NCBI RefSeq assembly: GCF_027943725.1
Contig: NZ_AP025696.1
Location: 310,001 to 374,000, forward strand
Length of the DNA: 64,000 bases
Origin: Nitrosophilus kaiyonis
GTDB taxonomy: Bacteria > Campylobacterota > Campylobacteria > Campylobacterales > Nitratiruptoraceae
Reading direction: 5' to 3'
Made by a program: the position numbers and the translations under genes. Below the pieces are notes generated by a model, which saw only the letters and a list, made by a program, of their open reading frames with translations, made no database searches and was not told where the DNA came from. Shown piece after piece: positions 1-64,000 of the stretch; the stretch's first letter is position 1, and every line of letters starts with the position of its first letter.

Positions 1-784
1 ATATGATATTTACTCCCTCTTGGCTTCTTCCAGTATCTTTTATTATAGCTCTTGCAACCTCAACCTCTTTTTCAAGCTCCCCCGTGATAGAAACTCTTAT
101 AGTATCTCCAATTCCATCAAGCAAAAGTGAGCCAATTCCTATAGCAGATTTTATAGTTGCATGAAAAATTGTTCCAGCCTCAGTTACTCCAAGATGAAAT
201 GGATAAGGTACCAATGGTCTTAATTTTCTATAAGCTTCAACAGTCCTCTCAACATCGCTTGCTTTCATTGAAACTTTTATATTTGTAAAATCTAAATCCT
301 CTAAAAGTTTTATATGATAAAGTGCGCTTTGAACCATAGCTTCACTTGTTGGTCCATATTTTTCTTCTATCTCTTTTTCTAAACTTCCTGCATTTACTCC
401 TATTCTAATAGGAATGTTTCTTTCTTTACAAGCTTTTACGACCTCTTTAATCCTCTCTCTATTTCCAATGTTTCCAGGATTTATCCTAATACAGTCAACA
501 ACCTCAGCAGCTATTAAAGCAAGGCGATAATTAAAATGGATATCAGCAACAAGAGGAAGGCTTATCTGCTTTTTTATCTCTTTTAAAGCCAAGGCATCTT
601 CCATTTCAGGTACAGCAACTCTTACAATATCACATCCTGCAAAATGAAGCCTTTTAATCTGTTCCACTGTCTCCTTTACCTCTCTTGTTTTAGAGAAAGT
701 CATTGATTGAACAGAAATTGGAGCATCCCCTCCAATTGCAACATCTCCTACATATATCTTTTTTGTTGGATATCTATTTTCCAT
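1..784 (-). CDS. ispG: 4-hydroxy-3-methylbut-2-enyl diphosphate synthase (partial)
   Basis: IspG (GcpE) makes HMBPP from methylerythritol cyclodiphosphate in the MEP isoprenoid pathway, using a 4Fe-4S cluster. The ATG is at 784-782 and about 261 codons are visible; the gene runs off the left edge, so the C-terminal part with the cluster cysteines is missing from view. The translated N-terminus ([20 protein letters not shown], then [10 protein letters not shown]) and the later RINPGNIG and [11 protein letters not shown] stretches are typical of the TIM-barrel domain of this family. The start lies 100 bp from the end of priA, which is on the same strand upstream of it, so the two may be cotranscribed. 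Identity is clear; only the missing end prevents a full check. Confidence 0.95.
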
Positions 785-825
785 CTATACCTCTAAAAGT
801 TTAAAATTTTTTTAAGGTTATTATA

Positions 826-2682
826 TCAAATAATATTAACTGGATCCATATCAACTTCAGCTAAAGAAGTTTTCGAAACATTTATAGCAACTATCAAAGC
901 TTTTGCAGAAGAGCTTCTAAGAAGTATATTGAATCTAAATCTATTAGCAATTTTTTCAATAGGAGCTTCACCAAAACCAACTATCTCAATATCTTTAAAT
1001 TTTTTTAGACTGTTTAGCATATTTTGCATATTCTCTTTTGCAAATTCTCTATTCTTATGTGAAAAATTTATAAGTGCCAATCTTTTAAAAGGCGGATAAA
1101 AATCTTCTCTAAATTTTAACTCATCTTTTATAAAATCTTCAAAATCAAGATATTTTTCAAAGAAATCTCTATTTTTTGTCTGAATGATAACTTTTCCCTC
1201 CTCTTTTCTACCACTTCTTCCAGCAATCTGAATAAAAAGGTTAACTGCTCGCTCTCTCGCTCTAAAATCAGCCATATTTAAAATATAATCGATTCCCAAA
1301 ATCACAGAAAGTGATACATCAGGATAATCATGCCCTTTTGAGAGCATCTGAGTTCCAACTAAAATATCAATCTTTTTTTGAGAAAACTCTTTTAAAATTT
1401 TTTCCAATTTTTTTTGAGTAGTTATCACATCTTTATCAAATTTTTCTATTTTTGCCTCTGGAAAAATCTTTTCAAGCTCCTCTTTAATCTCAGTAGTCCC
1501 TATTCTACATGTTTGAAGATTTGGTGAGTGGCACTTTGGACACTCTTTTGGAATTCTTTGGGCAAAATTGCAATAGTGACAAACAAGAGCATTCTTATCA
1601 AAATGCAGACTCATCCCAACATCACAAAATGGACATTTAACACTCTCACCACAATCTTGGCATATTAGATATTTAAAATTTCCTCTTGTTGGCAAAAATA
1701 TGATAGCTTGTTTTTTCGCTTTCAATGTTTTTTCTATATTTTCTAATACTATAGGTGATAGGGTAAAAGTTGAGTTATCCCAAATAAAATCTTTTTTTCC
1801 TTTATAAAAGCTCCCCTTTAACCTAAAACGAGGATAATTTTTATATGAAGATAGCGATGGTGTGGCACTTCCTAAAACAACATTTATATTTAATTTTTTC
1901 CCAAAATAAACAGCCAAATCTTTTGCATTATATCTTGGTCTATTGTGAGCTTTATAGCTATCATCATGCTCTTCATCAACTATTATAAGTCCTAAATTTT
2001 CCATTGGTAAAAAAAGAGCACTTCTTGGCCCTGCAATAAGTTTAATCTTTCCACTATAAATATCTTCTAAAATTTTCTCTTTTTTATTTTTTGATATTTT
2101 ACTATGCCAAATTGCAACACTATTTTTAAAATGTTTTTTTAATCTCTCTTCCATTTGAGGAGTCAATGAAATTTCAGGCATTAAAAATATCGCACTTTTT
2201 CCACTATTTATAATCTCTTTAAAATATTCTATATATATTTCAGTCTTACCGCTTCCTGTATCTCCAAAAAGAAGAGATGTTTGATGTAATTTTAAAAAAT
2301 TTAGAGCCTCTTCTTGTTTAATTGATAGGTTGAAGGTTGAAGGTTGAAGGTTGAAGGAATTTTCTTTTATTTTTTTTATTTTTTTAAATGGAACAAAAAG
2401 ACCTAACGCTTCACCTATCGAGCAAAAATAGTATGTTGATATAAATTTAGCAATCTCTATATAATCATTTGGAAGATAAAAATCTGTAATATTTTCAATC
2501 TCTTTACACTCAAAATCTGGCTTAGTAGTTTTTTTTAATATATAACCTTTATATATTTTTGATTTTATTTTTATCTCAACTAAATCTCCCTCTTTTAAAT
2601 CTTTATAAGAATAATATGTAAATTTTAAAGGTTTTGAAGCAATAGCAATTTCATAATATTTTTTTTGCAAATGTATCTCCAT
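826..2682 (-). CDS. priA: Primosomal protein N' (replication restart helicase PriA)
   Basis: PriA is a superfamily 2 helicase that reloads the replisome at stalled forks. Counted from the ATG at 2682 the protein has 618 residues. Walker A is GDTGSGKT (about 140-147), the Walker B motif is DEEH in VDEEHDD, and a cysteine-rich zinc insert follows (CQDC, CPFC, CHYC, CPKC). An ATG at 2706 would add eight residues, but those codons are made of the intergenic 7-bp repeat, so I prefer 2682; neither start has a clear ribosome binding site. Residues about 108-119 (NSFNLQPSTFNL) are encoded by four tandem copies of a 7-bp unit at 2328-2357, so a microsatellite-like tract lies inside the gene. The length is short compared with the E. 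coli protein but usual for Campylobacterota. Confidence 0.95.
   Translation of the reverse strand: MEIHLQKKYYEIAIASKPLKFTYYSYKDLKEGDLVEIKIKSKIYKGYILKKTTKPDFECKEIENITDFYLPNDYIEIAKFISTYYFCSIGEALGLFVPFKKIKKIKENSFNLQPSTFNLSIKQEEALNFLKLHQTSLLFGDTGSGKTEIYIEYFKEIINSGKSAIFLMPEISLTPQMEERLKKHFKNSVAIWHSKISKNKKEKILEDIYSGKIKLIAGPRSALFLPMENLGLIIVDEEHDDSYKAHNRPRYNAKDLAVYFGKKLNINVVLGSATPSLSSYKNYPRFRLKGSFYKGKKDFIWDNSTFTLSPIVLENIEKTLKAKKQAIIFLPTRGNFKYLICQDCGESVKCPFCDVGMSLHFDKNALVCHYCNFAQRIPKECPKCHSPNLQTCRIGTTEIKEELEKIFPEAKIEKFDKDVITTQKKLEKILKEFSQKKIDILVGTQMLSKGHDYPDVSLSVILGIDYILNMADFRARERAVNLFIQIAGRSGRKEEGKVIIQTKNRDFFEKYLDFEDFIKDELKFREDFYPPFKRLALINFSHKNREFAKENMQNMLNSLKKFKDIEIVGFGEAPIEKIANRFRFNILLRSSSAKALIVAINVSKTSLAEVDMDPVNII
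2328..2357. repeat. 7-bp tandem repeat inside priA
   Basis: Four head-to-tail copies of GGTTGAA on the + strand. Read on the coding strand (TTCAACC) the unit has no stop in any frame and codes for the heptapeptide FNLQPST. It lies between the N-terminal DNA-binding region and the helicase core of PriA. Confidence 0.9.
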
Positions 2683-2820
2683 ATTTTGACATTGGTCATT
2701 GGACATTAGACATTGGGAATTAGTGATAGTGATAGTGTTAATGTTAAACTATCACTATCCACCATCACTAAACCCTTATACCTTCATCCTTCATCCTTCA
2801 TCCTTTTCCGCTTCACAGCT
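2683..2820. repeat. Heptamer-type intergenic repeat block
   Basis: The gap between priA and the next gene contains CATTGGA/CATTAGA words, a GTGATAGTGATAGTG stretch, three tandem CTTCATC units (about 2786-2806), then CCGCTTCACAGC words. Period is about 7 bp. No coding sense or promoter is evident. Confidence 0.75.
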
Positions 2821-3522
2821 TTACCCCTTTACTGCTTCACAGCTTCTTTTCAACTCTTCTAACTTCCTTTTTATCTCAGCCTTTTTCACAGGCTCTTTTG
2901 TGTTTTTCAAAAGCCATTTTAAATCCTCTATAGCTTGAGCTCTTTTTCCTTTTTTATTTCTTGCATAAATTAGCATATCCTCTACCCAATCTTTAACTAC
3001 TATCCGACCCAAAATCTTTTGACTATCGGGTAAAAGAGAAGCCTCTTTTGCTAATTTAACAATATAATCATCGTCAATATTTTTTTCATCTTCATAAGTC
3101 AAAATCAAAATAAGCTCTAAAAAATAGAGCTTAAAATCATTTTTATTAAAAAGTCTTGCCTTTTTTATCAAATCTGTTGCTAAATCGACTCTTTTTTTAA
3201 TTGATGCAAGATATGTTGCAGCATAATTTATAGCTGGATAAAAATATGGATCCATAAATATTATAGTTTTAAAAGCCTCATAAACCTCCATTTCATCAAC
3301 ATCAAAACTATTTCCAGTAGCCACTTCTCCAACTGTATTTGACAAAAGCCAAAGTTTATCAGCACTTAATGTATGAGTATAGTTTGTCAGTGCTCTAAAA
3401 AAAAGCGGCTTTGCAAAAAGTATATCATTAACAACAATTTTCTCTTTTTTTGGTTTTGGATAAAGATAGTTAAAAATCAAAAAAATGATAAAAAGCAAAA
3501 TGAAAAATTTCTTATTCACCAA
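2821..3522 (-). CDS. Membrane-anchored TPR-like protein of ABC exporter locus
   Basis: A 233-residue protein of unknown function. Residues about 5-21 form one hydrophobic N-terminal segment (signal anchor), followed by a helical region resembling tetratricopeptide-type repeats (for example the YEAFKTIIFMDPYFYPAINYAA segment) and a charged C-terminus. It starts with TTG at 3522 (or GTG at 3519), overlapping the end of the upstream permease gene, so it is translationally coupled to the ABC genes and probably serves the same transporter or its substrate. The last residues (SCEAVKG) are encoded by the intergenic 7-bp repeat, so the natural C-terminus may once have been different. I do not recognise a named family. 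Confidence 0.75.
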   Translation of the reverse strand: MVNKKFFILLFIIFLIFNYLYPKPKKEKIVVNDILFAKPLFFRALTNYTHTLSADKLWLLSNTVGEVATGNSFDVDEMEVYEAFKTIIFMDPYFYPAINYAATYLASIKKRVDLATDLIKKARLFNKNDFKLYFLELILILTYEDEKNIDDDYIVKLAKEASLLPDSQKILGRIVVKDWVEDMLIYARNKKGKRAQAIEDLKWLLKNTKEPVKKAEIKRKLEELKRSCEAVKG

Positions 3523-4294
3523 AACGCAAAACCCTCTTTTTATATTTTAATAGAGTTATTGAAAAGATTATAAGACTCAATATAGAAAAATATATAACTG
3601 GATAAACAAAAAAATCTCCAAAATCTATATATCCTCTATTTACAACAATAGCTTGCTTATCAAAAATAGAAAAATTTGGAAAAATATAATAAAAAAAAGA
3701 TGATAAATTTTCTAATATTTTCTCTTTTTTTATATAGTGTGAATATATATAAAATTCATCCAAACCATTTCCAATAAAAAATAGAGCAACACTATAAATG
3801 ATTGAATTCATCAAAGATACAAAATTTGAAAACATTATAATTAAAAAAGATAAAACTATTGATGATAAAGAGTATAAAAACAGTTGCCATAACACTTCAA
3901 AAACAAATTTTTTTTCTAATATCCATAATAAAATAGTATCAATAACAAAAAAAGATAAAAAAATAGAAAAAACCATAAAAAGAAGTGTTAAAAAAACTGA
4001 AATCAAATAATATTGCCTTGATAGCCCAGTAGATAGCGGTAAAACAAAAAGTCCAAGAGATCTCTCTTTTTGTAAAAACTCAAAACTATAAAACAGAGCT
4101 GCAATATGAAGCAAAAACATCTGTGAAGTTAAAAGAACATCTTCTAAAAGTTTATATTTTCTTGCAATATCAATATCACTAAGTCCAAAGGCAATAACTA
4201 TCATAACAACTGCTAATATAACAAATAAAATAGTAGCTTTTTCTTTAAATAGTGATTTTGAGAAAAATTTTATAATGCTAAATATCTTATTCAT
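3512..4294 (-). CDS. ABC-2 type transporter permease
   Basis: A 260-residue integral membrane protein with about six hydrophobic segments, starting with a membrane stretch after MNKIFSIIKFFSKSLFKEKA (TILFVILAVVMIVIAFGL) and ending in a basic tail. A cytoplasmic loop containing FEFLQKERSLGLFVLPLSTG is typical of ABC-2/NosY-type permeases. Its ATG overlaps the stop of the ATPase gene upstream by 4 bp (4291-4294), and its own end overlaps the next gene, so the three genes form one operon. Substrate is unknown. Confidence 0.85.
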   Translation of the reverse strand: MNKIFSIIKFFSKSLFKEKATILFVILAVVMIVIAFGLSDIDIARKYKLLEDVLLTSQMFLLHIAALFYSFEFLQKERSLGLFVLPLSTGLSRQYYLISVFLTLLFMVFSIFLSFFVIDTILLWILEKKFVFEVLWQLFLYSLSSIVLSFLIIMFSNFVSLMNSIIYSVALFFIGNGLDEFYIYSHYIKKEKILENLSSFFYYIFPNFSIFDKQAIVVNRGYIDFGDFFVYPVIYFSILSLIIFSITLLKYKKRVLRFGE

Positions 4295-4893
4295 TGTATC
4301 CTCTTTGGTCTGTACATCAATAAAAGCTCTTCAAGCTCATCTATATCTTTTGGATAACCTTTATACTCAATTTTGCCCTCTTTAAGTATCCAAACTTCAT
4401 CTTCTAGAGCCATAGCTAAATCAAGTGAATGTGTTGATATAATAAAATCGTGAGAGTTTTTTAGTTTTATCAAAAGTTTTTCAATTTCTAGCCTTCCAAA
4501 TGGGTCAAGCCCACTTGTTGGCTCATCTAAAACAAGAGTTTTTGGCTTTCCAAGAAGAGCAATTGCTAAAAGAAGCCTCTGTTTCATACCTTTTGAATAT
4601 TTTTTGATTGGCATATCAAGTTCAACCTCTAAAGCAACACTTTTTAAAAGCTCAATTGGATCAAACTCTTTTACTTCTCTTAGTTTTGCCATCATATTAA
4701 AATAATCTTGTGCGCTCATATTTAGATCAAGCAAAGCCGCTTCTGGCGCATATCCTAGATCTTTTTTATCTATATCTAAAAGATGATCTTTAAAATTTAC
4801 TAAAAATGGATGATCTTTTATATCAACATAAAATCCAAGTAGATAGTTTATAAATGTACTTTTCCCAGCGCCATTGTGACCAAGAAGTATCAT
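4291..4893 (-). CDS. ABC transporter ATPase, N-terminally short
   Basis: The ATP-binding partner of the adjacent permease, 200 residues. Walker A is GHNGAGKS (5-12), signature YSKGMKQ (99-105), Walker B LVLDEP (120-125), switch histidine in STHSL. The usual first 25-30 residues (first beta strands and the A-loop aromatic that stacks on adenine) are absent: the protein starts only four residues before the P-loop. A GAGG motif six bases upstream of the ATG supports translation from there. The upstream in-frame codons still read like the normal lead-in (YNISKNFEVF before the Met) but reach a stop after about 16 codons without another start codon. This looks like loss of the 5' end; the product may be weak or non-functional. 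Confidence 0.85.
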   Translation of the reverse strand: MILLGHNGAGKSTFINYLLGFYVDIKDHPFLVNFKDHLLDIDKKDLGYAPEAALLDLNMSAQDYFNMMAKLREVKEFDPIELLKSVALEVELDMPIKKYSKGMKQRLLLAIALLGKPKTLVLDEPTSGLDPFGRLEIEKLLIKLKNSHDFIISTHSLDLAMALEDEVWILKEGKIEYKGYPKDIDELEELLLMYRPKRIQ

Positions 4894-4930
4894 AAAGACC
4901 TCAAAATTTTTTGAGATATTATAGCAGAAG

Positions 4931-5473
4931 TTATTTTTTTATTACTAAAAAACCATTTGTATTGTCATATCTCCAATACATTCCTTGATGAATTTCTGAT
5001 AGTTCATCATCTACAAAATTTGAAGCAGGGCCATTAAGATTTTCAAATCTTGCATCAACTCTGGTTGAATTCCAATCTTTAATAGTTGATGGATCAAGCA
5101 TTAATGGAGCAAGTGTTCTATACTCACCTATATGAGTAGATGAACCTATTGTACAATTATTATCTGTATCAACACCTTTTTGTTTTGCTGTAACTGTTAT
5201 AGGATATCTCTCATCTGAAAATATAACAGCACAATTATATGGTTGATTTCTTTCATCATATATCTCTACTGTTATATTACTCTCTTTTGGATGTAAAATA
5301 GCCCATCCATTAAAGGATATAAGAGATTGCCTTGCAGCACCTATTGCAGACTTTTCAACTGAAACAAGCGCATCATTTTGTACTCCTACAAAACGCGGCA
5401 AAGCCATAGCAGCCAATATACCAATGATAACAATTACAAAAACCAGTTCAATTATTGTAAATGATTTTTTCAT
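4931..5473 (-). CDS. Type IV pilin-like / pseudopilin protein 1
   Basis: A 180-residue protein with a class III (prepilin) leader: MKKS then FTIIELVFVIVIIGILAAMA, with Glu at position +5 of the mature protein and a hydrophobic helix. The residue before the cleavage site is Ser rather than the usual Gly. The rest is a globular, Asn/Asp/Thr-rich pilin-type domain with a Cys near CAVIF and one in NNCTIG, which could form a disulfide. It follows a second pilin-like gene on the same strand 53 bp away, so the two are probably one operon. Likely a pseudopilin or minor pilin exported to the periplasm or surface; the machinery is not in this part of the window. Confidence 0.85.
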   Translation of the reverse strand: MKKSFTIIELVFVIVIIGILAAMALPRFVGVQNDALVSVEKSAIGAARQSLISFNGWAILHPKESNITVEIYDERNQPYNCAVIFSDERYPITVTAKQKGVDTDNNCTIGSSTHIGEYRTLAPLMLDPSTIKDWNSTRVDARFENLNGPASNFVDDELSEIHQGMYWRYDNTNGFLVIKK

Positions 5474-5526
5474 GATAAATCTACTTTGAAGTTAGAAGGA
5501 AAAATCCTTCTAACTTTTATATTATA

Positions 5527-6117
5527 TTAATATGCTGAATTTTGTAAAGAGAATGTACCATTTGCTGCGTTATATAGCCAATGTTTATTTACATTGATTT
5601 CAGCAGTATTATCTTGAACAGTAGTAGAAGCTGGACCAACTATTTTTGTGTCTGTACTATTTGTATCAGCTTGTTTAGTTTTATATCTTTCTCTCCCATC
5701 TGGTTCAAGAACAATTGCTAAAGCCGCGCCATCTAAACCTTCAGCAGTTTGTGTTGCATTTGCAGTACCACCATCTGTAAAATCTGCACTAGTTGTACTT
5801 AATTGAATTGGATATTTTGTTGATGAAAGCTCTACATTTGTAGTTCCAGGAGCAGTTCCATTAAAATCATAATCAACCAAAACATTCGCTTGATCTCCAT
5901 CTTTATCAACAACTGTTATATTAAAATCAGTTCCTCTTGCAAGAGCTCTACCTCTAATAGCAATAACTGCACTTCTTGCAGACCCTATCCCACTCTTTTC
6001 ACTAGAAATTAGTGCATCATCTTGCACACCAGCTAACCTTGGTAAAGCAACTGCAGCCAAAATCCCGATGATCACGATCACAAAGATCAGCTCGATCATA
6101 GTAAACGCCTTACGCAT
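5527..6117 (-). CDS. Type IV pilin-like / pseudopilin protein 2
   Basis: A 196-residue protein with prepilin leader MRKA followed by FTMIELIFVIVIIGILAAVA; Ala occupies the -1 position. The first 40 residues are nearly the same as in the neighbour downstream (PRLAGVQDDAL versus PRFVGVQNDAL), pointing to duplication, while the C-terminal domains differ. AAAGGAGA precedes the ATG. A sigma-28-like promoter (6168-6194) and a short 5' hairpin (6146-6159) lie just upstream. Role is probably in a type IV pilus, type II secretion or competence pseudopilus; PilN/PilO-like genes at 35-36.5 kb may belong to the same apparatus. Confidence 0.87.
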   Translation of the reverse strand: MRKAFTMIELIFVIVIIGILAAVALPRLAGVQDDALISSEKSGIGSARSAVIAIRGRALARGTDFNITVVDKDGDQANVLVDYDFNGTAPGTTNVELSSTKYPIQLSTTSADFTDGGTANATQTAEGLDGAALAIVLEPDGRERYKTKQADTNSTDTKIVGPASTTVQDNTAEINVNKHWLYNAANGTFSLQNSAY

Positions 6118-6145
6118 CGCATCTCCTTTATGTAATGATTTTTAA

Positions 6146-6159
6146 ACGGGTCTTCCCGT
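6146..6159 (-). promoter_or_regulatory. 5' leader hairpin of pilin operon
   Basis: ACGGG-AAGA-CCCGT on the minus strand, placed where the transcript from the proposed 6168-6194 promoter would begin. It may protect the 5' end of the mRNA. It lacks a U-run and so is a poor terminator. Confidence 0.4.
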
Positions 6160-6167
6160 CAAAAACA

Positions 6168-6194
6168 TTATCGGATATTTTTGATAAATTTTTA
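6168..6194 (-). promoter_or_regulatory. Possible sigma-28 (FliA) promoter for pilin genes
   Basis: On the minus strand TAAA, a 16-base spacer, then CCGATAA. This fits the general FliA consensus spacing (TAAA-GTTT-N11-G-CCGATAA). It lies about 50 bases upstream of the first pilin ATG and overlaps the stop codon of the preceding gene. Inferred from motif only. Confidence 0.45.
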
Positions 6195-6419
6195 CTGAAA
6201 TGATGATTTTTCAAATTTTTTTAGAAGTTCTGTGAGTTTTTTTTTCAACTTAAAGCATTCATAATTTTTTTTGAGATAGGCTTCAAGAAGAGTTTTAACA
6301 GAGTTGTTTCCTTCAATATTTAGGTCCTCTTTTATAGCATTTTCAAGAAGATTGGCAAAAGCATCATCAACATTTATATCATATGTTTTACCAGATATTG
6401 TTATTGAAATCTTTTTCAT
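6192..6419 (-). CDS. Small ZapA-like protein (tentative)
   Basis: 75 residues. The N-terminus (KKISITISGKTYDINVDD) is like the beta-strand start of ZapA, the cell-division protein that bundles FtsZ, and the second half is a charged helix that could form a coiled coil. It overlaps the upstream 76-residue coiled-coil gene by 4 bp (ATGA type), so the two are made together. The assignment to ZapA is weak and rests only on the N-terminal pattern and helical tail; a plain hypothetical protein is the alternative. Confidence 0.6.
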   Translation of the reverse strand: MKKISITISGKTYDINVDDAFANLLENAIKEDLNIEGNNSVKTLLEAYLKKNYECFKLKKKLTELLKKFEKSSFQ

Positions 6420-6646
6420 TGCCCTAAAATCTTTTCTACTTTTTCAACAATCTCTTCAAGCTCTAAATCTTTTAGATTAATATCTTCTTGCAGTTTTTGT
6501 ATCTGAGCATCTTTGGCCTCATTGCTTGCTTTGCATGTAACAAGCTCCCTTCTTAAATTTTCATTTTCCTCTTTTAATCTCTGATAATTTTTCAAAAGCT
6601 CTTCAATTTTTTGATTTAGTTTTTCTAAAAGATTTTCATTTTCCAC
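6416..6646 (-). CDS. Small coiled-coil protein (ZapB-like or hypothetical)
   Basis: 76 residues, almost all predicted helix, with heptad leucines (LLEKLNQKIEELLKNYQRLK and onwards) typical of a parallel coiled coil. Length and composition resemble ZapB-type division proteins, and it is coupled to a ZapA-like gene, but no family signature is visible. It is divergent from uvrB with 88 bp between the two starts. Confidence 0.65.
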   Translation of the reverse strand: MENENLLEKLNQKIEELLKNYQRLKEENENLRRELVTCKASNEAKDAQIQKLQEDINLKDLELEEIVEKVEKILGQ

Positions 6647-6686
6647 TATATTTCCTTTTGCTCTTTAAGGTTTTTTTCAACTTTGC

Positions 6687-6692
6687 TATAAT
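6687..6692 (+). promoter_or_regulatory. uvrB promoter -10 box
   Basis: TATAAT preceded by TTTGC, with a T-rich stretch upstream, as is usual for sigma-70 promoters of Campylobacterota, which often lack a fixed -35. It lies 43 bases before the uvrB start. Confidence 0.6.
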
Positions 6693-6734
6693 TCTATCAA
6701 TTTTTAGTTAATATTTTTTTAAAAGAGGAAAAAA

Positions 6735-8762
6735 TTGGCAAAATTTGAACTTATAAGCAGTTTTAAACCATCTGGAGACCAGCCTCAAGCAATAGAAAAA
6801 CTAACATTATCTATAAAAAGTGGCAATAGATACCAAACTCTTCTTGGAGTTACTGGTAGTGGTAAAACTTTTACTATGGCAAAAATCATTGAAAATTTAC
6901 AGCTTCCAACACTTATAATGACACACAATAAAACTTTAGCAGCACAGCTATATAGTGAATTTAAAGGATTTTTCCCTAAAAATCATGTGGAATATTTTAT
7001 AAGTTATTATGATTATTATCAACCTGAGGCATATCTACCAAGACAAGATCTATTTATTGAAAAGGATAGTTCTATAAATGATGAGTTAGAGCGTCTTAGA
7101 CTATCAGCAACTGCAAGTCTGCTTGAATTTGATGATGTTATAGTTGTGGCAAGTGTTAGTGCAAATTATGGACTTGGAAATCCAAGTGAATATAGAAAAA
7201 TGGTTCAAAAACTTGAAATTGGTCATGAAATAGATCAAAAAACACTACTTTATCGCCTTGTAGAGATGGGATATAAAAGAAACGATAAATTTTTTGATAG
7301 AGGCGATTTTAGAGTAAATGGAGATGTAATTGATATATATCCAGCTTATAGTGAAGAAGAAGCTATTAGAGTTGAGTTTTTTGGAGATGAGATAGAGTCA
7401 ATTTACTATTTTGATACATTAACAAATAAAAAATTAAAAGATGTAAATTCTATAACTATTTATGCAGCAAATCAGTTTATCGTTGGTCAAAATAGATTAG
7501 CCCAAGCTATAAAATCTATAGAAAAAGAGCTTGAAGAAAGACTAGAGTTTTTTAAAAAAGAAAATAGACTACTTGAGTATCAAAGATTAAAACAAAGAAC
7601 AGAGTTTGATCTTGAGATGCTTGAAACCACAGGAACATGCAAAGGAATAGAAAATTATGCAAGACATTTAACAGGTAAAAAACCAGGAGAGACTCCTTAC
7701 TCTTTACTTGATTATTTTCAAGAAAAGGGAGATTTTTTATTAATAGTTGATGAGTCTCATGTAAGTTTGCCCCAATTTAGAGGTATGTATGCAGGAGATA
7801 GAAGCAGAAAAGAGGTTTTAGTTGAGTATGGATTTAGACTTCCAAGTGCACTTGATAACAGACCTTTAAAATTTGAAGAGTTTATCAATAAAGCACCTCA
7901 CTATCTTTTTGTATCTGCAACTCCAGCAGAAACAGAAATTAAACTAAGTTCAGTAATAGCTGAACAAATTATTAGACCAACAGGACTTCTTGACCCAATC
8001 GTTGAACTCTATCCTTCAAAATATCAAGTTGAATCACTTTATGATGAAATAAAAAAAGAGATAGAAAAAGAAAATAGAGTCTTAGTTACAACATTAACCA
8101 AAAAGATGGCTGAAGAGCTAACAAAATATTATGCAGATTTAGGATTGAAAGTTAGATATATGCACTCAGAAATTGATGCAATTGAGAGAAATCAGCTTAT
8201 TAGAGGGCTAAGACTAGGTGAGTTTGATGTTTTAATAGGTATAAACCTTTTAAGAGAAGGACTTGATCTTCCTGAAGTTAGCATGGTTGCAATATTAGAT
8301 GCTGATAAGGAAGGGTTTTTAAGAAGTGAAACATCTTTAATTCAAACAATGGGAAGAGCAGCAAGAAATGTCAATGGAAGAGTTTTAATGTTTGCTGACA
8401 ATATTGATGAAAAAATTGTTGTAGATGATGAAAATATTTTAGAAAATTTAAAAGATAAAATCACAAAATCTATGTATAATGCAATAAAAACAACTATTTA
8501 TAGAAGAAAAAAACAAAAAGCATACAATAAAGAGCATGGAATTATTCCAAAAACTGTAAAAAGAAAACTTGATGAAAATCTAAAAATAGAAGATTTAGAC
8601 TTTTTATATGAGAAAAAGAAAAAAATGGAAAAACTCCCACCACAAGAGAAAGAAAAAATCATAAAAGAGTTAAGACGCCTTATGCATGAAGCTGCAAAAA
8701 AACTTGAATTTGAAGAGGCTGCAAGACTAAGAGATGAGATTGAGAAAATTAAGGGACTTTAG
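6735..8762 (+). CDS. uvrB: Excinuclease ABC subunit B
   Basis: UvrB verifies DNA damage in nucleotide excision repair and loads UvrC. 675 residues, normal length. Walker A GVTGSGKT is at 38-45, the damage-probing beta-hairpin region has [10 protein letters not shown] at 91-100, the DEAD-box motif is VDESH, and the C-terminal UVR helix pair ([20 protein letters not shown]) contacts UvrC. The start is TTG, preceded by AAAGAGGAA seven bases upstream; no better ATG exists nearby. It has its own promoter and is divergent from the two small genes before it. Confidence 0.97.
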
Positions 8763-8764
8763 AA

Positions 8765-8878
8765 GAGGTTAGTCATTAGTCAATAGTCATTAGTCATTAG
8801 AAATTGGCCACTTTATTTCGTGATCCGTAATTCGTGATTCGTGAATTGTAATTTGGAATTGAAACCTCTGAAAAATTA
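8765..8878. repeat. Heptamer-type intergenic repeat block
   Basis: Directly after uvrB: TTAGTCA/ATAGTCA words followed by CGTAATT/CGTGATT/CGTGAAT words and TTTGGAATT. Period near 7 bp. The same word series occurs at 25.5, 28.7, 42.2 and 54.7 kb, in either orientation. Confidence 0.8.
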
Positions 8879-8889
8879 CAAATTGAACA

Positions 8890-8946
8890 AAGGCTTTGTA
8901 TTTTGTCCTCGCTTTGCTGCGGGGTTGTCGCCTTTGGCTCGGACAG
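8890..8946. repeat. Possible three-way-junction structured segment
   Basis: TGTCC and GGACA enclose two hairpins: CCTCGC-TTTGCT-GCGGGG and GCC-TTT-GGC. It is far more GC-rich than its surroundings. It adjoins the structured element at 8948-9034 and may be part of it or a decayed relative of the 170-bp family. Confidence 0.4.
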
Positions 8947-8947
8947 C

Positions 8948-9034
8948 TTGAAAATTTTATGTTGGCCTTTAGGCCAAAAAAGTGCACTCACCCCTAAGGG
9001 CGCTTGCGTTTGCACTTTTTAATAAAATTTTTAA
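8948..9034. repeat. Structured repeat family 2, copy 1
   Basis: Nested inverted repeats: AAAATTTTAT pairs with ATAAAATTTT, inside it AGTGCA with TGCACT, plus a TTGGCC-TTTA-GGCCAA hairpin. The central CACTCACCCCTAAGGGCGCTT is similar to a segment near 41.13 kb (CACTTAACCC-GTTT-GGGTACTT). No open reading frame of note. Could act as a terminator or as a mobile structured element. Confidence 0.55.
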
Positions 9035-9118
9035 GCGTTAATCAACTAAAAATTTCAACTCGCCTGAGTGAAATTTGGTAATTTTTCAGAACATTCAATT
9101 AGAAATTTATCACTTGAA

Positions 9119-9205
9119 GCTAAAACTTATTAGACATTATCCATTTCACTGCTTCACAACTTAACACTTTCTCCGCTTATACCCTATACCCTGTCTTGCT
9201 ATTCC
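9119..9205. repeat. Degenerate heptamer repeats
   Basis: CTTCACA/ACTTAAC/CCGCTTA words between the structured elements and the end of the phosphate transporter gene. With the elements before it, this fills the 448-bp gap after uvrB. Confidence 0.6.
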
Positions 9206-9210
9206 ACTTT

Positions 9211-10872
9211 TTATTCTTCAACAATATTAATATTTGGTAAAAAGAGTCTATCAGCACTTTGTAAGAGATTTTTTGAGGCTTGATAAATTGCTCTATTCAC
9301 ATTTAAAATTGTCGCTGCAGTCTCTTCATCAAGGTCATACTCTTTTATCCATAGTGCAATAGAAGTCAAGGCCTCTTCATTATCATTTAAAATTTGATGA
9401 TAAATCTGTACTATTTTTTCCGCTCTTTCAATTTCTCCTTCATAAACTCTTTCTAAATTTTTAAAAAGTTTTACAACTCTTTTTCTAAAATGCTGATACA
9501 TTCTATACTCATTTTCATTAACTGAAGATGCAAAATTATCAATATCATCTTTAATATCTTTTAGAGTTTTTGCTGCAAAAATCATTCTCTCAACAGAATA
9601 GACTATATCATTTACTGCTTTTACCTCATCCTCTTTTAACTCTTTTGATTTTATATCATTTGCATATGAAATTATTAAAATCTCCAATTTTTTTAAATTT
9701 TTATATAGTTTTATATAGTTAATATCTAAAATATCGCTATTTTTTTCTAAAACCTCTTTAGTTTTTAACTTATCAACAAGTACATCTTTTGGACGAACAT
9801 TAAAAATAAAAAGACCAAATTCTAAAACATTATAAAATAGATGTACTGCTTCATTCTTCAAAGCTTCAATAGCAACTTCTGGAATATCAGTTGGAACTTT
9901 TGTTATATATTTTGCTAATGGCTCATCAACTTTTGTAAAAAATCTGTTTAATAGTTTTGAAAGATATGGAATAAATGGTGAAAATATTAATACTCCCAAA
10001 ACATTAAAAAGTGTATGAAAAAGTGCTAACCCAGTAGTTAAATCATTTCTCAAACCTAAAATATCAAGAATAAATCTATCCATTAAAGATAATATAGGAA
10101 GTGCTAAAATTGCTGTTCCTACATTAAATATAAAATGTGCTGCTGCTATTCTTTTCTTATCTGGCGTTCCTCCAATCGCTCCAAGCATTGCAGTAATAGT
10201 TGTTCCCACATTGGCACCAATTGTAAGTGCTGCTGCCATCTCAAAAGTTATAATATTTGAATGAAGGGCTGTTAAAAATATAGCAGTTGAAGCTGAACTT
10301 GATTGAATAATGGCAGTTAAAACAAAACCAATAATAACCATTATATATATAGGATAATTTGCATACTCTTTTAAATCAAAACTTTTTGCAAATATATCCA
10401 TACTCTCTTTCATAAAATTAAGACCTAAAAACAAAATCCCAAGAGCAATTAAAAGCTTTGCTAATGCAGCAAGTTTTTTTTGATCTTGAAAAAACAGAAG
10501 TAAAAAGCCACCAATTCCTGCCATAGGAAGCGCAAAACTTTCAACATTTAATTTAAATCCCAAAAGCGCTACAAGCCATGCAGTAAAAGTTGTTCCTATA
10601 TTTGCTCCAAATATTACACCAATTCCACTTCTTAGGTTCATAAGTCCTGCGCCAACTAACGATAAAACTATAAGTGAGACAATTGAGCTGCTTTGAACAA
10701 TAGCTGTAGTTACTGTTCCAACAAGAATTGATTTGAAAATTGTTCCTGTAGATTCTTGTAAAATTCTTTTAAAACTTCTTCCAGCAGCCTCTCTCATTGC
10801 TTCTTCAAGAAGAATCATTGCATATAAAAACAGTCCAAGACCAGAGAGTGCTAAAATAATATTTTCAAACAT
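9211..10872 (-). CDS. Na+/phosphate cotransporter family protein with PhoU-like tail
   Basis: 553 residues, an NptA/YjbB-type inner-membrane phosphate carrier. The membrane half is an inverted duplication, each half with a QSSS motif (Q60-S63 and Q190-S193) and a GAN(I/V)GTT motif (89-95 and 219-225). The C-terminal ~220 residues are soluble and helical, as in PhoU domains that regulate phosphate flux. Neighbouring beta-carbonic anhydrase and ppk1 make a small phosphate/polyphosphate and CO2 group. The ATG at 10872 follows TAAAGGTAA, a plausible binding site. Confidence 0.9.
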   Translation of the reverse strand: MFENIILALSGLGLFLYAMILLEEAMREAAGRSFKRILQESTGTIFKSILVGTVTTAIVQSSSIVSLIVLSLVGAGLMNLRSGIGVIFGANIGTTFTAWLVALLGFKLNVESFALPMAGIGGFLLLFFQDQKKLAALAKLLIALGILFLGLNFMKESMDIFAKSFDLKEYANYPIYIMVIIGFVLTAIIQSSSASTAIFLTALHSNIITFEMAAALTIGANVGTTITAMLGAIGGTPDKKRIAAAHFIFNVGTAILALPILSLMDRFILDILGLRNDLTTGLALFHTLFNVLGVLIFSPFIPYLSKLLNRFFTKVDEPLAKYITKVPTDIPEVAIEALKNEAVHLFYNVLEFGLFIFNVRPKDVLVDKLKTKEVLEKNSDILDINYIKLYKNLKKLEILIISYANDIKSKELKEDEVKAVNDIVYSVERMIFAAKTLKDIKDDIDNFASSVNENEYRMYQHFRKRVVKLFKNLERVYEGEIERAEKIVQIYHQILNDNEEALTSIALWIKEYDLDEETAATILNVNRAIYQASKNLLQSADRLFLPNINIVEE

Positions 10873-10922
10873 CTATTACCTTTAAATTCTTAGCTATCAA
10901 CTTATCATTTATCACACGCAAT

Positions 10923-11555
10923 TTATCCCAAAGGAAAAAAATCTTTTTCTTCACTATCATAATACTCTATTTCACCAGACTCTATTTTATAATACCATCC
11001 ATGAAGAAAAAGTCTTTCTTCTTTTACTCTCTTTTTTACTTCTGGATAGGTTAAAAGATTTTCCAGTTGAACTAAAATTGATAGTTTTTCAGTAGCTCTT
11101 AATAGCTCATCTTTATCTTCATTTTTTGCTTCTGCAAGTGCTGCCTCTTTTGCTGGTTTACCAATTTCTAACCATTTTTTTGTATGGATAAGTTCCAAAG
11201 AATCTGGTATATCTTTATATAAACTCTCACATGCTCCACAATAGCTATGTCCACAAACTATAATATCTTTGACTTCTAAAACGCTAACAGCGTACTCTAT
11301 TGCTGCTGCAGTAGCATGAAAATCAAAATCTGGTTTAAATGGAGGTACAAAGTTCCCTACATTTCTAAGCACAAAGAGATCTCCTGGTTTACTTCCTGTT
11401 ATAAGATTTGGTATGACTCTAGAATCACTACATCCAATAAATAGAGTTTTTGGATTTTGACCCTTTTTTGCTAAATCTATAAAAAGTTTTTCATGTTTTT
11501 TAAACTCTAACTCTTTAAATTTTTTATGTTTTTCTATGAGATTATGTATATTCAT
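10923..11555 (-). CDS. Beta-class carbonic anhydrase
   Basis: Zinc enzyme that interconverts CO2 and bicarbonate. Counted from the ATG at 11555 (210 residues) the zinc ligands and catalytic pair are C42, D44, R46 (GCSDSR), H103 and C106 (CGHSYCGAC). The ATG at 11555 has AAAGGAAA seven bases upstream; a longer frame from 11579 would begin in the intergenic repeat words and is rejected. The start is about 147 bp from the ppk1 start, which is divergent. In a likely CO2-fixing organism this enzyme supplies inorganic carbon; a cytoplasmic site is expected because no signal peptide is seen. Confidence 0.95.
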   Translation of the reverse strand: MNIHNLIEKHKKFKELEFKKHEKLFIDLAKKGQNPKTLFIGCSDSRVIPNLITGSKPGDLFVLRNVGNFVPPFKPDFDFHATAAAIEYAVSVLEVKDIIVCGHSYCGACESLYKDIPDSLELIHTKKWLEIGKPAKEAALAEAKNEDKDELLRATEKLSILVQLENLLTYPEVKKRVKEERLFLHGWYYKIESGEIEYYDSEEKDFFPLG

Positions 11556-11570
11556 AAGATTTCCTTTTGT

Positions 11571-11632
11571 ATTGGACATTGGTCATTAGGAATTAAGAAT
11601 TGACCGCTTCACACTTTTACAACTTATCTTTT
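11571..11632. repeat. Heptamer-type intergenic repeat block
   Basis: TTGGACA/TTGGTCA/TTAGGAA/TTAAGAA words followed by CCGCTTCACAC, in the divergent gap between the carbonic anhydrase and ppk1. Confidence 0.7.
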
Positions 11633-11701
11633 TATCTCATAACAAAATTTTATCTTTAATTTGATAAAATTTTAAATAAACCTAAATAAGGATATCTAAA
11701 A

Positions 11702-13792
11702 ATGATAAATTTAAAAGATCCTAAACTATTTATAAACAGAGAACTATCCTGGCTAAGATTTAATACAAGAGTTTTAGAAGAAGCCCAAAAAAAAGAAAAC
11801 CCTTTACTTGAGAGATTAAAATTTATAGCAATTTATGGAACAAATTTAGATGAATTTTATATGATAAGAGTTGCTGGATTAAAGCAGTTATTTAAATCAA
11901 GAGTCTCAGTTACTGGCCCAGATAAGATGTCTCCTCTTTCACAATTAAAAGCAATAAGGGCCTATCTTCATAATGAAAAAGAGATAGTTGAAAAAACATT
12001 TTTTGAAATAATCGAGCAGTTAAATAAAGAGGGACTTTATATTAAAAATTATAAAGATTTAGATAATAATACAAAAAAAGAGATAGATAAATACTTTTTC
12101 AATCAACTATATCCTGTTATTATTCCTATTGCAGTTGACGCAACACACCCTTTTCCTCATTTAAACAATCTAAGTTTTGCTCTTGCTATAAAACTTGCAG
12201 ATATTCAAAATGAAAATGATATAAAATATGCTCTTATTAGAATTCCAAGAGTTTTACCAAGATTTATACAAATTGACAATACATATGTTCCTATTGAATC
12301 TGTTGTTCAAGAACATATAAGCTCCCTATTCCCGGGATATAAACTTATTTCAAGTGCACCTTTTAGAGTAACAAGAAATGCCGACATCGAGATAGAAGAA
12401 GAGGAAGCCGATGATTTTATGGAGCTTTTGGAAGAGGGACTAAAACTTAGAAGAAAAGGCGAAATTGTAAGGCTTGAAATTGGAGAGAGTGTTGATGAAG
12501 ATCTGCTTGATTTTTTAAATTCTCATATACAAGTCTTTAAAGATGATATATACAAATATAAAATGCCTCTAAATATGGGCAGTCTTTGGCAAATAGTTTC
12601 AAACAAAAGTTTTGCCCATCTTCTATTTGAGCCATTTACTCCAAAAACACTGCCACCTCTTGACCAAGAAGATATTTTTAGTATAGTTGAGCATGAAGAT
12701 ATTCTTTTATATCATCCTTATGAGAGTTTTGATCCAGTTGTAAAATTTATAGAAGAGGCGAGTAAAGATCCAAATGTTTTAGCTATAAGAATGACCCTAT
12801 ATAGAGTAGGAAAAGATTCGCCTATTGTAAAAGCTTTAATAGAAGCAGCTGAAAGCGGTAAACAAGTAACTGCAATGGTTGAATTAAAAGCAAGATTTGA
12901 TGAAGAAAATAATCTAATCTGGGCAAAAGCATTAGAAGATGCTGGAGCTCATGTTATATTTGGAATACCTGGATTTAAAGTACATGCAAAAATAGCTCAA
13001 ATTATTAAAAAAGAGGGAGATAAATTAAAACAGTTTGTTCATCTATCAACAGGTAACTACAATCCATCTACTGCAAGAATATATACAGATGCTAGCTTTT
13101 TTACTTCAAAAAAAGAGATAACTGATGATGCAACTAGATTTTTTCATTATCTAACAGGATTTTCAAAAAAAGGAAAATTAAACACACTATTTATGTCTCC
13201 AACACAAATAAAACCAAAACTTTTAAGCTTAATAGAAAATGAAACTAAAAAAGGAAATGAAGGAAAAATAATAGCTAAAATGAACTCATTAGTTGATCCT
13301 GATGTCATAGTGGCACTTTATAAAGCTTCAAGAGCAGGTGTAAAAATTGATCTAATAGTTAGAGGAATATGTTGTCTTAGACCAAAAGTAAAAGATATTA
13401 GTGAAAACATAAGGGTTATATCTATAGTTGGAAAATATTTAGAACATGCAAGGATTTTTTATTTTAAACACTCAAAACCACAAATATTCATCTCAAGTGC
13501 TGATTGGATGCCAAGAAATTTAGAGAGAAGAATAGAGTTAATGACCCCTATTTATGATAATGAAATATCTGAAAAGTTATTTGAAATATTAAATCTTCAA
13601 ATAAATGATAATGTTTTAGCCAGAGAACTTCAAGAAAATGGAGAATATATCAATATAAAAAGAGAAGGAAAAACACCTATAAATTCACAACTTGTTATGG
13701 AAGAGTATACAAATATGCTTTACTCTACCCATAAAAAAACAAATGTCAGTAGAGCTAAAAAACTTGCAAGAAGACTTTTGAAGGAGAGTTAG
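11702..13792 (+). CDS. ppk: Polyphosphate kinase 1
   Basis: PPK1 polymerises the terminal phosphate of ATP into polyphosphate. 696 residues, full length. It starts with the N-terminal helical domain ([20 protein letters not shown]) and has the two PLD-like catalytic domains: GFKVHAK carries the histidine (H428) expected to be phosphorylated, and the following STGNYNP motif is the family signature. The ATG has AAGGATATCTAAAA before it. The TAG stop at 13790-13792 lies inside the first bases of a structured repeat element (TTAGCGAGGG). The phosphate transporter two genes away fits a phosphate storage role. Confidence 0.97.
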
Positions 13793-13963
13793 CGAGGGTA
13801 AAGCGAAGCTTTAGCAAAACAACTGCTTGTTTTGCGTACCCAAGCGCAAGCTGTGAGTTTATGCGAATCCTAAAATCAAGGATTTTAGTGATAAGCATAC
13901 GAACAGCTGGTATACCGAAAAACAAATCAAATGAGCAAAGAGCGAATGAAGATTTGTGGTTAA
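13788..13963 (+). repeat. Structured repeat family 1 (HEARO/omega-RNA-like candidate), copy A
   Basis: Stems seen in order: GGGTA/TACCC enclosing AAGC-GAA-GCTT and CAAAACA-ACTGCT-TGTTTTG; AGCTGT/ACAGCT enclosing CTAAAATC-AAG-GATTTTAG; then ACAAATC/GATTTGT. Other copies keep each stem but with different bases on both arms. It begins at the ppk stop codon and has the same orientation, so ppk read-through would transcribe it. No coding potential of note. Confidence 0.8.
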
Positions 13964-14080
13964 AGTAAGGTAAGTAAGAAATTTTTAGTGAGAAAGAGAG
14001 AGTTAGAAGGTAAGAAAGCTATAAAGTAGTAGAGAAGGTGATAAGGAGTGAAGCTGTGAAGCGGGATAGCGGAGAAGTGA
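13964..14080. repeat. Degenerate repeat block between two structured copies
   Basis: GTAAGGTAAGTAAG and GTGAAGC/GGATAGC/GGAGAAG words, the complement of the CCGCTTCACAGC series found elsewhere. Ends with AAGTGA directly before the next structured copy. Confidence 0.65.
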
Positions 14081-14250
14081 ACGAGGGCAAGCCAAAGGCT
14101 TAAGAAGGCAACTGCTTGCCTTCTGCGCCCGAGCGAAAGCCTTGAATATATGTGAGTCCGAAAAACAAGGTTTTTCGTGACGAATATTTGAGAGGCTGGT
14201 TTACATTGAAGAAAATCAAGTAAGCTATGCAAGCGAAGATTTTCGGTTAG
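14077..14250 (+). repeat. Structured repeat family 1, copy B
   Basis: Tandem to copy A and in the same orientation. Stems: GGGC/GCCC, AAGCC-AAA-GGCTT, GAAGGCA-ACTGCT-TGCCTTC, AGCC/GGCT, CGAAAAAC-AAG-GTTTTTCG, GAAAATC/GATTTTC. Compared with copy A both arms of nearly every stem differ together. It is preceded by GTGA. Confidence 0.8.
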
Positions 14251-14261
14251 TTTTAAGTGGA

Positions 14262-14365
14262 ATAGGAAGTAAGAGGTGAAGCGGCCAATTCCTAATTCCT
14301 AATTCCTAATGACCAATGACTAATTACTAATTACTAATGTCTAATGTCTAATGTCCAATGACTAA
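14262..14365. repeat. Clear 7-bp tandem repeat tract
   Basis: From about 14285 to 14363 roughly eleven consecutive heptamers of the type AATKWCT (AATTCCT, AATGACC, AATTACT, AATGTCT, AATGACT). This is the best-preserved example of the genome's 7-bp repeat words. With copies A and B it fills the 589-bp gap between ppk and the next gene. Confidence 0.85.
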
Positions 14366-14381
14366 ATATTAAAGGATAAAA

Positions 14382-14918
14382 ATGCTATTAAGATACAAAA
14401 ATTGGTTTCCGAAAATAAAAGAAAATGCTTGGATTGCACCAGATTCTACAGTGATTGGAAATGTAGAAATTGGAAAAGATAGCTCCATTTGGTTTGGATG
14501 TGTTATTAGAGGTGATGTTCATTATATAAAAATTGGAGATAGAACAAATATTCAAGACTTATCTATGATTCATGTCACACATTATAAAAATCCTGATATG
14601 AGTGATGGATATCCAACAATAATTGGCAATGATGTGACCGTAGGTCATAGAGTAATGCTTCATGGATGTATTATTGAAGATGCATGTTTAATTGGTATGA
14701 ACTCTACAATACTTGATGGAGCAGTTATAGGAAAAGAATCAATAGTTGGCGCAGGAAGTTTGGTAACAGGCGGGAAAAAATTTCCGCCAAGAAGTTTAAT
14801 CTTGGGAAGTCCAGCAAAAGTTGTAAGAAGCTTAAGTGATGAAGAGGTACAAGAACTTTATAATTCCGCAAATAGATATGTTACTTTCAAAAATGATTAT
14901 ATAAACTTTATCTCATAA
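14382..14918 (+). CDS. Gamma-carbonic anhydrase-like hexapeptide-repeat protein
   Basis: 178 residues folding as a left-handed beta-helix (repeated hexapeptides such as IAPDSTVIGNVEIGKDSSIW). Histidines at 64 (MIHVTH), 89 and 94 (VGHRVMLHG) match the metal-binding positions of the gamma-carbonic anhydrase/YrdA/PaaY family. Many members of this family have no measured anhydrase activity, so the function is open. The ATG follows TAAAGGATAAAA. It is a single gene, preceded by the repeat tract and followed by the SQR promoter region. Confidence 0.87.
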   Translation: MLLRYKNWFPKIKENAWIAPDSTVIGNVEIGKDSSIWFGCVIRGDVHYIKIGDRTNIQDLSMIHVTHYKNPDMSDGYPTIIGNDVTVGHRVMLHGCIIEDACLIGMNSTILDGAVIGKESIVGAGSLVTGGKKFPPRSLILGSPAKVVRSLSDEEVQELYNSANRYVTFKNDYINFIS

Positions 14919-14969
14919 ACTATTTATTTAATTTTTACTTATAATTATTATAAATTTGACATTAGTTTT

Positions 14970-15003
14970 TATAATAATTATTTAAAGATAAAAGGAATAT
15001 AAT
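14970..15003 (+). promoter_or_regulatory. Promoter region of SQR-like gene
   Basis: Two TATAAT boxes, at 14970-14975 and 14998-15003, stand 60 and 33 bases upstream of the SQR-like ATG. A TTGACA at about 14956 is too near the first box to serve it as a standard -35. Confidence 0.45.
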
Positions 15004-15035
15004 AATTATCGAATTTAAATTTTAAAGGGGTATAG

Positions 15036-16511
15036 ATGGCAAGATTAGTTGTACTTGGTGCAGGCGTATCTGGACATACTGCTGCAACTTTTGCTAAACA
15101 TTGGCTAGGTGATGCTCATGAAGTTGTAGTTGTATCTCCAAATAGTAAATGGAACTGGATTCCATCAAACATTTGGGTTGGCGTTGGCGAAATGAAGCCA
15201 GAAGATGTTATTTTTGAATTAGCTCCAGTATATCAAAAAGCTGGAATAGATTTTAGACAAGCAAAAGCTGTATCGATCCATCCAGAGGGAAAAGAGGGAA
15301 GCGAGAAGCCATATGTAACTATTGAATATACTGATCCTTCAAAAAAAGGCCAAACTGAAGAGATTACATATGATTATCTTATTAATGCAACTGGACCAAA
15401 ACTAAATTTTGGTGCTACTGAAGGGCTTGGACCGGATGGTGGTCATACACTTTCTGTTTGTACATATCAACATGCTGCTCAAGCAAATGATGCTTTTCAA
15501 GTAGCTATTGAAAAGATGAAAAAAGGTGAAAGACAAAAGTTTTTAGTAGGTACTGGACATGGAACATGTACTTGTCAAGGTGCTGCATTTGAATATATTT
15601 TTAACCTAGAATTTAATCTAAGAAAAGCTGGAGTCAGAGATAAAGCAGATATTCAGTGGATCTCAAATGAGCAATTTTTAGGTGATTTTGGTGTTGCTGG
15701 TGTTCATATCACATTTGGTGGATATTTAACTTCAAGTAAAATTATGGCTGAATCACTATTTCTTGAAAGAGGAGTTGACTGGATAACTGGCGCAGCTGTT
15801 AAAAAAGTGGAACCTGGAAAAGCATACTATGAACTTCTTGATGGAAGTGAAGGAGAACTTGATTTTGATTTTGCGATGCTTATTCCTCCATTTAGTGGTG
15901 TTGGATTAAAAGCTTATGATAAAAATGGCGAAGATATTACAAGTAAGCTTTTTGCTCCAAATGGATTTTTAAAAGTTGATGCAGATTATAATGCAAAACC
16001 TTTTGAAGAGTGGAAAGCAAGTGATTGGCCAAAATATTATCAAAACCCAGATTATAATAATATATTTGCTGTAGGTATTGCTTTTGCTCCGCCTCATCCA
16101 ATAAGTAAACCTATGAAATCTGTTAATGGAACTGTTATAACACCAGCTCCTCCAAGAACTGGTATGCCTTCTGGTATTATAGGTAAAACTGTTGCACAAA
16201 CAATTGTTGAAGTTATTCAAGGAAAATATAGTCTTGATGAAGTTAAAACAAAAGGTCATCATGCTTCAATGGCTGAAATGGGAGCAGCTTGTGTAGCAAG
16301 TACAGGTAAGAGTGCTTGGAGCGGTACAGCAGCAGCATTAACAGTATATCCTGTTGTACCAGATTATGAAAAATACCCAGGAACTGGTAGAGACCCAGAA
16401 TATACATTTGGTGAAATTGGTCTTGCTGGACACTGGATTAAACATATTTTACATTATATGTTTATGTGGAAAGCACAGCTTAAGCCAGGTTGGACATTAA
16501 TACCAGAATAA
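15036..16511 (+). CDS. Sulfide:quinone oxidoreductase-like flavoprotein
   Basis: 491 residues. The N-terminal GAGVSG (8-13) with VVLGAG is the FAD-binding Rossmann motif, and a second nucleotide region ends in LINATGPK (115-122). Cysteines are at 142, 178, 180 and 419; C178/C180 (GTCTCQ) and C419 could be the redox-active pair in contact with FAD, as in SQR. The C-terminal segment with aromatic and basic residues (KHILHYMFMWKAQLKPG) would hold the protein on the inner face of the membrane for electron delivery to quinone. The ATG follows AAAGGGG. I do not assign an SQR type; a flavocytochrome c-like or other sulfur oxidoreductase is possible. Confidence 0.82.
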   Translation: MARLVVLGAGVSGHTAATFAKHWLGDAHEVVVVSPNSKWNWIPSNIWVGVGEMKPEDVIFELAPVYQKAGIDFRQAKAVSIHPEGKEGSEKPYVTIEYTDPSKKGQTEEITYDYLINATGPKLNFGATEGLGPDGGHTLSVCTYQHAAQANDAFQVAIEKMKKGERQKFLVGTGHGTCTCQGAAFEYIFNLEFNLRKAGVRDKADIQWISNEQFLGDFGVAGVHITFGGYLTSSKIMAESLFLERGVDWITGAAVKKVEPGKAYYELLDGSEGELDFDFAMLIPPFSGVGLKAYDKNGEDITSKLFAPNGFLKVDADYNAKPFEEWKASDWPKYYQNPDYNNIFAVGIAFAPPHPISKPMKSVNGTVITPAPPRTGMPSGIIGKTVAQTIVEVIQGKYSLDEVKTKGHHASMAEMGAACVASTGKSAWSGTAAALTVYPVVPDYEKYPGTGRDPEYTFGEIGLAGHWIKHILHYMFMWKAQLKPGWTLIPE

Positions 16512-16542
16512 GATTTTCGTATAAATTTATAAAGGAGAGATG

Positions 16543-16719
16543 ATGAGTGGATATGAAGATGTAATGAAAAATATAAAACCATATGATAGTAAAACTTTTG
16601 AAACAATGGCTCCTGGTCCGTTTCAAAGATTTTTAAGAACTTGTAAAATTTATCAATTTATTAGATTTATTATTATAAATCTTAAAATGTTAAAAGTTGT
16701 GGCAAAAAGCCACCATTAA
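16543..16719 (+). CDS. 58-residue protein downstream of SQR-like gene
   Basis: A short frame starting with MSGYEDVMKNIKPYDSKTFE and ending in AKSHH. AAAGGAG lies five bases upstream of the ATG at 16543, an excellent binding site; a second ATG at 16540 is too close to it. Residues about 36-50 (FIRFIIINLKML) are hydrophobic with basic flanks, suggesting a membrane-associated amphipathic segment. It is 31 bp after the SQR-like gene and directly followed by a strong hairpin, so it ends that transcript. Likely an accessory protein of the flavoprotein; I do not know a named family. Confidence 0.75.
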   Translation: MSGYEDVMKNIKPYDSKTFETMAPGPFQRFLRTCKIYQFIRFIIINLKMLKVVAKSHH

Positions 16720-16724
16720 TTTTT

Positions 16725-16748
16725 GACAAAAAGCGTTTGCTTTTTGTC
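16725..16748 (+). terminator. Terminator hairpin after SQR operon
   Basis: Perfect 10-bp stem GACAAAAAGC-GTTT-GCTTTTTGTC, five bases after the stop codon of the 58-residue protein. The T-run is within the 3' arm. Confidence 0.7.
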
Positions 16749-16763
16749 ATATTTTGAAAGGAA

Positions 16764-17537
16764 ATGATGGATTCAAAGATATTAACTTATCCAGATAGCA
16801 AGTTATTACGAATAAGTGGAGTTGTTAGAGAATTTGATGAAAATCTTTTTAAATTGTTAGATGAGATGAAAAAAATTAGCAAAGCTAACAATTTAAAAGG
16901 ATTGGCTGCTATTCAAATTGGCATACCACTCAAAGTTATAGTTTATAAAAAAGATAATGATTTTATAGAACTCATTAACCCTACTATCTTTTTTAATAAA
17001 GGTCTTGTAGATTCACAAGAAGAGGATGAATCTATCCCTGGACATAAATTTGATATAAAAAGATATAAAGAGATAAAAATATCTTATGTTGATAGATATA
17101 ATAAACAGCATTTTTTAACAGTAGATGGAGAGGATGCGATTTGGCTTCAAAGAAAGATAGATTTTACTTTTGGCGGACTCCCTATAAATAAACTTCCAAA
17201 AAAAGAGGCTAAAAAGTTTATAAAAGAGTATGGAAGTGGAGAGGCTTGTCCAACAACTTTTGTTAAAGATAAGATTTTATTAGCTGTTAAAATCTCTGTT
17301 ATTTTAGAATTTTTAACTTTTTTAGCAACTTTTTTCATAAAATCTATAAACTCATCAATAATAAGCTATTGGTCAATTTTAAATATTTTAGCTATTGTTT
17401 TTTATCTATATTATGCTAATTATGAAACAAAAAAGTACAAAAACTGCACCAGCTGCCAAGGTGCTAATGCAATTGGTAATGCTTTGATTTGGGGTAGTTT
17501 AACCATAGGAATATTTTTACTTAATTTTATTTTTTAG
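16764..17537 (+). CDS. Peptide deformylase-like protein with membrane domain, active site lost
   Basis: 257 residues. Residues 1-140 have the peptide deformylase fold pattern: ILTYPDSKLLR at the start, motif 1 as GLAAIQIG (46-53), motif 2 as EEDESIPG (86-93) where active enzymes have EGCLSxPG, and motif 3 as QRKIDF (129-134) where active enzymes have QHExDH. So the metal-binding Cys and both His and the catalytic Glu are all replaced, and the protein should not be a deformylase. Residues 170-257 add about three membrane segments and a CTSC pair (C228, C231). The ATG (first of two Met codons) follows GAAAGGAAATG. It lies 4 bp before the symporter gene, so the two are probably cotranscribed. 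Confidence 0.85.
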   Translation: MMDSKILTYPDSKLLRISGVVREFDENLFKLLDEMKKISKANNLKGLAAIQIGIPLKVIVYKKDNDFIELINPTIFFNKGLVDSQEEDESIPGHKFDIKRYKEIKISYVDRYNKQHFLTVDGEDAIWLQRKIDFTFGGLPINKLPKKEAKKFIKEYGSGEACPTTFVKDKILLAVKISVILEFLTFLATFFIKSINSSIISYWSILNILAIVFYLYYANYETKKYKNCTSCQGANAIGNALIWGSLTIGIFLLNFIF

Positions 17538-17540
17538 TAA

Positions 17541-18740
17541 ATGAAAAAAAAACTTTTAAAACTTGAAAATATAACTTTCATAGCAATTATATTAGGCTTA
17601 TTTTTTGGATATTTTTTTAAAGATTTAGCATTAAATCTTAAAGTAATAGGAGATATCTATATCTCTTTACTTAAAATGCTCATCATTCCTTTAGTTTTTG
17701 CCTCAATTTTTATAGCAATTGTTGGATTAAAAAACAAAAATGAATTAAAATCTATTGGAATAAAAGCTTTTTTATATTATATATCAACAACCGCACTAGC
17801 TGTTATTTTAGGGCTTTTAGTAGTTAATATAATAAATCCTGGCTCAAATTATGAGTTAACAAAAGATTTAACCCATACAATTACCCCAAAAGAGGTCTCA
17901 ATTAGTGATTTTTTACTCTCTTTTATTCCAACAAATATATTTAACTCTTTATCAAATGGAAAAATTTTACCAATAATCTTTTTTGCTATCATTTTTGCAA
18001 TAAGTGCAATGTTTATAGAAAAAAATAAAAAAGAGTTTTTATATAACTTCTTTGATTCAATAAATGACTCTTTTATGATTTTAGCAAAATGGATAATAAA
18101 CCTAACTCCAATTGGTGTATTTTTTCTTATTGCTTTTACTGTTGCTAAAAATGGAATTGAACCAATAATGGAACTTTATAGCTACTTTTTAACAGTTATT
18201 TTAGCCCTCTTTACACACGCTTTTTTTACACTGGGAATAATTTTATATTTTTTTGGAAAAATCAATCCATTTACATATTTTTCTCAAGTAAAAGAGGCTC
18301 TTATGGTTGCATTTTCTACTGCTTCAAGTTCTGCTACTCTTCCTGTCTCTATAGAGATAGCAGAGTTAAAAGCAAAAATTGATAAAAAAGTAGCTGGATT
18401 TGTTTTGCCTCTTGGAGCAACTATAAATATGGATGGAACAGCTCTTTATGAGTCAATTGCAGTTATGTTTATAGCAAATATTAGTGGGGTTGAACTTAGT
18501 TTAACTCAACAGATTACTATCTTTATAATGGCTACTTTTGCTTCAATTGGTGCTGCTGGAATTCCAGGTGCTGGACTTATTATGATGACGATGATACTTG
18601 ATAGTGTTGGTCTTTCAGCTGAATATATAGCATTAATAATAACAGTTGATAGATTTTTAGATATGTTTAGAACAAGTATTAATGTATGGGGCGATCTGAT
18701 TGGAGCAAAAATTATCAATCAATTGATAAATAAAACTTAA
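17541..18740 (+). CDS. Dicarboxylate/amino acid:cation symporter (DAACS family)
   Basis: 399 residues, about eight membrane helices and two re-entrant loops. The serine-rich loop TASSSATLPVS and the substrate/sodium motif NMDGTALYE are diagnostic for the GltP/GltS/DctA family. Substrate (glutamate, aspartate or C4-dicarboxylate) cannot be told from sequence here. The start is 3 bp after the stop of the deformylase-like membrane protein. Its end overlaps the end of the convergent exonuclease gene by 4 bp. Confidence 0.92.
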   Translation: MKKKLLKLENITFIAIILGLFFGYFFKDLALNLKVIGDIYISLLKMLIIPLVFASIFIAIVGLKNKNELKSIGIKAFLYYISTTALAVILGLLVVNIINPGSNYELTKDLTHTITPKEVSISDFLLSFIPTNIFNSLSNGKILPIIFFAIIFAISAMFIEKNKKEFLYNFFDSINDSFMILAKWIINLTPIGVFFLIAFTVAKNGIEPIMELYSYFLTVILALFTHAFFTLGIILYFFGKINPFTYFSQVKEALMVAFSTASSSATLPVSIEIAELKAKIDKKVAGFVLPLGATINMDGTALYESIAVMFIANISGVELSLTQQITIFIMATFASIGAAGIPGAGLIMMTMILDSVGLSAEYIALIITVDRFLDMFRTSINVWGDLIGAKIINQLINKT

Positions 18741-19528
18741 CTACTTTTTTCAGCTATATTTTTCTTTTCATTTGTAACTTTTTTGCCTCTTTTGCTAAAT
18801 TCAATTAAATCTTCTGTAGTTTTTACATATTTTGGAATATTTGAAAAAGAGATTTCTAAAACTCTTAAAGCTGTTAGAGCATCTGCATAAGCTCTATGAT
18901 GAATTAAACTATTTATTCCTAATGATTCATTTAAAAAACCAAGCCCATACTTTTCACTTACTATTGTTCTTCTTGCCAAATCAATAGTACAAAGCTTTCT
19001 ATTTGCAAGTTTTTCAAATCCAAGCTCATTTAATTTATCAGAAATAAAGTTATAATCAAATTTTACATTATGTGCTACAAATACACTATCACCTAAAAAC
19101 TCTTTAAATTTTGCTAAAACCTCTTTTTGTGTTGGTGCATAAATTAAATCCTCAACTGTTATACCAGTTAATTTTGTTATATATTCTGGAAGCTCCTTTG
19201 CATGCACAAAACTTTCAAATCTATCTAATATTTTCCCATTTTTATATTTTATGGCGCCTATTTCGATTATTTGTGAGTTATGAGGTTTACTTCCACTTGT
19301 TTCAATATCTACAATGACAAATTCTTGATTTTTATATAAAGTTTTTGCTGTTTTTAAAAAAACTTTGTTGTCTTCTTCTTCAATAGGAAAACCTCTTGCT
19401 TTTAATGTTTGATATAAAAGCTCTGAATCTCCAAACATTCCATAAATTGCAAGTAAAATATTTTTAAAATCATCTTTTTTTAAATTTTGTTTTTTTAATT
19501 TTTTAACAATCTTTTCCAAATTATTCAA
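18737..19528 (-). CDS. DnaQ-like 3'-5' exonuclease
   Basis: 263 residues with a DEDDh exonuclease domain like the epsilon subunit of DNA polymerase III: D74 and E76 (VDIETSG), then HNVKFDYNF with the second Asp, and HHRAYADA with the final His and Asp. An extra N-terminal region of about 65 residues is helical. It could be the proofreading subunit or a separate exonuclease; Campylobacterota often have this type in place of a classical dnaQ. Its ATG overlaps the end of trpF by 8 bp, so it is in the rpe-trpF operon. Confidence 0.88.
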   Translation of the reverse strand: MNNLEKIVKKLKKQNLKKDDFKNILLAIYGMFGDSELLYQTLKARGFPIEEEDNKVFLKTAKTLYKNQEFVIVDIETSGSKPHNSQIIEIGAIKYKNGKILDRFESFVHAKELPEYITKLTGITVEDLIYAPTQKEVLAKFKEFLGDSVFVAHNVKFDYNFISDKLNELGFEKLANRKLCTIDLARRTIVSEKYGLGFLNESLGINSLIHHRAYADALTALRVLEISFSNIPKYVKTTEDLIEFSKRGKKVTNEKKNIAEKSS

Positions 19529-20114
19529 TCGATTTTGCCTTTTTTATAAACTCTTTTACTTTATTTGGATCTTTTTTACCTTTGTAAGCTTCTACTCCAC
19601 TACTTACATCTACCCCATAAAACCCATATTTTTTTACCTCTTCTATATTTTTAGGGCTTAATCCACCAGCCAATATTACTTTAGAGCAATCAACATCTTT
19701 AAACCAATCAAGTGCTACTCTTTTTCCACTTCCTCCAAATTCTTCAACATATGCATCAACAAGTCTATAATAATTTTTAAATTTTAAAATATCCTCTTTT
19801 TTCTTAGCTCTTACTACAGGTAAAACTTTTATTTCAAAACTCTCTAAAAAATCTTTATCTATATCAAAATGTAGTTGTGCAAGTGAAATATTTGTATATT
19901 TATAAATATCCTCTATATTTTTTTTAGTTTCATTTACAAATAAACCTACTCTTTCTATAAATGGAGGTAGCTCTTTTATTATCTCTTTTGCTTTTTGAGG
20001 CGATATAAATCTTGGCGATTTTTCATAAAATACAAATCCTAAAGCATCTGCCCCAGCATCTATTGCAATTAGTGCATCTTCAAGATTGGTTATTCCACAA
20101 ATTTTTACTCTCAA
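19521..20114 (-). CDS. trpF: Phosphoribosylanthranilate isomerase
   Basis: Third step of tryptophan synthesis, the Amadori rearrangement of PRA to CdRP. 197 residues, a TIM barrel. Catalytic Cys in VKICGIT (C6 region) and the general acid Asp region in YVEEFGGSGKRVALDW are visible, and the phosphate-binding end has LAGGLSPKNI. It is one base away from rpe (stop-start spacing) and overlaps the following exonuclease gene. The other trp genes are not in this window. Confidence 0.95.
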   Translation of the reverse strand: MRVKICGITNLEDALIAIDAGADALGFVFYEKSPRFISPQKAKEIIKELPPFIERVGLFVNETKKNIEDIYKYTNISLAQLHFDIDKDFLESFEIKVLPVVRAKKKEDILKFKNYYRLVDAYVEEFGGSGKRVALDWFKDVDCSKVILAGGLSPKNIEEVKKYGFYGVDVSSGVEAYKGKKDPNKVKEFIKKAKSIE

Positions 20115-20115
20115 T

Positions 20116-20754
20116 CTATACCTTTAAACTATCTATAGATGCTTTTCTATCTTTTTGTTTAAAAATATAACTTCCTGCAACTGCAATATCAACTCCAGCA
20201 GTTTTTAAATCTCTTATATTTTTATCATTAACCCCACCATCGACCTCTATCAAGCAGTCAGGATTATATAAATTAACCATCTCTTTAACTTCAGCAATTT
20301 TTTCATAAATTGGAATAAATTTTTGACCTCCAAATCCGGGATTTACACTCATAAGCAAAATCATATCAACATATTCAATCAAATACTCTATCAATTTTGG
20401 TGTAGTTCCAGGATTTAAAACTATTGCTGGTTTAATCCCATAATCTCTTATTTTTTGAATTAATCTATGTGGATGATTTTCACTCTCTATATGAAAAGAT
20501 ATATATTCAGGATTAAATTTAGCAAAAAGATCAACAAAAAAGCTATTATTTTCTACCATTAAATGGATATCAAGAGGTTTTGTAGCAGCTTTTGCCACAG
20601 CCTCAACAACTACTGGTCCAATTGTCATATTTGGTACAAAATGGCCATCCATTACATCAACATGAACTAAATCAGCTCCATTTTCACAAATCTCTTTTAC
20701 TTCATCTGCTAATTTACCAAAATCGGCACTTAAAATACTAGGTGCTACAAGCAT
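20116..20754 (-). CDS. rpe: Ribulose-phosphate 3-epimerase
   Basis: Interconverts ribulose-5-P and xylulose-5-P in the pentose phosphate or Calvin pathways. 212 residues, normal. The N-terminus (APSILSADFGKLADEV), metal-binding HVDVMDG and DIHLMV, and phosphate-binding VNPGFGGQKF and DGGVN motifs are all present. Heads the rpe-trpF-exonuclease group and is divergent from rpmB, with about 130 bp between the starts. Confidence 0.97.
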   Translation of the reverse strand: MLVAPSILSADFGKLADEVKEICENGADLVHVDVMDGHFVPNMTIGPVVVEAVAKAATKPLDIHLMVENNSFFVDLFAKFNPEYISFHIESENHPHRLIQKIRDYGIKPAIVLNPGTTPKLIEYLIEYVDMILLMSVNPGFGGQKFIPIYEKIAEVKEMVNLYNPDCLIEVDGGVNDKNIRDLKTAGVDIAVAGSYIFKQKDRKASIDSLKV

Positions 20755-20887
20755 TTTCTTCCTTTTTAAGACAAATAGAGTATAATTATATCAAAAATAT
20801 TAAAACTGAAATAAAGTTTAAATTCATCTGTTTTTAAGTTTAAAATAGGTAAAATTCAAAGCTAAATTCCTATGAGAGGGTAAAAAA

Positions 20888-21082
20888 ATGTCTAGAAAAT
20901 GTTCAATTACTGGAAAAGGTCCTATGAGCGGACACAATGTAAGTCACGCTAACAATAAAACGAAAAGAAGATTTTTACCAAATCTAAGAACAGTAAGAAT
21001 AACTTTACCAGATGGTACTAGAAAAAAGATAAAAGTGGCAGCATCAACTCTTAGAACTATGAAGAAAAAATCGCTTATATAA
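20888..21082 (+). CDS. rpmB: 50S ribosomal protein L28
   Basis: 64-residue ribosomal protein: [20 protein letters not shown], then basic [10 protein letters not shown] and the C-terminal [15 protein letters not shown]. Only one Cys is kept, so no zinc knuckle. GAGAGGG precedes the ATG. A terminator hairpin overlaps the stop codon, so it is a single-gene transcript. Confidence 0.97.
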
Positions 21083-21100
21083 AGCGGTTTTTCTTTTTTT
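21065..21100 (+). terminator. rpmB terminator
   Basis: AAAAA-U-CGCTT, loop, AAGCG-G-TTTTT followed by CTTTTTTT. The stop codon of rpmB is in the loop region. Good factor-independent terminator. Confidence 0.8.
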
Positions 21101-21134
21101 CCTCTTCTCCTCCTTAAATTAAATAAGGATATAA

Positions 21135-22319
21135 ATGTTTGAAATCTTTTCTATAAAAAATGGAATAACATCAGTAGATGGATTTTATGCCTCAGGTGTA
21201 AATGCAGGTTTAAAGAAGCAAGGTTTAGATGTTGGATTTATATATTCAGACAAATTATGTGATGTAGAGGCAATTTTTACAAAAAATAGATTTCAAGCAG
21301 CCCCAATAAAACATTTTAAAAAGCATAATATTCAAAAAACAAACTTCATTCTTGCAAATTCCAAAAATGCAAATGCAATGACTGGAAAAATGGGAATTGA
21401 AGATATAGAAGAGATTTTGGAATTTGCCAAGGAAAAATTTCCTCAAATAAAAAATCCTATAATGAGTTCAACTGGAGTAATAGGAGTTTTTATTCCAAAA
21501 GAAAAGATAAAAAATGCAATTGAAAATTTTGATCTATCAAAAAAAGAATCAAACAATTTTGCTAAATCTATAATGACTACTGATACTTATGAAAAAGAGA
21601 TCGCTTTTGAAGTTGTATTGAAAGAGAATAAAAGTTTTAAAATTGCAGGAGTTGCTAAAGGTGCAGGCATGATAAATCCTGCGATGGCAACTATGCTTTG
21701 TTTTATAGTAACAGATGCTGATATTCCAAAAGATGATATGAGAGAACTCCTACTGAAAAATGTTGATAAAACTTTTAATGCTATAAGTGTAGATGGAGAT
21801 AGATCAACTAATGATTCTGTGTTTTTATTATCAAATAAAAAAAGTAAAGTTTATAATAAAGAGGCTTTTGACTTTGCTTTAAATAAAATTATGCACCATT
21901 TAGCTCTTGAAATTGTAAAAGATGGAGAAGGCGCAAAAAAACTTGTAGGATTTGAAATAAGTGGTGCAAAAAATGATGATGAAGCAAAAATTGCAGCAAA
22001 AGCTTTATCTAACTCTTTACTTGTAAAAACAGCTATTTTTGGAGAAGATCCAAATTGGGGAAGAATAGCTTCAACTATAGGTGCAAGTGGAATTGAATGC
22101 AATGAAAATAGTTTAAAAATTAGTTTTGAAGATGTTTTGGTTTATAATAAAGGTGAAATACTATTTACTAAAGAGGTTGAAGAAAAAGCTCATAAAATTA
22201 TGAAAAAAGATGAGTTTACAATAAAGTGTGATTTAGGTATTGGCACTGGATATTTTAAAGCTTATGGCTGTGATTTAGGCTATGAATATGTTAAAATAAA
22301 TGCAGAATATAGAACATAA
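21135..22319 (+). CDS. argJ: Bifunctional ornithine acetyltransferase / N-acetylglutamate synthase
   Basis: ArgJ recycles the acetyl group in arginine synthesis. 394 residues. The self-cleavage site with the new nucleophile Thr (T186) is in NPAMATMLCF, preceded by AKGAGM. The C-terminal EDPNWGRI motif is also typical. AAATAAGGATATAA precedes the ATG. Neither Cys content nor length is unusual. It is followed by a short repeat-filled gap. Confidence 0.96.
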   Translation: MFEIFSIKNGITSVDGFYASGVNAGLKKQGLDVGFIYSDKLCDVEAIFTKNRFQAAPIKHFKKHNIQKTNFILANSKNANAMTGKMGIEDIEEILEFAKEKFPQIKNPIMSSTGVIGVFIPKEKIKNAIENFDLSKKESNNFAKSIMTTDTYEKEIAFEVVLKENKSFKIAGVAKGAGMINPAMATMLCFIVTDADIPKDDMRELLLKNVDKTFNAISVDGDRSTNDSVFLLSNKKSKVYNKEAFDFALNKIMHHLALEIVKDGEGAKKLVGFEISGAKNDDEAKIAAKALSNSLLVKTAIFGEDPNWGRIASTIGASGIECNENSLKISFEDVLVYNKGEILFTKEVEEKAHKIMKKDEFTIKCDLGIGTGYFKAYGCDLGYEYVKINAEYRT

Positions 22320-22320
22320 G

Positions 22321-22435
22321 TAATAATTAGTAAGCAGTGATGAGTGAAAATAATAAATAATTATATTTTAAATTATCACCTATCTCTGATTACTTATTAC
22401 CATTTACTGAGCACTCACAAACAAATTAAAGGAGA
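22321..22435. repeat. Degenerate intergenic repeat
   Basis: TAAGTAATAATTAGTAAGC and later TGATTACTTATTACC form imperfect inverted words; AT-rich centre. Looks like a decayed member of the word-repeat class. Confidence 0.45.
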
Positions 22436-22440
22436 AAAAA

Positions 22441-22674
22441 ATGTTAGAAGAGTTTCCAAAAGAGATTGTAGATGAACTTAGAAATAAAGACAACCATTTT
22501 GATGCAATCATAACAAAACATGATGAGCTTGATAAATTGGTTACTGAAGTTGAAGAGGGCCGTGAACATATGGATGATTTAGAATTGGAAAAAATAAAGC
22601 TTGAAAAATTAAAATTAAAAGATGAAGCATACTATATTTTAAATAAATATATGAAAGAAAAAGGATTAAAATAA
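22441..22674 (+). CDS. DUF465 (YdcH-type) small protein
   Basis: 77 residues, all helical and highly charged. The pattern HFDAIITKHDELDKLVTEVE followed by LEKLKLKDEAYYIL is that of the DUF465/YdcH family, of unknown function. AAAGGAGAAAAA gives a strong binding site. Its TAA overlaps the ATG of the next gene by one base (TAATG), so the two proteins are coupled. Confidence 0.85.
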   Translation: MLEEFPKEIVDELRNKDNHFDAIITKHDELDKLVTEVEEGREHMDDLELEKIKLEKLKLKDEAYYILNKYMKEKGLK

Positions 22675-22943
22675 TGGGGGAGCATAAAATCAAAAAAACA
22701 TTAAAACAGATTTTTTCTCATCCTATTCCTACAAACATTGAATGGAAAAATATAGAAAATCTTTTAGAACATAAAGGATTTAAGATAGAAAATACTAAAA
22801 AAAATCATATGAAAATCAAATCGAATAGTGGGCAAGAACTTGTTTTAATAGTTCATGGTCATGAAATAAATAGCAAAGATGAAATTGTAAAACTAAAACA
22901 TTTTTTACAAGAAAACGGAATAAGCGAGGAGTCTATTCTTTAA
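22674..22943 (+). CDS. HicA-like (YcfA family) putative mRNA interferase
   Basis: 89 residues. The order [20 protein letters not shown], then [21 protein letters not shown] and [16 protein letters not shown] is that of a double-stranded-RNA-binding-like HicA-related fold, with His in KNHMKI in the place of the usual catalytic His. No HicB antitoxin follows; the gene before it is a DUF465 protein. The family is common as a solo protein in Proteobacteria, so toxin activity is uncertain. Its 3' end overlaps that of the convergent accA by 11 bp. Confidence 0.7.
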
Positions 22944-23874
22944 AGGCTCCTTTGCTTATAAGTTTTTCATATCTCGCACTTATTCTTTCTTTTGAAGATA
23001 TTTTAGAAAGTTCTTCTATGGCATTTAGATAATACTCTTTTAAGGCTTTAGCAGCTCCCTCTTTATCTCTATGAGCTCCAATTAATGGCTCATCTACAAT
23101 ATCATCAATTAAATTTAAATCTTTTAAATCTTGTGAAGTTATTTTTAAAGCTTTTGTAGCTTGCTCAACTTTGCTTGGATCATTCCATAGAATTGCTGCA
23201 CATCCCTCAGGCGAAATTACACTAAAAACAGAATATCTCATCATAGCTAGTTTATCAGCCACACCTATAGCTAAAGCTCCACCACTTCCGCCTTCACCAA
23301 TCACAATAGATACTGTAATTGTATCAAGTCTGCTTAATTCTAAAAGATTTCTTGCAATTGCTTCGCTTTGTCCTCTCTCTTCTGCTCCAACTCCTGGATA
23401 AGCCCCCGGAGTATCAATAAGCATTAAAATAGGTATACCAAATTTTTCTGCAAGTTTTGCAACTCTTAAAGCTTTTCTATAACCTTCTGGATGAGGCATA
23501 CCAAAATTTCTTTTTATTTTATTTTTGGTTCCTCTACCCTTTTGCTCTCCTATGAGCATTGTTCTTTGTCCGTCAATATATCCAAGATAGCAAATTATTG
23601 CGGGGTCATCTCTATAACTTCTATCTCCATGTATCTCTATAGGATCTTCCATCAAAAGTCTGACATAATCAAGAGCATAAGGACGATCTGGATGTCTTGC
23701 AAGCTGAAGTTTTTGATAATCAGAAAGATTTTTATATGTTTTTGCAACCTCTTTTTCCAAATCTTTTTTCAATATCTCAACAGCAGCATCATCGCCCCGT
23801 GCTTTTGCAGAGTCAATTTGCTCTTCTATTTGTTTAATTTTTTGTTCAAAATCTAAATAGGTTGCCAAAATCAA
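22933..23874 (-). CDS. accA: Acetyl-CoA carboxylase carboxyltransferase subunit alpha
   Basis: First step of fatty acid synthesis: with AccD transfers carboxyl from biotin to acetyl-CoA. 313 residues. The crotonase-type core has [20 protein letters not shown] and [16 protein letters not shown], both diagnostic. It follows fabF by 3 bp and belongs to a fabG-acpP-fabF-accA group, an order usual in Campylobacterota. Confidence 0.97.
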
Positions 23875-23877
23875 TCC

Positions 23878-25101
23878 TTAAATTTTTTTAAAAATAACAA
23901 CCCCGTTAGTTCCACCAAACCCAAAAGAGTTACTCATAACAATATTTAAATCTGCTTCTCTTGCAACATTAGGAACATAATCAAGATCACAATCTGGATC
24001 AGGTGTTTCATAATTAATTGTTGGAGGAATAACTCCTTTTTCCATTGCCATTAAGCTTATTACTGCTTCTAATGCTCCTGCAGCTCCAAGACAGTGAGCA
24101 ATTTGACCTTTTGTTGAGCTAACTGGTGGACAAGCCTCTTTTGAGCCAAAAAGTCTTTTTATTGCCATGGTTTCATACATATCATTATATTTTGTACTTG
24201 TACCATGAGCATTTATATAATCAATTTTAGGACATCCAGCCATCTCAAAAGCTGCTTTCATTGCTCTATATGCACCTTCGCCCTCTGGTGCTGGTGTTGT
24301 GATATGACTTGCATCGCCACTCTCACCAAAACCTATAATTTCAGCATAAATTTTAGCTCCTCTTTTTTTAGCAGCTTCATACTCTTCTAATACAAGTGCA
24401 CCTGATCCCTCTCCCATCACAAATCCATTTCTATCAGCATCAAAAGGACGAGAGGCATGTTTTGGATCATCATTTCTTGTTGAAAGTGCTTTCATTGCTG
24501 CAAAGCCACCTATACCAATTGGACAAATCGCAGCTTCTGCCCCCACTACAAGCATTCTATCAGCACCGCCTAAAACAATTGTTTTAAATGCCTCAGTTAT
24601 TGCATGAGTTCCAGCTGCACAGGCAGTAACACTTGATAGATTTGGTCCTTTTAATTTATGTTCAATTGAGACAAAACCACCAAGCATATTTACTAATGCT
24701 GATGGAATAAAAAATGGGCTGATTCTTCTTGGGCCTCTAGTTTCACAGATAACTGAATTTTTTTCGATATTGATAAGTCCACCTATCCCAGAAGCTGAGC
24801 TTATTCCAAACTTTTCTCTTGGTATATTTTCATCAATACCAGAGTCTTCCATTGCTTCTTTTGCTGCTTTTATACCAAGATGGATAAATCTATCAGCTTT
24901 TTTTACATCTTTTGGATCCATAATAGTCTTTGGATCAAAATCTTTAATCTCAGCTGCAATTTTCACACTTTGATTTGAAGCATCAAATGATGTTATTGTA
25001 TCAATACCACATTCACCATTTACAATAGCTTCAAAAGAACTCTCTTTATCATGTCCTAAAGAGTTAATCATACCAATACCAGTTATTACAACTCTTCTCA
25101 C
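23878..25101 (-). CDS. fabF: Beta-ketoacyl-ACP synthase II
   Basis: Elongating condensing enzyme of fatty acid synthesis, 407 residues. Catalytic Cys in TACAAGTHAI, His in NAHGTSTKYND and His in GQIAHCLGAAGALE complete the triad; the C-terminal NSFGFGGTN is typical. AAAAGGAATAATAGTGAG precedes the start. It sits between acpP and accA. Confidence 0.97.
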   Translation of the reverse strand: MRRVVITGIGMINSLGHDKESSFEAIVNGECGIDTITSFDASNQSVKIAAEIKDFDPKTIMDPKDVKKADRFIHLGIKAAKEAMEDSGIDENIPREKFGISSASGIGGLINIEKNSVICETRGPRRISPFFIPSALVNMLGGFVSIEHKLKGPNLSSVTACAAGTHAITEAFKTIVLGGADRMLVVGAEAAICPIGIGGFAAMKALSTRNDDPKHASRPFDADRNGFVMGEGSGALVLEEYEAAKKRGAKIYAEIIGFGESGDASHITTPAPEGEGAYRAMKAAFEMAGCPKIDYINAHGTSTKYNDMYETMAIKRLFGSKEACPPVSSTKGQIAHCLGAAGALEAVISLMAMEKGVIPPTINYETPDPDCDLDYVPNVAREADLNIVMSNSFGFGGTNGVVIFKKI

Positions 25102-25111
25102 TATTATTCCT

Positions 25112-25215
25112 TTTAGTTAAATAGTTAAGTAGTTAAGTTGTTGAGTAGTTGAATTAATTTTACCTTTAAAGCAACAGCCATTTAACAAATTAACTACTTA
25201 ACCACTTAACTACTC
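25112..25215. repeat. Inverted repeat words between acpP and fabF
   Basis: AGTTAAGTAGTTAAGTTGTTGAGTAG words on one side and their complement (AACTACTTAACCACTTAACTAC) on the other, about 40 bp apart. The two halves can pair to form a long imperfect hairpin in the operon's mRNA. Confidence 0.6.
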
Positions 25216-25219
25216 ATCT

Positions 25220-25240
25220 AAGCAGGCAAAAAGCCTGCTT
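25220..25240 (-). terminator. Hairpin after acpP (attenuator or terminator)
   Basis: AAGCAGGC, five-base loop, GCCTGCTT. It lies four bases after the acpP stop. The U-run is in the loop or on the opposite side for this strand, so it may stabilise the acpP mRNA end or reduce read-through into fabF rather than fully stop it. Confidence 0.5.
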
Positions 25241-25243
25241 TTT

Positions 25244-25477
25244 TTAAGATTTATGTTCTTCTATATATTTAACTGCATCACCTACAGTTTGGATTTTTTC
25301 TGCATCTTCATCAGGAATTTCAATACCAAATTTCTCTTCAAGAGCCATAACAAGTTCAACTACATCAAGACTATCTGCACCTAAATCTTCTACAAATTTT
25401 GAATCCTCTTTAACTTCATCTGGATTAGCATTTAACTGCTCAACTACAACCTCTTTTACTTCATCAAAAAGTGCCAT
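25244..25477 (-). CDS. acpP: Acyl carrier protein
   Basis: 77 residues, acidic, four helices. The phosphopantetheine attachment Ser is S36 in [24 protein letters not shown] precedes the ATG. It carries growing acyl chains for FabG, FabF and FabI, all of which are in this window. Confidence 0.98.
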
Positions 25478-25527
25478 TTTAACTCCTTTGAAATTTTTAA
25501 ATCGACTAATTTTAACAAAAAATGGAT

Positions 25528-25720
25528 TAAGTGGACATTAGACATTGGACACTTTGTTTCGTAATCCGTAATTCGTGAATCGTAATCTGGATTTTGGAAT
25601 TAGAAATTTATTTATTACTTGAAACTTCAAACTTGAAGTTTTTGATATTAGCTACTTCACAGTTTCTCTGCTTCCCCGCTTATCTATTTAACACCTTACT
25701 TATCTAAATCTAACCAAAAA
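25528..25720. repeat. Heptamer-type intergenic repeat block
   Basis: GGACATTAGACATTGGACA, then CGTAATC/CGTAATT/CGTGAAT words, TTGGAATTAGAAATT, then ACTTGAAACTTCAAACTTGAAG and CTTCACAG/CTTCCCCGC words. A very similar series occurs in the opposite orientation at 28650-28790. Confidence 0.8.
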
Positions 25721-25721
25721 T

Positions 25722-26098
25722 CTTCACTTTCTTCGCTCGCTTGATTTTCTTCAAGCGAACAAAGGTATTGCGTAAGCAATAGGAGTTAAACTGCTTTAAC
25801 TCCGTACCTTTGTGAGAAGTTTTTGTTTATGCAAGCCCTATATTGCTTACAATATAGTGGCGAGCATACAAAAACTTAGTTTACCTTAGAGCAAATTTTA
25901 GTTTGTTAAAACAAAATTTGCGGTTAATTTTTATACTCAAAGCTTTCGCTCAGGTACAGGAGAAGCGTTAAGCAAACGCCAACTGCTTGTCGTTTGTAGC
26001 TTCGCACGGCAAAGTGTTTATGCAAAGCAAAGAGATTGCATAGCTTACACCAGTTGCCAAGCAGTTGTTGTCCTAAAGCTTCGCTTTACCCTCGCTCA
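25722..26098 (-). repeat. Mosaic of structured repeat family 1, copy C
   Basis: Read on the minus strand it begins TGAGCGAGGGTAAAGCG, where TGA is the fabG stop, passes through AAGCGAAGCTTT and ACAACTGCTTG, and ends with GAAAATCAAGCGAGCG and GATTTTTGGTTA as in the other copies. In between about 200 extra bases contain further pieces (GACAAGCAGTTGG, CCTGAGCGAAAGC, AGTTAAAGCAG-TTTAACT hairpin). It looks like copies inserted into or recombined with one another. With the heptamer block it fills the 618-bp gap. Confidence 0.7.
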
Positions 26099-26839
26099 CA
26101 TATACATTCCGCCGTTTACTTTGATGATCTCTCCTGTTATATAGCTTGAATGATCGCTTAATAAAAATGCAACTGCTTCAGCCACCTCTTTTGGATCACC
26201 AAATCTTCTAAGAGGTATTTTTTCAATATATGCTTTTTTAATATCCTCTTTTAACTCTTTTGTCATGTCTGTTGCAATAAATCCAGGTGTAATGCAGTTA
26301 AATCTAATACCTCTTGCAGCTCCCTCAAGTGCAAAAGATTTTGTCATAGTTATCATACCACCTTTGCTTGCACTATAATTTACCTGTCCAGCATTTCCGG
26401 TTTCACCAACTATTGAAGAGATATTAACAACACATCCAAATCTTTTTTTACTCATAGCTTTTAAAGCTTCTCTACATCCTATAAAAGCAGATGTTAAGTT
26501 AGCTTTTATAACATCTTCAAAATCTTCTACACTCATTCTTATTGCAAGTTTATCTTTTGTAATACCTGCATTATTCACAAGATAACTAAGTTCACCATCA
26601 CTATCAATTATCGTCTTTATACCTTCAACAAAAGCTTTTTCATCACTTACATCAAATCCTATTACTGCAGCTTCTCCCCCATTTGCTTCTATCTCTTCTT
26701 TTATTTTGTCTGCAGCTTCTGCATTTGATCTATAATTTATCCAAACTTTAAGTCCATATCCAGCCAAAACTTTGGCTATTTCAGCCCCTATTCCCCTACT
26801 TGCGCCAGTAACTAAAACATTTTTTCCACTAAATTTCAT
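26096..26839 (-). CDS. fabG: 3-oxoacyl-ACP reductase
   Basis: NADPH-dependent reductase of fatty acid elongation, SDR family, 247 residues. Cofactor motif TGASRGIG (11-18), NNAG motif, and catalytic YSASK are all present. The stop codon TGA is the first three bases of the structured repeat (TGAGCGAGGG), and the last residues GGMYM are normal for the family (usually GGxYM), so the element has not cut the protein. AGGAGTAAAC precedes the ATG. Confidence 0.97.
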   Translation of the reverse strand: MKFSGKNVLVTGASRGIGAEIAKVLAGYGLKVWINYRSNAEAADKIKEEIEANGGEAAVIGFDVSDEKAFVEGIKTIIDSDGELSYLVNNAGITKDKLAIRMSVEDFEDVIKANLTSAFIGCREALKAMSKKRFGCVVNISSIVGETGNAGQVNYSASKGGMITMTKSFALEGAARGIRFNCITPGFIATDMTKELKEDIKKAYIEKIPLRRFGDPKEVAEAVAFLLSDHSSYITGEIIKVNGGMYM

Positions 26840-26859
26840 GTTTACTCCTAATTTGGTTT

Positions 26860-26985
26860 ATTGAACATTAGTCATTAGTAATTAGTCATTGGTAATTGGT
26901 AATTAGGAAGTGGCCTCTTCTCCGCTATCCCGCTTCCCTACTTCACACCTTCCCCACTTCACAGCTTCTCTACTTCACTCCTTAA
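26860..26985. repeat. Heptamer-type intergenic repeat block
   Basis: TTAGTCA/TTAGTAA/TTGGTAA words then CCGCTTCCCTACTTCACACC words ending at the gpmI stop codon. Confidence 0.7.
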
Positions 26986-28463
26986 ATTAATGGTTTATCC
27001 ATCTCTTTTGGAATTTCTAGTCCCATTAACTTTAAAACAGTTGGAGCGATGTTACTTAATCCTCCAGGTTTTACCTCTTCCACTCCATCTGCCATTACAA
27101 AGCACCAAACATCACCAACAGTATGATTTGTAAGAATATTTCCATTTTCATCTCTCATTTTCTCACAATTACCATGGTCACTTGTTATTACTAAATTATA
27201 CTCTTTATCTTTTGCTTTTTTTATAATTTTCATAAGCTCTTTATCAACGGCTTCAACTGCTTTAATTGCTGCTTCATAATTTCCAGTATGTCCAACCATA
27301 TCCCCATTTGCAAAATTTACTACTATAAATTCATATCCTTCATCCATTGCTTTTAATACTGATTTACCTACTTCTGGAGCAGACATTTGTGGTTTTTCAT
27401 CATATGTTTTTACATTTGGACTTGGAATCAAAACCCTTGTCTCATTAATATATGGCTCTTCAATACCACCATTGAAGAAAAATGTCACATGTGCATATTT
27501 TTCAGTTTCGGCTGTATGAAATTGATCAAATCCAGCTCTGCTTATAACCTCAGCCAATGTATTTTTTGGAACAGTTTTCTTAAAAATCACTGGATAAGGA
27601 AAAGTTTCATCATATTCAACTATTGTTGTGATATTTAAATTTAATTTTTTTCTTTCAAACTCATTAAAATCTTCATCACCTAAAGCCCTAACAATCTCTC
27701 TCATTCTATCACTTCTAAAATTTATAAATAAAACTCCATCATTATCTTCCATACCATTATACCAATCAAAAGCAACTGGTTCTATAAACTCATCAGTTGT
27801 ATTTTTATCATACTGCTCTTTTATATAATCCTCAATTGATAGTTTAGTTTTTGGCTTTGCCTCAACAATTGCACGATATCCTTTTTCTACTCTATCCCAT
27901 CTTTTATCTCTATCCATTGTATAAAATCTGCCACTAACTGATGCTATTTGTGCATTTTTTACATTATCTTTTAACTGTTTTACATATTTTAATGCACTTT
28001 TAGGATCCACATCTCTTCCATCAGTTATTGGATGTAAAATAACCTCTTTATATTTTGATGCAATATTTGCTATCGCGATAAAATGATCGATATGAGAATG
28101 AACTCCACCATCGCTTAAAAGACCTACAATATGCAATCTTTTAGATTTTTTTAAAAGATTTTGAAAAGTTTCATCTTTCTCAAAAGAGCCATCTTCTAAT
28201 GCAAGAGATATCCTAACTAAATCTTGATATAAAATCCTCCCACTGCCAATTGTCATATGGCCTACTTCACTATTCCCCATCTGGCCTTCTGGAAGCCCAA
28301 CACTCATTCCATAAGTTTTTATCAAAGAGTATGGAACATTTTCAAATAGATACTTATATGCCTCTTTTTTTGCATTTTCAAAAGCATTATACTCTTTGCT
28401 TGGGTTATATCCTATACCATCAGTAATAACTAAAACTGTCTTATTCACATTTTTAGAATTCAT
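26982..28463 (-). CDS. gpmI: 2,3-bisphosphoglycerate-independent phosphoglycerate mutase
   Basis: Interconverts 3- and 2-phosphoglycerate with a manganese-dependent alkaline-phosphatase-type mechanism. From the ATG at 28463 it has 493 residues. D15 and the phosphoserine S65 (GNSEVGHM) are visible, with later metal motifs DGRDVDPKSA, NFRSDRMRE and TSDHGNCE. An in-frame TTG at 28478 is possible, but AAGG eight bases upstream favours the ATG at 28463. It complements the gapA-pgk-tpiA genes at 46-49 kb. Confidence 0.95.
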   Translation of the reverse strand: MNSKNVNKTVLVITDGIGYNPSKEYNAFENAKKEAYKYLFENVPYSLIKTYGMSVGLPEGQMGNSEVGHMTIGSGRILYQDLVRISLALEDGSFEKDETFQNLLKKSKRLHIVGLLSDGGVHSHIDHFIAIANIASKYKEVILHPITDGRDVDPKSALKYVKQLKDNVKNAQIASVSGRFYTMDRDKRWDRVEKGYRAIVEAKPKTKLSIEDYIKEQYDKNTTDEFIEPVAFDWYNGMEDNDGVLFINFRSDRMREIVRALGDEDFNEFERKKLNLNITTIVEYDETFPYPVIFKKTVPKNTLAEVISRAGFDQFHTAETEKYAHVTFFFNGGIEEPYINETRVLIPSPNVKTYDEKPQMSAPEVGKSVLKAMDEGYEFIVVNFANGDMVGHTGNYEAAIKAVEAVDKELMKIIKKAKDKEYNLVITSDHGNCEKMRDENGNILTNHTVGDVWCFVMADGVEEVKPGGLSNIAPTVLKLMGLEIPKEMDKPLI

Positions 28464-28544
28464 ATAAATAACCTTCAAATATATAAAATTTATACTTATA
28501 AATTTATCAGTGAAATTTTAGTAATATTTCACTTTATTAAAGAT

Positions 28545-28795
28545 TAGGTGACAATTGGTCATTAGTCATTGGTAAGATTTAGTGATAGTGGATTAGTGGA
28601 ATAGGAGCATAGCAGGTAGAATAGATTATAAGCGGAGAAGCAGAGAAGCTGTGAAGTAGCCAATGTCAAAAACTTCAAGTTTCAAGTTTGAAGTTTCAAG
28701 TAATAAATAAATTTCTAATTCCAAAATCCAAATTACGATTCATGAATTACGAATCACGAAACAAAGTGTCCAATGTCTAATTAACAAATTTAAAA
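28545..28795. repeat. Long word-repeat block in gpmI-mraY divergent gap
   Basis: TTGGTCATTAGTCATTGG, AGTGATAGTGG, AGCGGAGAAGCAGAGAAGCTGTGAAG (in pieces), AACTTCAAGTTTCAAGTTTG, then CAAAATCCAAATTACGATTC words and CAATGTCTAAT. It is the approximate reverse complement of the block at 25.5-25.7 kb. This fills the 326-bp gap; no clear promoter for mraY stands out. Confidence 0.75.
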
Positions 28796-28804
28796 TGGAG
28801 CGTT

Positions 28805-29869
28805 ATGTTATATTGGTTTTATAGACATCTTGATATAAATCTTTTTCAATATATAACAGTAAGGGCTGGATTTGCTTTTTTTATAGCATTTATTTTAACA
28901 CTCATTTTAATGCCAAAATTTATAAAATGGGCTCAAGAAAAAAATGCAAGCCAACCTATATATTCTCTTGCTCCAAGCAGTCATAAAACTAAAGCAAATA
29001 CACCTACAATGGGTGGGCTTGTTTTTCTTTTTACTACAATCATTGCTTCAATCTTAACAGTTAAGCTTAATAATATTTATGTAATAGGAGCAATTTTAAC
29101 TTTAATGCTATTTGCTTTTATTGGAATAAAAGATGATATTTCAAAAATTGTTAAAAAAGAGAATCAATCTGGTCTATCTCCAAAAACAAAAATAATATTA
29201 CAGACAATTTCAGCTATTTTTATTTCTGGATTATTATATTTTTTATCTTCACTGCCAACATCATTTTATATTCCATTTTATAAATATCCACTCTTTGATA
29301 TGAAAATCTTTTCAATTCTTTTTTGGACACTTGTAATAGTTGCAACTTCAAATGCTGTAAATTTAACTGATGGACTTGATGGACTAGCAACAGTTCCTTC
29401 TATTTTTGCTCTTGCAAGTTTAGGAATATTAGTTTATATTACAGGACATGCAGTTCTAAGTAGCTATCTATTACTACCAAAAGTTACTGGCGTTGGAGAG
29501 GTAACAATAATTGCTGCTGCACTTGCTGGAGCATTAATAGGATTTTTATGGTATAACTGCCATCCAGCAGAGGTTTTTATGGGAGATAGCGGTAGCTTAT
29601 CAATTGGCGCTTTTTTGGCATATATGGCAATTATTTCAAAAAGTGAAATACTTCTTATAATAATAGGCTTTGTTTTTGTTTTGGAAGCAATGTCAGTAAT
29701 ACTTCAAGTTGGAAGTTATAAGTTAAGAAAAAAAAGAGTATTTTTGATGGCACCAATACATCACCATTTTGAGCAAAAAAACTGGAAAGAGAGCAAAATA
29801 ATTGTTAGATTTTGGATAATTGCTCTAATTTCAAATATAATAGCACTTATAACTTTGAAAATCAGGTAA
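28805..29869 (+). CDS. mraY: Phospho-N-acetylmuramoyl-pentapeptide transferase
   Basis: Makes lipid I from UDP-MurNAc-pentapeptide and undecaprenyl phosphate. 354 residues with about ten membrane helices. Signature motifs: [10 protein letters not shown], the metal-binding FMGDSGSLS, and the histidine motif MAPIHHHFE near the C-terminus. It is 3 bp from murD, so the two form an operon. AAATGGAGCGTTATG gives the start. Confidence 0.97.
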
Positions 29870-29872
29870 GAT

Positions 29873-31099
29873 ATGGTCTCTTTATTTGGATATGGAAAAA
29901 CAACAAAATCTATTGCTATTTTCTTAAAAGAGAAAAATATCAAAACAGTAATTTATGATAATATTGAAAAAGAGTTTGTAGATGAAAATGGCATACTTCA
30001 TAAACCTTTTAATTGTTTTGATCCAAACTCATCTTCATTAGAAATTCCAAGTCCAGGTATTCCACCAAGTCATTTTGCAATTAAAAAAGCAAAAAATCTT
30101 ATCAGTGAATATGACCTTTTTTTATATGATCCTTTAAATCTTTTTGATAAAAAACCTTTTACTATATGGATTAGTGGAACAAATGGAAAAACTACTACAA
30201 CCCAAATGATTGAACATATTTTAAAAGATAAAAATGCAATGAGTGGTGGAAATATTGGAACCCCTTTAGCTATGTTGGATAGAGATGCAAAAATATGGAT
30301 ACTTGAAACAAGCTCGTTTACCATTCATTATACAAAATATGCAAAACCCAATCTTTATATTCTTCTTCCTGTTAGTGAAGACCATATCTCTTGGCATGGA
30401 AGCTATAGTGAATACAAAGATGCGAAAACAAAACCTATAAAAATGCTAAATGAGGGAGAAGTTTGTATCATACCTAAAGAGTTTAAAGATATAAGCAGTT
30501 ATGGATATAAAATCATATATGAAAATTCAGAGGATATTGCAAACTTTTTTAATTTTGATATAAAAAAAATAGAATTTAAAGAGCCTTTTTTACTTGATGC
30601 TTTACTTTCACTTTCAGTATCAAAGATATTATTTGATGAAGAGAATTTTGAAAAAATTAATAGCTTCAAAATGGCTCCTCATAAACTTGAAGAGTTTTAT
30701 GATTTGCAAAATAGGCTTTGGGTAGATGATAGTAAAGCAACAAATATTGATGCTACAATATGGGCACTGCAAAGATATAAAAATAAAAAAATATATCTCA
30801 TTTTAGGAGGAGATGCAAAGGGGGCTGATTTAAAGCCTCTTTTTAAAATTTTAAAAGATTTAAATATTAGAATATATGCTATAGGAAAAGAAGGTAAAAA
30901 TATTGAAAATCTCTCAAAAAAATATAAAATTGAGTGTGAAAATACTATTTTCCTTGAAAATGCTGTTAAAAAAATAAAAAATCTTTTAAAAAAAGATGAA
31001 GTTGCACTGCTTTCTCCAGCTTGTGCAAGTTTAGACCAATTTAGTTCTTATAAAGAAAGAGGAGAAAAATTTAAAAAATTTGTATTAAGTCAAATTTAA
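29873..31099 (+). CDS. murD: UDP-N-acetylmuramoylalanine--D-glutamate ligase
   Basis: Adds D-Glu to UDP-MurNAc-Ala in peptidoglycan synthesis. 408 residues, slightly shorter than the E. coli enzyme. The ATP loop is SGTNGKTTTT (101-110), followed by GGNIGTPL, and the C-terminal domain has DDSKATNIDAT and LGGDAKGAD. It is the second gene of a mraY-murD pair and ends 34 bp before a tRNA gene. Confidence 0.96.
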   Translation: MVSLFGYGKTTKSIAIFLKEKNIKTVIYDNIEKEFVDENGILHKPFNCFDPNSSSLEIPSPGIPPSHFAIKKAKNLISEYDLFLYDPLNLFDKKPFTIWISGTNGKTTTTQMIEHILKDKNAMSGGNIGTPLAMLDRDAKIWILETSSFTIHYTKYAKPNLYILLPVSEDHISWHGSYSEYKDAKTKPIKMLNEGEVCIIPKEFKDISSYGYKIIYENSEDIANFFNFDIKKIEFKEPFLLDALLSLSVSKILFDEENFEKINSFKMAPHKLEEFYDLQNRLWVDDSKATNIDATIWALQRYKNKKIYLILGGDAKGADLKPLFKILKDLNIRIYAIGKEGKNIENLSKKYKIECENTIFLENAVKKIKNLLKKDEVALLSPACASLDQFSSYKERGEKFKKFVLSQI

Positions 31100-31133
31100 T
31101 ATTTTTTTTCATATAATTTCAATCCACATTCAA

Positions 31134-31209
31134 GGCCAGGTAGCTCAGTCGGTAGAGCAAGGGACTGAAAATCCCTGTGTCGGCGGTTCGATTCCGCCCC
31201 TGGCCACCA
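31134..31209 (+). tRNA. tRNA-Phe (GAA)
   Basis: 76 bases including an encoded CCA. Acceptor stem GGCCAGG/CCTGGCC, D-loop with TCAGTCGGTAGAGC, anticodon loop CTGAAAA with anticodon GAA, T-loop GGTTCGATTCC. All four arms pair. Confidence 0.97.
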
Positions 31210-31374
31210 CTCTCAAAACCCCAGAAAAAACAAAACTCCAAAGAATTTTAAAAAGATTTAAGTTTAATATTTTTTACCTATTATTCCTACACATATATTT
31301 TAGACCACTTCATATAAGTTTTATATAAAAATCCATATATAAATATTTATCAAAAATTTGATTTTTTTACAGAT

Positions 31375-31401
31375 TAATAATTTTTAAATTTTATCCGATA
31401 A
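31375..31401 (+). promoter_or_regulatory. Possible sigma-28-like promoter before GGDEF gene
   Basis: TAAT, 16-base spacer, CCGATAA. The -10 half and the spacing equal those of the pilin-operon site at 6168-6194; the -35 differs by one base from TAAA. Confidence 0.3.
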
Positions 31402-31421
31402 TAATATTAATGGATTTGTGA

Positions 31422-31427
31422 TAGAAT
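31422..31427 (+). promoter_or_regulatory. Extended -10 box before GGDEF gene
   Basis: TGA-TAGAAT about 45 bases upstream of the start of the diguanylate cyclase gene; an alternative sigma-70 start point. The rest of the 263-bp gap after the tRNA shows nothing else. Confidence 0.4.
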
Positions 31428-31472
31428 TCGTTTTTATGTGAATAAATATTTTTAAAAAATAAAGGAACAGCA

Positions 31473-32537
31473 ATGGAAAAAAAGAGCTGTACAATAACCC
31501 AAAAATTAAAAAGTGGAGAAAAATTTACAAAAGAAGATGTAAAAACTATAATGAATATTGTTAGACAAGAGATGAATTTTATGATACGAAATAATATTTT
31601 AATAACTCCAAATAATTATGAAAGATGGTTTTATGTGTTTTGCTATATCGTAGAATCAAAACAAGAGCTAAATGATTTAGAGATTCTTGGTCTATTTAAA
31701 GAGATTTATGATGAGCCGTATGATGAAGTAAAAGAAAAAAGAGAAGAAAAAGAGGCTGTAGCTCCTAAAGGCTTTGTAAAAAAACTTAATAAAATTGCAG
31801 AGGCTATCGATAAAAAGCTTCTTGAAATTATAAACAGTATTGATAAACATAATGATAATATAGAATCTCATACAGAATCTATTATAGAAAATTCATCTGA
31901 AATTGATCATGAAAAAATTATGGAATCTGTTAATAAAATTATTCAAGAATTAAATGATTTAAAAGAGGAAAACAGATCATTGACTCAAGAGCTAAAAAGA
32001 TATCATAATGATGTAATTTTACTTCAAGAAGAGCTAAAAATTGCAAAAACAGAAGCTGAAATTGATTTTCTAACTGGGCTTGTTAATAGAAGAAGATTTG
32101 AAAGAGCTCTGCTTGAATTATTAAATGATCTTCAAACAAAAGATTATCCATTTTCTTTGTTGTTATTAGATATTGATGATTTTAAACTCATAAACGATAC
32201 ATACGGTCACCCTGTTGGAGATACAGTTTTACAAGAAATAGCTACTATTTTAAAAACTTTTTTAAGAGCAAATGCTATTCCTTCAAGAATTGGTGGAGAA
32301 GAGTTTGCAGTGATTTTGCCAGGATCTGAACTTGAAGAAGCCGAACACATTGCTCAAAGATTAAGAAGAGCTATAGAAAATAGAACTTTTGATCATAGTA
32401 ATTTAAAAGTTACTGCAAGCTTTGGAGTTACACAAGCCAAAAAAACAGATACTTTAGAATCTATTTTTGATAGAGTAGATAAAGCTTTATATGATGCTAA
32501 AAAAATGGGCAAAAACTGCGTAGTGGCTATTGATTAG
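31473..32537 (+). CDS. Diguanylate cyclase (GGDEF domain)
   Basis: 354 residues. The C-terminal GGDEF domain (from LTGLVNRRRFE, about 195, to the end) has the active site GGEEF at 274-278 and substrate motif DIDDFKLINDTYGHPVGD, so it should make cyclic di-GMP from GTP. No RxxD inhibitory site is seen before GGEEF. The N-terminal half is a helical sensor-like region without a membrane segment, with a coiled coil leading to the catalytic domain. AAAGGAACAGCA precedes the ATG. It could control attachment or pilus functions; the input signal is unknown. Confidence 0.92.
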   Translation: MEKKSCTITQKLKSGEKFTKEDVKTIMNIVRQEMNFMIRNNILITPNNYERWFYVFCYIVESKQELNDLEILGLFKEIYDEPYDEVKEKREEKEAVAPKGFVKKLNKIAEAIDKKLLEIINSIDKHNDNIESHTESIIENSSEIDHEKIMESVNKIIQELNDLKEENRSLTQELKRYHNDVILLQEELKIAKTEAEIDFLTGLVNRRRFERALLELLNDLQTKDYPFSLLLLDIDDFKLINDTYGHPVGDTVLQEIATILKTFLRANAIPSRIGGEEFAVILPGSELEEAEHIAQRLRRAIENRTFDHSNLKVTASFGVTQAKKTDTLESIFDRVDKALYDAKKMGKNCVVAID

Positions 32538-32544
32538 ACTTCTT

Positions 32545-32565
32545 AGGGCTTTTGCCCTCTTTCTT
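32545..32565 (+). terminator. Weak terminator after GGDEF gene
   Basis: AGGGC-TTTT-GCCCT followed by CTTTCTT, eight bases after the stop codon. Confidence 0.5.
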
Positions 32566-32623
32566 AAAAAATCTTAAGTTTATGATAAAATTATAAAAAA
32601 TTTTTATCAAAGGTTAATAATTT

Positions 32624-33934
32624 ATGAAAAAAAAGCTATTTGTTGTCTCACTTGGATGCACTAAAAATCTTGTTGATACAGAAGTAATGCTTGCAAAACT
32701 TAAAGATTATGAAGTTTGCTCAAATGTAAAAGATTCTGATGTTATTATAGTAAATACATGCGGATTTATAAATGCTGCAAAAGAAGAAAGCCTGCAAACA
32801 ATTTTTGAACTTCATAATCAAAGAAAAAAAGACTCTATTTTAGTAATGGCAGGATGTTTAAGTGAAAGATACAAAGAGGAGCTTCAAAAAGAGTTAAAAG
32901 AGGTTGATATTTTCACAGGAGTTGGAGACTATAGCAAAATAGATAAATTAATAAAAGAGAAAAAAAATAGTTTCAGCCAAAAACCATATCTTATAAAAGA
33001 TGAAGAAAGAATTATTACAGGTTCAAATTTTCATGCATATATAAAATTAAGTGAAGGATGCAATCAAACATGTAGTTTTTGTGCTATACCATCTTTCAAA
33101 GGAAAACTGCAATCAAGAGAAATTGTTCAAATCTATAATGAGATAAAAAGATTAAAAGAGAAAGGTTTTAACGATTTTACATTTGTTTCACAAGATAGCA
33201 GCTCATATTTGAGAGATTTTAAAATCCAAAATGGTCTTATTAAACTTGTTGAAAAAGTTGAAGAGATTGAAGATATAAATGCAAGGATATTATATCTTTA
33301 TCCATCAACAACTACACCAGAACTTATAGAAAAAATAGCTAACTCAAAAACAGTATATAACTATTTTGAGATGCCTATACAGCATATCAGTGATAAAATG
33401 TTAAAAATTATGAAAAGAGGCGCTGGTAAAAAAAGAACGCTAGATCTTCTTGAAAAAATGAGAAAAGTTGAAAATTCATTTTTAAGAACATCTATAATAG
33501 TTGGTCATCCAGGAGAAACAGATGAAGATTTTAATGAACTTTGTAAATTTTTAGAAGAGTTTGATTTTGATAGGATAAATGTATTTGCATATTCAGATGA
33601 AGAGGGAACAAAAGCATATGAAATGAAAGAGAAAATACCAAAAGATATAATTGAAGAAAGACTCTCTATCATCCAAGAAATTATTGATAAAAAGGTTGAA
33701 AAAAGTTTAAAAAAAGATTTAAATAGAGAAATTGAAGTGATTTTAGAAGGAACAAGTGGGGAAAGTGAGCTTTTATTAAGTGCAAGAAAAACTAATTGGG
33801 CCCCAGAAGTTGATGGAGAAATTTTAATTAATGAGAGCGAAATAAAAGATTTAAAAGTTGGAAATAGATATAAAGTTTTAATAAATGATATTGTTGATAA
33901 TAAATTAATAGGTAAAATTATCGCTAATGGATAA
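32624..33934 (+). CDS. rimO: Ribosomal protein S12 methylthiotransferase
   Basis: Radical SAM enzyme that methylthiolates an Asp of ribosomal protein S12. 436 residues. N-terminal MTTase domain has SLGCTKNLVDTE, radical SAM cluster Cys are C146, C150 and C153 (GCNQTCSFC), and a C-terminal TRAM domain follows. SLGCTKNLVD distinguishes it from MiaB, which is also present at 37-38 kb. Its end overlaps tilS by 8 bp, so the two genes are coupled. Confidence 0.95.
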   Translation: MKKKLFVVSLGCTKNLVDTEVMLAKLKDYEVCSNVKDSDVIIVNTCGFINAAKEESLQTIFELHNQRKKDSILVMAGCLSERYKEELQKELKEVDIFTGVGDYSKIDKLIKEKKNSFSQKPYLIKDEERIITGSNFHAYIKLSEGCNQTCSFCAIPSFKGKLQSREIVQIYNEIKRLKEKGFNDFTFVSQDSSSYLRDFKIQNGLIKLVEKVEEIEDINARILYLYPSTTTPELIEKIANSKTVYNYFEMPIQHISDKMLKIMKRGAGKKRTLDLLEKMRKVENSFLRTSIIVGHPGETDEDFNELCKFLEEFDFDRINVFAYSDEEGTKAYEMKEKIPKDIIEERLSIIQEIIDKKVEKSLKKDLNREIEVILEGTSGESELLLSARKTNWAPEVDGEILINESEIKDLKVGNRYKVLINDIVDNKLIGKIIANG

Positions 33935-34934
33935 AGAGTTTTTAGAAAAAGATATCATAAATATTTTAAAAAATAGAAAAAATCTTTTAGCATTTTCGGC
34001 AGGAGTTGACTCTACTGCTCTTTTTTTTCTACTGCAGGAAAAAGGTATTGAATTTGATATAGCAATAGTAGATTATCAATTAAGAAAAGAGTCAAAACTT
34101 GAAGTTGAATATGCAAAAGATTTAGCAGAAAAATTTAATAAAAAAATATTCATAAAAACAGCTCCAATAACTCCTCCTTCTATTGAAAAAAAAGCAAGAG
34201 ATATAAGATATCAATTTTTCAAAGAGATAATAGATAAATACTCATATGAAAATCTTTTAACTGCTCATCAGTTAAATGATCAGCTTGAGTGGTTATTGAT
34301 GCAACTTACAAAAGGTGCTGGACTTGTGGAAATACTTGGAATGGAAAAAATTGTAAGATTTGAAAATTATAGCCTTATCCGCCCTTTACTTTATATATCA
34401 AAAGAGGAGTTAAAGAATTATCTTGATAATAAAAAAATAAAATATTTTATAGATGTTTCAAATGAAGATATAAACATTACAAGAAACTATTTTAGAAAAG
34501 AGTTTTCAGATAAACTCATAAAAAAATATAAAGAGGGGATAAAAAAAAGTTTTTTATATCTTCATCAAGATAAAGAGATTTTAGTTAAAGATCTTAAATT
34601 TGTAAAAATTGATAATCTTTTTATTGCAAAAAATCAAAATAGTGATATTAAAAATATTAGAATTATTGATAAAATATTAAAAAAACTTGGATATATTCTC
34701 TCAAAAAATCAAAAAGATGAGATATTAAAACAAAAAAATATAGTTATTGGCTCGAAATTTTCTATCTCTTTAAATGATAAATTTATATTTATCTCTCCTT
34801 TTATAAAAACAAAAATGGAAAAAGAGTTTAGAGAAAAATGTAGAGTTTTAAAAATCCCTCCAAATATAAGAGGATATATCTATAAAGAAAAAATTGATCT
34901 AAAAACTATTCAAGAAAATATACAACAGCTGTAA
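33927..34934 (+). CDS. tilS: tRNA(Ile)-lysidine synthase
   Basis: Converts the wobble C of the tRNA-Ile CAT anticodon to lysidine. 335 residues, of the short type without the long C-terminal domains. The ATP pyrophosphatase loop is SAGVDST (24-30), where many members have SGGxDS. YLRKE-like motif appears as DYQLRKESKLE and the later TAHQLNDQLEW is typical. It overlaps rimO at its start, and its 3' end overlaps the convergent PilO-like gene by 29 bp. Confidence 0.93.
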   Translation: MDKEFLEKDIINILKNRKNLLAFSAGVDSTALFFLLQEKGIEFDIAIVDYQLRKESKLEVEYAKDLAEKFNKKIFIKTAPITPPSIEKKARDIRYQFFKEIIDKYSYENLLTAHQLNDQLEWLLMQLTKGAGLVEILGMEKIVRFENYSLIRPLLYISKEELKNYLDNKKIKYFIDVSNEDINITRNYFRKEFSDKLIKKYKEGIKKSFLYLHQDKEILVKDLKFVKIDNLFIAKNQNSDIKNIRIIDKILKKLGYILSKNQKDEILKQKNIVIGSKFSISLNDKFIFISPFIKTKMEKEFREKCRVLKIPPNIRGYIYKEKIDLKTIQENIQQL

Positions 34935-35409
34935 ATTTTAGATCTATTAAATGATCATTTTTTTCAAAAATAATTGGATATTCAAATTTTATTGGCATAG
35001 AGTTTTCATTTATATATTTTATGAGATCATACAATTTTTTAGGTGTATCAATTTTCATATCAACTATATATGATTTTTCTATTAAATCTTCTTTGCTTTT
35101 TGTATAAAGCTTTTCAATAACAACACTTTTTGCATATAAAGAAAAAAGATTTTCAAGGTCTATTTTGTCAAGATTTTCATGCATATACCTTAGATATTTA
35201 TTATAGCCTCTCATAGAAGCATAAATGTCATCAAGATTTTCTTTTATATTTTGCAAATTTTTAATCTCTTGTTTTAAATTTTCAATATTTTCTTGATTTT
35301 GTGTATTTTTTTTAATATCTGGAATTATCAAAAAAGTACCTATAAAATAAAAAAGAAACAGAATTGCAATGATTATAGATAAAAATTTTATTTTTTGTTT
35401 TGAACTCAT
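34906..35409 (-). CDS. PilO-like membrane protein (tentative)
   Basis: 167 residues: short cytoplasmic N-terminus, one membrane helix (IIIAILFLFYFIGTFLII), a coiled coil (ENIENLKQEIKNLQNIKENL), then a small alpha/beta domain (MKIDTPKKLYDLIKYINEN). This is the architecture of PilO/GspM inner-membrane proteins of type IV pilus or type II secretion systems. It follows a PilN/GspL-like gene by 9 bp. The sequence is too diverged for certain naming. The stop lies inside the end of the tilS coding region. Confidence 0.65.
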   Translation of the reverse strand: MSSKQKIKFLSIIIAILFLFYFIGTFLIIPDIKKNTQNQENIENLKQEIKNLQNIKENLDDIYASMRGYNKYLRYMHENLDKIDLENLFSLYAKSVVIEKLYTKSKEDLIEKSYIVDMKIDTPKKLYDLIKYINENSMPIKFEYPIIFEKNDHLIDLKFTAVVYFLE

Positions 35410-35418
35410 TTTTTATGC

Positions 35419-36456
35419 CTAATTAACTCTTGATTTTTTTGAAATAAAAATATATCCATTTTCTATCTTTTTATATTTAACCTCTCTTTTTTGATAAAAA
35501 TTTTTTAAAGCTTTATTTATAAACTCTTCAAAATATCTCTTTTTTGGAGTAAATCCCATTAATATTAAAGAATTTTTTGTAAACTCTGCTTTAGTTAAAA
35601 CTATTTCATCTGGTACTAAATCAAAAATATTTTTTATATTCGAAACAATTAGAGTGTTTTTACTTTTAATCTCTTGTGCAAAGGGAATTATCTCTTTTAA
35701 CTCTTTTGTTTCACTTCTTAACTCTTCAATTTTATCTTGTAAATCAATTTTTTCATTTTGAAGATTTATCATTTTCTCTTCTAAAACACTATTTTGAAAT
35801 CTTATATAAATATCAGCCAAAATCATAATGGAAAATATTACAGCTGCTGCAATAGTAAGCCATTTAGGAAATATAAACTCTTTTTTCTTTTTCTCTTTTT
35901 TATAAAACCAACCTAAATACTTTTCATTTTTACAAATCTCATCTAAAAGTTTATCGATCTCTATTTTTTCATGATCTATCTCTAAAAGAATATTTTCATA
36001 TAATTTTTCTAAAATATTCTCATCAATAAAATCAGCATCATAAATCTTAATATCTTCTATAAAATAGCAGCACTCATTTTCATAAAACTCTTTAATACTA
36101 TCAATTACAAACTGATCAAAAGCAAAATTTTCATCTTTTTTAATATGTTTTCCAAAAATTAAAGAGTTCTCTTTAAAAATTGTAAAAGTTATAAAATCTT
36201 TTTGATTAAAAATATAAAGAGCTTTATCATTTTTTTCTTTTAGATAAAAATGGTATAAAATAAGAAAAGGAGAAACAAGATAATATTTTGTAAATTTTTC
36301 TAAATCTTTTTTTAAAAAAGCTATTTTAAATTTTGATGATATATCAATATAGAAGTAATTTTGGTCTAATTTAATCTCTTTTTCATTACAAATTGCAATC
36401 TGTTTATAATCATTTGCAAGTTCGCAACTTTTTTTTATATCATCATATTCTGCCAC
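35419..36456 (-). CDS. PilN/GspL-like membrane protein (tentative)
   Basis: 345 residues. An N-terminal cytoplasmic alpha/beta region of about 190 residues, a membrane helix (WLTIAAAVIFSIMILADIYI), a coiled coil (EEKMINLQNEKIDLQDKIEEL) and a periplasmic ferredoxin-like domain (VPDEIVLTKAEFTKNSLILMG). This is the layout of GspL or a PilM-PilN fusion and together with the next PilO-like gene suggests part of a pilus, secretion or DNA-uptake platform, to which the pilins at 5-6 kb may belong. Functional assignment is inferred from architecture only. Confidence 0.65.
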   Translation of the reverse strand: MAEYDDIKKSCELANDYKQIAICNEKEIKLDQNYFYIDISSKFKIAFLKKDLEKFTKYYLVSPFLILYHFYLKEKNDKALYIFNQKDFITFTIFKENSLIFGKHIKKDENFAFDQFVIDSIKEFYENECCYFIEDIKIYDADFIDENILEKLYENILLEIDHEKIEIDKLLDEICKNEKYLGWFYKKEKKKKEFIFPKWLTIAAAVIFSIMILADIYIRFQNSVLEEKMINLQNEKIDLQDKIEELRSETKELKEIIPFAQEIKSKNTLIVSNIKNIFDLVPDEIVLTKAEFTKNSLILMGFTPKKRYFEEFINKALKNFYQKREVKYKKIENGYIFISKKSRVN

Positions 36457-36478
36457 TTAGAACCTTTTAAAAAAGATA

Positions 36479-37096
36479 CTAATATTGTATCATTTGTGTC
36501 TTTATAAAATTCTTTGCACTCTCTTTATCCATATCTGTTACTTTAAAAGGCTCTTTAGCTATAAATGTAAGTTTAGAGAAGGGCTTTGGTATGATAAATC
36601 TATCCCAACTTTTTAATTGCCAAAATTTTGACGCTTTATAATAAAATGGGATAATATATACATCTTGTTTTTGAGAAATTGCTACAATACCATCAGCTAT
36701 ACTAAAAATAGGCCCTCTTGGTCCATCTGGAGTTATTGCTATATCATAACCATCTTTTAATTTTCTAATTGCTTGAAGCAAAACTTTTGCTGCACCTTTT
36801 TTAGTTGAGCCTCTAATAGATTCAAAACCAAAACTTTTAATAGTCTTTGCAATTATCTCTCCATCAAAATGCTCACTTATCATTACTGCAATTTTGTGAT
36901 TTTTTCTAATTTTTTTATATAAATAGGGCTGCATTAAAAGATTCCCATGCCAAAAAGCAACAATAAAAGGCTCATTTGGAATATTTTTTGGAAGTTTATA
37001 TTCTTTTTTGCATGTCAAATAGATAGCTCTTATCAAAAAAGCACCAATTGGAGGTAGAATAAATGATAAAATTTTTCTTTTTGTCTCTTTTTTCAT
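36479..37096 (-). CDS. DUF374 lysophospholipid acyltransferase-like protein
   Basis: 205 residues. The motif AFWHGNLLMQP corresponds to the acyltransferase block I of the DUF374 family, and ITPDGPRGPIF to the phosphate-binding block. An N-terminal hydrophobic segment (FILPPIGAFLIRAIYLT) suggests inner-membrane attachment. Such proteins probably acylate lipids of the cell envelope; substrate unknown. It is next to miaB, separated by a short 8-bp-period repeat. Confidence 0.85.
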   Translation of the reverse strand: MKKETKRKILSFILPPIGAFLIRAIYLTCKKEYKLPKNIPNEPFIVAFWHGNLLMQPYLYKKIRKNHKIAVMISEHFDGEIIAKTIKSFGFESIRGSTKKGAAKVLLQAIRKLKDGYDIAITPDGPRGPIFSIADGIVAISQKQDVYIIPFYYKASKFWQLKSWDRFIIPKPFSKLTFIAKEPFKVTDMDKESAKNFIKTQMIQY

Positions 37097-37099
37097 GCT

Positions 37100-37165
37100 T
37101 TAGTATATTGGTGTATTGGTATATTAGTATATTGGAAAATAACCAATATACCAATAACTATTAAC
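37100..37165. repeat. 8-bp-period AT repeat
   Basis: Four tandem GTATATTG-type octamers followed by their complement (CCAATATACCAAT), which can form a hairpin at the 3' end of miaB or before the DUF374 gene. It is the one repeat block with a period of 8 instead of 7. Confidence 0.65.
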
Positions 37166-38462
37166 CAATAACCTCTCCTTCTAACGCTAATCTTCCTGTT
37201 TTTGTGATTTTCACATCTACAAATTTTCCAAGAAACTCTTCACTTCCCTTTACTTTTACAATCCAGTTATTATCGCTTCTTCCTGCAACATATCCACCAG
37301 GTTTTAGCTCTTCAAAATATACCTTATAAACTTTTCCAAGTTCATTTTTACTTATCTCATCTAATATTTCAAAATGTAAATTTTGAAGCCTACTTAGTCT
37401 CTTGCTTGCAACTTCATCAGGTACTTGATTTTCATAATCTTTTGCAGGTGTTAAAGGACGAGGTGAGTATTTGAAACTAAAAATCTGCTCAAATTTTACT
37501 TTTTTTACAACATCAATTGTATCTTCAAAATCTTCTTCACTCTCACCTGGAAATCCCACAATAATATCTGTTGATATATGAACATCAGGTACCATCTCTC
37601 TTAATTTCATAGCTCTATCTAAAAACCACTCTTTTGTATAGCCTCTTTTCATATCTCTTAAAACTTTTGTACTGCCGCTTTGCAAAGGCATATGCATTGA
37701 TTTACAAATTTTTGGATTTTTTGCAAACTCCTCTAAAAACTCATCATCCATATGCAAAGGATGTGGAGATGTAAATCTTATCCTCTCAACACCATCAACT
37801 TCACTAACAAGTCTAAGAAGCTCAGTAAAATTTATCTTTTTATCATATCCAGAAAATCTTCTTCCATAATTATTTACATTTTGACCAAGTAAAAATATCT
37901 CTTTTGCTCCACTTTTAGCAGCTTTTTCAACCTCTTGCAAAATAAGTTCAGGAGGAATTGATATCTCTTCACCCCTTGTATTTGGAACTATACAAAAGGT
38001 ACACTTTTTATCACATCCTATAGATATATTGATAAAAGCTTTATATGGTGAGCTTCTAAAATCACTAAATGCATAAGTACTCTCATCATAATCAATATCA
38101 ACTTCAACAGCTTTTTCTTTATGGATAACTTCAGTTATTTTTGATACATTTCTTGCACCTAAAACAAAGCTAACATATGGAGCCTTTTTTATTATCTCTT
38201 CACCAAGATGACTTGCTGTACATCCGCAAACGCCAATCTTTGCTCCATCTTTTTTTATTTTATTGAAGTATCCAATCTCACTAAATAGCTTATGTACAGG
38301 CTTTTCTCTAACTGAACAGGTATTAATAAGGATCAAATCAGCCTCTTTTATGTTATCAGTAAGATTGAAATTCTCTTTGTTTGTAAGTTCTGCAATGATA
38401 TGCTCACTATCTCTAACATTCATTGCACAACCAAGAGTCTCAATATAGAGCTTTTTTGTCAA
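37161..38462 (-). CDS. miaB: tRNA-2-methylthio-N6-dimethylallyladenosine synthase
   Basis: Methylthiolates i6A37 of tRNA. 433 residues. Auxiliary cluster Cys C12, C49 and C81, radical SAM Cys C150, C154 and C157 (GCDKKCTFC), and C-terminal TRAM domain ([14 protein letters not shown] onwards). It belongs with the HP0268-type gene upstream and the DUF374 gene downstream, an order I recall from Helicobacter. Confidence 0.96.
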
Positions 38463-38482
38463 TATATCATCCTTTATCTTTA

Positions 38483-38622
38483 GTTAAGTAGTTAAAATGG
38501 TTAAAATAGTTGAGTGATATAGAGTGGGGAGTAAGGAGTATGGAGGTATTATCCCTTATCACTTATCCCTTCCCCGCTTCACTCCTTCTAACTTCTCTAC
38601 TCAACCGCTCAACTACTCAACT
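38483..38622. repeat. Heptamer-type intergenic repeat block
   Basis: AGTTAAGTAGTTAAAATGG words, GGAGTAAGGAGTATGG, CTTATCACTTATCCC, then CTCAACCGCTCAACTACTCAAC. The two ends are complementary. Confidence 0.7.
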
Positions 38623-38868
38623 TTATTTTAATATATGTACCTCATATAGATAGTCATTGTCATCGAGACCATATTTTACTTCTCTTAAATAAACACTATA
38701 TCCTTTATTTTCAAAATGCTCTACAAGCTCAACAAGATCTTTATGAGCATTTTCTCTATCAAAATAGAATATTTTATCACCATCTTTTTCAACTTCCTCT
38801 TCTATTTTTTCCAAAGATATAGGTTTTGGCTTAATTTTAAGTTCATTTCTTGCAAGTTTTAATTCCAT
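38623..38868 (-). CDS. HP0268-family small nuclease
   Basis: 81 residues. It matches the family of H. pylori HP0268, a small protein with a Smr-like fold that has been reported to nick DNA and cleave RNA: MELKLARNELKIKPKPISLE, IFYFDRENAHKDLVELVEHF, and the ending DDNDYLYEVHIL. It is restricted to Campylobacterota as far as I know. The position beside miaB is the same as in H. pylori. Gene start follows GGGTAGGT. Confidence 0.85.
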   Translation of the reverse strand: MELKLARNELKIKPKPISLEKIEEEVEKDGDKIFYFDRENAHKDLVELVEHFENKGYSVYLREVKYGLDDNDYLYEVHILK

Positions 38869-38909
38869 ACCTACCCTTTAATTAATTTTTCGTATTATAT
38901 CAAATATAT

Positions 38910-38965
38910 TTTGTCATTAGACATTTGACATTGGATATTAGTAATAAGGAATTGGTTTTCCTTCA
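38910..38965. repeat. Heptamer-type repeat block
   Basis: GTCATTAGACATTTGACATTGG and ATTAGTAATAAGG words between the HP0268-type gene and structured copy D. Confidence 0.65.
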
Positions 38966-38974
38966 AGCTCAAAT

Positions 38975-39149
38975 TTAACCGAAAATCATCATTCGCTTCG
39001 CTCATTTGATTTTCTTTAAGGTAAACCATCTGTTCGTATGCTCAGACACAAAATTCCTTGAATTTCGGCTTCGCATATACTCACAGCTTTCGCTCGGGCA
39101 CAGACAACAAGCAGTTGTTGTCTTAAAGCTTCGCTTTGCCCTCGCTCAC
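38975..39149 (-). repeat. Structured repeat family 1, copy D
   Basis: Minus-strand reading: GTGA, GCGAGGGCA, AAGC-GAA-GCTT, AGACAACA-ACTGCT-TGTTGTCT, TGCCC, GAGCGAAAGCTGT, CGAAATTC-AAG-GAATTTTG, ACAG, GAAAATC and GATTTTC. It lies 56 bp after the nusA stop and in the same orientation. With flanking heptamers it fills the 336-bp gap between the HP0268-type gene and nusA. Confidence 0.8.
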
Positions 39150-39204
39150 TTACCGCCTTATCCCCTTATCTCCTTACCACCTATCCCACTATATCTCTAT
39201 TCTA

Positions 39205-40323
39205 CTACTTCTTAAAAAGATCTTCCAAAGTAATTTTTGGTTTTTCTTCTTCACTAATTGCTTCTTCGGTTGTAACTCCAGCAACTCCAGCTTTTTCAAC
39301 AAGCTCTATCTCATATCCTGTAATCATTGAAGCAAGTCTAATATTTATACCGCTTTTACCTATCGCTTTAGATTTTTGATCTATAGGAAGAGTTACTATT
39401 GCTCTGTTTTCTTCAATTTTAACGCTTGTTATAATAGCTGGACTAAGACTTCTAGCAACAAAAATCTCTGGAACAGGAGAATACTCAATACAATCTATAC
39501 TTTCGCCATTTAACTCTTTGCTCACTGCATTTATTCTAACTCCCTTAACACCAACACAAGCTCCAACTGGATCAATTTGCGGAGATGTTGAAGTTAGAGC
39601 AACTTTTGCCCTCTCACCAGGAATCCTAGCTACTTTTTCAACTATTACAAGCCCATCTTTAATCTCTGGAACTTCAAGTCTTAAAAGCTCTTCTAAAAAT
39701 TTTGGAGTTGTTCTTGATAATTCAAGATATATTCCATGTACTTTATCAATAACAACTTTTCTAAGAATCGCTTTTACAACATCACCTGTTTTAAAAGATT
39801 CTCCTTTGATTCTATATCTCATAGGAAGGATGGCTCTAACTTCATCTATTTCAACATAGGTATTTTCTTCACTATCCACTCTTGTAACTGTTCCACTTAT
39901 AATTTTTCCTACTCTATTTTTATATTTTTGAAAAAGCTTTTGTTCTACAAGCCTTTGGATATGATACTCTATCTCTCTTTGTAAATGCAAAGCTGCAGTC
40001 CTTCCAAGTCCTTCAAAATCGATAGGATATCTAAGCTCATCACCGATTTCTACATCTGGGTCTATCTCTTTTGCTTCAGTTAATGTAATATATTTTTCGC
40101 TTTCCTCTTTTGCCCTCTCATCATCATCTGCTACTACAGTAACTTTTTGAAAAACATTTGCTTTTTTTGTAGATTTATCAATCTCAACATCAAAATCAAG
40201 CTCTTCCCCAAGTACTCTTTTTGCAGTTCTTATAATTGCAGTTTTTATCGCATTTGTTACATCTTCAACATCTAAATTTTTTTCATGCGCAATAGAGTCT
40301 ATAATATCTAATATCTTTTCCAT
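39205..40323 (-). CDS. nusA: Transcription termination/antitermination protein NusA
   Basis: 372 residues. N-terminal RNA polymerase-binding domain (LDIIDSIAHEKNLDVEDV), S1 domain (KIISGTVTRVDSEENTYVEID), then KH domains with ASTSPQ-like LTSTSPQIDPVGACVGVKG and GVRINAVSKELNGESIDC. It lacks the C-terminal acidic repeats of enteric NusA, as is usual outside Gammaproteobacteria. Stands alone here without rimP or infB. Confidence 0.96.
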   Translation of the reverse strand: MEKILDIIDSIAHEKNLDVEDVTNAIKTAIIRTAKRVLGEELDFDVEIDKSTKKANVFQKVTVVADDDERAKEESEKYITLTEAKEIDPDVEIGDELRYPIDFEGLGRTAALHLQREIEYHIQRLVEQKLFQKYKNRVGKIISGTVTRVDSEENTYVEIDEVRAILPMRYRIKGESFKTGDVVKAILRKVVIDKVHGIYLELSRTTPKFLEELLRLEVPEIKDGLVIVEKVARIPGERAKVALTSTSPQIDPVGACVGVKGVRINAVSKELNGESIDCIEYSPVPEIFVARSLSPAIITSVKIEENRAIVTLPIDQKSKAIGKSGINIRLASMITGYEIELVEKAGVAGVTTEEAISEEEKPKITLEDLFKK

Positions 40324-40449
40324 CTCTTTCCTTAATTATAAATTTTTCTTATTGATTTAAAATCGATTTGGAGCTTTAAGAAGTTATGATATTATATTTA
40401 AATTAAACTTAAATTGCAAGTAATAAATTATTAGTTATCATATAAGAAT

Positions 40450-40773
40450 TTAATCAACTAACATTATTTTAATAATTTTTTTTATCTCTTTTATATCTTC
40501 AGGTGATAGTTTTATATCCAATTTTTTTATAATTCTTTTAATAGAAATAGTTCTAATTTGATCTAATACTATATAACTATTTTCATCTATTTTTACTCTT
40601 GTAGGGTAATCTTTATATTTTGAAGTCATAGGAGCAACTATAACATTACTAAAATTCATCTCATCTGGAGAAATAATAACACAAGGCCGTGTTTTTTTAA
40701 TTTCAGCTCCAATTGTGGGATCTAAATTTACTAAAATAACTTCATACTGCTTATATCTCATAAATCTTGCCAC
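40450..40773 (-). CDS. mazF: MazF/PemK-type toxin
   Basis: 107 residues, an mRNA interferase-type toxin. The start YKQYEVILVNLDPTIGAEIKKTRPCVIIS carries the usual Arg-Pro loop, followed by VIVAPMTSK and DQIRTISIKR, which are typical MazF core motifs. Its start overlaps the end of mazE by 16 bp, a coupled antitoxin-toxin arrangement. It has the same low GC as its surroundings. Confidence 0.9.
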   Translation of the reverse strand: MARFMRYKQYEVILVNLDPTIGAEIKKTRPCVIISPDEMNFSNVIVAPMTSKYKDYPTRVKIDENSYIVLDQIRTISIKRIIKKLDIKLSPEDIKEIKKIIKIMLVD

Positions 40774-40991
40774 TCTTGAATATCTAAAGCATCATCTATC
40801 AATAACTCTTGAGATTTGGAAAATTTTTCTTCCCAACCCTCTCTTGGATTTTTCTTTATTGGTGTAATGATAAGTTTATCATCCTCTTTTTCAATTATAA
40901 CTATATCACTATCTACTCTAAACTCTTTAGGAATCCTAATAGCTTGAGAATTTCCACTTTTAAATACTTTAGCTTCGATCATTTTTTCCAT
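40758..40991 (-). CDS. mazE: MazE-type antitoxin (AbrB fold)
   Basis: From the ATG at 40991 it has 77 residues. The swapped-hairpin AbrB/MazE DNA-binding domain is clear in MIEAKVFKSGNSQAIRIPKE, and an acidic tail (LLIDDALDIQEWQDL) should wrap the toxin. AAGGAT lies eight bases upstream of this ATG; a TTG at 41012 would add seven residues and is less likely. Two palindromes upstream suggest autoregulation. Confidence 0.88.
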   Translation of the reverse strand: MEKMIEAKVFKSGNSQAIRIPKEFRVDSDIVIIEKEDDKLIITPIKKNPREGWEEKFSKSQELLIDDALDIQEWQDL

Positions 40992-41006
40992 TTTTAAATC
41001 CTTATC

Positions 41007-41036
41007 ATACAAATGTATATATTTTAGTATATACTA
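41007..41036 (-). promoter_or_regulatory. Palindromic operator candidates of mazEF
   Basis: ATACA-AA-TGTAT (41007-41018) and the perfect TAGTATATACTA (41025-41036), their centres about 18 bp apart. They stand at the place where MazE or the MazEF complex would bind to repress its own promoter. Inferred from position and symmetry. Confidence 0.5.
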
Positions 41037-41090
41037 ATATTTTATAATTGTCAAATTGATTTTATATTCTGCACTGATTTAATAGAGCGA

Positions 41091-41208
41091 AGCAATTGCA
41101 AATTTTAACGTAAAAAAGCGTTAAAAAAATTGCACTTAACCCGTTTGGGTACTTGTATTTACGATTTTTAGCTTTTTAGAGTTTTAAAAATTTGCTCTTT
41201 TGTTGAGT
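41091..41208. repeat. Structured repeat family 2, copy 2
   Basis: TTTTAACG-loop-CGTTAAAA hairpin, then CACTTAACCC-GTTT-GGGTACTT, closed by GAGC/GCTC and CAAATTTT/AAAAATTTG arms. The middle segment matches the one at 8986-9010 (CACTCACCCCTAAGGGCGCTT), with the hairpin in front replaced by a different one. It lies at the 3' end of the permease gene. Confidence 0.5.
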
Positions 41209-41211
41209 GCA

Positions 41212-42174
41212 TTAGCCACGTTTAAAAAAAGGATTGAGTTTTAATAAAATTAAATCAGCAATAACATTTCCAAGAAGTGTTAAAAAAGCAGTTATTATCA
41301 ATATTCCCATGATAACTGGATAGTCTCTTGAAAGTGCAGCTTGATAAAATAGAAGCCCCATTCCATTTATAGAAAATATTGATTCAAGTATTACACTGCC
41401 ACCTATGAGTCCAGGAAGTGATAATCCAAGGATTGTGATAAGTGGTGGAGATAGATTTGGTAAAATAAACTTTTTTATTATAGTTTTTTCATCTGCGCCT
41501 CTTGCCTTAGCAAAAAAGATATAATCACTCTTTAATATCTCTAAAGTTAATGATCTTATATACATTGCAAAAGATCCAAAACTAACAAATATTATCACAC
41601 TCAAAGGCAAAACAAGATGCCAAACCAGATCAAAAAATCTAAACATCCCCTCTTTTGGCTCTATAGAATATAATCCTCCAATTGGAAAAAGCTTTAAATT
41701 AACAGCAAAAACTATAATCAAAAGCAAAGCAAGATAAAATGATGGCATTGAAAAGCTTATAAGAGAAAACTGCTTAATTGTTCTATCAAAAAATCTATCT
41801 TGATTTATTGCAGCTTTTATGCCAACATAAATAGATAATAAAAATACGATAACCATGGAAGTTAGATTTATACCTAAAGTTATGCCAATTCTATCCATTA
41901 TCTCTTTTGTTACGCTTTTTCCACTTGCAAAAGATATACCAAAATCAAAATGAAGCATAGCCCATATCCAAGAGATATATTGCTCCCACAAAGGCTTATC
42001 AAGACCATAAATTTTTTTAAGATGTTCTAAAGACTCTTTAGTAATATTTGGATTTAACTCACCTGCACTAAAAAAGCTATTTGGAGCTAGATGTATAGCA
42101 ATAAAAGAGATAATGGAGATAATAAAAAGCATTAAGATGATGTATAAAAGCTTTTTTAGTATTATTTTCCTCAA
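41212..42174 (-). CDS. Oligo/dipeptide ABC transporter permease (DppB-like), orphan
   Basis: About 320 residues with six membrane helices. The N-terminus (KLLYIILMLFIISIISFIAI), the AIHLAPN motif and the C-terminal EAA-type loop (KARGADEKTIIKKFILPN) are those of DppB/OppB permeases. The partner permease, ATPases and binding protein are not in the window. An ATG at 42192 lies in heptamer repeat words; a TTG at 42174 has AAAGGGA just upstream and is preferred. The C-terminal end adjoins structured family 2. Confidence 0.87.
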   Translation of the reverse strand: MRKIILKKLLYIILMLFIISIISFIAIHLAPNSFFSAGELNPNITKESLEHLKKIYGLDKPLWEQYISWIWAMLHFDFGISFASGKSVTKEIMDRIGITLGINLTSMVIVFLLSIYVGIKAAINQDRFFDRTIKQFSLISFSMPSFYLALLLIIVFAVNLKLFPIGGLYSIEPKEGMFRFFDLVWHLVLPLSVIIFVSFGSFAMYIRSLTLEILKSDYIFFAKARGADEKTIIKKFILPNLSPPLITILGLSLPGLIGGSVILESIFSINGMGLLFYQAALSRDYPVIMGILIITAFLTLLGNVIADLILLKLNPFFKRG

Positions 42175-42189
42175 GCTTTCCCTTTTTGT

Positions 42190-42425
42190 CATTAGACATT
42201 GGACATTGGCAACTTTTTCGTAAATCGTAATTCGTGAATCGTGAAAGGTAATTCAGAATTATTGCTAAGTGCTAAGTTATTACATATCACTAAATCATAC
42301 CAATTCAAATCTTAACTCTTAAATCTTAGCTCTTAGCTCTAACTCACCTTATTCACCTATTCCACTATGCCCCTATTCCACTTTCTCATTTTCTCGCTCA
42401 CCTAACTCACCATACTCAATTATAT
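42190..42425. repeat. Heptamer-type intergenic repeat block
   Basis: TTAGACATTGGACATTGG, CGTAAATCGTAATTCGTGAATCG, GCTAAGTGCTAAG, CTTAACTCTTAAATCTTAGC, then CTCACCTTATTCACC and CTCGCTCACCTAACTCACC. Nearly every word family of the window is present in this one gap. Confidence 0.8.
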
Positions 42426-43127
42426 CTATTCCACCCAGCTTTTAACTTTGTTTTTCCATCTATCAAAAAAACCTTCCTCTTTTTTTTCTGATTCTGGTTT
42501 TTTTTCAACTTCTTGAAATTGCAAATTTTTTGCTTGACTGATTTTTTTAAGTTTTATCTCTTTCATCTCTTCTATGGAGTTTGTCAAATCATATAGTTTT
42601 GTTCCATCTTCACTTAATCTTAGTTTTATTATCTTTCCTCCAAATGAAGCAGGACCTATTTTAAATCTTTTCCCAAGACCTATTCTTATAATTCTCTTTT
42701 CTTCATCATATCCAGCAACAGTAAAATCCATATCCTCTTTTTCACCATCTTTGATAAGTGTCATTTTAAAGTTATCTTTGAAAATATACTGTAAACTTCC
42801 ATCATCTGTTGACCAATGCCCTATTAATGCTTTTGCAAACTCTGGAAGAGCACTTTTTTGAGGTTTTACAAATTCTGTGTTTCCACCCTCAACTCCAATT
42901 TGCTCACTTTGAACAGCAGGTTTTAGAGTTTTTAACTGTCCAGTTACCTCTACCCAAGTGCCATCTTTTTTAAGAGCAATAGTTTTTCCACCCATTTTAG
43001 CCAAAGTTACATCTTCCCAAGTTCCATCAGGCTTTATAAGAGCTGTTTTTCCATTTGGTAGTACAACAATTTCTGCCGCCATTAATAGTGCAGCCAATCC
43101 AATAGACAATACAACTTTTCTTAACAT
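42426..43127 (-). CDS. Exported protein with two DGTW repeats
   Basis: 233 residues, function unknown. A signal peptide (MLRKVVLSIGLAALLMAA) is followed by two copies of a short beta motif, LPNGKTALIKPDGTWEDVT (about 23-41) and GGKTIALKKDGTWVEVT (about 46-62). The central part has FAKALIGHWSTDDGSLQYIF, a lipocalin-like strand start, and the C-terminus is lysine- and glutamate-rich, ending in a possible amphipathic helix. Likely periplasmic. The DGTW repeats recall the DUF3157 group, which I cannot confirm. Confidence 0.7.
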   Translation of the reverse strand: MLRKVVLSIGLAALLMAAEIVVLPNGKTALIKPDGTWEDVTLAKMGGKTIALKKDGTWVEVTGQLKTLKPAVQSEQIGVEGGNTEFVKPQKSALPEFAKALIGHWSTDDGSLQYIFKDNFKMTLIKDGEKEDMDFTVAGYDEEKRIIRIGLGKRFKIGPASFGGKIIKLRLSEDGTKLYDLTNSIEEMKEIKLKKISQAKNLQFQEVEKKPESEKKEEGFFDRWKNKVKSWVE

Positions 43128-43297
43128 GAAAATCCTTTTATAAGTTATGTATTTGTAATTTTTGAAAAAATAATTAAAAAAGATTTTACCAAATATAATA
43201 TAAAGAGATTGTTAAGAAGTAAAAAATGTAGAATAAATTGAATTTAAAATGATTTTGTAGTGATGTTGAAAGATTTAAAAGAATATACTATATAAAA

Positions 43298-43320
43298 TTG
43301 AGTGGGGAAAACCCACTCAA
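43298..43320 (-). terminator. Porin gene terminator
   Basis: Perfect nine-base stem TTGAGTGGG, five-base loop, CCCACTCAA, 24 bases after the porin stop, followed on the minus strand by ATTTTATA. Together with an AT-rich stretch it occupies the gap to the DGTW-repeat gene. Confidence 0.7.
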
Positions 43321-43344
43321 CAAATATTTTAAGAAATTGCAAAA

Positions 43345-44610
43345 TTAGAATCTATATCTTGCAACAACTCTGAATACATTATCATCTTTACTATCTTTTT
43401 GACCTTTTATAATTGCATCTTTATCATAGTCTTGCATAACATATTTAACTTGAAGATCAATTCCAGAAACTTTTGTAGAAGCTATCAAATCAAGCTCATT
43501 GAAATCGTTTCCTTTTCCATTATAATCTTTATTTAGATTCTTTTTGCCAGCATCTGTCATTGAATATGCAGCTGTTAAATTAACTCCATAAAATTTTGGA
43601 GTTTTAACTTTTATTTGCCAAGTATCTGCATCTTGTCTAATTGCATTTTGATTTAGAGTTTGTTGTACAAATAGTTTTGTTTTAACTCCACCTGCATTAA
43701 ACATAGAAATATAACCATCATTTACACTGTCATAAGCAACAGACAATCCCCAATCTTGAATATTTGTAGCAATTTTTGCGCCCCAAGCATTTGTTTTGTC
43801 ATCATAGCCTCCAGCATCTGCTGCATCTTTTAATTCATCATTAGTTATATCTATAATAGCACCTTGTAAAGCTACAGTTAAAGGAAAATCTCCTGCATTA
43901 AGTTTATAACTTAAATCTGCCCAATATGCATTTGCATCGCCTGTTACATTATAAGCCCAAACATTAAGATTTAAATTTTCTATACTATTATTAACAACCC
44001 CTAATGCATACACTGAAGCATCATCATGAAAAGTACTCATATCTTCATTAAATGACATAAATACATCCATCGGAGCACCAGGAGCATTATAATTTGCTTT
44101 ATTTACCATTGCAAGTACTACAGTTGTATCTGGAAGGTCTTTATTTACTAAAACTGCTGCTTCGTAGCTGTTTTTGAAAACATTCCATGTTTCACTAAAT
44201 GCAAATGGAGTGTTTAGATATTGTCTACCAAGTTTTAATGTAGTATTTCCAAAAGTTTTAGCTACATAAGCTTCTGGAATCCAAAATCCATCTAAATCAT
44301 CATTAGTATCAGTAGCTCTTTGCATTACACCACTTACAAGGTTGCCTTCAAGTCCTAAAGTTCCTATAATATTTACAGTAACTCCTGCTTGAAAATCATT
44401 TCCAAGATCTGCTTTTGAAGCTATTTGTAAACCAACATTTCCTTGTGACACTTCTTTGTTAAACATATCTGGTGCGTCTTTATAATCATAATCATGTGTT
44501 TGATAATAAAGTACCGCTTGTCCTCCAAACTGAACATCCACATCCGCCATAGCTGCACTAGTAAATCCTAACGCCATAATTGCCGCTAAACTTAGTTTAG
44601 TCAACTTCAT
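43345..44610 (-). CDS. Outer membrane porin (Campylobacter MOMP-like)
   Basis: 421 residues from the ATG at 44610, with a signal peptide MKLTKLSLAAIMALGFTSAAMA and a mature beta-barrel of alternating strands ending in Phe (VARYRF), the sign for BAM assembly. AAAGGAG lies six bases before this ATG; an in-frame extension of 53 residues upstream has no binding site and lies in promoter sequence. Probably the main general porin. It has its own promoter and terminator. Confidence 0.9.
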   Translation of the reverse strand: MKLTKLSLAAIMALGFTSAAMADVDVQFGGQAVLYYQTHDYDYKDAPDMFNKEVSQGNVGLQIASKADLGNDFQAGVTVNIIGTLGLEGNLVSGVMQRATDTNDDLDGFWIPEAYVAKTFGNTTLKLGRQYLNTPFAFSETWNVFKNSYEAAVLVNKDLPDTTVVLAMVNKANYNAPGAPMDVFMSFNEDMSTFHDDASVYALGVVNNSIENLNLNVWAYNVTGDANAYWADLSYKLNAGDFPLTVALQGAIIDITNDELKDAADAGGYDDKTNAWGAKIATNIQDWGLSVAYDSVNDGYISMFNAGGVKTKLFVQQTLNQNAIRQDADTWQIKVKTPKFYGVNLTAAYSMTDAGKKNLNKDYNGKGNDFNELDLIASTKVSGIDLQVKYVMQDYDKDAIIKGQKDSKDDNVFRVVARYRF

Positions 44611-44661
44611 TCTTACTCCTTTTAATTGATAAGTTTCCATTTTTTTGGGATAACAACGAGA

Positions 44662-44667
44662 ATTATA
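44662..44667 (-). promoter_or_regulatory. Porin promoter, extended -10
   Basis: TGT-TATAAT on the minus strand, about 50 bases upstream of the porin ATG, giving a leader of about 45 bases. Strong match to an extended -10 promoter, fitting a highly expressed gene. Confidence 0.65.
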
Positions 44668-44761
44668 ACATTTAATTCTTAAAAATATTTTATAAATAGT
44701 TAATTTTTTTATGATTTTTTTAACAAAAACAAATATTTGTAGCAAAAATAAATATAAGTCG

Positions 44762-45009
44762 ATAGTCATTAGTCATTAGTTATTAGTCATTGGGAATTAG
44801 GAATTAGGTATTAGTATGTTACTACAGACTATAAACTAAAAACTCCTAACTTACCTAATCCTTATCCCATAACCTTTCAGTATTCTACCTTCAACCTTAT
44901 TGGACATTGGACATTAATATTAAGAGTTAAGCTAAAAGCTAAACATTATCACTTAGCTATACTAAATCCTATTTACTTAACTCTTAAATCTTAGCTCTTA
45001 CTTATCTAC
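44762..45009. repeat. Heptamer-type intergenic repeat block
   Basis: ATAGTCATTAGTCATTAGTTATTAG, GGAATTAGGAATTAGG, TTGGACATTGGACATTAA, TTAAGAGTTAAGC, and CTTAACTCTTAAATCTTAGC words. It fills the gap between the porin promoter and the fabI stop. Confidence 0.75.
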
Positions 45010-45905
<896 letters not shown>

Positions 45906-46231
45906 TTTTAATATTTCATTAATTTCTTTAATCCATTTAAAACCTATATTTTTATCAATATATCCTATTTCTATTCATATATAAATTTGTGTAATTAATT
46001 CAGCTGAAGAACCTTTTGAAATATCAATAAATCTTTTTCTTTCTTTTAATGATTCTTTTTCCATTCCTTCAGCAATATTACTTGCTATAGATAGAGAACT
46101 TTTTGTTATTTGATTTTTAAATCCAAAATCATCTATATTTTTAAATTTTTCATAAATTTCAACACATAATCTACAGCTTCTTTTCCATACATCTAAATTT
46201 TCACATTTCATCAAATCACCTAACTTAAATC

Positions 46232-46933
46232 TTAATTCTTAGTACTTAAATCTACCATTTCACAAAAACTATCAACATTCCAGCTGGCAGTTCCTATCAA
46301 TGCTCCGTCGCAGTTAGATATAGAGATAATCTCTTTTATATTTGATGGTTTTACACTACCGCCGTATAAAAGTGGGGCTTTTGTTTTTGATCTTAGAAAT
46401 TCTAAAACCTCTTTGATATCTTCATATTTAGCGCTTTTTCCAGTACCTATAGCCCATACAGGCTCATATGCAATAATTAAATTTTCATAATCTAAATCTA
46501 TCCCTTCAAGTTGCATATCAAGATAAGAAAATATTAGCTCTTTTGAGCTTTCTCTAACTTCTATTGTCTCGCCTATACAATAAAAAATAGTAAAATTATT
46601 CTCTTTAAAAAATTGAAACTTTTTTGCAATAAACTCTTGATTTTCGCCCAAAATATGTCTTCTTTCACTATGACCTATAATAATAGTTTTTATATTAAAC
46701 TCATTTAACTGCTCTAATCCAATCTCTCCAGTAAACGAGCCTTTTTCAGCTGGATAAGCATTTTGAACTCCAATAGTAGCTTTTGATTTATAGTTATCTA
46801 AAGCTGTAAATGGAGGAAAGATAAAAATATCAGTATCTGGATTTTTTGAATTTAAAAAATTATTTAATCTTTCAATATATTCTTTTGTTGATTTTCTTGT
46901 GTGATTAGTTTTAAAATTTGCTGCAAGTATCAT
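46232..46933 (-). CDS. tpiA: Triosephosphate isomerase
   Basis: Interconverts DHAP and glyceraldehyde-3-P. 233 residues from the ATG at 46933, one base after the pgk stop and six bases after GGAG; an ATG four codons earlier overlaps pgk. Motifs: AANFKTN, catalytic GHSERR, AYEPVWAIGTGK and the phosphate loop YGGSVKPSN. Part of the gapA-pgk-tpiA cluster. Confidence 0.95.
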   Translation of the reverse strand: MILAANFKTNHTRKSTKEYIERLNNFLNSKNPDTDIFIFPPFTALDNYKSKATIGVQNAYPAEKGSFTGEIGLEQLNEFNIKTIIIGHSERRHILGENQEFIAKKFQFFKENNFTIFYCIGETIEVRESSKELIFSYLDMQLEGIDLDYENLIIAYEPVWAIGTGKSAKYEDIKEVLEFLRSKTKAPLLYGGSVKPSNIKEIISISNCDGALIGTASWNVDSFCEMVDLSTKN

Positions 46934-46934
46934 C

Positions 46935-48134
46935 TTAATCTCCATTTTCTACTATCAAAGCAGCGACACCTGGAAGTGTTTTGCCTTCAATTAACTCTAA
47001 GCTTGCTCCGCCGCCAGTTGAGATAAATGTCATCTCTTCATCGTCACCTGCTCTTTGGACTAAATCGGCAGTATCTCCCCCACCAATAACTTTTGTAGCA
47101 TAGCTTTGAGCTATAAAATGAGAAAGTTGAAAACTTCCTCTTGCAAACTTATCCATCTCATAAACACCCATAGGCCCGTTCCAAAGAATAGTTTGTGCAT
47201 CATTTAATGCTTCTCTAAATAGTCTAACAGTTGCTGGACCAATATCAAGCCCCATCCATCCTTTTGGTATCTCTTTGTAAGTGACATATTTTATAGGAGT
47301 ATCTTCACTAAAAGTTTGAGATACAACAAAATCAACTGGAAGATATAGCTTTACTCCAAGTTTTTTTGCTTCATCAATGATATTTAATGCATCTTGAATT
47401 AAATCATCTTCTACTATAGAGTTTCCTACCTCTTCTCCAAGAGCTTTTAAAAATGTAAAAGCCATACCGCCGCCGATAAGCATTTTATCAACTTTTGGCA
47501 AAAGATTTATTAGAGCTTTTAGTTTACTTGAAACTTTACTTCCTCCAACAACTGCAACAAAAGGTCTTGTAGGTCTTTTTAATAGATGATGAAAAAATTG
47601 TATCTCTTTTAATAACAAAAATCCTGCTCCTTTATGATCTTGGTCATAATAGTGAGTAATCGCTTCTACAGAAGCGTGTGCTCTGTGGCTTACTCCAAAT
47701 GCATCATTGATATAAAATTCTCCAAATTTACTTAGCTCTTTTGCAAATTCTGGATCATTTTTTGTTTCACCCTTTTCAAATCTTAAATTTTCCAAAAGCA
47801 AAATTTCACCATTTTTTAAATTTTCATATTTTTTCTTTGCATCTTCACCAATTACATCTTTTGCCATGATGATATCTTGTTTTAAAAGAGTATGGAGCCT
47901 TTTAGCTACTGGTTTTAATGAATATTTTTCATCATATCCTTTTGGTCTTCCAAGATGACTTGCCAAAACAATTTTACAGTCGTGATCTAGGCAGTATCTT
48001 ATAGTTTGAAGTGCAGATCTAATTCTTCTATCGTCAGTTATATTTCCAAATTCATCCATAGGAACATTAAAATCACATCTAATAAATACTGAACTGCCTG
48101 ATAATTCTAACTCTTTTATAGATTTAATATGCAC
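46935..48134 (-). CDS. pgk: Phosphoglycerate kinase
   Basis: Produces or uses 1,3-bisphosphoglycerate with ADP/ATP. 399 residues. [17 protein letters not shown] at the start, ASHLGRPKG, and the C-terminal nucleotide loop [11 protein letters not shown] with [13 protein letters not shown] are diagnostic. Lies 91 bp after gapA and is coupled to tpiA. Confidence 0.97.
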
Positions 48135-48149
48135 TGAACCTCCTTTTTA

Positions 48150-48225
48150 GAATTAAGTGTTAAGAGTAAAGATTTAAGATATTTAAGATATTTGATTATC
48201 ACTCTTATTACTTACTACTTAACAC
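48150..48225. repeat. Heptamer words between gapA and pgk
   Basis: TTAAGTGTTAAGAGTAAAGATTTAAG and ACTTAACACTTAACTC units (7-bp period), complementary to each other, between the two glycolysis genes. They can form a hairpin in the operon mRNA. Confidence 0.6.
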
Positions 48226-49218
48226 TTAACTCTTAATACTAATATATTTAGCCATATCTACAAGTCTATTTGCATATCCCCATTCATTATCATACCAACT
48301 CATAATTTTTACAAAATTTCCATCAATAATTTGTGTAAGATCTAAAGCAACTATACAGCTATGAGAATCATTTATAAAATCTTGAGAAACTCTAAATTCC
48401 TCATCTATACCTAAAATACCTTTTAACTCATTTTGAGAGTAGTGTAAAAAAAGTTCATTTATCTCATCTTTTGTAGTTTTTTTAGATAAAACCACATCAA
48501 AATCAAGCAAAGACACATCAGCTACTGGAACTCTAACGCTTCTGCCATCAAGTTTGCCTCTTAAATTTGGTAAAACTTTGTCTATTGCCTTTGCAGCTCC
48601 TGTTGTAGTTGGTATAAGATTTATAGCTGCTGCTCTGCTTCTTCTTAAATCCTTTCTGTGTGAATTATCTAACAGATTTTGATCATAAGTATAGCTATGA
48701 ACAGTTGTTATAAATCCTTTTTCTATTCCAAAATGTTTATCAAGAATTTTTGCTATTGGAGCTAGACAGTTAGTTGTACAGCTTGCATTTGATATTATAT
48801 TTTCACCTTTATATTCATTGTGATTTACACCTAAAACATATGTAGGTGTATCATCATTAGCTGGAGCAGATATGATTACTTTTTTGGCATTTTTCTCTAA
48901 ATGGTGTTTTGTATCTAGTTTTGATAAAAAAAGGCCACTGCATTCAAATACAATATCGGCTTCAAAATGAAGATTTTTTGGATCTTTTTCATTAAAAAAT
49001 TTTATCTTTTTATCATTTATATATAAATTTTTATCATCAAAATCTACTTTTTCATTAAATTTTGAGTGGACACTATCATAATGCAATAGATATGCTGCAT
49101 TTTGAACAGGCATAATATCATTTATAGCAATCAGATTTAAAGTATTATCATTTAAAATATTTCTTGCTAATGCTCTTCCTATACGTCCAAAACCATTAAT
49201 AGCAACATTTATCCCCAA
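48226..49218 (-). CDS. gapA: Glyceraldehyde-3-phosphate dehydrogenase
   Basis: 330 residues. NAD-binding INGFGRIGR at the start, catalytic Cys C147 in SNASCTTNCLAP, and the S-loop DLRRSRAAAINLIPTTTGAA. The protein ends normally with WYDNEWGYANRLVDM. First gene of gapA-pgk-tpiA; divergent from nadD. Cofactor preference (NAD or NADP) not determined. Confidence 0.96.
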   Translation of the reverse strand: MGINVAINGFGRIGRALARNILNDNTLNLIAINDIMPVQNAAYLLHYDSVHSKFNEKVDFDDKNLYINDKKIKFFNEKDPKNLHFEADIVFECSGLFLSKLDTKHHLEKNAKKVIISAPANDDTPTYVLGVNHNEYKGENIISNASCTTNCLAPIAKILDKHFGIEKGFITTVHSYTYDQNLLDNSHRKDLRRSRAAAINLIPTTTGAAKAIDKVLPNLRGKLDGRSVRVPVADVSLLDFDVVLSKKTTKDEINELFLHYSQNELKGILGIDEEFRVSQDFINDSHSCIVALDLTQIIDGNFVKIMSWYDNEWGYANRLVDMAKYISIKS

Positions 49219-49277
49219 TATTCGCCTTTATAAAAATTTTGATTATTTTATCTAAAAAAAGATAAAATTTTGGTAAC

Positions 49278-49470
49278 TATTAATGGTGAGTGAGATGAGT
49301 TAGATTTAAGAATTAAGAGTTAAGATTTAAGTAAGCAGAATTTAGTGACAGTGATAGTGATTGTGGATAGTGGTATATAATAACTTAATACTTAACTCTT
49401 ATTACTTAGCACTAATTCTTAATTACGAATTACGAATTAAGTAGCTAATGACTAATGACTAAATATAAGG
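49278..49470. repeat. Word-repeat block in gapA-nadD gap
   Basis: GTGAGTGAGATGAG, TTAAGAATTAAGAGTTAAGATTTAAG, GTGACAGTGATAGTGATTGTGG, CTTAATACTTAACTCTTATTACTTAGC, then AATGACTAATGACTAA. The stretch right before nadD ends with TAAGGAATATAATG, its binding site. Confidence 0.7.
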
Positions 49471-49476
49471 AATATA

Positions 49477-50016
49477 ATGAAAATAGCGGTTTTTGGAGGA
49501 AGTTTTGATCCTATTCATTTAGGGCATATAAAAATAATCCAAGAGGCTTTAAAAAATTTAGATATTGATAAACTTATAGTAGTGCCAACCTATTTAAATC
49601 CATTCAAATCAAAATTTGCAGCTCCTCCAAAACTAAGAGCCAAATGGCTTAAGATTGCTCTTTTTCCTTATAAAAAAGTTGATATATCTTTATTTGAGAT
49701 AAAAAATCAAAGACCAACATATATGATTGAAACTATAGAGTATCTTAAGAAAAAATATCATCCAACAAAAATATACTTAATAATAGGTGCTGATAATATA
49801 AAAGATCTTCATAAATGGCACAATTTTAAAAAACTAAAAAATGAAGTTGAATTTGTAGTTGCAAAAAGATCAAGAATAAAAGTTCCTTCAAAATATAAAG
49901 TTTTAAATGTGAATGTTCCCATTAGTGCAACAGAACTTAGAAAGAAACCGATAAAAAAATTTTTACCAAAAATTGTAGCTAATGAAATAATTAGATTTTA
50001 TGAGCATTGTCATTAG
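49477..50016 (+). CDS. nadD: Nicotinate-nucleotide adenylyltransferase
   Basis: Makes deamido-NAD from nicotinate mononucleotide. 179 residues. The nucleotidyltransferase signature GGSFDPIHLGHIK is at the N-terminus, and the C-terminal SATELRKKP (ISxTxxR type) completes it. It is divergent from gapA; in Campylobacter jejuni the same neighbours occur. Start ATG follows AAGGAAT. Confidence 0.95.
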   Translation: MKIAVFGGSFDPIHLGHIKIIQEALKNLDIDKLIVVPTYLNPFKSKFAAPPKLRAKWLKIALFPYKKVDISLFEIKNQRPTYMIETIEYLKKKYHPTKIYLIIGADNIKDLHKWHNFKKLKNEVEFVVAKRSRIKVPSKYKVLNVNVPISATELRKKPIKKFLPKIVANEIIRFYEHCH

Positions 50017-50110
50017 ACATTAGACATTGGTCATTTGTCATTAGTAATTGGGAAATAGTATTAAGTGTTAAGTTTTCAACTAAATTGTACTTATTTAGCT
50101 CTTAAATCTT
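50014..50110. repeat. Heptamer-type intergenic repeat block
   Basis: TTAGACATTAGACATTGGTCATTTGTCATTAGTAATTGG (in 7-bp units), then TTAAGTGTTAAG and CTCTTAAATCTTAA, directly after the nadD stop. Confidence 0.7.
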
Positions 50111-50170
50111 AATTCGCTTCGAGCATGGACAACAAATATTTGTTGTCCTAAGACTTTGTTTTACTCTTGC
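50111..50170 (-). repeat. Truncated structured repeat family 1, copy F
   Basis: Minus strand: GAGTAAAACAAAGTCTTA, then GGACAACA-AATATT-TGTTGTCC, then ATGCTCGAAGCG. This corresponds to the first 55-60 bases of the full element, but the ACTGCT loop is changed to AATATT. The rsfS stop TAA lies in its first bases. Confidence 0.65.
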
Positions 50171-50493
50171 TCTTTTATCTCTTCAAGAAACTCTTCAATA
50201 TTATATCTTTTTCTATATGCTTCAGTCATTATATGAACTATTATATCACCAAGGTCTATAACAACCCAATCTTCACTGCTTTGAATTTTTAAAAACTGTT
50301 CGCCTTCTGGTTTTAACTTCTCTTTTAGAAAATCAAGAAGTGCTAATGTATGTTTATCACCTAAAGATGTGGCAATAACTACAAAATCTACAAAATATCC
50401 TTTATCTCTTAGATCAAATATTTGTACATCTTCAGCTTTTTTCTCTTCTAAAAGCTCTTTTATTCTTTGAACTCTTTTTTCAATATTTTTCAT
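50161..50493 (-). CDS. rsfS: Ribosomal silencing factor RsfS
   Basis: 110 residues. DUF143 family protein that binds L14 and keeps ribosomal subunits apart on starvation. Motifs: EKKAEDVQIFDLRDKGYFVDFVVIATS and EDWVVIDLGDIIVHIMTEAYR. The last residues (EIKEQE) end at a TAA inside a truncated structured repeat. It follows argS by 8 bp on the same strand. Confidence 0.94.
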   Translation of the reverse strand: MKNIEKRVQRIKELLEEKKAEDVQIFDLRDKGYFVDFVVIATSLGDKHTLALLDFLKEKLKPEGEQFLKIQSSEDWVVIDLGDIIVHIMTEAYRKRYNIEEFLEEIKEQE

Positions 50494-50501
50494 TTATCTT
50501 C

Positions 50502-52088
50502 CTACATTCTATATTTTGCTTCTATTCCAAGAAGTCTAAGACCAACTCTAATACTCATAGCAACTACAGCAAAAAGTTTTAAATATTTATCTTTGTTTTG
50601 TGTTCCTAAAACTTTATTTGCATTATAAAATCTATGAAATTGAGCAGCAAGAGCTTTTAAATAATCTGTTACTTTTTGCAACTCTCTTTTTTCAAATGCA
50701 TCTTCTATAACTTCTGGAAGTAGTAAAGAGATAAAAAGTAGATTTTTAGCATCCTCATTTAAATCATAAAGCTTTACATCTAAAATATCTTCTACACTTT
50801 TACCAGACTTTTCAAATACAGAATTTATTCTTGCATGTGCATAATTTATATAATATACTGGATTTGATGCATCCTCTTTTTTCAAATCTTCAACATCAAA
50901 CTCAAGATGAGTATCAGCCTTTTTACTCAAAAATATAAATCTTAAAGCATCAGCACCAATATCTTCAACCACATCACTCATCAATATAAAATTTCCAGCC
51001 CTTTTACTCATTTTATAAGGTTCACCACCTTTTAATAAAGACACCATTTGAGATAAAATTATCTCTAATTTATCAGGATCAAATCCTAAAAATTTTATTG
51101 CTGCTTTTACTCTTGCAATATATCCGTGATGGTCAGCTCCCCAAATATTTATATAATGATCATATCCTCTTTTAAACTTATCATAATGATAAATAATATC
51201 TCCTGCAAGATATGTTGGTCTTCCATCTTCTCTTACAACAACTCTATCTTTTTCATCTCCAAATTGTGTAGATTTGAGCCAAATTTTTCCATCTTTATGA
51301 TAAAGGGCATCTCTTTTTTCCAAAATTTCCATAACTTTTGGCCACTCATCATAAAGTTTTTTTTCACTAACAAAGTTATCAAATTCAATACCAACATCTT
51401 TTAAATCTTTTTTTATTAGCTCCATCATTTTATCTTTAGCCCAATCGGCAAGCTTTGGAATAAAAGCCTCATCTACAAAAATCTCATTCCCAAAAATTTT
51501 AGCCGCCTCTTTTGCCAAATCAACTATATATTCTCCTCTATAAAACTCATCAGGCCATTTTACCTCTTCTTTTAATATCTTCTCTTTTCCAGATAAAAAA
51601 ATAGAGAGTCCCAAAAGATATATCTGATTTCCAGCATCATTTATATAATACTCTTTTGTTATTTTATAACCCAAATGTGAGCCTATTCTAGCTATTGCAT
51701 CTCCTATAACTGCCCCTCTTGCATGTCCAATATGCAGAGGTCCTGTAGGATTTGCACTTACAAACTCTAATAAAATAGATTCATCTTTTTCATCTTTTCC
51801 AAAGTCTTTTTCATTATTTAGAGCCCAAGTTGCATAATCATTTAAAAATTTTTCACTTAATTTAAAATTTATATACCCTTTTACAGCCTCTACACTTTCA
51901 AAAATATCCTCTTTTTTAAAGATATCTGCTAATTCATCAGCTATAATCATAGGAGATTTTCTAAGCTCTTTTGCCATAGAAAAAGCAATAGGAGTAGCAT
52001 AATGACCAAAATTTTTATCTTTTGGTTTTTCTAATACTATTTTTTTTTCAATATGTTTTGAAAGTATTGATAAAACTTTTTTTTTCAA
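50502..52088 (-). CDS. argS: Arginyl-tRNA synthetase
   Basis: Class I synthetase, 528 residues. HIGH motif as [18 protein letters not shown]-equivalent as [10 protein letters not shown]-terminal Add1 domain and C-terminal anticodon-binding DALR domain (ending [12 protein letters not shown]). Upstream gene tatA and downstream rsfS are on the same strand. Confidence 0.97.
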
Positions 52089-52096
52089 AGTTTATC

Positions 52097-52172
52097 CTTT
52101 ATGAGTATTAAGTTATAAGAGCTAAGTGTTAAGTAATAACATCTTAATTCTTAACACTTAACACTTAATTCT
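52097..52172. repeat. Heptamer words between tatA and argS
   Basis: GTATTAAGTTATAAGAGCTAAGTGTTAAG and CTTAATTCTTAACACTTAACACTTAA, complementary halves able to pair in the mRNA. Confidence 0.6.
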
Positions 52173-52175
52173 AAA

Positions 52176-52415
52176 TTATGCTTCTTTCTTTTGTGAAGTT
52201 TGTGAAGTTTCAGAAGTTTGTTCTGTACCTTCTATCTCTTTTTTTGTTTCTGTTTTTGCAGTTGTAGTTTCTTCCTCATCCTCTTTCATAGCTTTTTTAA
52301 AGTTTTTGATTCCGCTTCCTAAACCTTTTGCAAGTTCTGGGATTTTCTTTGCACCAAAAAGTAAAACTACAATTGCTAATATAACTAAAAGTTCTGGCAT
52401 ACTTGGCATACCCAT
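52176..52415 (-). CDS. tatA: Sec-independent translocase protein TatA
   Basis: 79 residues. One N-terminal membrane helix ([21 protein letters not shown]) with the FGxKKxPEL hinge, an amphipathic helix ([17 protein letters not shown]) and a Thr/Glu-rich tail. Forms the Tat pore for folded proteins; TatBC not seen in the window. AAGGAGAACTTATG is a good start. Confidence 0.95.
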
Positions 52416-52554
52416 AAGTTCTCCTTCAAATTTTGTTCTCAGTTAAAAAGTTAAAATTGTTAAGAATAACTTTTATAAATAACTACCAAACAATTTTAAC
52501 TATAACTAATCTTATAATATTACATTTTTTAATCTAATAAAAGTATAAAAAATA

Positions 52555-53169
52555 TTAATCAGACCACTCTTTAATAAAACTTTCCAATTCTTTATTTGAA
52601 TATTTTAATTTAGCTGCTTTTGCTACAGCCAAAATCTCTTTTTTAGCCTCCTCAAATATGTCATTTATCAATAAAAAGTCAAACTCTTTTACTCTTTTTA
52701 ACTCCTCTTTCGCATTTTCTAATCTTTTTTCAATAACTTCTTTAGAATCTGTCCCTCTTAATTCTAATCTTTTTTTTAATACATTTAAATTTGGAGTTGT
52801 TACAAAAACAGATGTTGTAATATCATTAAATTTTTTTCTAATAGATTCATGCCCTTGTACATCAATATCAAAAATAACCAATTTTTCTTTTTCTAAAGCA
52901 TCAAAAACGGGCTTTAAGGATGTACCATAATAGTGCCCGTGAACATTAGCCCACTCTAAAAAAAGCCCTTTTTTTATATCCTCTTCAAACTCATCTTTTG
53001 AAACAAAATAGTAATTGACTCCTTCAATTTCCCCTTCTCTTTTTGGCCTAGTGGTAGTAGAAATACTAAAATATACATTATCTAAATTTTCTAAAATCAC
53101 TTTTATAAGTGAACTTTTCCCCGCTCCACTTGGACCAGAAACTACTAAAAGACTACCTTTCTTTATCAT
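52555..53169 (-). CDS. gmk: Guanylate kinase
   Basis: 204 residues. P-loop GPSGAGKSS (12-20), GMP-binding SISTTTRPKREGEIEGVNYYF, and DIDVQGHESI. Its ATG overlaps the stop of the upstream Glu-rich gene by 4 bp. In H. pylori the same pair is found, gmk with a poly-E-rich protein. Confidence 0.96.
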   Translation of the reverse strand: MIKKGSLLVVSGPSGAGKSSLIKVILENLDNVYFSISTTTRPKREGEIEGVNYYFVSKDEFEEDIKKGLFLEWANVHGHYYGTSLKPVFDALEKEKLVIFDIDVQGHESIRKKFNDITTSVFVTTPNLNVLKKRLELRGTDSKEVIEKRLENAKEELKRVKEFDFLLINDIFEEAKKEILAVAKAAKLKYSNKELESFIKEWSD

Positions 53170-54050
53170 TTCTTTTTCTTTTTTTTCTTATTGAAGTTTA
53201 TTTTTATTGTAATTTCCATACCATCTAAAAGTTCTCTAATCGTATATAAATCTAAAGCTCCCATTAAAGCTTTAATCTTCTCTTCACTGCTCATTGGCTC
53301 AGGCTTAGACTCTTTTTCATTTTTATAATTATTAAGTTTTTCTAAAATAGCTGGCTCTTTTTGCTCTTCTAATTCCTCTTTTTCTTCTTGAGTCTCTTGC
53401 TCTAGATTCGCTTCTTTTGTCAATATCTCTTGAGGTTTTTCCTCTTCTAGAAGTTCTTGTACCTTTTCAAGCTCATTTTTATCTAAAACTCCACTCTCTT
53501 CCAATTCATTTTCTGGTATAAAAGGTTCCTCTTCCTCTTCCTCTTCAAACTCAACTATTTTTTCTCTTTCAATGTTTTCTTCTAATTCCAATGGTTCTGG
53601 TAAATTTTCTTCTATTTTTTTATCTTCTATTTCCGGAATTTCATTTAAAGAGAGTATATCTGTTGGAGTCTCTTCTTTTTCTTCATAACTTATTTCTTCT
53701 TGTTTTTTTTCTTCATGCTCTTTTATATATGCTATTTTAGATTTTAATCCTCTTAATAATTCTATTAAATCTGTTGGTAAAAAAGGTTTTGTCAGAGTAA
53801 AATCAAATTCTTCAAACTGTTCATCTTTTGAAGAGGTAATAAGACCTATTTGAGAAAACTTAATATTTTTTCTAATCTCTTTTAAAAAATTCTCATCATA
53901 CATCTCATCATCTATAAAAACAACATCTACTTCGCCATTTGGAAGATTATAAACATTATCACACTCTTCAACTTCAAACCCGGCTTTTGGAGCACTTAAT
54001 TTTAACATCCTTGATACTACAGGATTTTTATTTATAAGTAGCAGTTTCAT
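53166..54050 (-). CDS. Receiver-like, Glu-rich protein
   Basis: 294 residues. The first 105 residues have the alternating pattern of a CheY-type receiver domain (MKLLLINKNPVVSRMLKLSA, VDVVFIDDEM, FTLTKPFLPTDLIELL) with the acidic cluster and the final Lys of the KPF motif. Residues about 110-255 are glutamate-rich low-complexity sequence, and the protein ends with a helix (IKALMGALDLYTIRELLDGM) followed by seven lysines. It corresponds in position and composition to H. pylori HP0322 ('poly E-rich protein'). Function is unknown; a protein-interaction or polar scaffold role is possible. Confidence 0.75.
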   Translation of the reverse strand: MKLLLINKNPVVSRMLKLSAPKAGFEVEECDNVYNLPNGEVDVVFIDDEMYDENFLKEIRKNIKFSQIGLITSSKDEQFEEFDFTLTKPFLPTDLIELLRGLKSKIAYIKEHEEKKQEEISYEEKEETPTDILSLNEIPEIEDKKIEENLPEPLELEENIEREKIVEFEEEEEEEPFIPENELEESGVLDKNELEKVQELLEEEKPQEILTKEANLEQETQEEKEELEEQKEPAILEKLNNYKNEKESKPEPMSSEEKIKALMGALDLYTIRELLDGMEITIKINFNKKKKKKK

Positions 54051-54130
54051 AACGACTCCAATTTATATTTTGCTATATTTTATAATTTTTTTGCTTTAAT
54101 TATATTAAGGTTCTTATTAAAGGGAGAATA

Positions 54131-54649
54131 ATGAAAAAAATTTTGCTAATTTTTGTTTTGGCAATAACTCTTTTTGGGAAAAATCTATATTTTATGCCTT
54201 ATGAATCAAAAAAGGCTTTAAATCATCTTTTAAAATCAATTGATCTTGCTAAAAACAAAATAGATATATTAATTTTTAGTTTTACAAATGAAGTAATTGC
54301 CAAAAGATTAAAAAATGCTGCAAAAAGGGGAGTAAAAATTAGAATAATTTTTGATGAAAAGACAAATTTAAAAGATAGATATTCTCAAATTGGATATTTG
54401 GCAAAATATAAAAATATCTATCTTTACTATATTAAAGGTAAACCATATAAAGATAAAAATAGTTTTGGGAAAATGCATATAAAACTTATGATAATTGATA
54501 ATAAAAAAATTGTTTTAGGATCAGCTAACTACTCCTATTCAGCCTTTTATAAAAATTATGAAATTTTATATTTTGATGATGATTTAAGATTAGCAAAAAA
54601 GAGTGAAATATATTTTGATAGAATTTTAAAAGAAGCAGAGGAGTATTGA
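54131..54649 (+). CDS. Phospholipase D-family nuclease, NucT-like
   Basis: 172 residues with an N-terminal signal or anchor sequence (MKKILLIFVLAITLFGKNLYF). One HKD motif, HIKLMIIDNKKIVLGSANYS, so it probably works as a dimer, as in the Nuc family. Exported nuclease in the position of H. pylori HP0323/NucT, which has been linked to DNA uptake and purine salvage. Divergent from the Glu-rich gene. AAAGGGAGAATAATG gives the start. Confidence 0.9.
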   Translation: MKKILLIFVLAITLFGKNLYFMPYESKKALNHLLKSIDLAKNKIDILIFSFTNEVIAKRLKNAAKRGVKIRIIFDEKTNLKDRYSQIGYLAKYKNIYLYYIKGKPYKDKNSFGKMHIKLMIIDNKKIVLGSANYSYSAFYKNYEILYFDDDLRLAKKSEIYFDRILKEAEEY

Positions 54650-54828
54650 CATCGGACATTTTGTTCGTGAATCGTGAACCGTAATTCGTGAATCGTAATT
54701 TGGATTTTGGAATTTATTACTTGAAACTAATTTATCATTGGACATTAGCTTCTTTACAGCTTGCCCATCTTTAACTTTCTTTCTCTCTCATTTTCTCATT
54801 TTCCCACTTTCTCACTTTCTCACTCACC
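54648..54828. repeat. Heptamer-type intergenic repeat block
   Basis: TTGACATCGGACATT, TTCGTGAATCGTGAACCGTAATTCGTGAATCG, TTTGGATTTTGGAATT, TTACTTGAAACTAAT, then TCTCACTTTCTCACTCACCTCACTCACC. It runs from the nuclease stop codon to the end of the LolD-like gene. Confidence 0.75.
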
Positions 54829-55536
54829 TCACTCACCTAAAACTAATGATCCGTTTTCCAATCTATAAACTCTATTGCATCTTTTTGCAAGTTCTAAGTC
54901 ATGTGTAACTAAAAAAAGAGCTGCATTTTCCTCTTTTATATATTCAAAAACTTTGTCCATAACTTCATTTGCGGTTTTTTTGTCAAGATTGCCTGTAGGT
55001 TCATCAGCAAATATAATTTTTGGTTTTTTTGTCAAAACTCTTGCTATTGATACTCTTTGCTGCTCTCCGCCACTTAGCTCAGTCACTTTTTTGTTTATAA
55101 CTTTTTCTATTTTAAATTTTTTTATTATCTCTTCATCTATTTTCTCTTTTGCAAGCAAAGAAGCTACCATTATATTTTCATAGGCACTAAAACCTTTAAA
55201 AAGATAGTGAGATTGAAAAATTATTCCAATTTTTTCTCTTCTAATTTTTAATACCTCTTTTGGTTTTATAGAATAAATCTCTTTTCCAAATAGATAAACT
55301 TCTCCACTATTTGGTTTTAATAGAGTTGATAAAATATGCAAAAGTGTTGATTTTCCGCTTCCACTAACACCAACAACAGCAATTGAGTCATTTTCATTTA
55401 AAGTTAAATTAACATTGTTAAAAAGAGGATAATCAAAAGAGTGAGAGATATTTATAGCTTTTAAAAGTTGTGAAGGAGTGAAAGAGTGAAGGTGCGAAGG
55501 AAAAGTGTCTATATTTTCTCCACTTCTTTCCTTCAC
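54829..55536 (-). CDS. LolD-type ABC transporter ATPase
   Basis: 235 residues. Walker A GVSGSGKST, Q-loop IIFQSHYLFKGFSAYENI, signature TELSGGEQQRVSIAR and Walker B IIFADEPTGNLDKK place it in the MacB/LolD/FtsE group of export or lipoprotein-release ATPases. The usual start would be near LLKAINISHSFDYPLF, but there is no ATG, GTG or TTG at that place; the frame instead continues upstream through repeat words (SFTPSQ, FPSHLH) to a GTG at 55536. So the first 25 residues are repeat-encoded. The membrane partner is not in the window. Confidence 0.82.
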   Translation of the reverse strand: MKERSGENIDTFPSHLHSFTPSQLLKAINISHSFDYPLFNNVNLTLNENDSIAVVGVSGSGKSTLLHILSTLLKPNSGEVYLFGKEIYSIKPKEVLKIRREKIGIIFQSHYLFKGFSAYENIMVASLLAKEKIDEEIIKKFKIEKVINKKVTELSGGEQQRVSIARVLTKKPKIIFADEPTGNLDKKTANEVMDKVFEYIKEENAALFLVTHDLELAKRCNRVYRLENGSLVLGE

Positions 55537-55565
55537 AGCTTCTCACCTTCTCCGCTTTCCAGCTT
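55465..55565. repeat. Heptamer words at the tsf-ATPase junction
   Basis: GTGAAGGAGTGAAAGAGTGAAGG and CTTCACAGCTTCTCACCTTCTCCGC. They cover the 5' end of the ATPase gene and the gap after tsf. Confidence 0.7.
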
Positions 55566-55566
55566 A

Positions 55567-56484
55567 TTATTTCATTTGAGCAGCAACTTCTGCAGCAAAA
55601 TCATCTTGTTTTTTCTCAATTCCTTCACCAAGCTCATATCTTACAAATTCAATAATTTTAGCAGTTCCACCTGCTGCTTTTGCAGCCTCATCTAATACTT
55701 GTTTAACACTTTTTTTGTCATCTTTAACAAATTTTTGTCCAAGAAGAGTATTTTCCTCTACAAATTTTTTAATTTTTCCAGGAATAATTTTTTCTATAAT
55801 GTTTGCAGGTTTTCCCTCTTTTTCAAGTTGAGCTCTTGCAATCTCTTTCTCTTTTTCTATAACAGATTCTGGAATTGCACTCTCATCAAGATATTTAGGA
55901 TTCATTGCTGCTATATGCATAGCTATATCTTTTAAAAGATCTTTTATTGACTCGCAAACCTCTTCTTTATCACATGTTGCAGCCACAATAACCCCAATTT
56001 TTCCACCCATATGAACATAACCGTTAACTACACCATTACCTTCAACACAAATTTTGTCAAATCTTCTAACTAAAATATTTTCACCAATTTTAGCAATTTG
56101 AGCTTTCATAAACTCTTCAAATTTAACGCCATCAATCTCAGTCTGAAGTAGATCCTCAACTGAGTCAACTTCACTAACATGAATATGCTTTGTTGCTTTT
56201 TTTACTAACTCTTTAAAATTATCATTTTGCGCAACAAAGTCAGTTTCAGAGTTTATTTCACTTATAGTAGCACATTTGTAATCTGGGCTAATCTCTACAG
56301 TTATTGCACCTTCACTTGCAACTCTATCAGCTTTTTTAGCAGCTTTAGCCATACCTTTTTTTCTTAATATTTCAACAGCTTTATCAAAATCACCTTCTGC
56401 TTCAATAAGTGCCTTTTTACAATCCATCATTCCAGCACCAGTAGCTACTCTTAGCTTTTTAACATCTGCAGCACTAATATTCAT
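55567..56484 (-). CDS. tsf: Translation elongation factor Ts
   Basis: Nucleotide exchange factor for EF-Tu. 305 residues; the N-terminal UBA-like domain (DVKKLRVATGAGMMDCKKALIEAEGDFDKAVEILRKKG, a family signature in pieces) and the core with SETDFVAQN are present. Its ATG overlaps the rpsB stop by one base (TAATG). Confidence 0.97.
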   Translation of the reverse strand: MNISAADVKKLRVATGAGMMDCKKALIEAEGDFDKAVEILRKKGMAKAAKKADRVASEGAITVEISPDYKCATISEINSETDFVAQNDNFKELVKKATKHIHVSEVDSVEDLLQTEIDGVKFEEFMKAQIAKIGENILVRRFDKICVEGNGVVNGYVHMGGKIGVIVAATCDKEEVCESIKDLLKDIAMHIAAMNPKYLDESAIPESVIEKEKEIARAQLEKEGKPANIIEKIIPGKIKKFVEENTLLGQKFVKDDKKSVKQVLDEAAKAAGGTAKIIEFVRYELGEGIEKKQDDFAAEVAAQMK

Positions 56485-57275
56485 TATTCTTCCTCCTCTT
56501 TTGCAGCCTCTTCTTTAGCTTCTTCTTTTACCTCTTCAATCTCTTCTTGTGTAACCTCTTCTTTTTCCTCAGCTTCTTCTTCAGCCATTTCTTGCTCTCT
56601 TAACTCTTTTCCTTCTATAATAGCTTCAGCCATCTCTTTACAGAAAAGTTGTATACTTCTAATAGCATCATCATTTCCAGGAATTGGATAATCTATAACA
56701 TCTGGGTCACAATTTGTATCAAGTGGCGCAACAACAGGAATTCCTAATTTATTTGCTTCTTGTACAGCGATATGCTCTCTTACAGCATCAATAACAAAAA
56801 GCATATCAGGCAATCTTTTCATATCTCTAATACCGCCAAGAAAATTTTCAAGTTTTTCTTTTCTTCTTCTAAGCATCAAAGCTTCTTTTTTTGTTAAAAG
56901 GTCCATTTGACCACTTTTTTCCATCTCTTCAATTACTTCAAGTTTTCTAATAGATTTTTTAATAGTATTAAAGTTTGTTAATGTTCCACCAAGCCATCTT
57001 GAATTTACATATGGCATACCACATTTTTTTGCATACTCTTCGATAGCATTTTGAGCCTGTTTTTTTGTTCCTACAAAAAGAATAGTTTGTCCCTCTTTTG
57101 CAGCATCTCTTACAATATTGTAAGTGTATCTGAAAAATCTAAGAGTCTTTTGTAGGTCGATAATATGGATATTTTTTCTTACACCAAAGATATAAGGTTT
57201 CATCTTTGGATTCCATCTTCTTGTTTGGTGTCCAAAGTGTACACCACACTCCAATAAGTCCTTCATAGTTACCAT
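56484..57275 (-). CDS. rpsB: 30S ribosomal protein S2
   Basis: 263 residues, with the usual start [26 protein letters not shown] and a long C-terminal tail of Glu/Ala ([14 protein letters not shown] and on), about 30 residues longer than in enteric bacteria. First gene of rpsB-tsf. A folded leader at 57308-57353 lies 33 bases upstream of the start and could mediate feedback control. AAGGAGTAAACATG is the start site. Confidence 0.97.
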
Positions 57276-57307
57276 GTTTACTCCTTGATAAATTTAGGTT
57301 TTGCCTC

Positions 57308-57353
57308 CGCAGTCATCAACGGCCATTGCCGCAACCCTTCAAGGATTACTGCG
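57308..57353 (-). promoter_or_regulatory. Structured mRNA leader of rpsB (candidate S2-binding leader)
   Basis: On the transcript: outer stem CGCAGT/ACTGCG, inside it hairpins AATCC-TTGAA-GGGTT (with a U-G pair that exists only in RNA of this strand) and CGGC-AATG-GCCG. This three-way junction is the only GC-rich part of the gap before rpsB. A -10-like TAAAAT is about 20 bases upstream of it. By analogy with other ribosomal-protein leaders it may be bound by S2. Confidence 0.6.
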
Positions 57354-57408
57354 TGTGTAATAAAAGGCTCGCAGATTTTACTAAAATATAGCTTAATTTT
57401 AGCTTTTT

Positions 57409-58116
57409 TTAATATTTAGGAAATAGGTTTGCTTTTTTCAATCTTTTTTCAACTGGTGGATAAAGTATTACACTTTCATATTCTAAATATCTGCTATTTG
57501 AAATTTTTTCAACTCTTCTTTTAAGTTTTTCTATATCTTTTTTCTCTGAAAAGCTCACCATAATTGAAGGATGAAAAGAGATATTATATTTAGATAGATT
57601 TTCTAAAGCTTTTAACTGATAATAAAAAATATCCTCTTTAGCTCCTGTAATTTTCGAAAAATCTTTTGATGTTGCAGCTTTTATGCTTACTCTTACATGT
57701 AGATTATCAAAAGAGGATAAAGATTTTGCATATTTTTCATCATACCCTATCAAAATTCCATTTGTTTCTAATATAAAAAGAAAATCTTTTGGAATCAATT
57801 CTAAAACTTTTATAAGATGCTCTTTACATATGGTAGGTTCATTTCCACTTATTCTTAATTTATTAATTCCATGTCTATTTGCAATTTTTAAAAGTTTATC
57901 AACTACCTCATCGGGAGAATAAAATCTCCCATATTTTTTAGGATTTGTTATCTCTTTCCAAGCCCAACAAAAAAGACATCTTAAATCACAACCAACACAA
58001 TCTGCTGTTGCAATACCACCATAAAATTTTGCAGCTCTAAATCTATAATATTTTCTTCCTAAATTTTTACAAACAATATTTTTAGTCTCATTAGCAAGTT
58101 TTATAGCATCAAACAT
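57409..58116 (-). CDS. Radical SAM protein
   Basis: 235 residues. CVGCDLRCLFCWAW gives the CxxxCxxC cluster (C43, C47, C50) with an extra Cys C40 before it. A GNEPT motif (RISGNEPTICKEH) and LETNG match the SAM-binding strand pattern of activase-like or archaeal-type radical SAM proteins. No further domain for substrate. It overlaps bcp by 1 base. Function cannot be given more exactly. Confidence 0.85.
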   Translation of the reverse strand: MFDAIKLANETKNIVCKNLGRKYYRFRAAKFYGGIATADCVGCDLRCLFCWAWKEITNPKKYGRFYSPDEVVDKLLKIANRHGINKLRISGNEPTICKEHLIKVLELIPKDFLFILETNGILIGYDEKYAKSLSSFDNLHVRVSIKAATSKDFSKITGAKEDIFYYQLKALENLSKYNISFHPSIMVSFSEKKDIEKLKRRVEKISNSRYLEYESVILYPPVEKRLKKANLFPKY

Positions 58117-58583
58117 TAAGATTGTAACTCTTTTAATTTCTCTTTAACTTTTTCAACATGCCCTTTTACTCTAACTTTTGGCCAAATAAAAGCAATATTT
58201 CCATCAGGATCAATCAAAAAAGTAGATCTTATAACACCTTCATACTCTTTGCCATACATCTTTTTTATTCCCCATGCGCCATAAGCTTTAAGTACTTCTC
58301 GATTTTCATCACATAAAAGAGTAATTTTTAGATTTTTCTTTTCTATAAATTTTCTGTGGCTTTCACAACTATCTGGACTAACTCCTAAAATCACAGCATC
58401 AAGTTTTTCAAACTCTTCTAATTCACTTGTAAAATCGCAAGCTTCAGTTGTACATCCAGGAGTATTATCTTTTGGATAAAAATATAAAACAACCCATTTA
58501 CCTTTTAAATCTTTCAAACATATCTCAACTTCATCTTGATTTTTTAAACAAAACTCAGGCGCTTTTTTACCTATCTCTAACAT
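58116..58583 (-). CDS. bcp: Thioredoxin-dependent peroxiredoxin (Bcp type)
   Basis: 155 residues from the ATG at 58583, which has AAAGGAGAACC before it; the frame is open for eight more residues upstream without a binding site. Peroxidatic Cys C44 in TPGCTTEACDF and resolving Cys C49, both in the usual places of atypical 2-Cys PrxQ/Bcp proteins. Reduces hydroperoxides using thioredoxin. Confidence 0.95.
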   Translation of the reverse strand: MLEIGKKAPEFCLKNQDEVEICLKDLKGKWVVLYFYPKDNTPGCTTEACDFTSELEEFEKLDAVILGVSPDSCESHRKFIEKKNLKITLLCDENREVLKAYGAWGIKKMYGKEYEGVIRSTFLIDPDGNIAFIWPKVRVKGHVEKVKEKLKELQS

Positions 58584-58594
58584 GGTTCTCCTTT

Positions 58595-58721
58595 TTAATT
58601 TTGACATTAGATATTAAAACTTAGTGTTAAGTATTAAGAGTTAAGTGCTAAGTTTTTAAATTATCACTAAACTTTAAACCTAAACTCTTAGCTCTTAAAT
58701 CTTAATTCTAACTCACCATAC
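58595..58721. repeat. Heptamer-type intergenic repeat block
   Basis: TTGACATTAGATATT, TTAGTGTTAAGTATTAAGAGTTAAGTGC, CTTAGCTCTTAAATCTTAATTC and CTCACCATACTCACC. Confidence 0.7.
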
Positions 58722-59147
58722 TCACCTTACTTCTACAAACTTTGCCTCACTATATAGCTCTTTTATCTTTTTTGCAAAAATTCCCATTCCTTTTTCATTG
58801 CACAAATTATAATCTTTATCATAAATTTTTGCACTTTTTAATGCACAGCTTGGGGATTTTGATTTAAAATAAAAGATATCAACTTCTGAAAAAGAGTTAT
58901 AAAATCTTTGTGCCTCATTTTCCAATAGTTTTGTAAAATCCCTTTTGCTATCACTTCCTATTGCTAAAATTTCATTTTCTATCAAAAAAAGATCTATTGT
59001 CTCTCTCGGTGAACCAAGAATATTTACTTCAGGACAAAAAGGAACAACTTCATAACATTTTAATTTATGCAATAAATCTTCATTTCGTTTATTTTTACCA
59101 TCATATCTACAATTTAATCCAAGCAAACATGCACTTACCGCAACCAT
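58722..59147 (-). CDS. DUF523 family protein
   Basis: 141 residues from the ATG at 59147, which overlaps the upstream aldehyde dehydrogenase stop (TAATG). The start AVSACLLGLNCRYDGKNK and later FCPEVNILGSPR and SPSCA are conserved in DUF523, with Cys that could bind metal. Function unknown; some relatives are fused to or next to a DUF1722 domain, which is not seen here. Confidence 0.9.
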   Translation of the reverse strand: MVAVSACLLGLNCRYDGKNKRNEDLLHKLKCYEVVPFCPEVNILGSPRETIDLFLIENEILAIGSDSKRDFTKLLENEAQRFYNSFSEVDIFYFKSKSPSCALKSAKIYDKDYNLCNEKGMGIFAKKIKELYSEAKFVEVR

Positions 59148-60565
59148 TAGCAAATAACCACAGATTTAATCTCAGTAAACTCTTCTATTGCAAATTTTGG
59201 TCCCTCTCTTCCAATACCAGATAGTTTCACGCCACCATAAGGCTGAATATCAAATCTTAATGTTGGAATATCATTTATCACTACTCCACCAGCCTCTGCA
59301 TCATCTATAAATCTTTTTGTAATATTTAAATCATTTGTAAAAATAGAAAATTGTAGTCCATAAGGCGAATCATTCATCATTTTTATAGCTTCATCATAAC
59401 TTTTAACTTTTACAAGACTAACAATTGGTGCAAATACCTCTTCACAAACAATTTTCATATCAGGCGTAACATCTGCCAATATAGCTGGATAGAAATATCT
59501 CCCTTCTCTTTTTGGTGGAAGTATAGCTCTTGCACCAGCTTTTATAGCACTTTCTACCCAATTTTGAGCTCTAATGGCAGCTTCTTCATTAATAAGAGGT
59601 CCCATAAAGGTATCTGGTTCATAAGGGTCTCCAACTTTTAATCTATGAGTATCTTCTGCAAGTTTTTTTGCAAACTCTTCATAAACATCTTCATGAACAT
59701 ATATTCTTTGCAAACTTATACATACTTGACCACTATTTACAAAAGCTCCAACTGAGCATCTACTTGCAGCCATATCTAAGTCTGCACTTTTATCTATAAA
59801 AGTTGCTGCATTTCCACCAAGTTCTAAACTAACTTTTTTAATTCCAGCATTTTTCATTATAATTTTTCCAACAGCAACACTTCCGGTAAAACTTATTTTT
59901 CTTGGTATATCACTGCTAACAAGAGCATTTCCAACTTCTGCATCTCCATACACTACACTTAACATATCAGGAATGGCATATTCACTTTCAATAAAAGTTT
60001 TTGCAAGCAGATATCCGGTATATGGAGCCTCAGGTGTTGGCTTAAATACAACACTATTTCCAGCAACAAGAGCAGGGCCTAATTTATGAGCTGCAAGGTT
60101 TAGTGGAAAATTAAATGGAGTTATTGCAACTACAACACCTAATGGGACTCTTTTATAAAAAGCTTGAGTCTTTTTCCCACTTAATGTTGCATCTGTATTA
60201 ATTGTTTCACCAACTAAACCTATTGCAGCTTGAGCACTTAATTCTAAAGTCTCTATACATCTATCAACTTCTACTCTACTAAAACTTATGGGTTTTCCTA
60301 CCTCTTTTGTAATTGATAGAGCAAACTCTTCTTTGTTTTCTTTTATCTTTTTAGCTACATCTTTAATCCACTCAACTCTTCTTGAGAGTGGAAACTCTTT
60401 AGATTTTTCAAATGCTTCTTTTGCAATTTTTAAGGCTTTTTTTGCATCATCTGCATTACATATTGGAAATATAGATACAACTTTATCATTGAATGGACTT
60501 TTTATCTCACCAATTTTTTCTTTTATTGCTGGAGTTGAGCCAAAATAGAGTCTTGCTTCATTCAT
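59147..60565 (-). CDS. NAD(P)-dependent aldehyde dehydrogenase
   Basis: 472 residues. Catalytic Cys C282 (NSGQVCISLQ) and general base Glu E248 (LELGGNA), N149-type ITPFNFPLN for the oxyanion hole. Overall it resembles lactaldehyde or non-phosphorylating glyceraldehyde-3-phosphate dehydrogenases; the substrate cannot be fixed from sequence. A central-carbon role is plausible. Coupled to the DUF523 gene. Confidence 0.88.
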   Translation of the reverse strand: MNEARLYFGSTPAIKEKIGEIKSPFNDKVVSIFPICNADDAKKALKIAKEAFEKSKEFPLSRRVEWIKDVAKKIKENKEEFALSITKEVGKPISFSRVEVDRCIETLELSAQAAIGLVGETINTDATLSGKKTQAFYKRVPLGVVVAITPFNFPLNLAAHKLGPALVAGNSVVFKPTPEAPYTGYLLAKTFIESEYAIPDMLSVVYGDAEVGNALVSSDIPRKISFTGSVAVGKIIMKNAGIKKVSLELGGNAATFIDKSADLDMAASRCSVGAFVNSGQVCISLQRIYVHEDVYEEFAKKLAEDTHRLKVGDPYEPDTFMGPLINEEAAIRAQNWVESAIKAGARAILPPKREGRYFYPAILADVTPDMKIVCEEVFAPIVSLVKVKSYDEAIKMMNDSPYGLQFSIFTNDLNITKRFIDDAEAGGVVINDIPTLRFDIQPYGGVKLSGIGREGPKFAIEEFTEIKSVVIC

Positions 60566-60594
60566 TCTTTATCCTTCTAAATTAAAATTTAAAT

Positions 60595-60640
60595 AGTTTC
60601 TTAATCCTAAATTCTTAATACTTAACTCTATATTATAATT
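60595..60640. repeat. Short heptamer block
   Basis: TTCTTAATCCTAAATTCTTAATACTTAACTC in the divergent gap between the aldehyde dehydrogenase and ilvE. Confidence 0.55.
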
Positions 60641-60701
60641 TAAACTATATTTTGATAGACTTAAGGCATTTTTAAAAAGATAAAATTTTATGGAGCAATA
60701 T

Positions 60702-61616
60702 ATGGAAAAAGCTAAATATATTTGGATGGATGGAGAGTTTGTTGATTGGGATAATGCAAAAGTTCATATATTAACTCATACTCTTCATTATGGCAATGGA
60801 GTATTTGAAGGAACAAGAGCATATAAAACAGATAAAGGTTTAGCAATTTTTAGATTAAGAGACCATACAAAAAGGCTTTTAAACTCAGCAAAAATTACTG
60901 TTATTAAAACTCCTTATTCACTTGAAGAGTTAGAAGAAGCACAAATTGAACTTTTAAGAAAAAATGATTTTAAATCAAATGTTTATATAAGACCTTTAAT
61001 CTATCTTGGTTACGGAATAATGGGACTTTATCATGTAAATGCTCCTGTAAATGTAGCAATCGCTGCTTGGGAGTGGGGAAGTTATCTTGGTGATGAAGGT
61101 TTGGAAAATGGTATTAGAGTAAAAATAAGCTCATTTACAAGAAATTCTGTAAAATCAACTATGGGAAAAGCAAAGGCTGTTGCAAACTATCTAAATTCAC
61201 AGATGGCAAAATATGAAGCAATTGAGGCTGGATATGAAGAAGCCTTGCTTCTTGATGAAGAGGGTTTTATTGCAGAGGGAAGTGGAGAGTGCTTTTTTAT
61301 AGTAAGAGATGGAGTTTTAATAACTCCACCAAATGATAACTCTTTAGAGTCTATCACTCAAGATACTGTTTTAAAAATAGCTGAAAAAAAAGGCATAAAA
61401 ATAGAACGAAGAAGAATAACAAGAGATGAAGTGTATATTTGTGATGAAGCTTTTTTTACAGGGACAGCAGCTGAAGTTACACCTATTAAAGAGGTTGATG
61501 GAAGAGTTATAGGAAATGGTAAAAGAGGAGAGATGACAAAAGAGCTTCAAAGTGCCTATTTTGATGTTGTATATGGAAGAGATAAAGATTTTGAACATAT
61601 GTTAACTTATATTTAG
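60702..61616 (+). CDS. ilvE: Branched-chain amino acid aminotransferase
   Basis: PLP enzyme, fold type IV, 304 residues from the ATG at 60702 (GGAG six bases upstream; an ATG at 60690 is also possible). Motifs: MDGEFVDWDNAKVHILTHTLHYG, FEGTRAY, PLP lysine in STMGKAKAVANY, and EGSGECFFIV. Final step of Val, Leu and Ile synthesis. Followed by an SPFH gene and hisIE, an order I recall from Campylobacter. Confidence 0.95.
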   Translation: MEKAKYIWMDGEFVDWDNAKVHILTHTLHYGNGVFEGTRAYKTDKGLAIFRLRDHTKRLLNSAKITVIKTPYSLEELEEAQIELLRKNDFKSNVYIRPLIYLGYGIMGLYHVNAPVNVAIAAWEWGSYLGDEGLENGIRVKISSFTRNSVKSTMGKAKAVANYLNSQMAKYEAIEAGYEEALLLDEEGFIAEGSGECFFIVRDGVLITPPNDNSLESITQDTVLKIAEKKGIKIERRRITRDEVYICDEAFFTGTAAEVTPIKEVDGRVIGNGKRGEMTKELQSAYFDVVYGRDKDFEHMLTYI

Positions 61617-61705
61617 ATGAGTAAGTTGAGTATGATAAGTAGAGTGAGTAAGTAAGTTATTTTGTCTTACTCACCTAACTCAACTTACTCATCTTACTCA
61701 ACCAA
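61614..61705. repeat. Heptamer-type repeat block with complementary halves
   Basis: AGATGAGTAAGTTGAGTATGATAAGTAGAGTGAG and then CTTACTCACCTAACTCAACTTACTCATC. The two halves are reverse complements and form a long imperfect hairpin after ilvE. Confidence 0.7.
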
Positions 61706-61722
61706 ACTAAAAAAGGAGAATT

Positions 61723-62775
61723 ATGCCAGCGGATTTGAATGATTTTTTTAAAAAAAGAAAAGATGAAGAAGAGGGCTCTAATATGCCTGAATTTATGAAA
61801 GATTTTGGCAAAAAAGCAACATATATATATGTAATTATTGTTTTGGTAATATTATTAATTATTGCAAAACCTTATGAGATTATAAATTCTGGTGAAGTGG
61901 GTATAAAAGTTACTGCAGGTAAATATGACCCAATTCCCCTTGAACCAGGAATCCATTTTTATATTCCTGGTATACAAAAAATTATAAAAGTTGATACAAA
62001 AGTTAGAATCATTAACTATAAAGCCGAAAAAGAGGCTCCAAGTTTTGGAGCACTAAGAGAAGGCATTATTGAAAAACCAGCTATAGAAGTTTTGGATGCA
62101 AGAGGTCTTCCAGTTTCTATAGATATAACAGTCCAATATAAACTTAATCCTCAAGGCGCTCCACAAACCATTGCAACTTGGGGCTTAACTTGGGAAGAAA
62201 AAATTATAAATGCAGTTGTTAGGGAAGTGGTTAGAAATGTTGTTGGAAGATATAAAGCTGAAGAGCTACCTATAAAAAGAAATGAGATTGCAAAACTTAT
62301 AGAGTCTCAAATAAGAGAAAAGATAAGCTCTTTACCAAATAAACCAGTTACTTTAGTCGCTGTTCAACTTAGAGAAATCTCACTTCCACCTAAAATAAAA
62401 GAGCAGATTGAGAGAGTTCAAATAGCAAAACAAGAGGCTGAACGAGTAAAATATGAGGTAGAAAGAGCAAGACAAGAGGCTGAAAAAAGAGCAGCTCTTG
62501 CAAGAGGTGAAGCTGAAGCTAAAAAGATTAAAGCGCAAGGTGAAGCAGATAGAATAATGATTGAAGCGAAAGCACAAGCTCAAGCAAATATAGTGATTGG
62601 TAAAAGTATAACTCCAGAGTTACTTCAATTAAAGCAGATTGAAGTTCAAGGAAAATTTAATGAGGCTCTAAAAGCAAATAAAGATGCAAAAATTTTCCTT
62701 ACTCCAGGTGGAGCAGTTCCAAATATTTGGGTAGATACAAAAGATAAACAAAAAGCAACATCAGTGGGAAGATAA
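61723..62775 (+). CDS. SPFH/prohibitin-domain membrane protein
   Basis: 350 residues. One N-terminal membrane helix (about 32-48, YIYVIIVLVILLIIAKPY), an SPFH domain from NSGEVGIKVTAGKYDP to about 210, and a long Ala/Glu/Lys-rich coiled coil (QEAERVKYEVERARQEAEKR onwards). Such proteins form ring-like scaffolds in the inner membrane and can control FtsH-type proteases. AAAAAGGAGAATTATG gives the start. It is 24 bp before hisIE. Confidence 0.9.
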   Translation: MPADLNDFFKKRKDEEEGSNMPEFMKDFGKKATYIYVIIVLVILLIIAKPYEIINSGEVGIKVTAGKYDPIPLEPGIHFYIPGIQKIIKVDTKVRIINYKAEKEAPSFGALREGIIEKPAIEVLDARGLPVSIDITVQYKLNPQGAPQTIATWGLTWEEKIINAVVREVVRNVVGRYKAEELPIKRNEIAKLIESQIREKISSLPNKPVTLVAVQLREISLPPKIKEQIERVQIAKQEAERVKYEVERARQEAEKRAALARGEAEAKKIKAQGEADRIMIEAKAQAQANIVIGKSITPELLQLKQIEVQGKFNEALKANKDAKIFLTPGGAVPNIWVDTKDKQKATSVGR

Positions 62776-62799
62776 CTATTCCCATTTTAAGGTTTATAA

Positions 62800-63471
62800 A
62801 TGAAGTTTGATATAAATTGGGAAAAAAATTCATTAATACCAGTCATTGTTCAAGATATCGAAAGTAATGAAGTTTTAATGCTTGCATATATGAATAAAGA
62901 GGCTTTTGAGAAAACATTATATACAGGATATGCACACTACTTTTCAAGAAGTAGAGAAAAGCTTTGGAAAAAAGGTGAAACAAGCGGGAATATTCAAGAG
63001 GTTAAAGAGATTTTATTAGATTGTGACAGCGATACACTTCTTTTAAAAGTAAAACAAACTGGGCCAGCTTGCCATACAGGAAGAAAAAGCTGCTTTTATA
63101 AGGATATTAAAGGTGGAGAAATTATAAGTGAACCAATAAAAAATCCTAATGAAATGTATGAAAATGTTATAGATACTCTTTATCATACAATACAAGAAAA
63201 AAAGGATTCAGACCCAAATATATCTTGGACCGCAAAACTTTTTAGCAAAGGTGAAAACACAATCTTAAAAAAAGTAATAGAAGAGGCAGGAGAGTTCTGT
63301 TTTGCTATTAAAGATAACAAAAAAGAAGAGATAATTTATGAATGTGCAGATTTAGTTTATCACTCTTTAGTAGCTCTTGCATATAAAGATATATCCCCAG
63401 AGCTTATTAGAAAAGAGCTAAAAAGAAGATTTGGTATAAGTGGTATTGAGGAGAAGAAGAGTAGGAAATAA
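62800..63471 (+). CDS. hisIE: Bifunctional phosphoribosyl-AMP cyclohydrolase / phosphoribosyl-ATP pyrophosphatase
   Basis: 223 residues, steps 2 and 3 of histidine synthesis. N-terminal HisI (about 1-110) with DCDSDTLLL for magnesium and [10 protein letters not shown] for zinc. C-terminal HisE (about 125-210) with [15 protein letters not shown] and [13 protein letters not shown]. Fusion is usual in many bacteria. Other his genes are not in the window. Confidence 0.96.
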
Positions 63472-63517
63472 AATAGGGGCATAGGTGACAAGGTGGTAAG
63501 GGGATAAGGAGTGAAGT
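63472..63517. repeat. Short word-repeat block after hisIE
   Basis: AGGGGCATAGGTGACAAGGTGGTAAGGGGATAAGGAGTGAAGTGA (about 7-8-bp units), leading into structured copy E. Confidence 0.55.
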
Positions 63518-63690
63518 GAGCAAAGGCAAAGCAAAGGCTTTAGGACAATAACTGCTTGTTGTCCGTGCCTGAGCGAAAGCCTTGAGTATATGTGAGTCCG
63601 AAAAACAATATTTTTCGTGACAAATATACGAAAGGCTGGTTTACCTTGAAGAAAATCAAGCTAGCGAAGCAAGCAAAGATTTTCGGTTAG
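63515..63690 (+). repeat. Structured repeat family 1, copy E
   Basis: GTGA, then AGGCA/TGCCT enclosing AAAGC-AAA-GGCTTT and GGACAATA-ACTGCT-TGTTGTCC; AGCCTT/AAGGCT enclosing CGAAAAACAATATTTTTCG; GAAAATC/GATTTTC at the end, then GGTTAG. Same orientation as hisIE, whose stop is about 45 bp upstream. Confidence 0.8.
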
Positions 63691-63694
63691 TTTT

Positions 63695-63840
63695 AAGCGG
63701 GATAGTGGAGAACTTAGTAAGGTTGAAGGTTAAAGGTAGAAGGATTTATTGATAGTGGATAGTGATAATAATAGACTAACACTAATTACCAATTCCTAAT
63801 TCCTAATTACCAATGACCAATGTCTGATGTACAATTTACT
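63695..63840. repeat. Heptamer-type repeat block before RNase T2 gene
   Basis: GTTGAAGGTTAAAGGTAGAAGG, ATAGTGGATAGTG, and CCAATTCCTAATTCCTAATTACCAATGACCAATGTC in 7-bp units. With copy E it fills the 387-bp gap. Confidence 0.75.
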
Positions 63841-63858
63841 TATCACAAAAGGTATGTA

Positions 63859-64000
63859 ATGAAAAAGCTATTAGTATCATTGCTACTAACAATCGCAGCA
63901 TTAGCAAATGAGTATATATTAGCAATTCAGTGGTTTCCTTCTGTGTGTAAAGTAAAAAATTATAAAGAGTGTAAAATTGATTATCCCTTTTGGAGAGAAA
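63859..64000 (+). CDS. Ribonuclease T2-family protein (partial)
   Basis: The first 47 residues are visible before the right edge. A signal peptide (MKKLLVSLLLTIAALA) is followed by NEYILAIQWFPSVCK, which fits the first conserved strand of RNase T2 (LAVQWxPxxC). The catalytic His motifs would be beyond the window. AAAGG lies about eight bases before the ATG. Probably a periplasmic or secreted RNase. Confidence 0.75.
   Translation, partial: MKKLLVSLLLTIAALANEYILAIQWFPSVCKVKNYKECKIDYPFWRE

Follow-up and report, generated by a model that had tools for sequence, protein, structure and literature searches.

The intergenic DNA of Nitrosophilus kaiyonis, a deep-sea vent bacterium of the Nitratiruptoraceae and a close relative of N. 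labii, contains stretches such as that at 14262-14365 of the window (the whole 64,000-nt stretch of DNA that was analysed, bases 310001-374000 of a closed genome of 1.77 Mb) in which degenerate 7-bp words follow one another in tandem. This locus raises the question of how such arrays arise and whether they are needed. To our knowledge, bacterial heptamer repeats have so far been described word by word, and their origin has no accepted account. With dozens of word families in one genome, array-free junctions in a congener and an order rule that holds elsewhere, the origin becomes testable, and the answer bears on the origin of bacterial intergenic DNA in general. Any mechanism must account for a 7/8-bp step, a C-poor strand and a fixed orientation.

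A first-pass annotation of the window had described degenerate tandem heptamers filling most intergenic gaps, and had proposed a period analysis against shuffled controls as the check. With dinucleotide-preserving shuffles as the null model for both lag and tract tests, the lag-7 match frequency in the window gaps is 0.396 versus 0.301 in the shuffles (z=20), with harmonics at lags 14 and 21 (z=7 and 9). Lag 8 is raised as well (z=8.8), so octamers belong to the arrays too. Extending the analysis to a genome sample of 464 kb (the window plus 20 spaced stretches of 20 kb, about 26% of the genome) gives z=22 for lag 7 and z=17 for lag 8, which places period 7 far above the shuffles genome-wide. 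Coding sequence has no lag-7 peak and displays the codon period only. Strict tract calling recovers 27 tracts in the 36 window gaps of at least 80 bp versus 0.12 (maximum 1) in the shuffles, and 90 tracts versus 0.2 in the 464-kb sample. The tandem heptamers are thus real, but the statement that they fill most gaps was too strong. In the sample, 46% of the gaps that reach 80 bp hold a strict tract, compared with 17% for N. labii and 2% for other relatives. Among window gaps of at least 40 bp, strict tracts are present in 19 of 42, or 25 of 42 under a relaxed rule (shuffled mean 3.5). Gaps were delimited by uncurated longest-ORF calls, in which some start sites are certainly wrong. Tracts were counted in these gaps, with 14 of the 103 in the sample touching an ORF end, and the absence of a lag-7 peak from coding sequence marks the arrays as mainly intergenic. 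Arrays that reach called ORF ends are found, for example, at window positions 2688-2716, 44763-44791 and 50011-50044, where they may alter C-termini or mislead start-codon calls.

The tract that raised the question had been described as about eleven units at 14285-14363. TRF bears this out with two overlapping 7-bp arrays, 14287-14338 (7.4 copies) and 14306-14365 (8.6 copies), that amount to about eleven units in all. This tract and the other arrays of the window are listed below, where G-form denotes the C-poor words and C-form their G-poor complements.

14285..14363, minus strand: the reported tract, about eleven heptamers in C-form (plus strand CTAATGA/CTAATTA/CTAATTC/CTAATGT; minus strand TTAGTCA/TTAGTAA/TTAGGAA/TTAGACA)
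14262..14284, plus strand: G-form words (GTAAGAGGTGAAGCGG) that join the C-form tract at a recurring junction of GTGAAGCGG with CCAATTCC
2707..2820, unstranded: TTRG words, a GTGATAG hairpin and CTTCATC words; an insert relative to N. labii (114 versus 0 bp)
8769..8864, plus strand: TTAGTCA array, then CGTGAAT/CGTAATT array, in the same order as at 25.6, 28.7 and 42.2 kb
25112..25220, unstranded: octamer hairpin with a AGTTAAGT/AGTTGAGT arm, a spacer and a AACTACTT arm (RNA fold z=-6.3)
25537..25683, plus strand: word block CATTGGACA - CGTAATT - TTGGAATTAG - ACTTGAA - GCTTCAC, with a 90% inverted copy at 28628-28781
28628..28781, minus strand: the inverted copy of the 25.6-kb word block
37103..37160, unstranded: ATTGGTAT/ATACCAAT octamer hairpin; gap of 64 bp versus 3 bp in N. 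labii
38478..38622, unstranded: concentric hairpin array; gap of 160 bp versus 11 bp in N. labii
42193..42425, unstranded: TTGGACA, CGTAATT, CTCTTAA and ACTCACC families in that order; 233 versus 42 bp in N. labii
44770..45009, unstranded: TTAGTCA/TTAGGAA arm, then C-form words; 240 versus 134 bp in N. labii
49286..49462, unstranded: concentric families in a divergent gap, GTGAGTG, TTAAGAG and GTGATAG, then CTTAACT, AATTACG and CTAATGA; 258 versus 126 bp in N. labii
52098..52175, unstranded: TTAAGTG/CACTTAA hairpin; the same gap (52089-52175) has another word, GGAGTAT, in N. labii
54650..54828, unstranded: CGTGAAT array, then CTCACTTT/ACTCACC arrays
58615..58721, unstranded: TTAAGAG/CTCTTAA hairpin
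61617..61712, unstranded: GTTGAGTA / TACTCAAC hairpin (RNA fold z=-6.7)

These gaps have a common layout in which C-poor words (TTAGTCA, TTAAGAG, GTTGAGT, GTGAAGC, GTGATAG and others) lie on the left and complementary G-poor forms lie on the right. The arrays are converging pairs of 7- or 8-bp units that fold into imperfect, often concentric hairpins, as at L007:1849-2036 where GTTGAGT and TTAAGAG are followed by a spacer, CTCTTAA and ACTCAAC. Arms from the same gap align better than arms from different gaps (26.1 versus 21.1, p=1e-6), and same-gap pairing is likewise better than pairing between gaps in N. labii (p=8e-10). Tract-bearing gaps have a GC skew that is positive in the left half and negative or zero in the right half, and they do so in every gene arrangement, whereas gaps without tracts have little or no such skew. 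General gap composition is for that reason rejected as the source of the order.

The co-occurrence of complementary forms in one gap had been recorded previously, and both forms are indeed present. What that description missed is that their order is fixed, with the G-form followed by the C-form in 66 of 69 adjacent tract pairs with clear skew (66:3), drawn from several phyla although very few of the pairs come from phyla outside Campylobacterota and Cyanobacteria. The counts are 14:0 in N. kaiyonis, 15:2 in N. labii, 3:0 in G015/G059 (high-GC G015 yields few composite arrays under the simple ORF caller and adds little), 31:1 in 104 mostly cyanobacterial scan loci and 3:0 in 13 named loci of other phyla, where the scan loci were selected by a TTRGKMA array and the sign of each tract was set by its own skew. 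Of the three exceptions, one has a tRNA-Ala gene between its tracts, which thus lie in two different gaps. The two others are at L113:11411-11497 and L206:2861-3103, the tracts of the latter being about 140 bp apart; a search for a riboswitch at the L206 exception gave no Rfam match at gathering thresholds. Selection on start regions is disfavoured as the sole cause of the order, since convergent gaps follow it too (10:1, a small number of pairs). Additionally, it is at its 5' side that the C-poor strand is closest to a gene edge (median 32 versus 101 bp, p=5e-10). As the facing arrangement is also found in distant bacteria, it probably reflects a shared way of growing intergenic DNA.

Turnover of the arrays was addressed with 104 gene pairs that are neighbours in both species, N. 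kaiyonis and N. labii, and whose proteins have a median identity of 74%. Tract-bearing gaps exceed their N. labii counterparts by a median of 109 bp, and other gaps show no difference in length (p=2e-8). At 15 of 19 tract-bearing gaps the tract is missing from the same N. labii gene pair, and where both species carry arrays the words can differ. Because Nitratiruptor and N. alvini are nearly array-free, gain in N. kaiyonis is a simpler reading than loss in N. labii. Relative to N. labii, the arrays are mostly insertions at conserved gene pairs, and an essential role is disfavoured by the junctions that lack them in the congener.

Their distribution over genomes is uneven. The first-pass annotation had noted that heptamer repeats are known in cyanobacteria and was aware of no such class in Campylobacterota, which is an incomplete picture. 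The TTRGKMA array pattern occurs patchily in 11 of 298 Campylobacterota genomes, and a scan of named genomes returned at least 117 loci, mainly from Cyanobacteria, with others from Bacteroidota, Chloroflexi, Xanthomonas, Verrucomicrobium, Fibrobacter, Fimbriimonadaceae and Francisellaceae. Within one genus, G015 has 209 TTRGKMA array hits and its congeners G043, G059 and G231 have none, a contrast that represents either a burst or a loss. The reversed pattern used as a control gave 5-15 hits in G181, G167 and G223, which indicates that other heptamer words form arrays there. Of the 86 words in N. labii, 34 also occur in N. kaiyonis versus 12 expected from letter shuffles. In contrast, cyanobacterial words outside TTRGKMA that are common to N. 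kaiyonis number 25 versus 17.4 expected, which is not above expectation. A vocabulary held in common with cyanobacteria is thus rejected as a sign of one template, as composition suffices once TTRGKMA tracts are removed.

Blocks of words are also copied between gaps. The 25.6- and 28.7-kb gaps have 154 bp in common at 90% identity in opposite orientation, and the gaps at 8.8, 42.2 and 54.7 kb match this block over 47-129 bp at 68-86%, in agreement with the earlier remark that word families recur in the same order, and in both orientations, in different gaps. Many gaps contain the same junction of TTGG with CCGCTTCAC, at which a TTAGGAA arm adjoins a GCTTCAC arm. Alignment gaps among related copies include 15 of length 7 versus 7 of length 6 and 4 of length 8, a small excess that points weakly to the slippage origin suggested in the initial description. 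A centre-to-edge decay test for the direction of growth was borderline (0.434 versus 0.398, p=0.05).

It is established that the arrays are inserted relative to the congener, are palindromic, follow a fixed order and are copied as blocks. We favour, at a confidence just short of even, the view that the arrays are fast-changing, non-essential intergenic DNA that originates by slippage, fold-back and block copying; that they are non-essential is itself probable. New units would be added when a DNA 3' end slips, so that each unit repeats its predecessor with slight changes. The second arm would be made either by that 3' end, folded back and copying its own strand, or by similar extension of the opposite 3' end, and a hairpin centre that is reopened and extended again would acquire concentric layers. 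The fixed order would follow from growth on the C-poor strand with its 3' end always toward the gap centre. Spread may occur partly by copying of word blocks between gaps, and arrays would persist in gaps because insertions within genes are selected against. Counted against it are the small size of the 7-base excess, the borderline outcome of the decay test, and the fact that some array folds are as stable as functional hairpins.

A first alternative is that the arrays are functional RNA hairpins kept to end or protect mRNA from either direction. The RNA folds of six window examples (z of -2.9 to -6.7) are better than all of their shuffles, arms match within a gap and arrays often lie directly 3' of stop codons. 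However, the same gene pairs in N. labii are without arrays, many of them inside apparent operons, several arrays lie in divergent gaps, and a T-run is neither required nor seen as a rule. Furthermore, a hairpin needs complementary arms but has no need for the G-form to come first, which leaves the order unaccounted for. We thus consider this alternative rather unlikely; the mRNA-end role raised in the first description is, as a requirement, improbable for most arrays given the N. labii gene pairs that do without them.

A second alternative is that each hairpin is a non-autonomous palindrome of MITE or REP type that is moved by a transposase, with nesting giving rise to the concentric families. 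Several ATTGGTAT hairpins do have common arms and a common spacer (L018:18817, L014:18873 and L021:12987), the 25.6/28.7-kb block has been copied at 90%, and inserts are present in one species and absent from the other. The arms are inverted, with outer ends that vary by word family. A terminal sequence common to these families was not recognised, and inspection by eye revealed no target duplication. A Y1 transposase (PF01797) is missing from the N. kaiyonis genome by a search that was positive in 22 of 60 relatives and in E. coli. An order rule that holds in distant phyla with different words is also hard to reconcile with one transposase, and we regard transposed palindromes as decidedly unlikely.

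It is also very doubtful that the arrays are binding sites of a regulator of translation or transcription, as proposed for the TAACTGA repeats of Beggiatoaceae (PMC4679880). Their proximity to gene edges (median distance 32 bp, measured from the C-poor strand at its 5' side) and the occurrence of the same words in several gaps would fit such a role, but the words are dozens and unrelated, convergent gaps carry arrays as well, and most arrays differ between congeners. Least probable of all, and hardly credible, is telomere-like addition, in which the two 3' ends of a break would each receive C-poor words from a self-templated enzyme or a template-independent polymerase before being joined. In its favour, the C-poor strand runs 3' to the centre on both sides as in fused telomeres, and the words are not only short and degenerate but also low in C (3-9% in the G-form, a form itself assigned by skew). 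Against it, cyanobacterial words outside TTRGKMA give no sign of a common template, and a search of the genome for the reverse transcriptase domain RVT_1 (PF00078), which very divergent enzymes would escape, found no match. With both domains missing from the genome, neither a Y1 transposase nor a reverse transcriptase is retained as a partner of the arrays.

Part of the gap DNA, including that just left of the reported tract, consists of E1, a dispersed repeat of about 177 nt that is separate from the word arrays. Copies are found at the following positions.

13789..13967, plus strand: E1 copy 1, which begins at the upstream ORF end
14078..14254, plus strand: E1 copy 2, between G-form words and directly left of the reported tract
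25756..25931, plus strand: E1 copy nested in an older minus-strand E1 (about 25706-26099)
38971..39148, minus strand: E1 copy between word arrays; gap of 336 bp versus 170 bp in N. labii
63517..63694, plus strand: E1 copy between G-form words
L012:4116-4292: E1 copy outside the window

A fold of three domains was derived from twelve copies, and 31 of its 52 pairs show double changes. Among 48 distinct copies from N. kaiyonis and relatives, in an alignment that was fitted to the model, 95.8% of pairs are kept and 45 of 52 have compensatory change, versus 34-46% paired in a slid-partner control. E1 matches number 35 in N. kaiyonis (some partial), 13 in N. labii and 13 in G002; several members of genus g3 have 2-7 each, and other families have some as well. 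Copies lie 3' of (A/G)AG in heptamer arrays or immediately at a stop codon, which is then supplied by the TGA of E1. In N. labii, G002 and Nitratiruptor-like genomes, E1 also occupies CRISPR-repeat-like sequence, either within it or at its start, in the order GACCCGATTTnAAG, E1, GGGATTGAG (L035, L037, L054 and L055 near 1501; L036 at 1501-1677; E1 starts in L038 and L039), which suggests mobility into repeat arrays. On these comparative grounds, E1 looks mobile and structure-dependent. In different species, copies can begin precisely at the stop codon of one and the same gene, as at L093:14401/L043:1501 and at L040/L044/L046/L056 near 1501; these were kept across species either as old insertions or as copies with a role.

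E1 is not a known Rfam family by covariance-model match: a search of the window at E<=0.1 found only a tRNA, and an E1 copy gave only chance snoRNA matches. IscB/IsrB (RRXRR, PF14239) as a partner of E1 had no match in the genome, in a search whose control was also without a match anywhere. Two further repeats were noticed. E2, of about 95 bp, reads on its other strand like E1 domains 1 and 2 and is inserted in the AACTGCTT hairpin of E1 copies at L004:2977-3247 (minus strand), L016:10979-11249 (plus strand) and window 25706-26099. A third repeat, with ends CTCTGAAAAATTAC and its complement GTAATTTTTCAGA and with internal hairpins, occurs at window positions of about 8858-9065, at L053 about 115-290 and at L012:18481-18614, and is present in N. 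labii too.

A broader reading would take the fixed order as a general law of bacterial heptamer arrays across phyla. Behind it would stand a common process in which breaks or fold-backs are extended at their 3' ends by C-poor units of 7-8 nt, with telomere-like polarity, so that intergenic DNA keeps being created in patchily distributed lineages, along with landing sites for E1. We offer this as a conjecture that is rather unlikely to hold.

As in the described class of intergenic heptamer repeats (STRR/LSSR), the 7-bp units in N. kaiyonis are far above chance and mainly intergenic, and 8-bp units occur as well. STRRs are intergenic tandem heptamers of filamentous cyanobacteria with TTGGTCA among their words, and TTGGTCA/TTAGTCA arrays are found in both systems. 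Unlike STRRs, the present arrays reside in a campylobacterote, and outside TTRGKMA the cyanobacterial words recur there no more than expected. We know of no statement of a G-then-C order for STRRs.

The repeats of Xanthomonas (GGGAATC) and Nostoc (GGGGA(C/T)T) are likewise intergenic 7-bp tandem units, described as one G-rich word per species in a study of G-quadruplexes (Rehm et al. 2015, PMC4692102). Xanthomonas has 70-75 convergent inverted heptamer pairs, and in both genera the G-strand repeats lie near the 5' neighbouring ORF in either ORF direction (Rehm et al. 2015, PMC4692102). The convergent pairs described here have the same geometry, with an order of 66:3 over all genomes counted and 32 versus 101 bp to the gene edge. 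The arrays of N. kaiyonis differ from both in being built from dozens of mostly non-quadruplex 7- and 8-bp words in concentric arrangement; the main words TTAGTCA, TTAAGAG, GTTGAGT and ATTGGTAT are without GGG, which is found only in some words such as TTGGGAA. Two close Xanthomonas species have 90% of repeats between the same genes (PMC4692102), whereas the arrays described here are mostly missing at the same junctions of a congener, one that is more distant than the Xanthomonas pair.

TAACTGA direct repeats of Beggiatoaceae, Cyanobacteria and Bacteroidetes were proposed to be a regulator site upstream of starts, with only one inverted case in BOGUAY (MacGregor 2015, PMC4679880). These too are intergenic heptamers beside gene starts with a patchy distribution over phyla, but they are short, direct repeats of one word, not converging pairs of many words. 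Long simple sequence repeats with 5-11-nt units have a 7-nt excess in patchy genomes, for which slippage was proposed (Mrazek et al. 2007, as cited in PMC4679880 and PMC4692102); compared with that account, the present units are degenerate and their arrays are paired in a fixed order. REP/BIME elements with RAYT are also dispersed intergenic hairpins, but the arrays of N. kaiyonis have no conserved core and reside in a genome without a Y1 transposase. Heptamer arrays are thus already known from cyanobacterial STRRs, Xanthomonas and Beggiatoaceae, as is convergent pairing from Xanthomonas. What is new is the lineage, the concentric 7/8-bp mosaic, the turnover, and a cross-phylum order rule that holds over many words.
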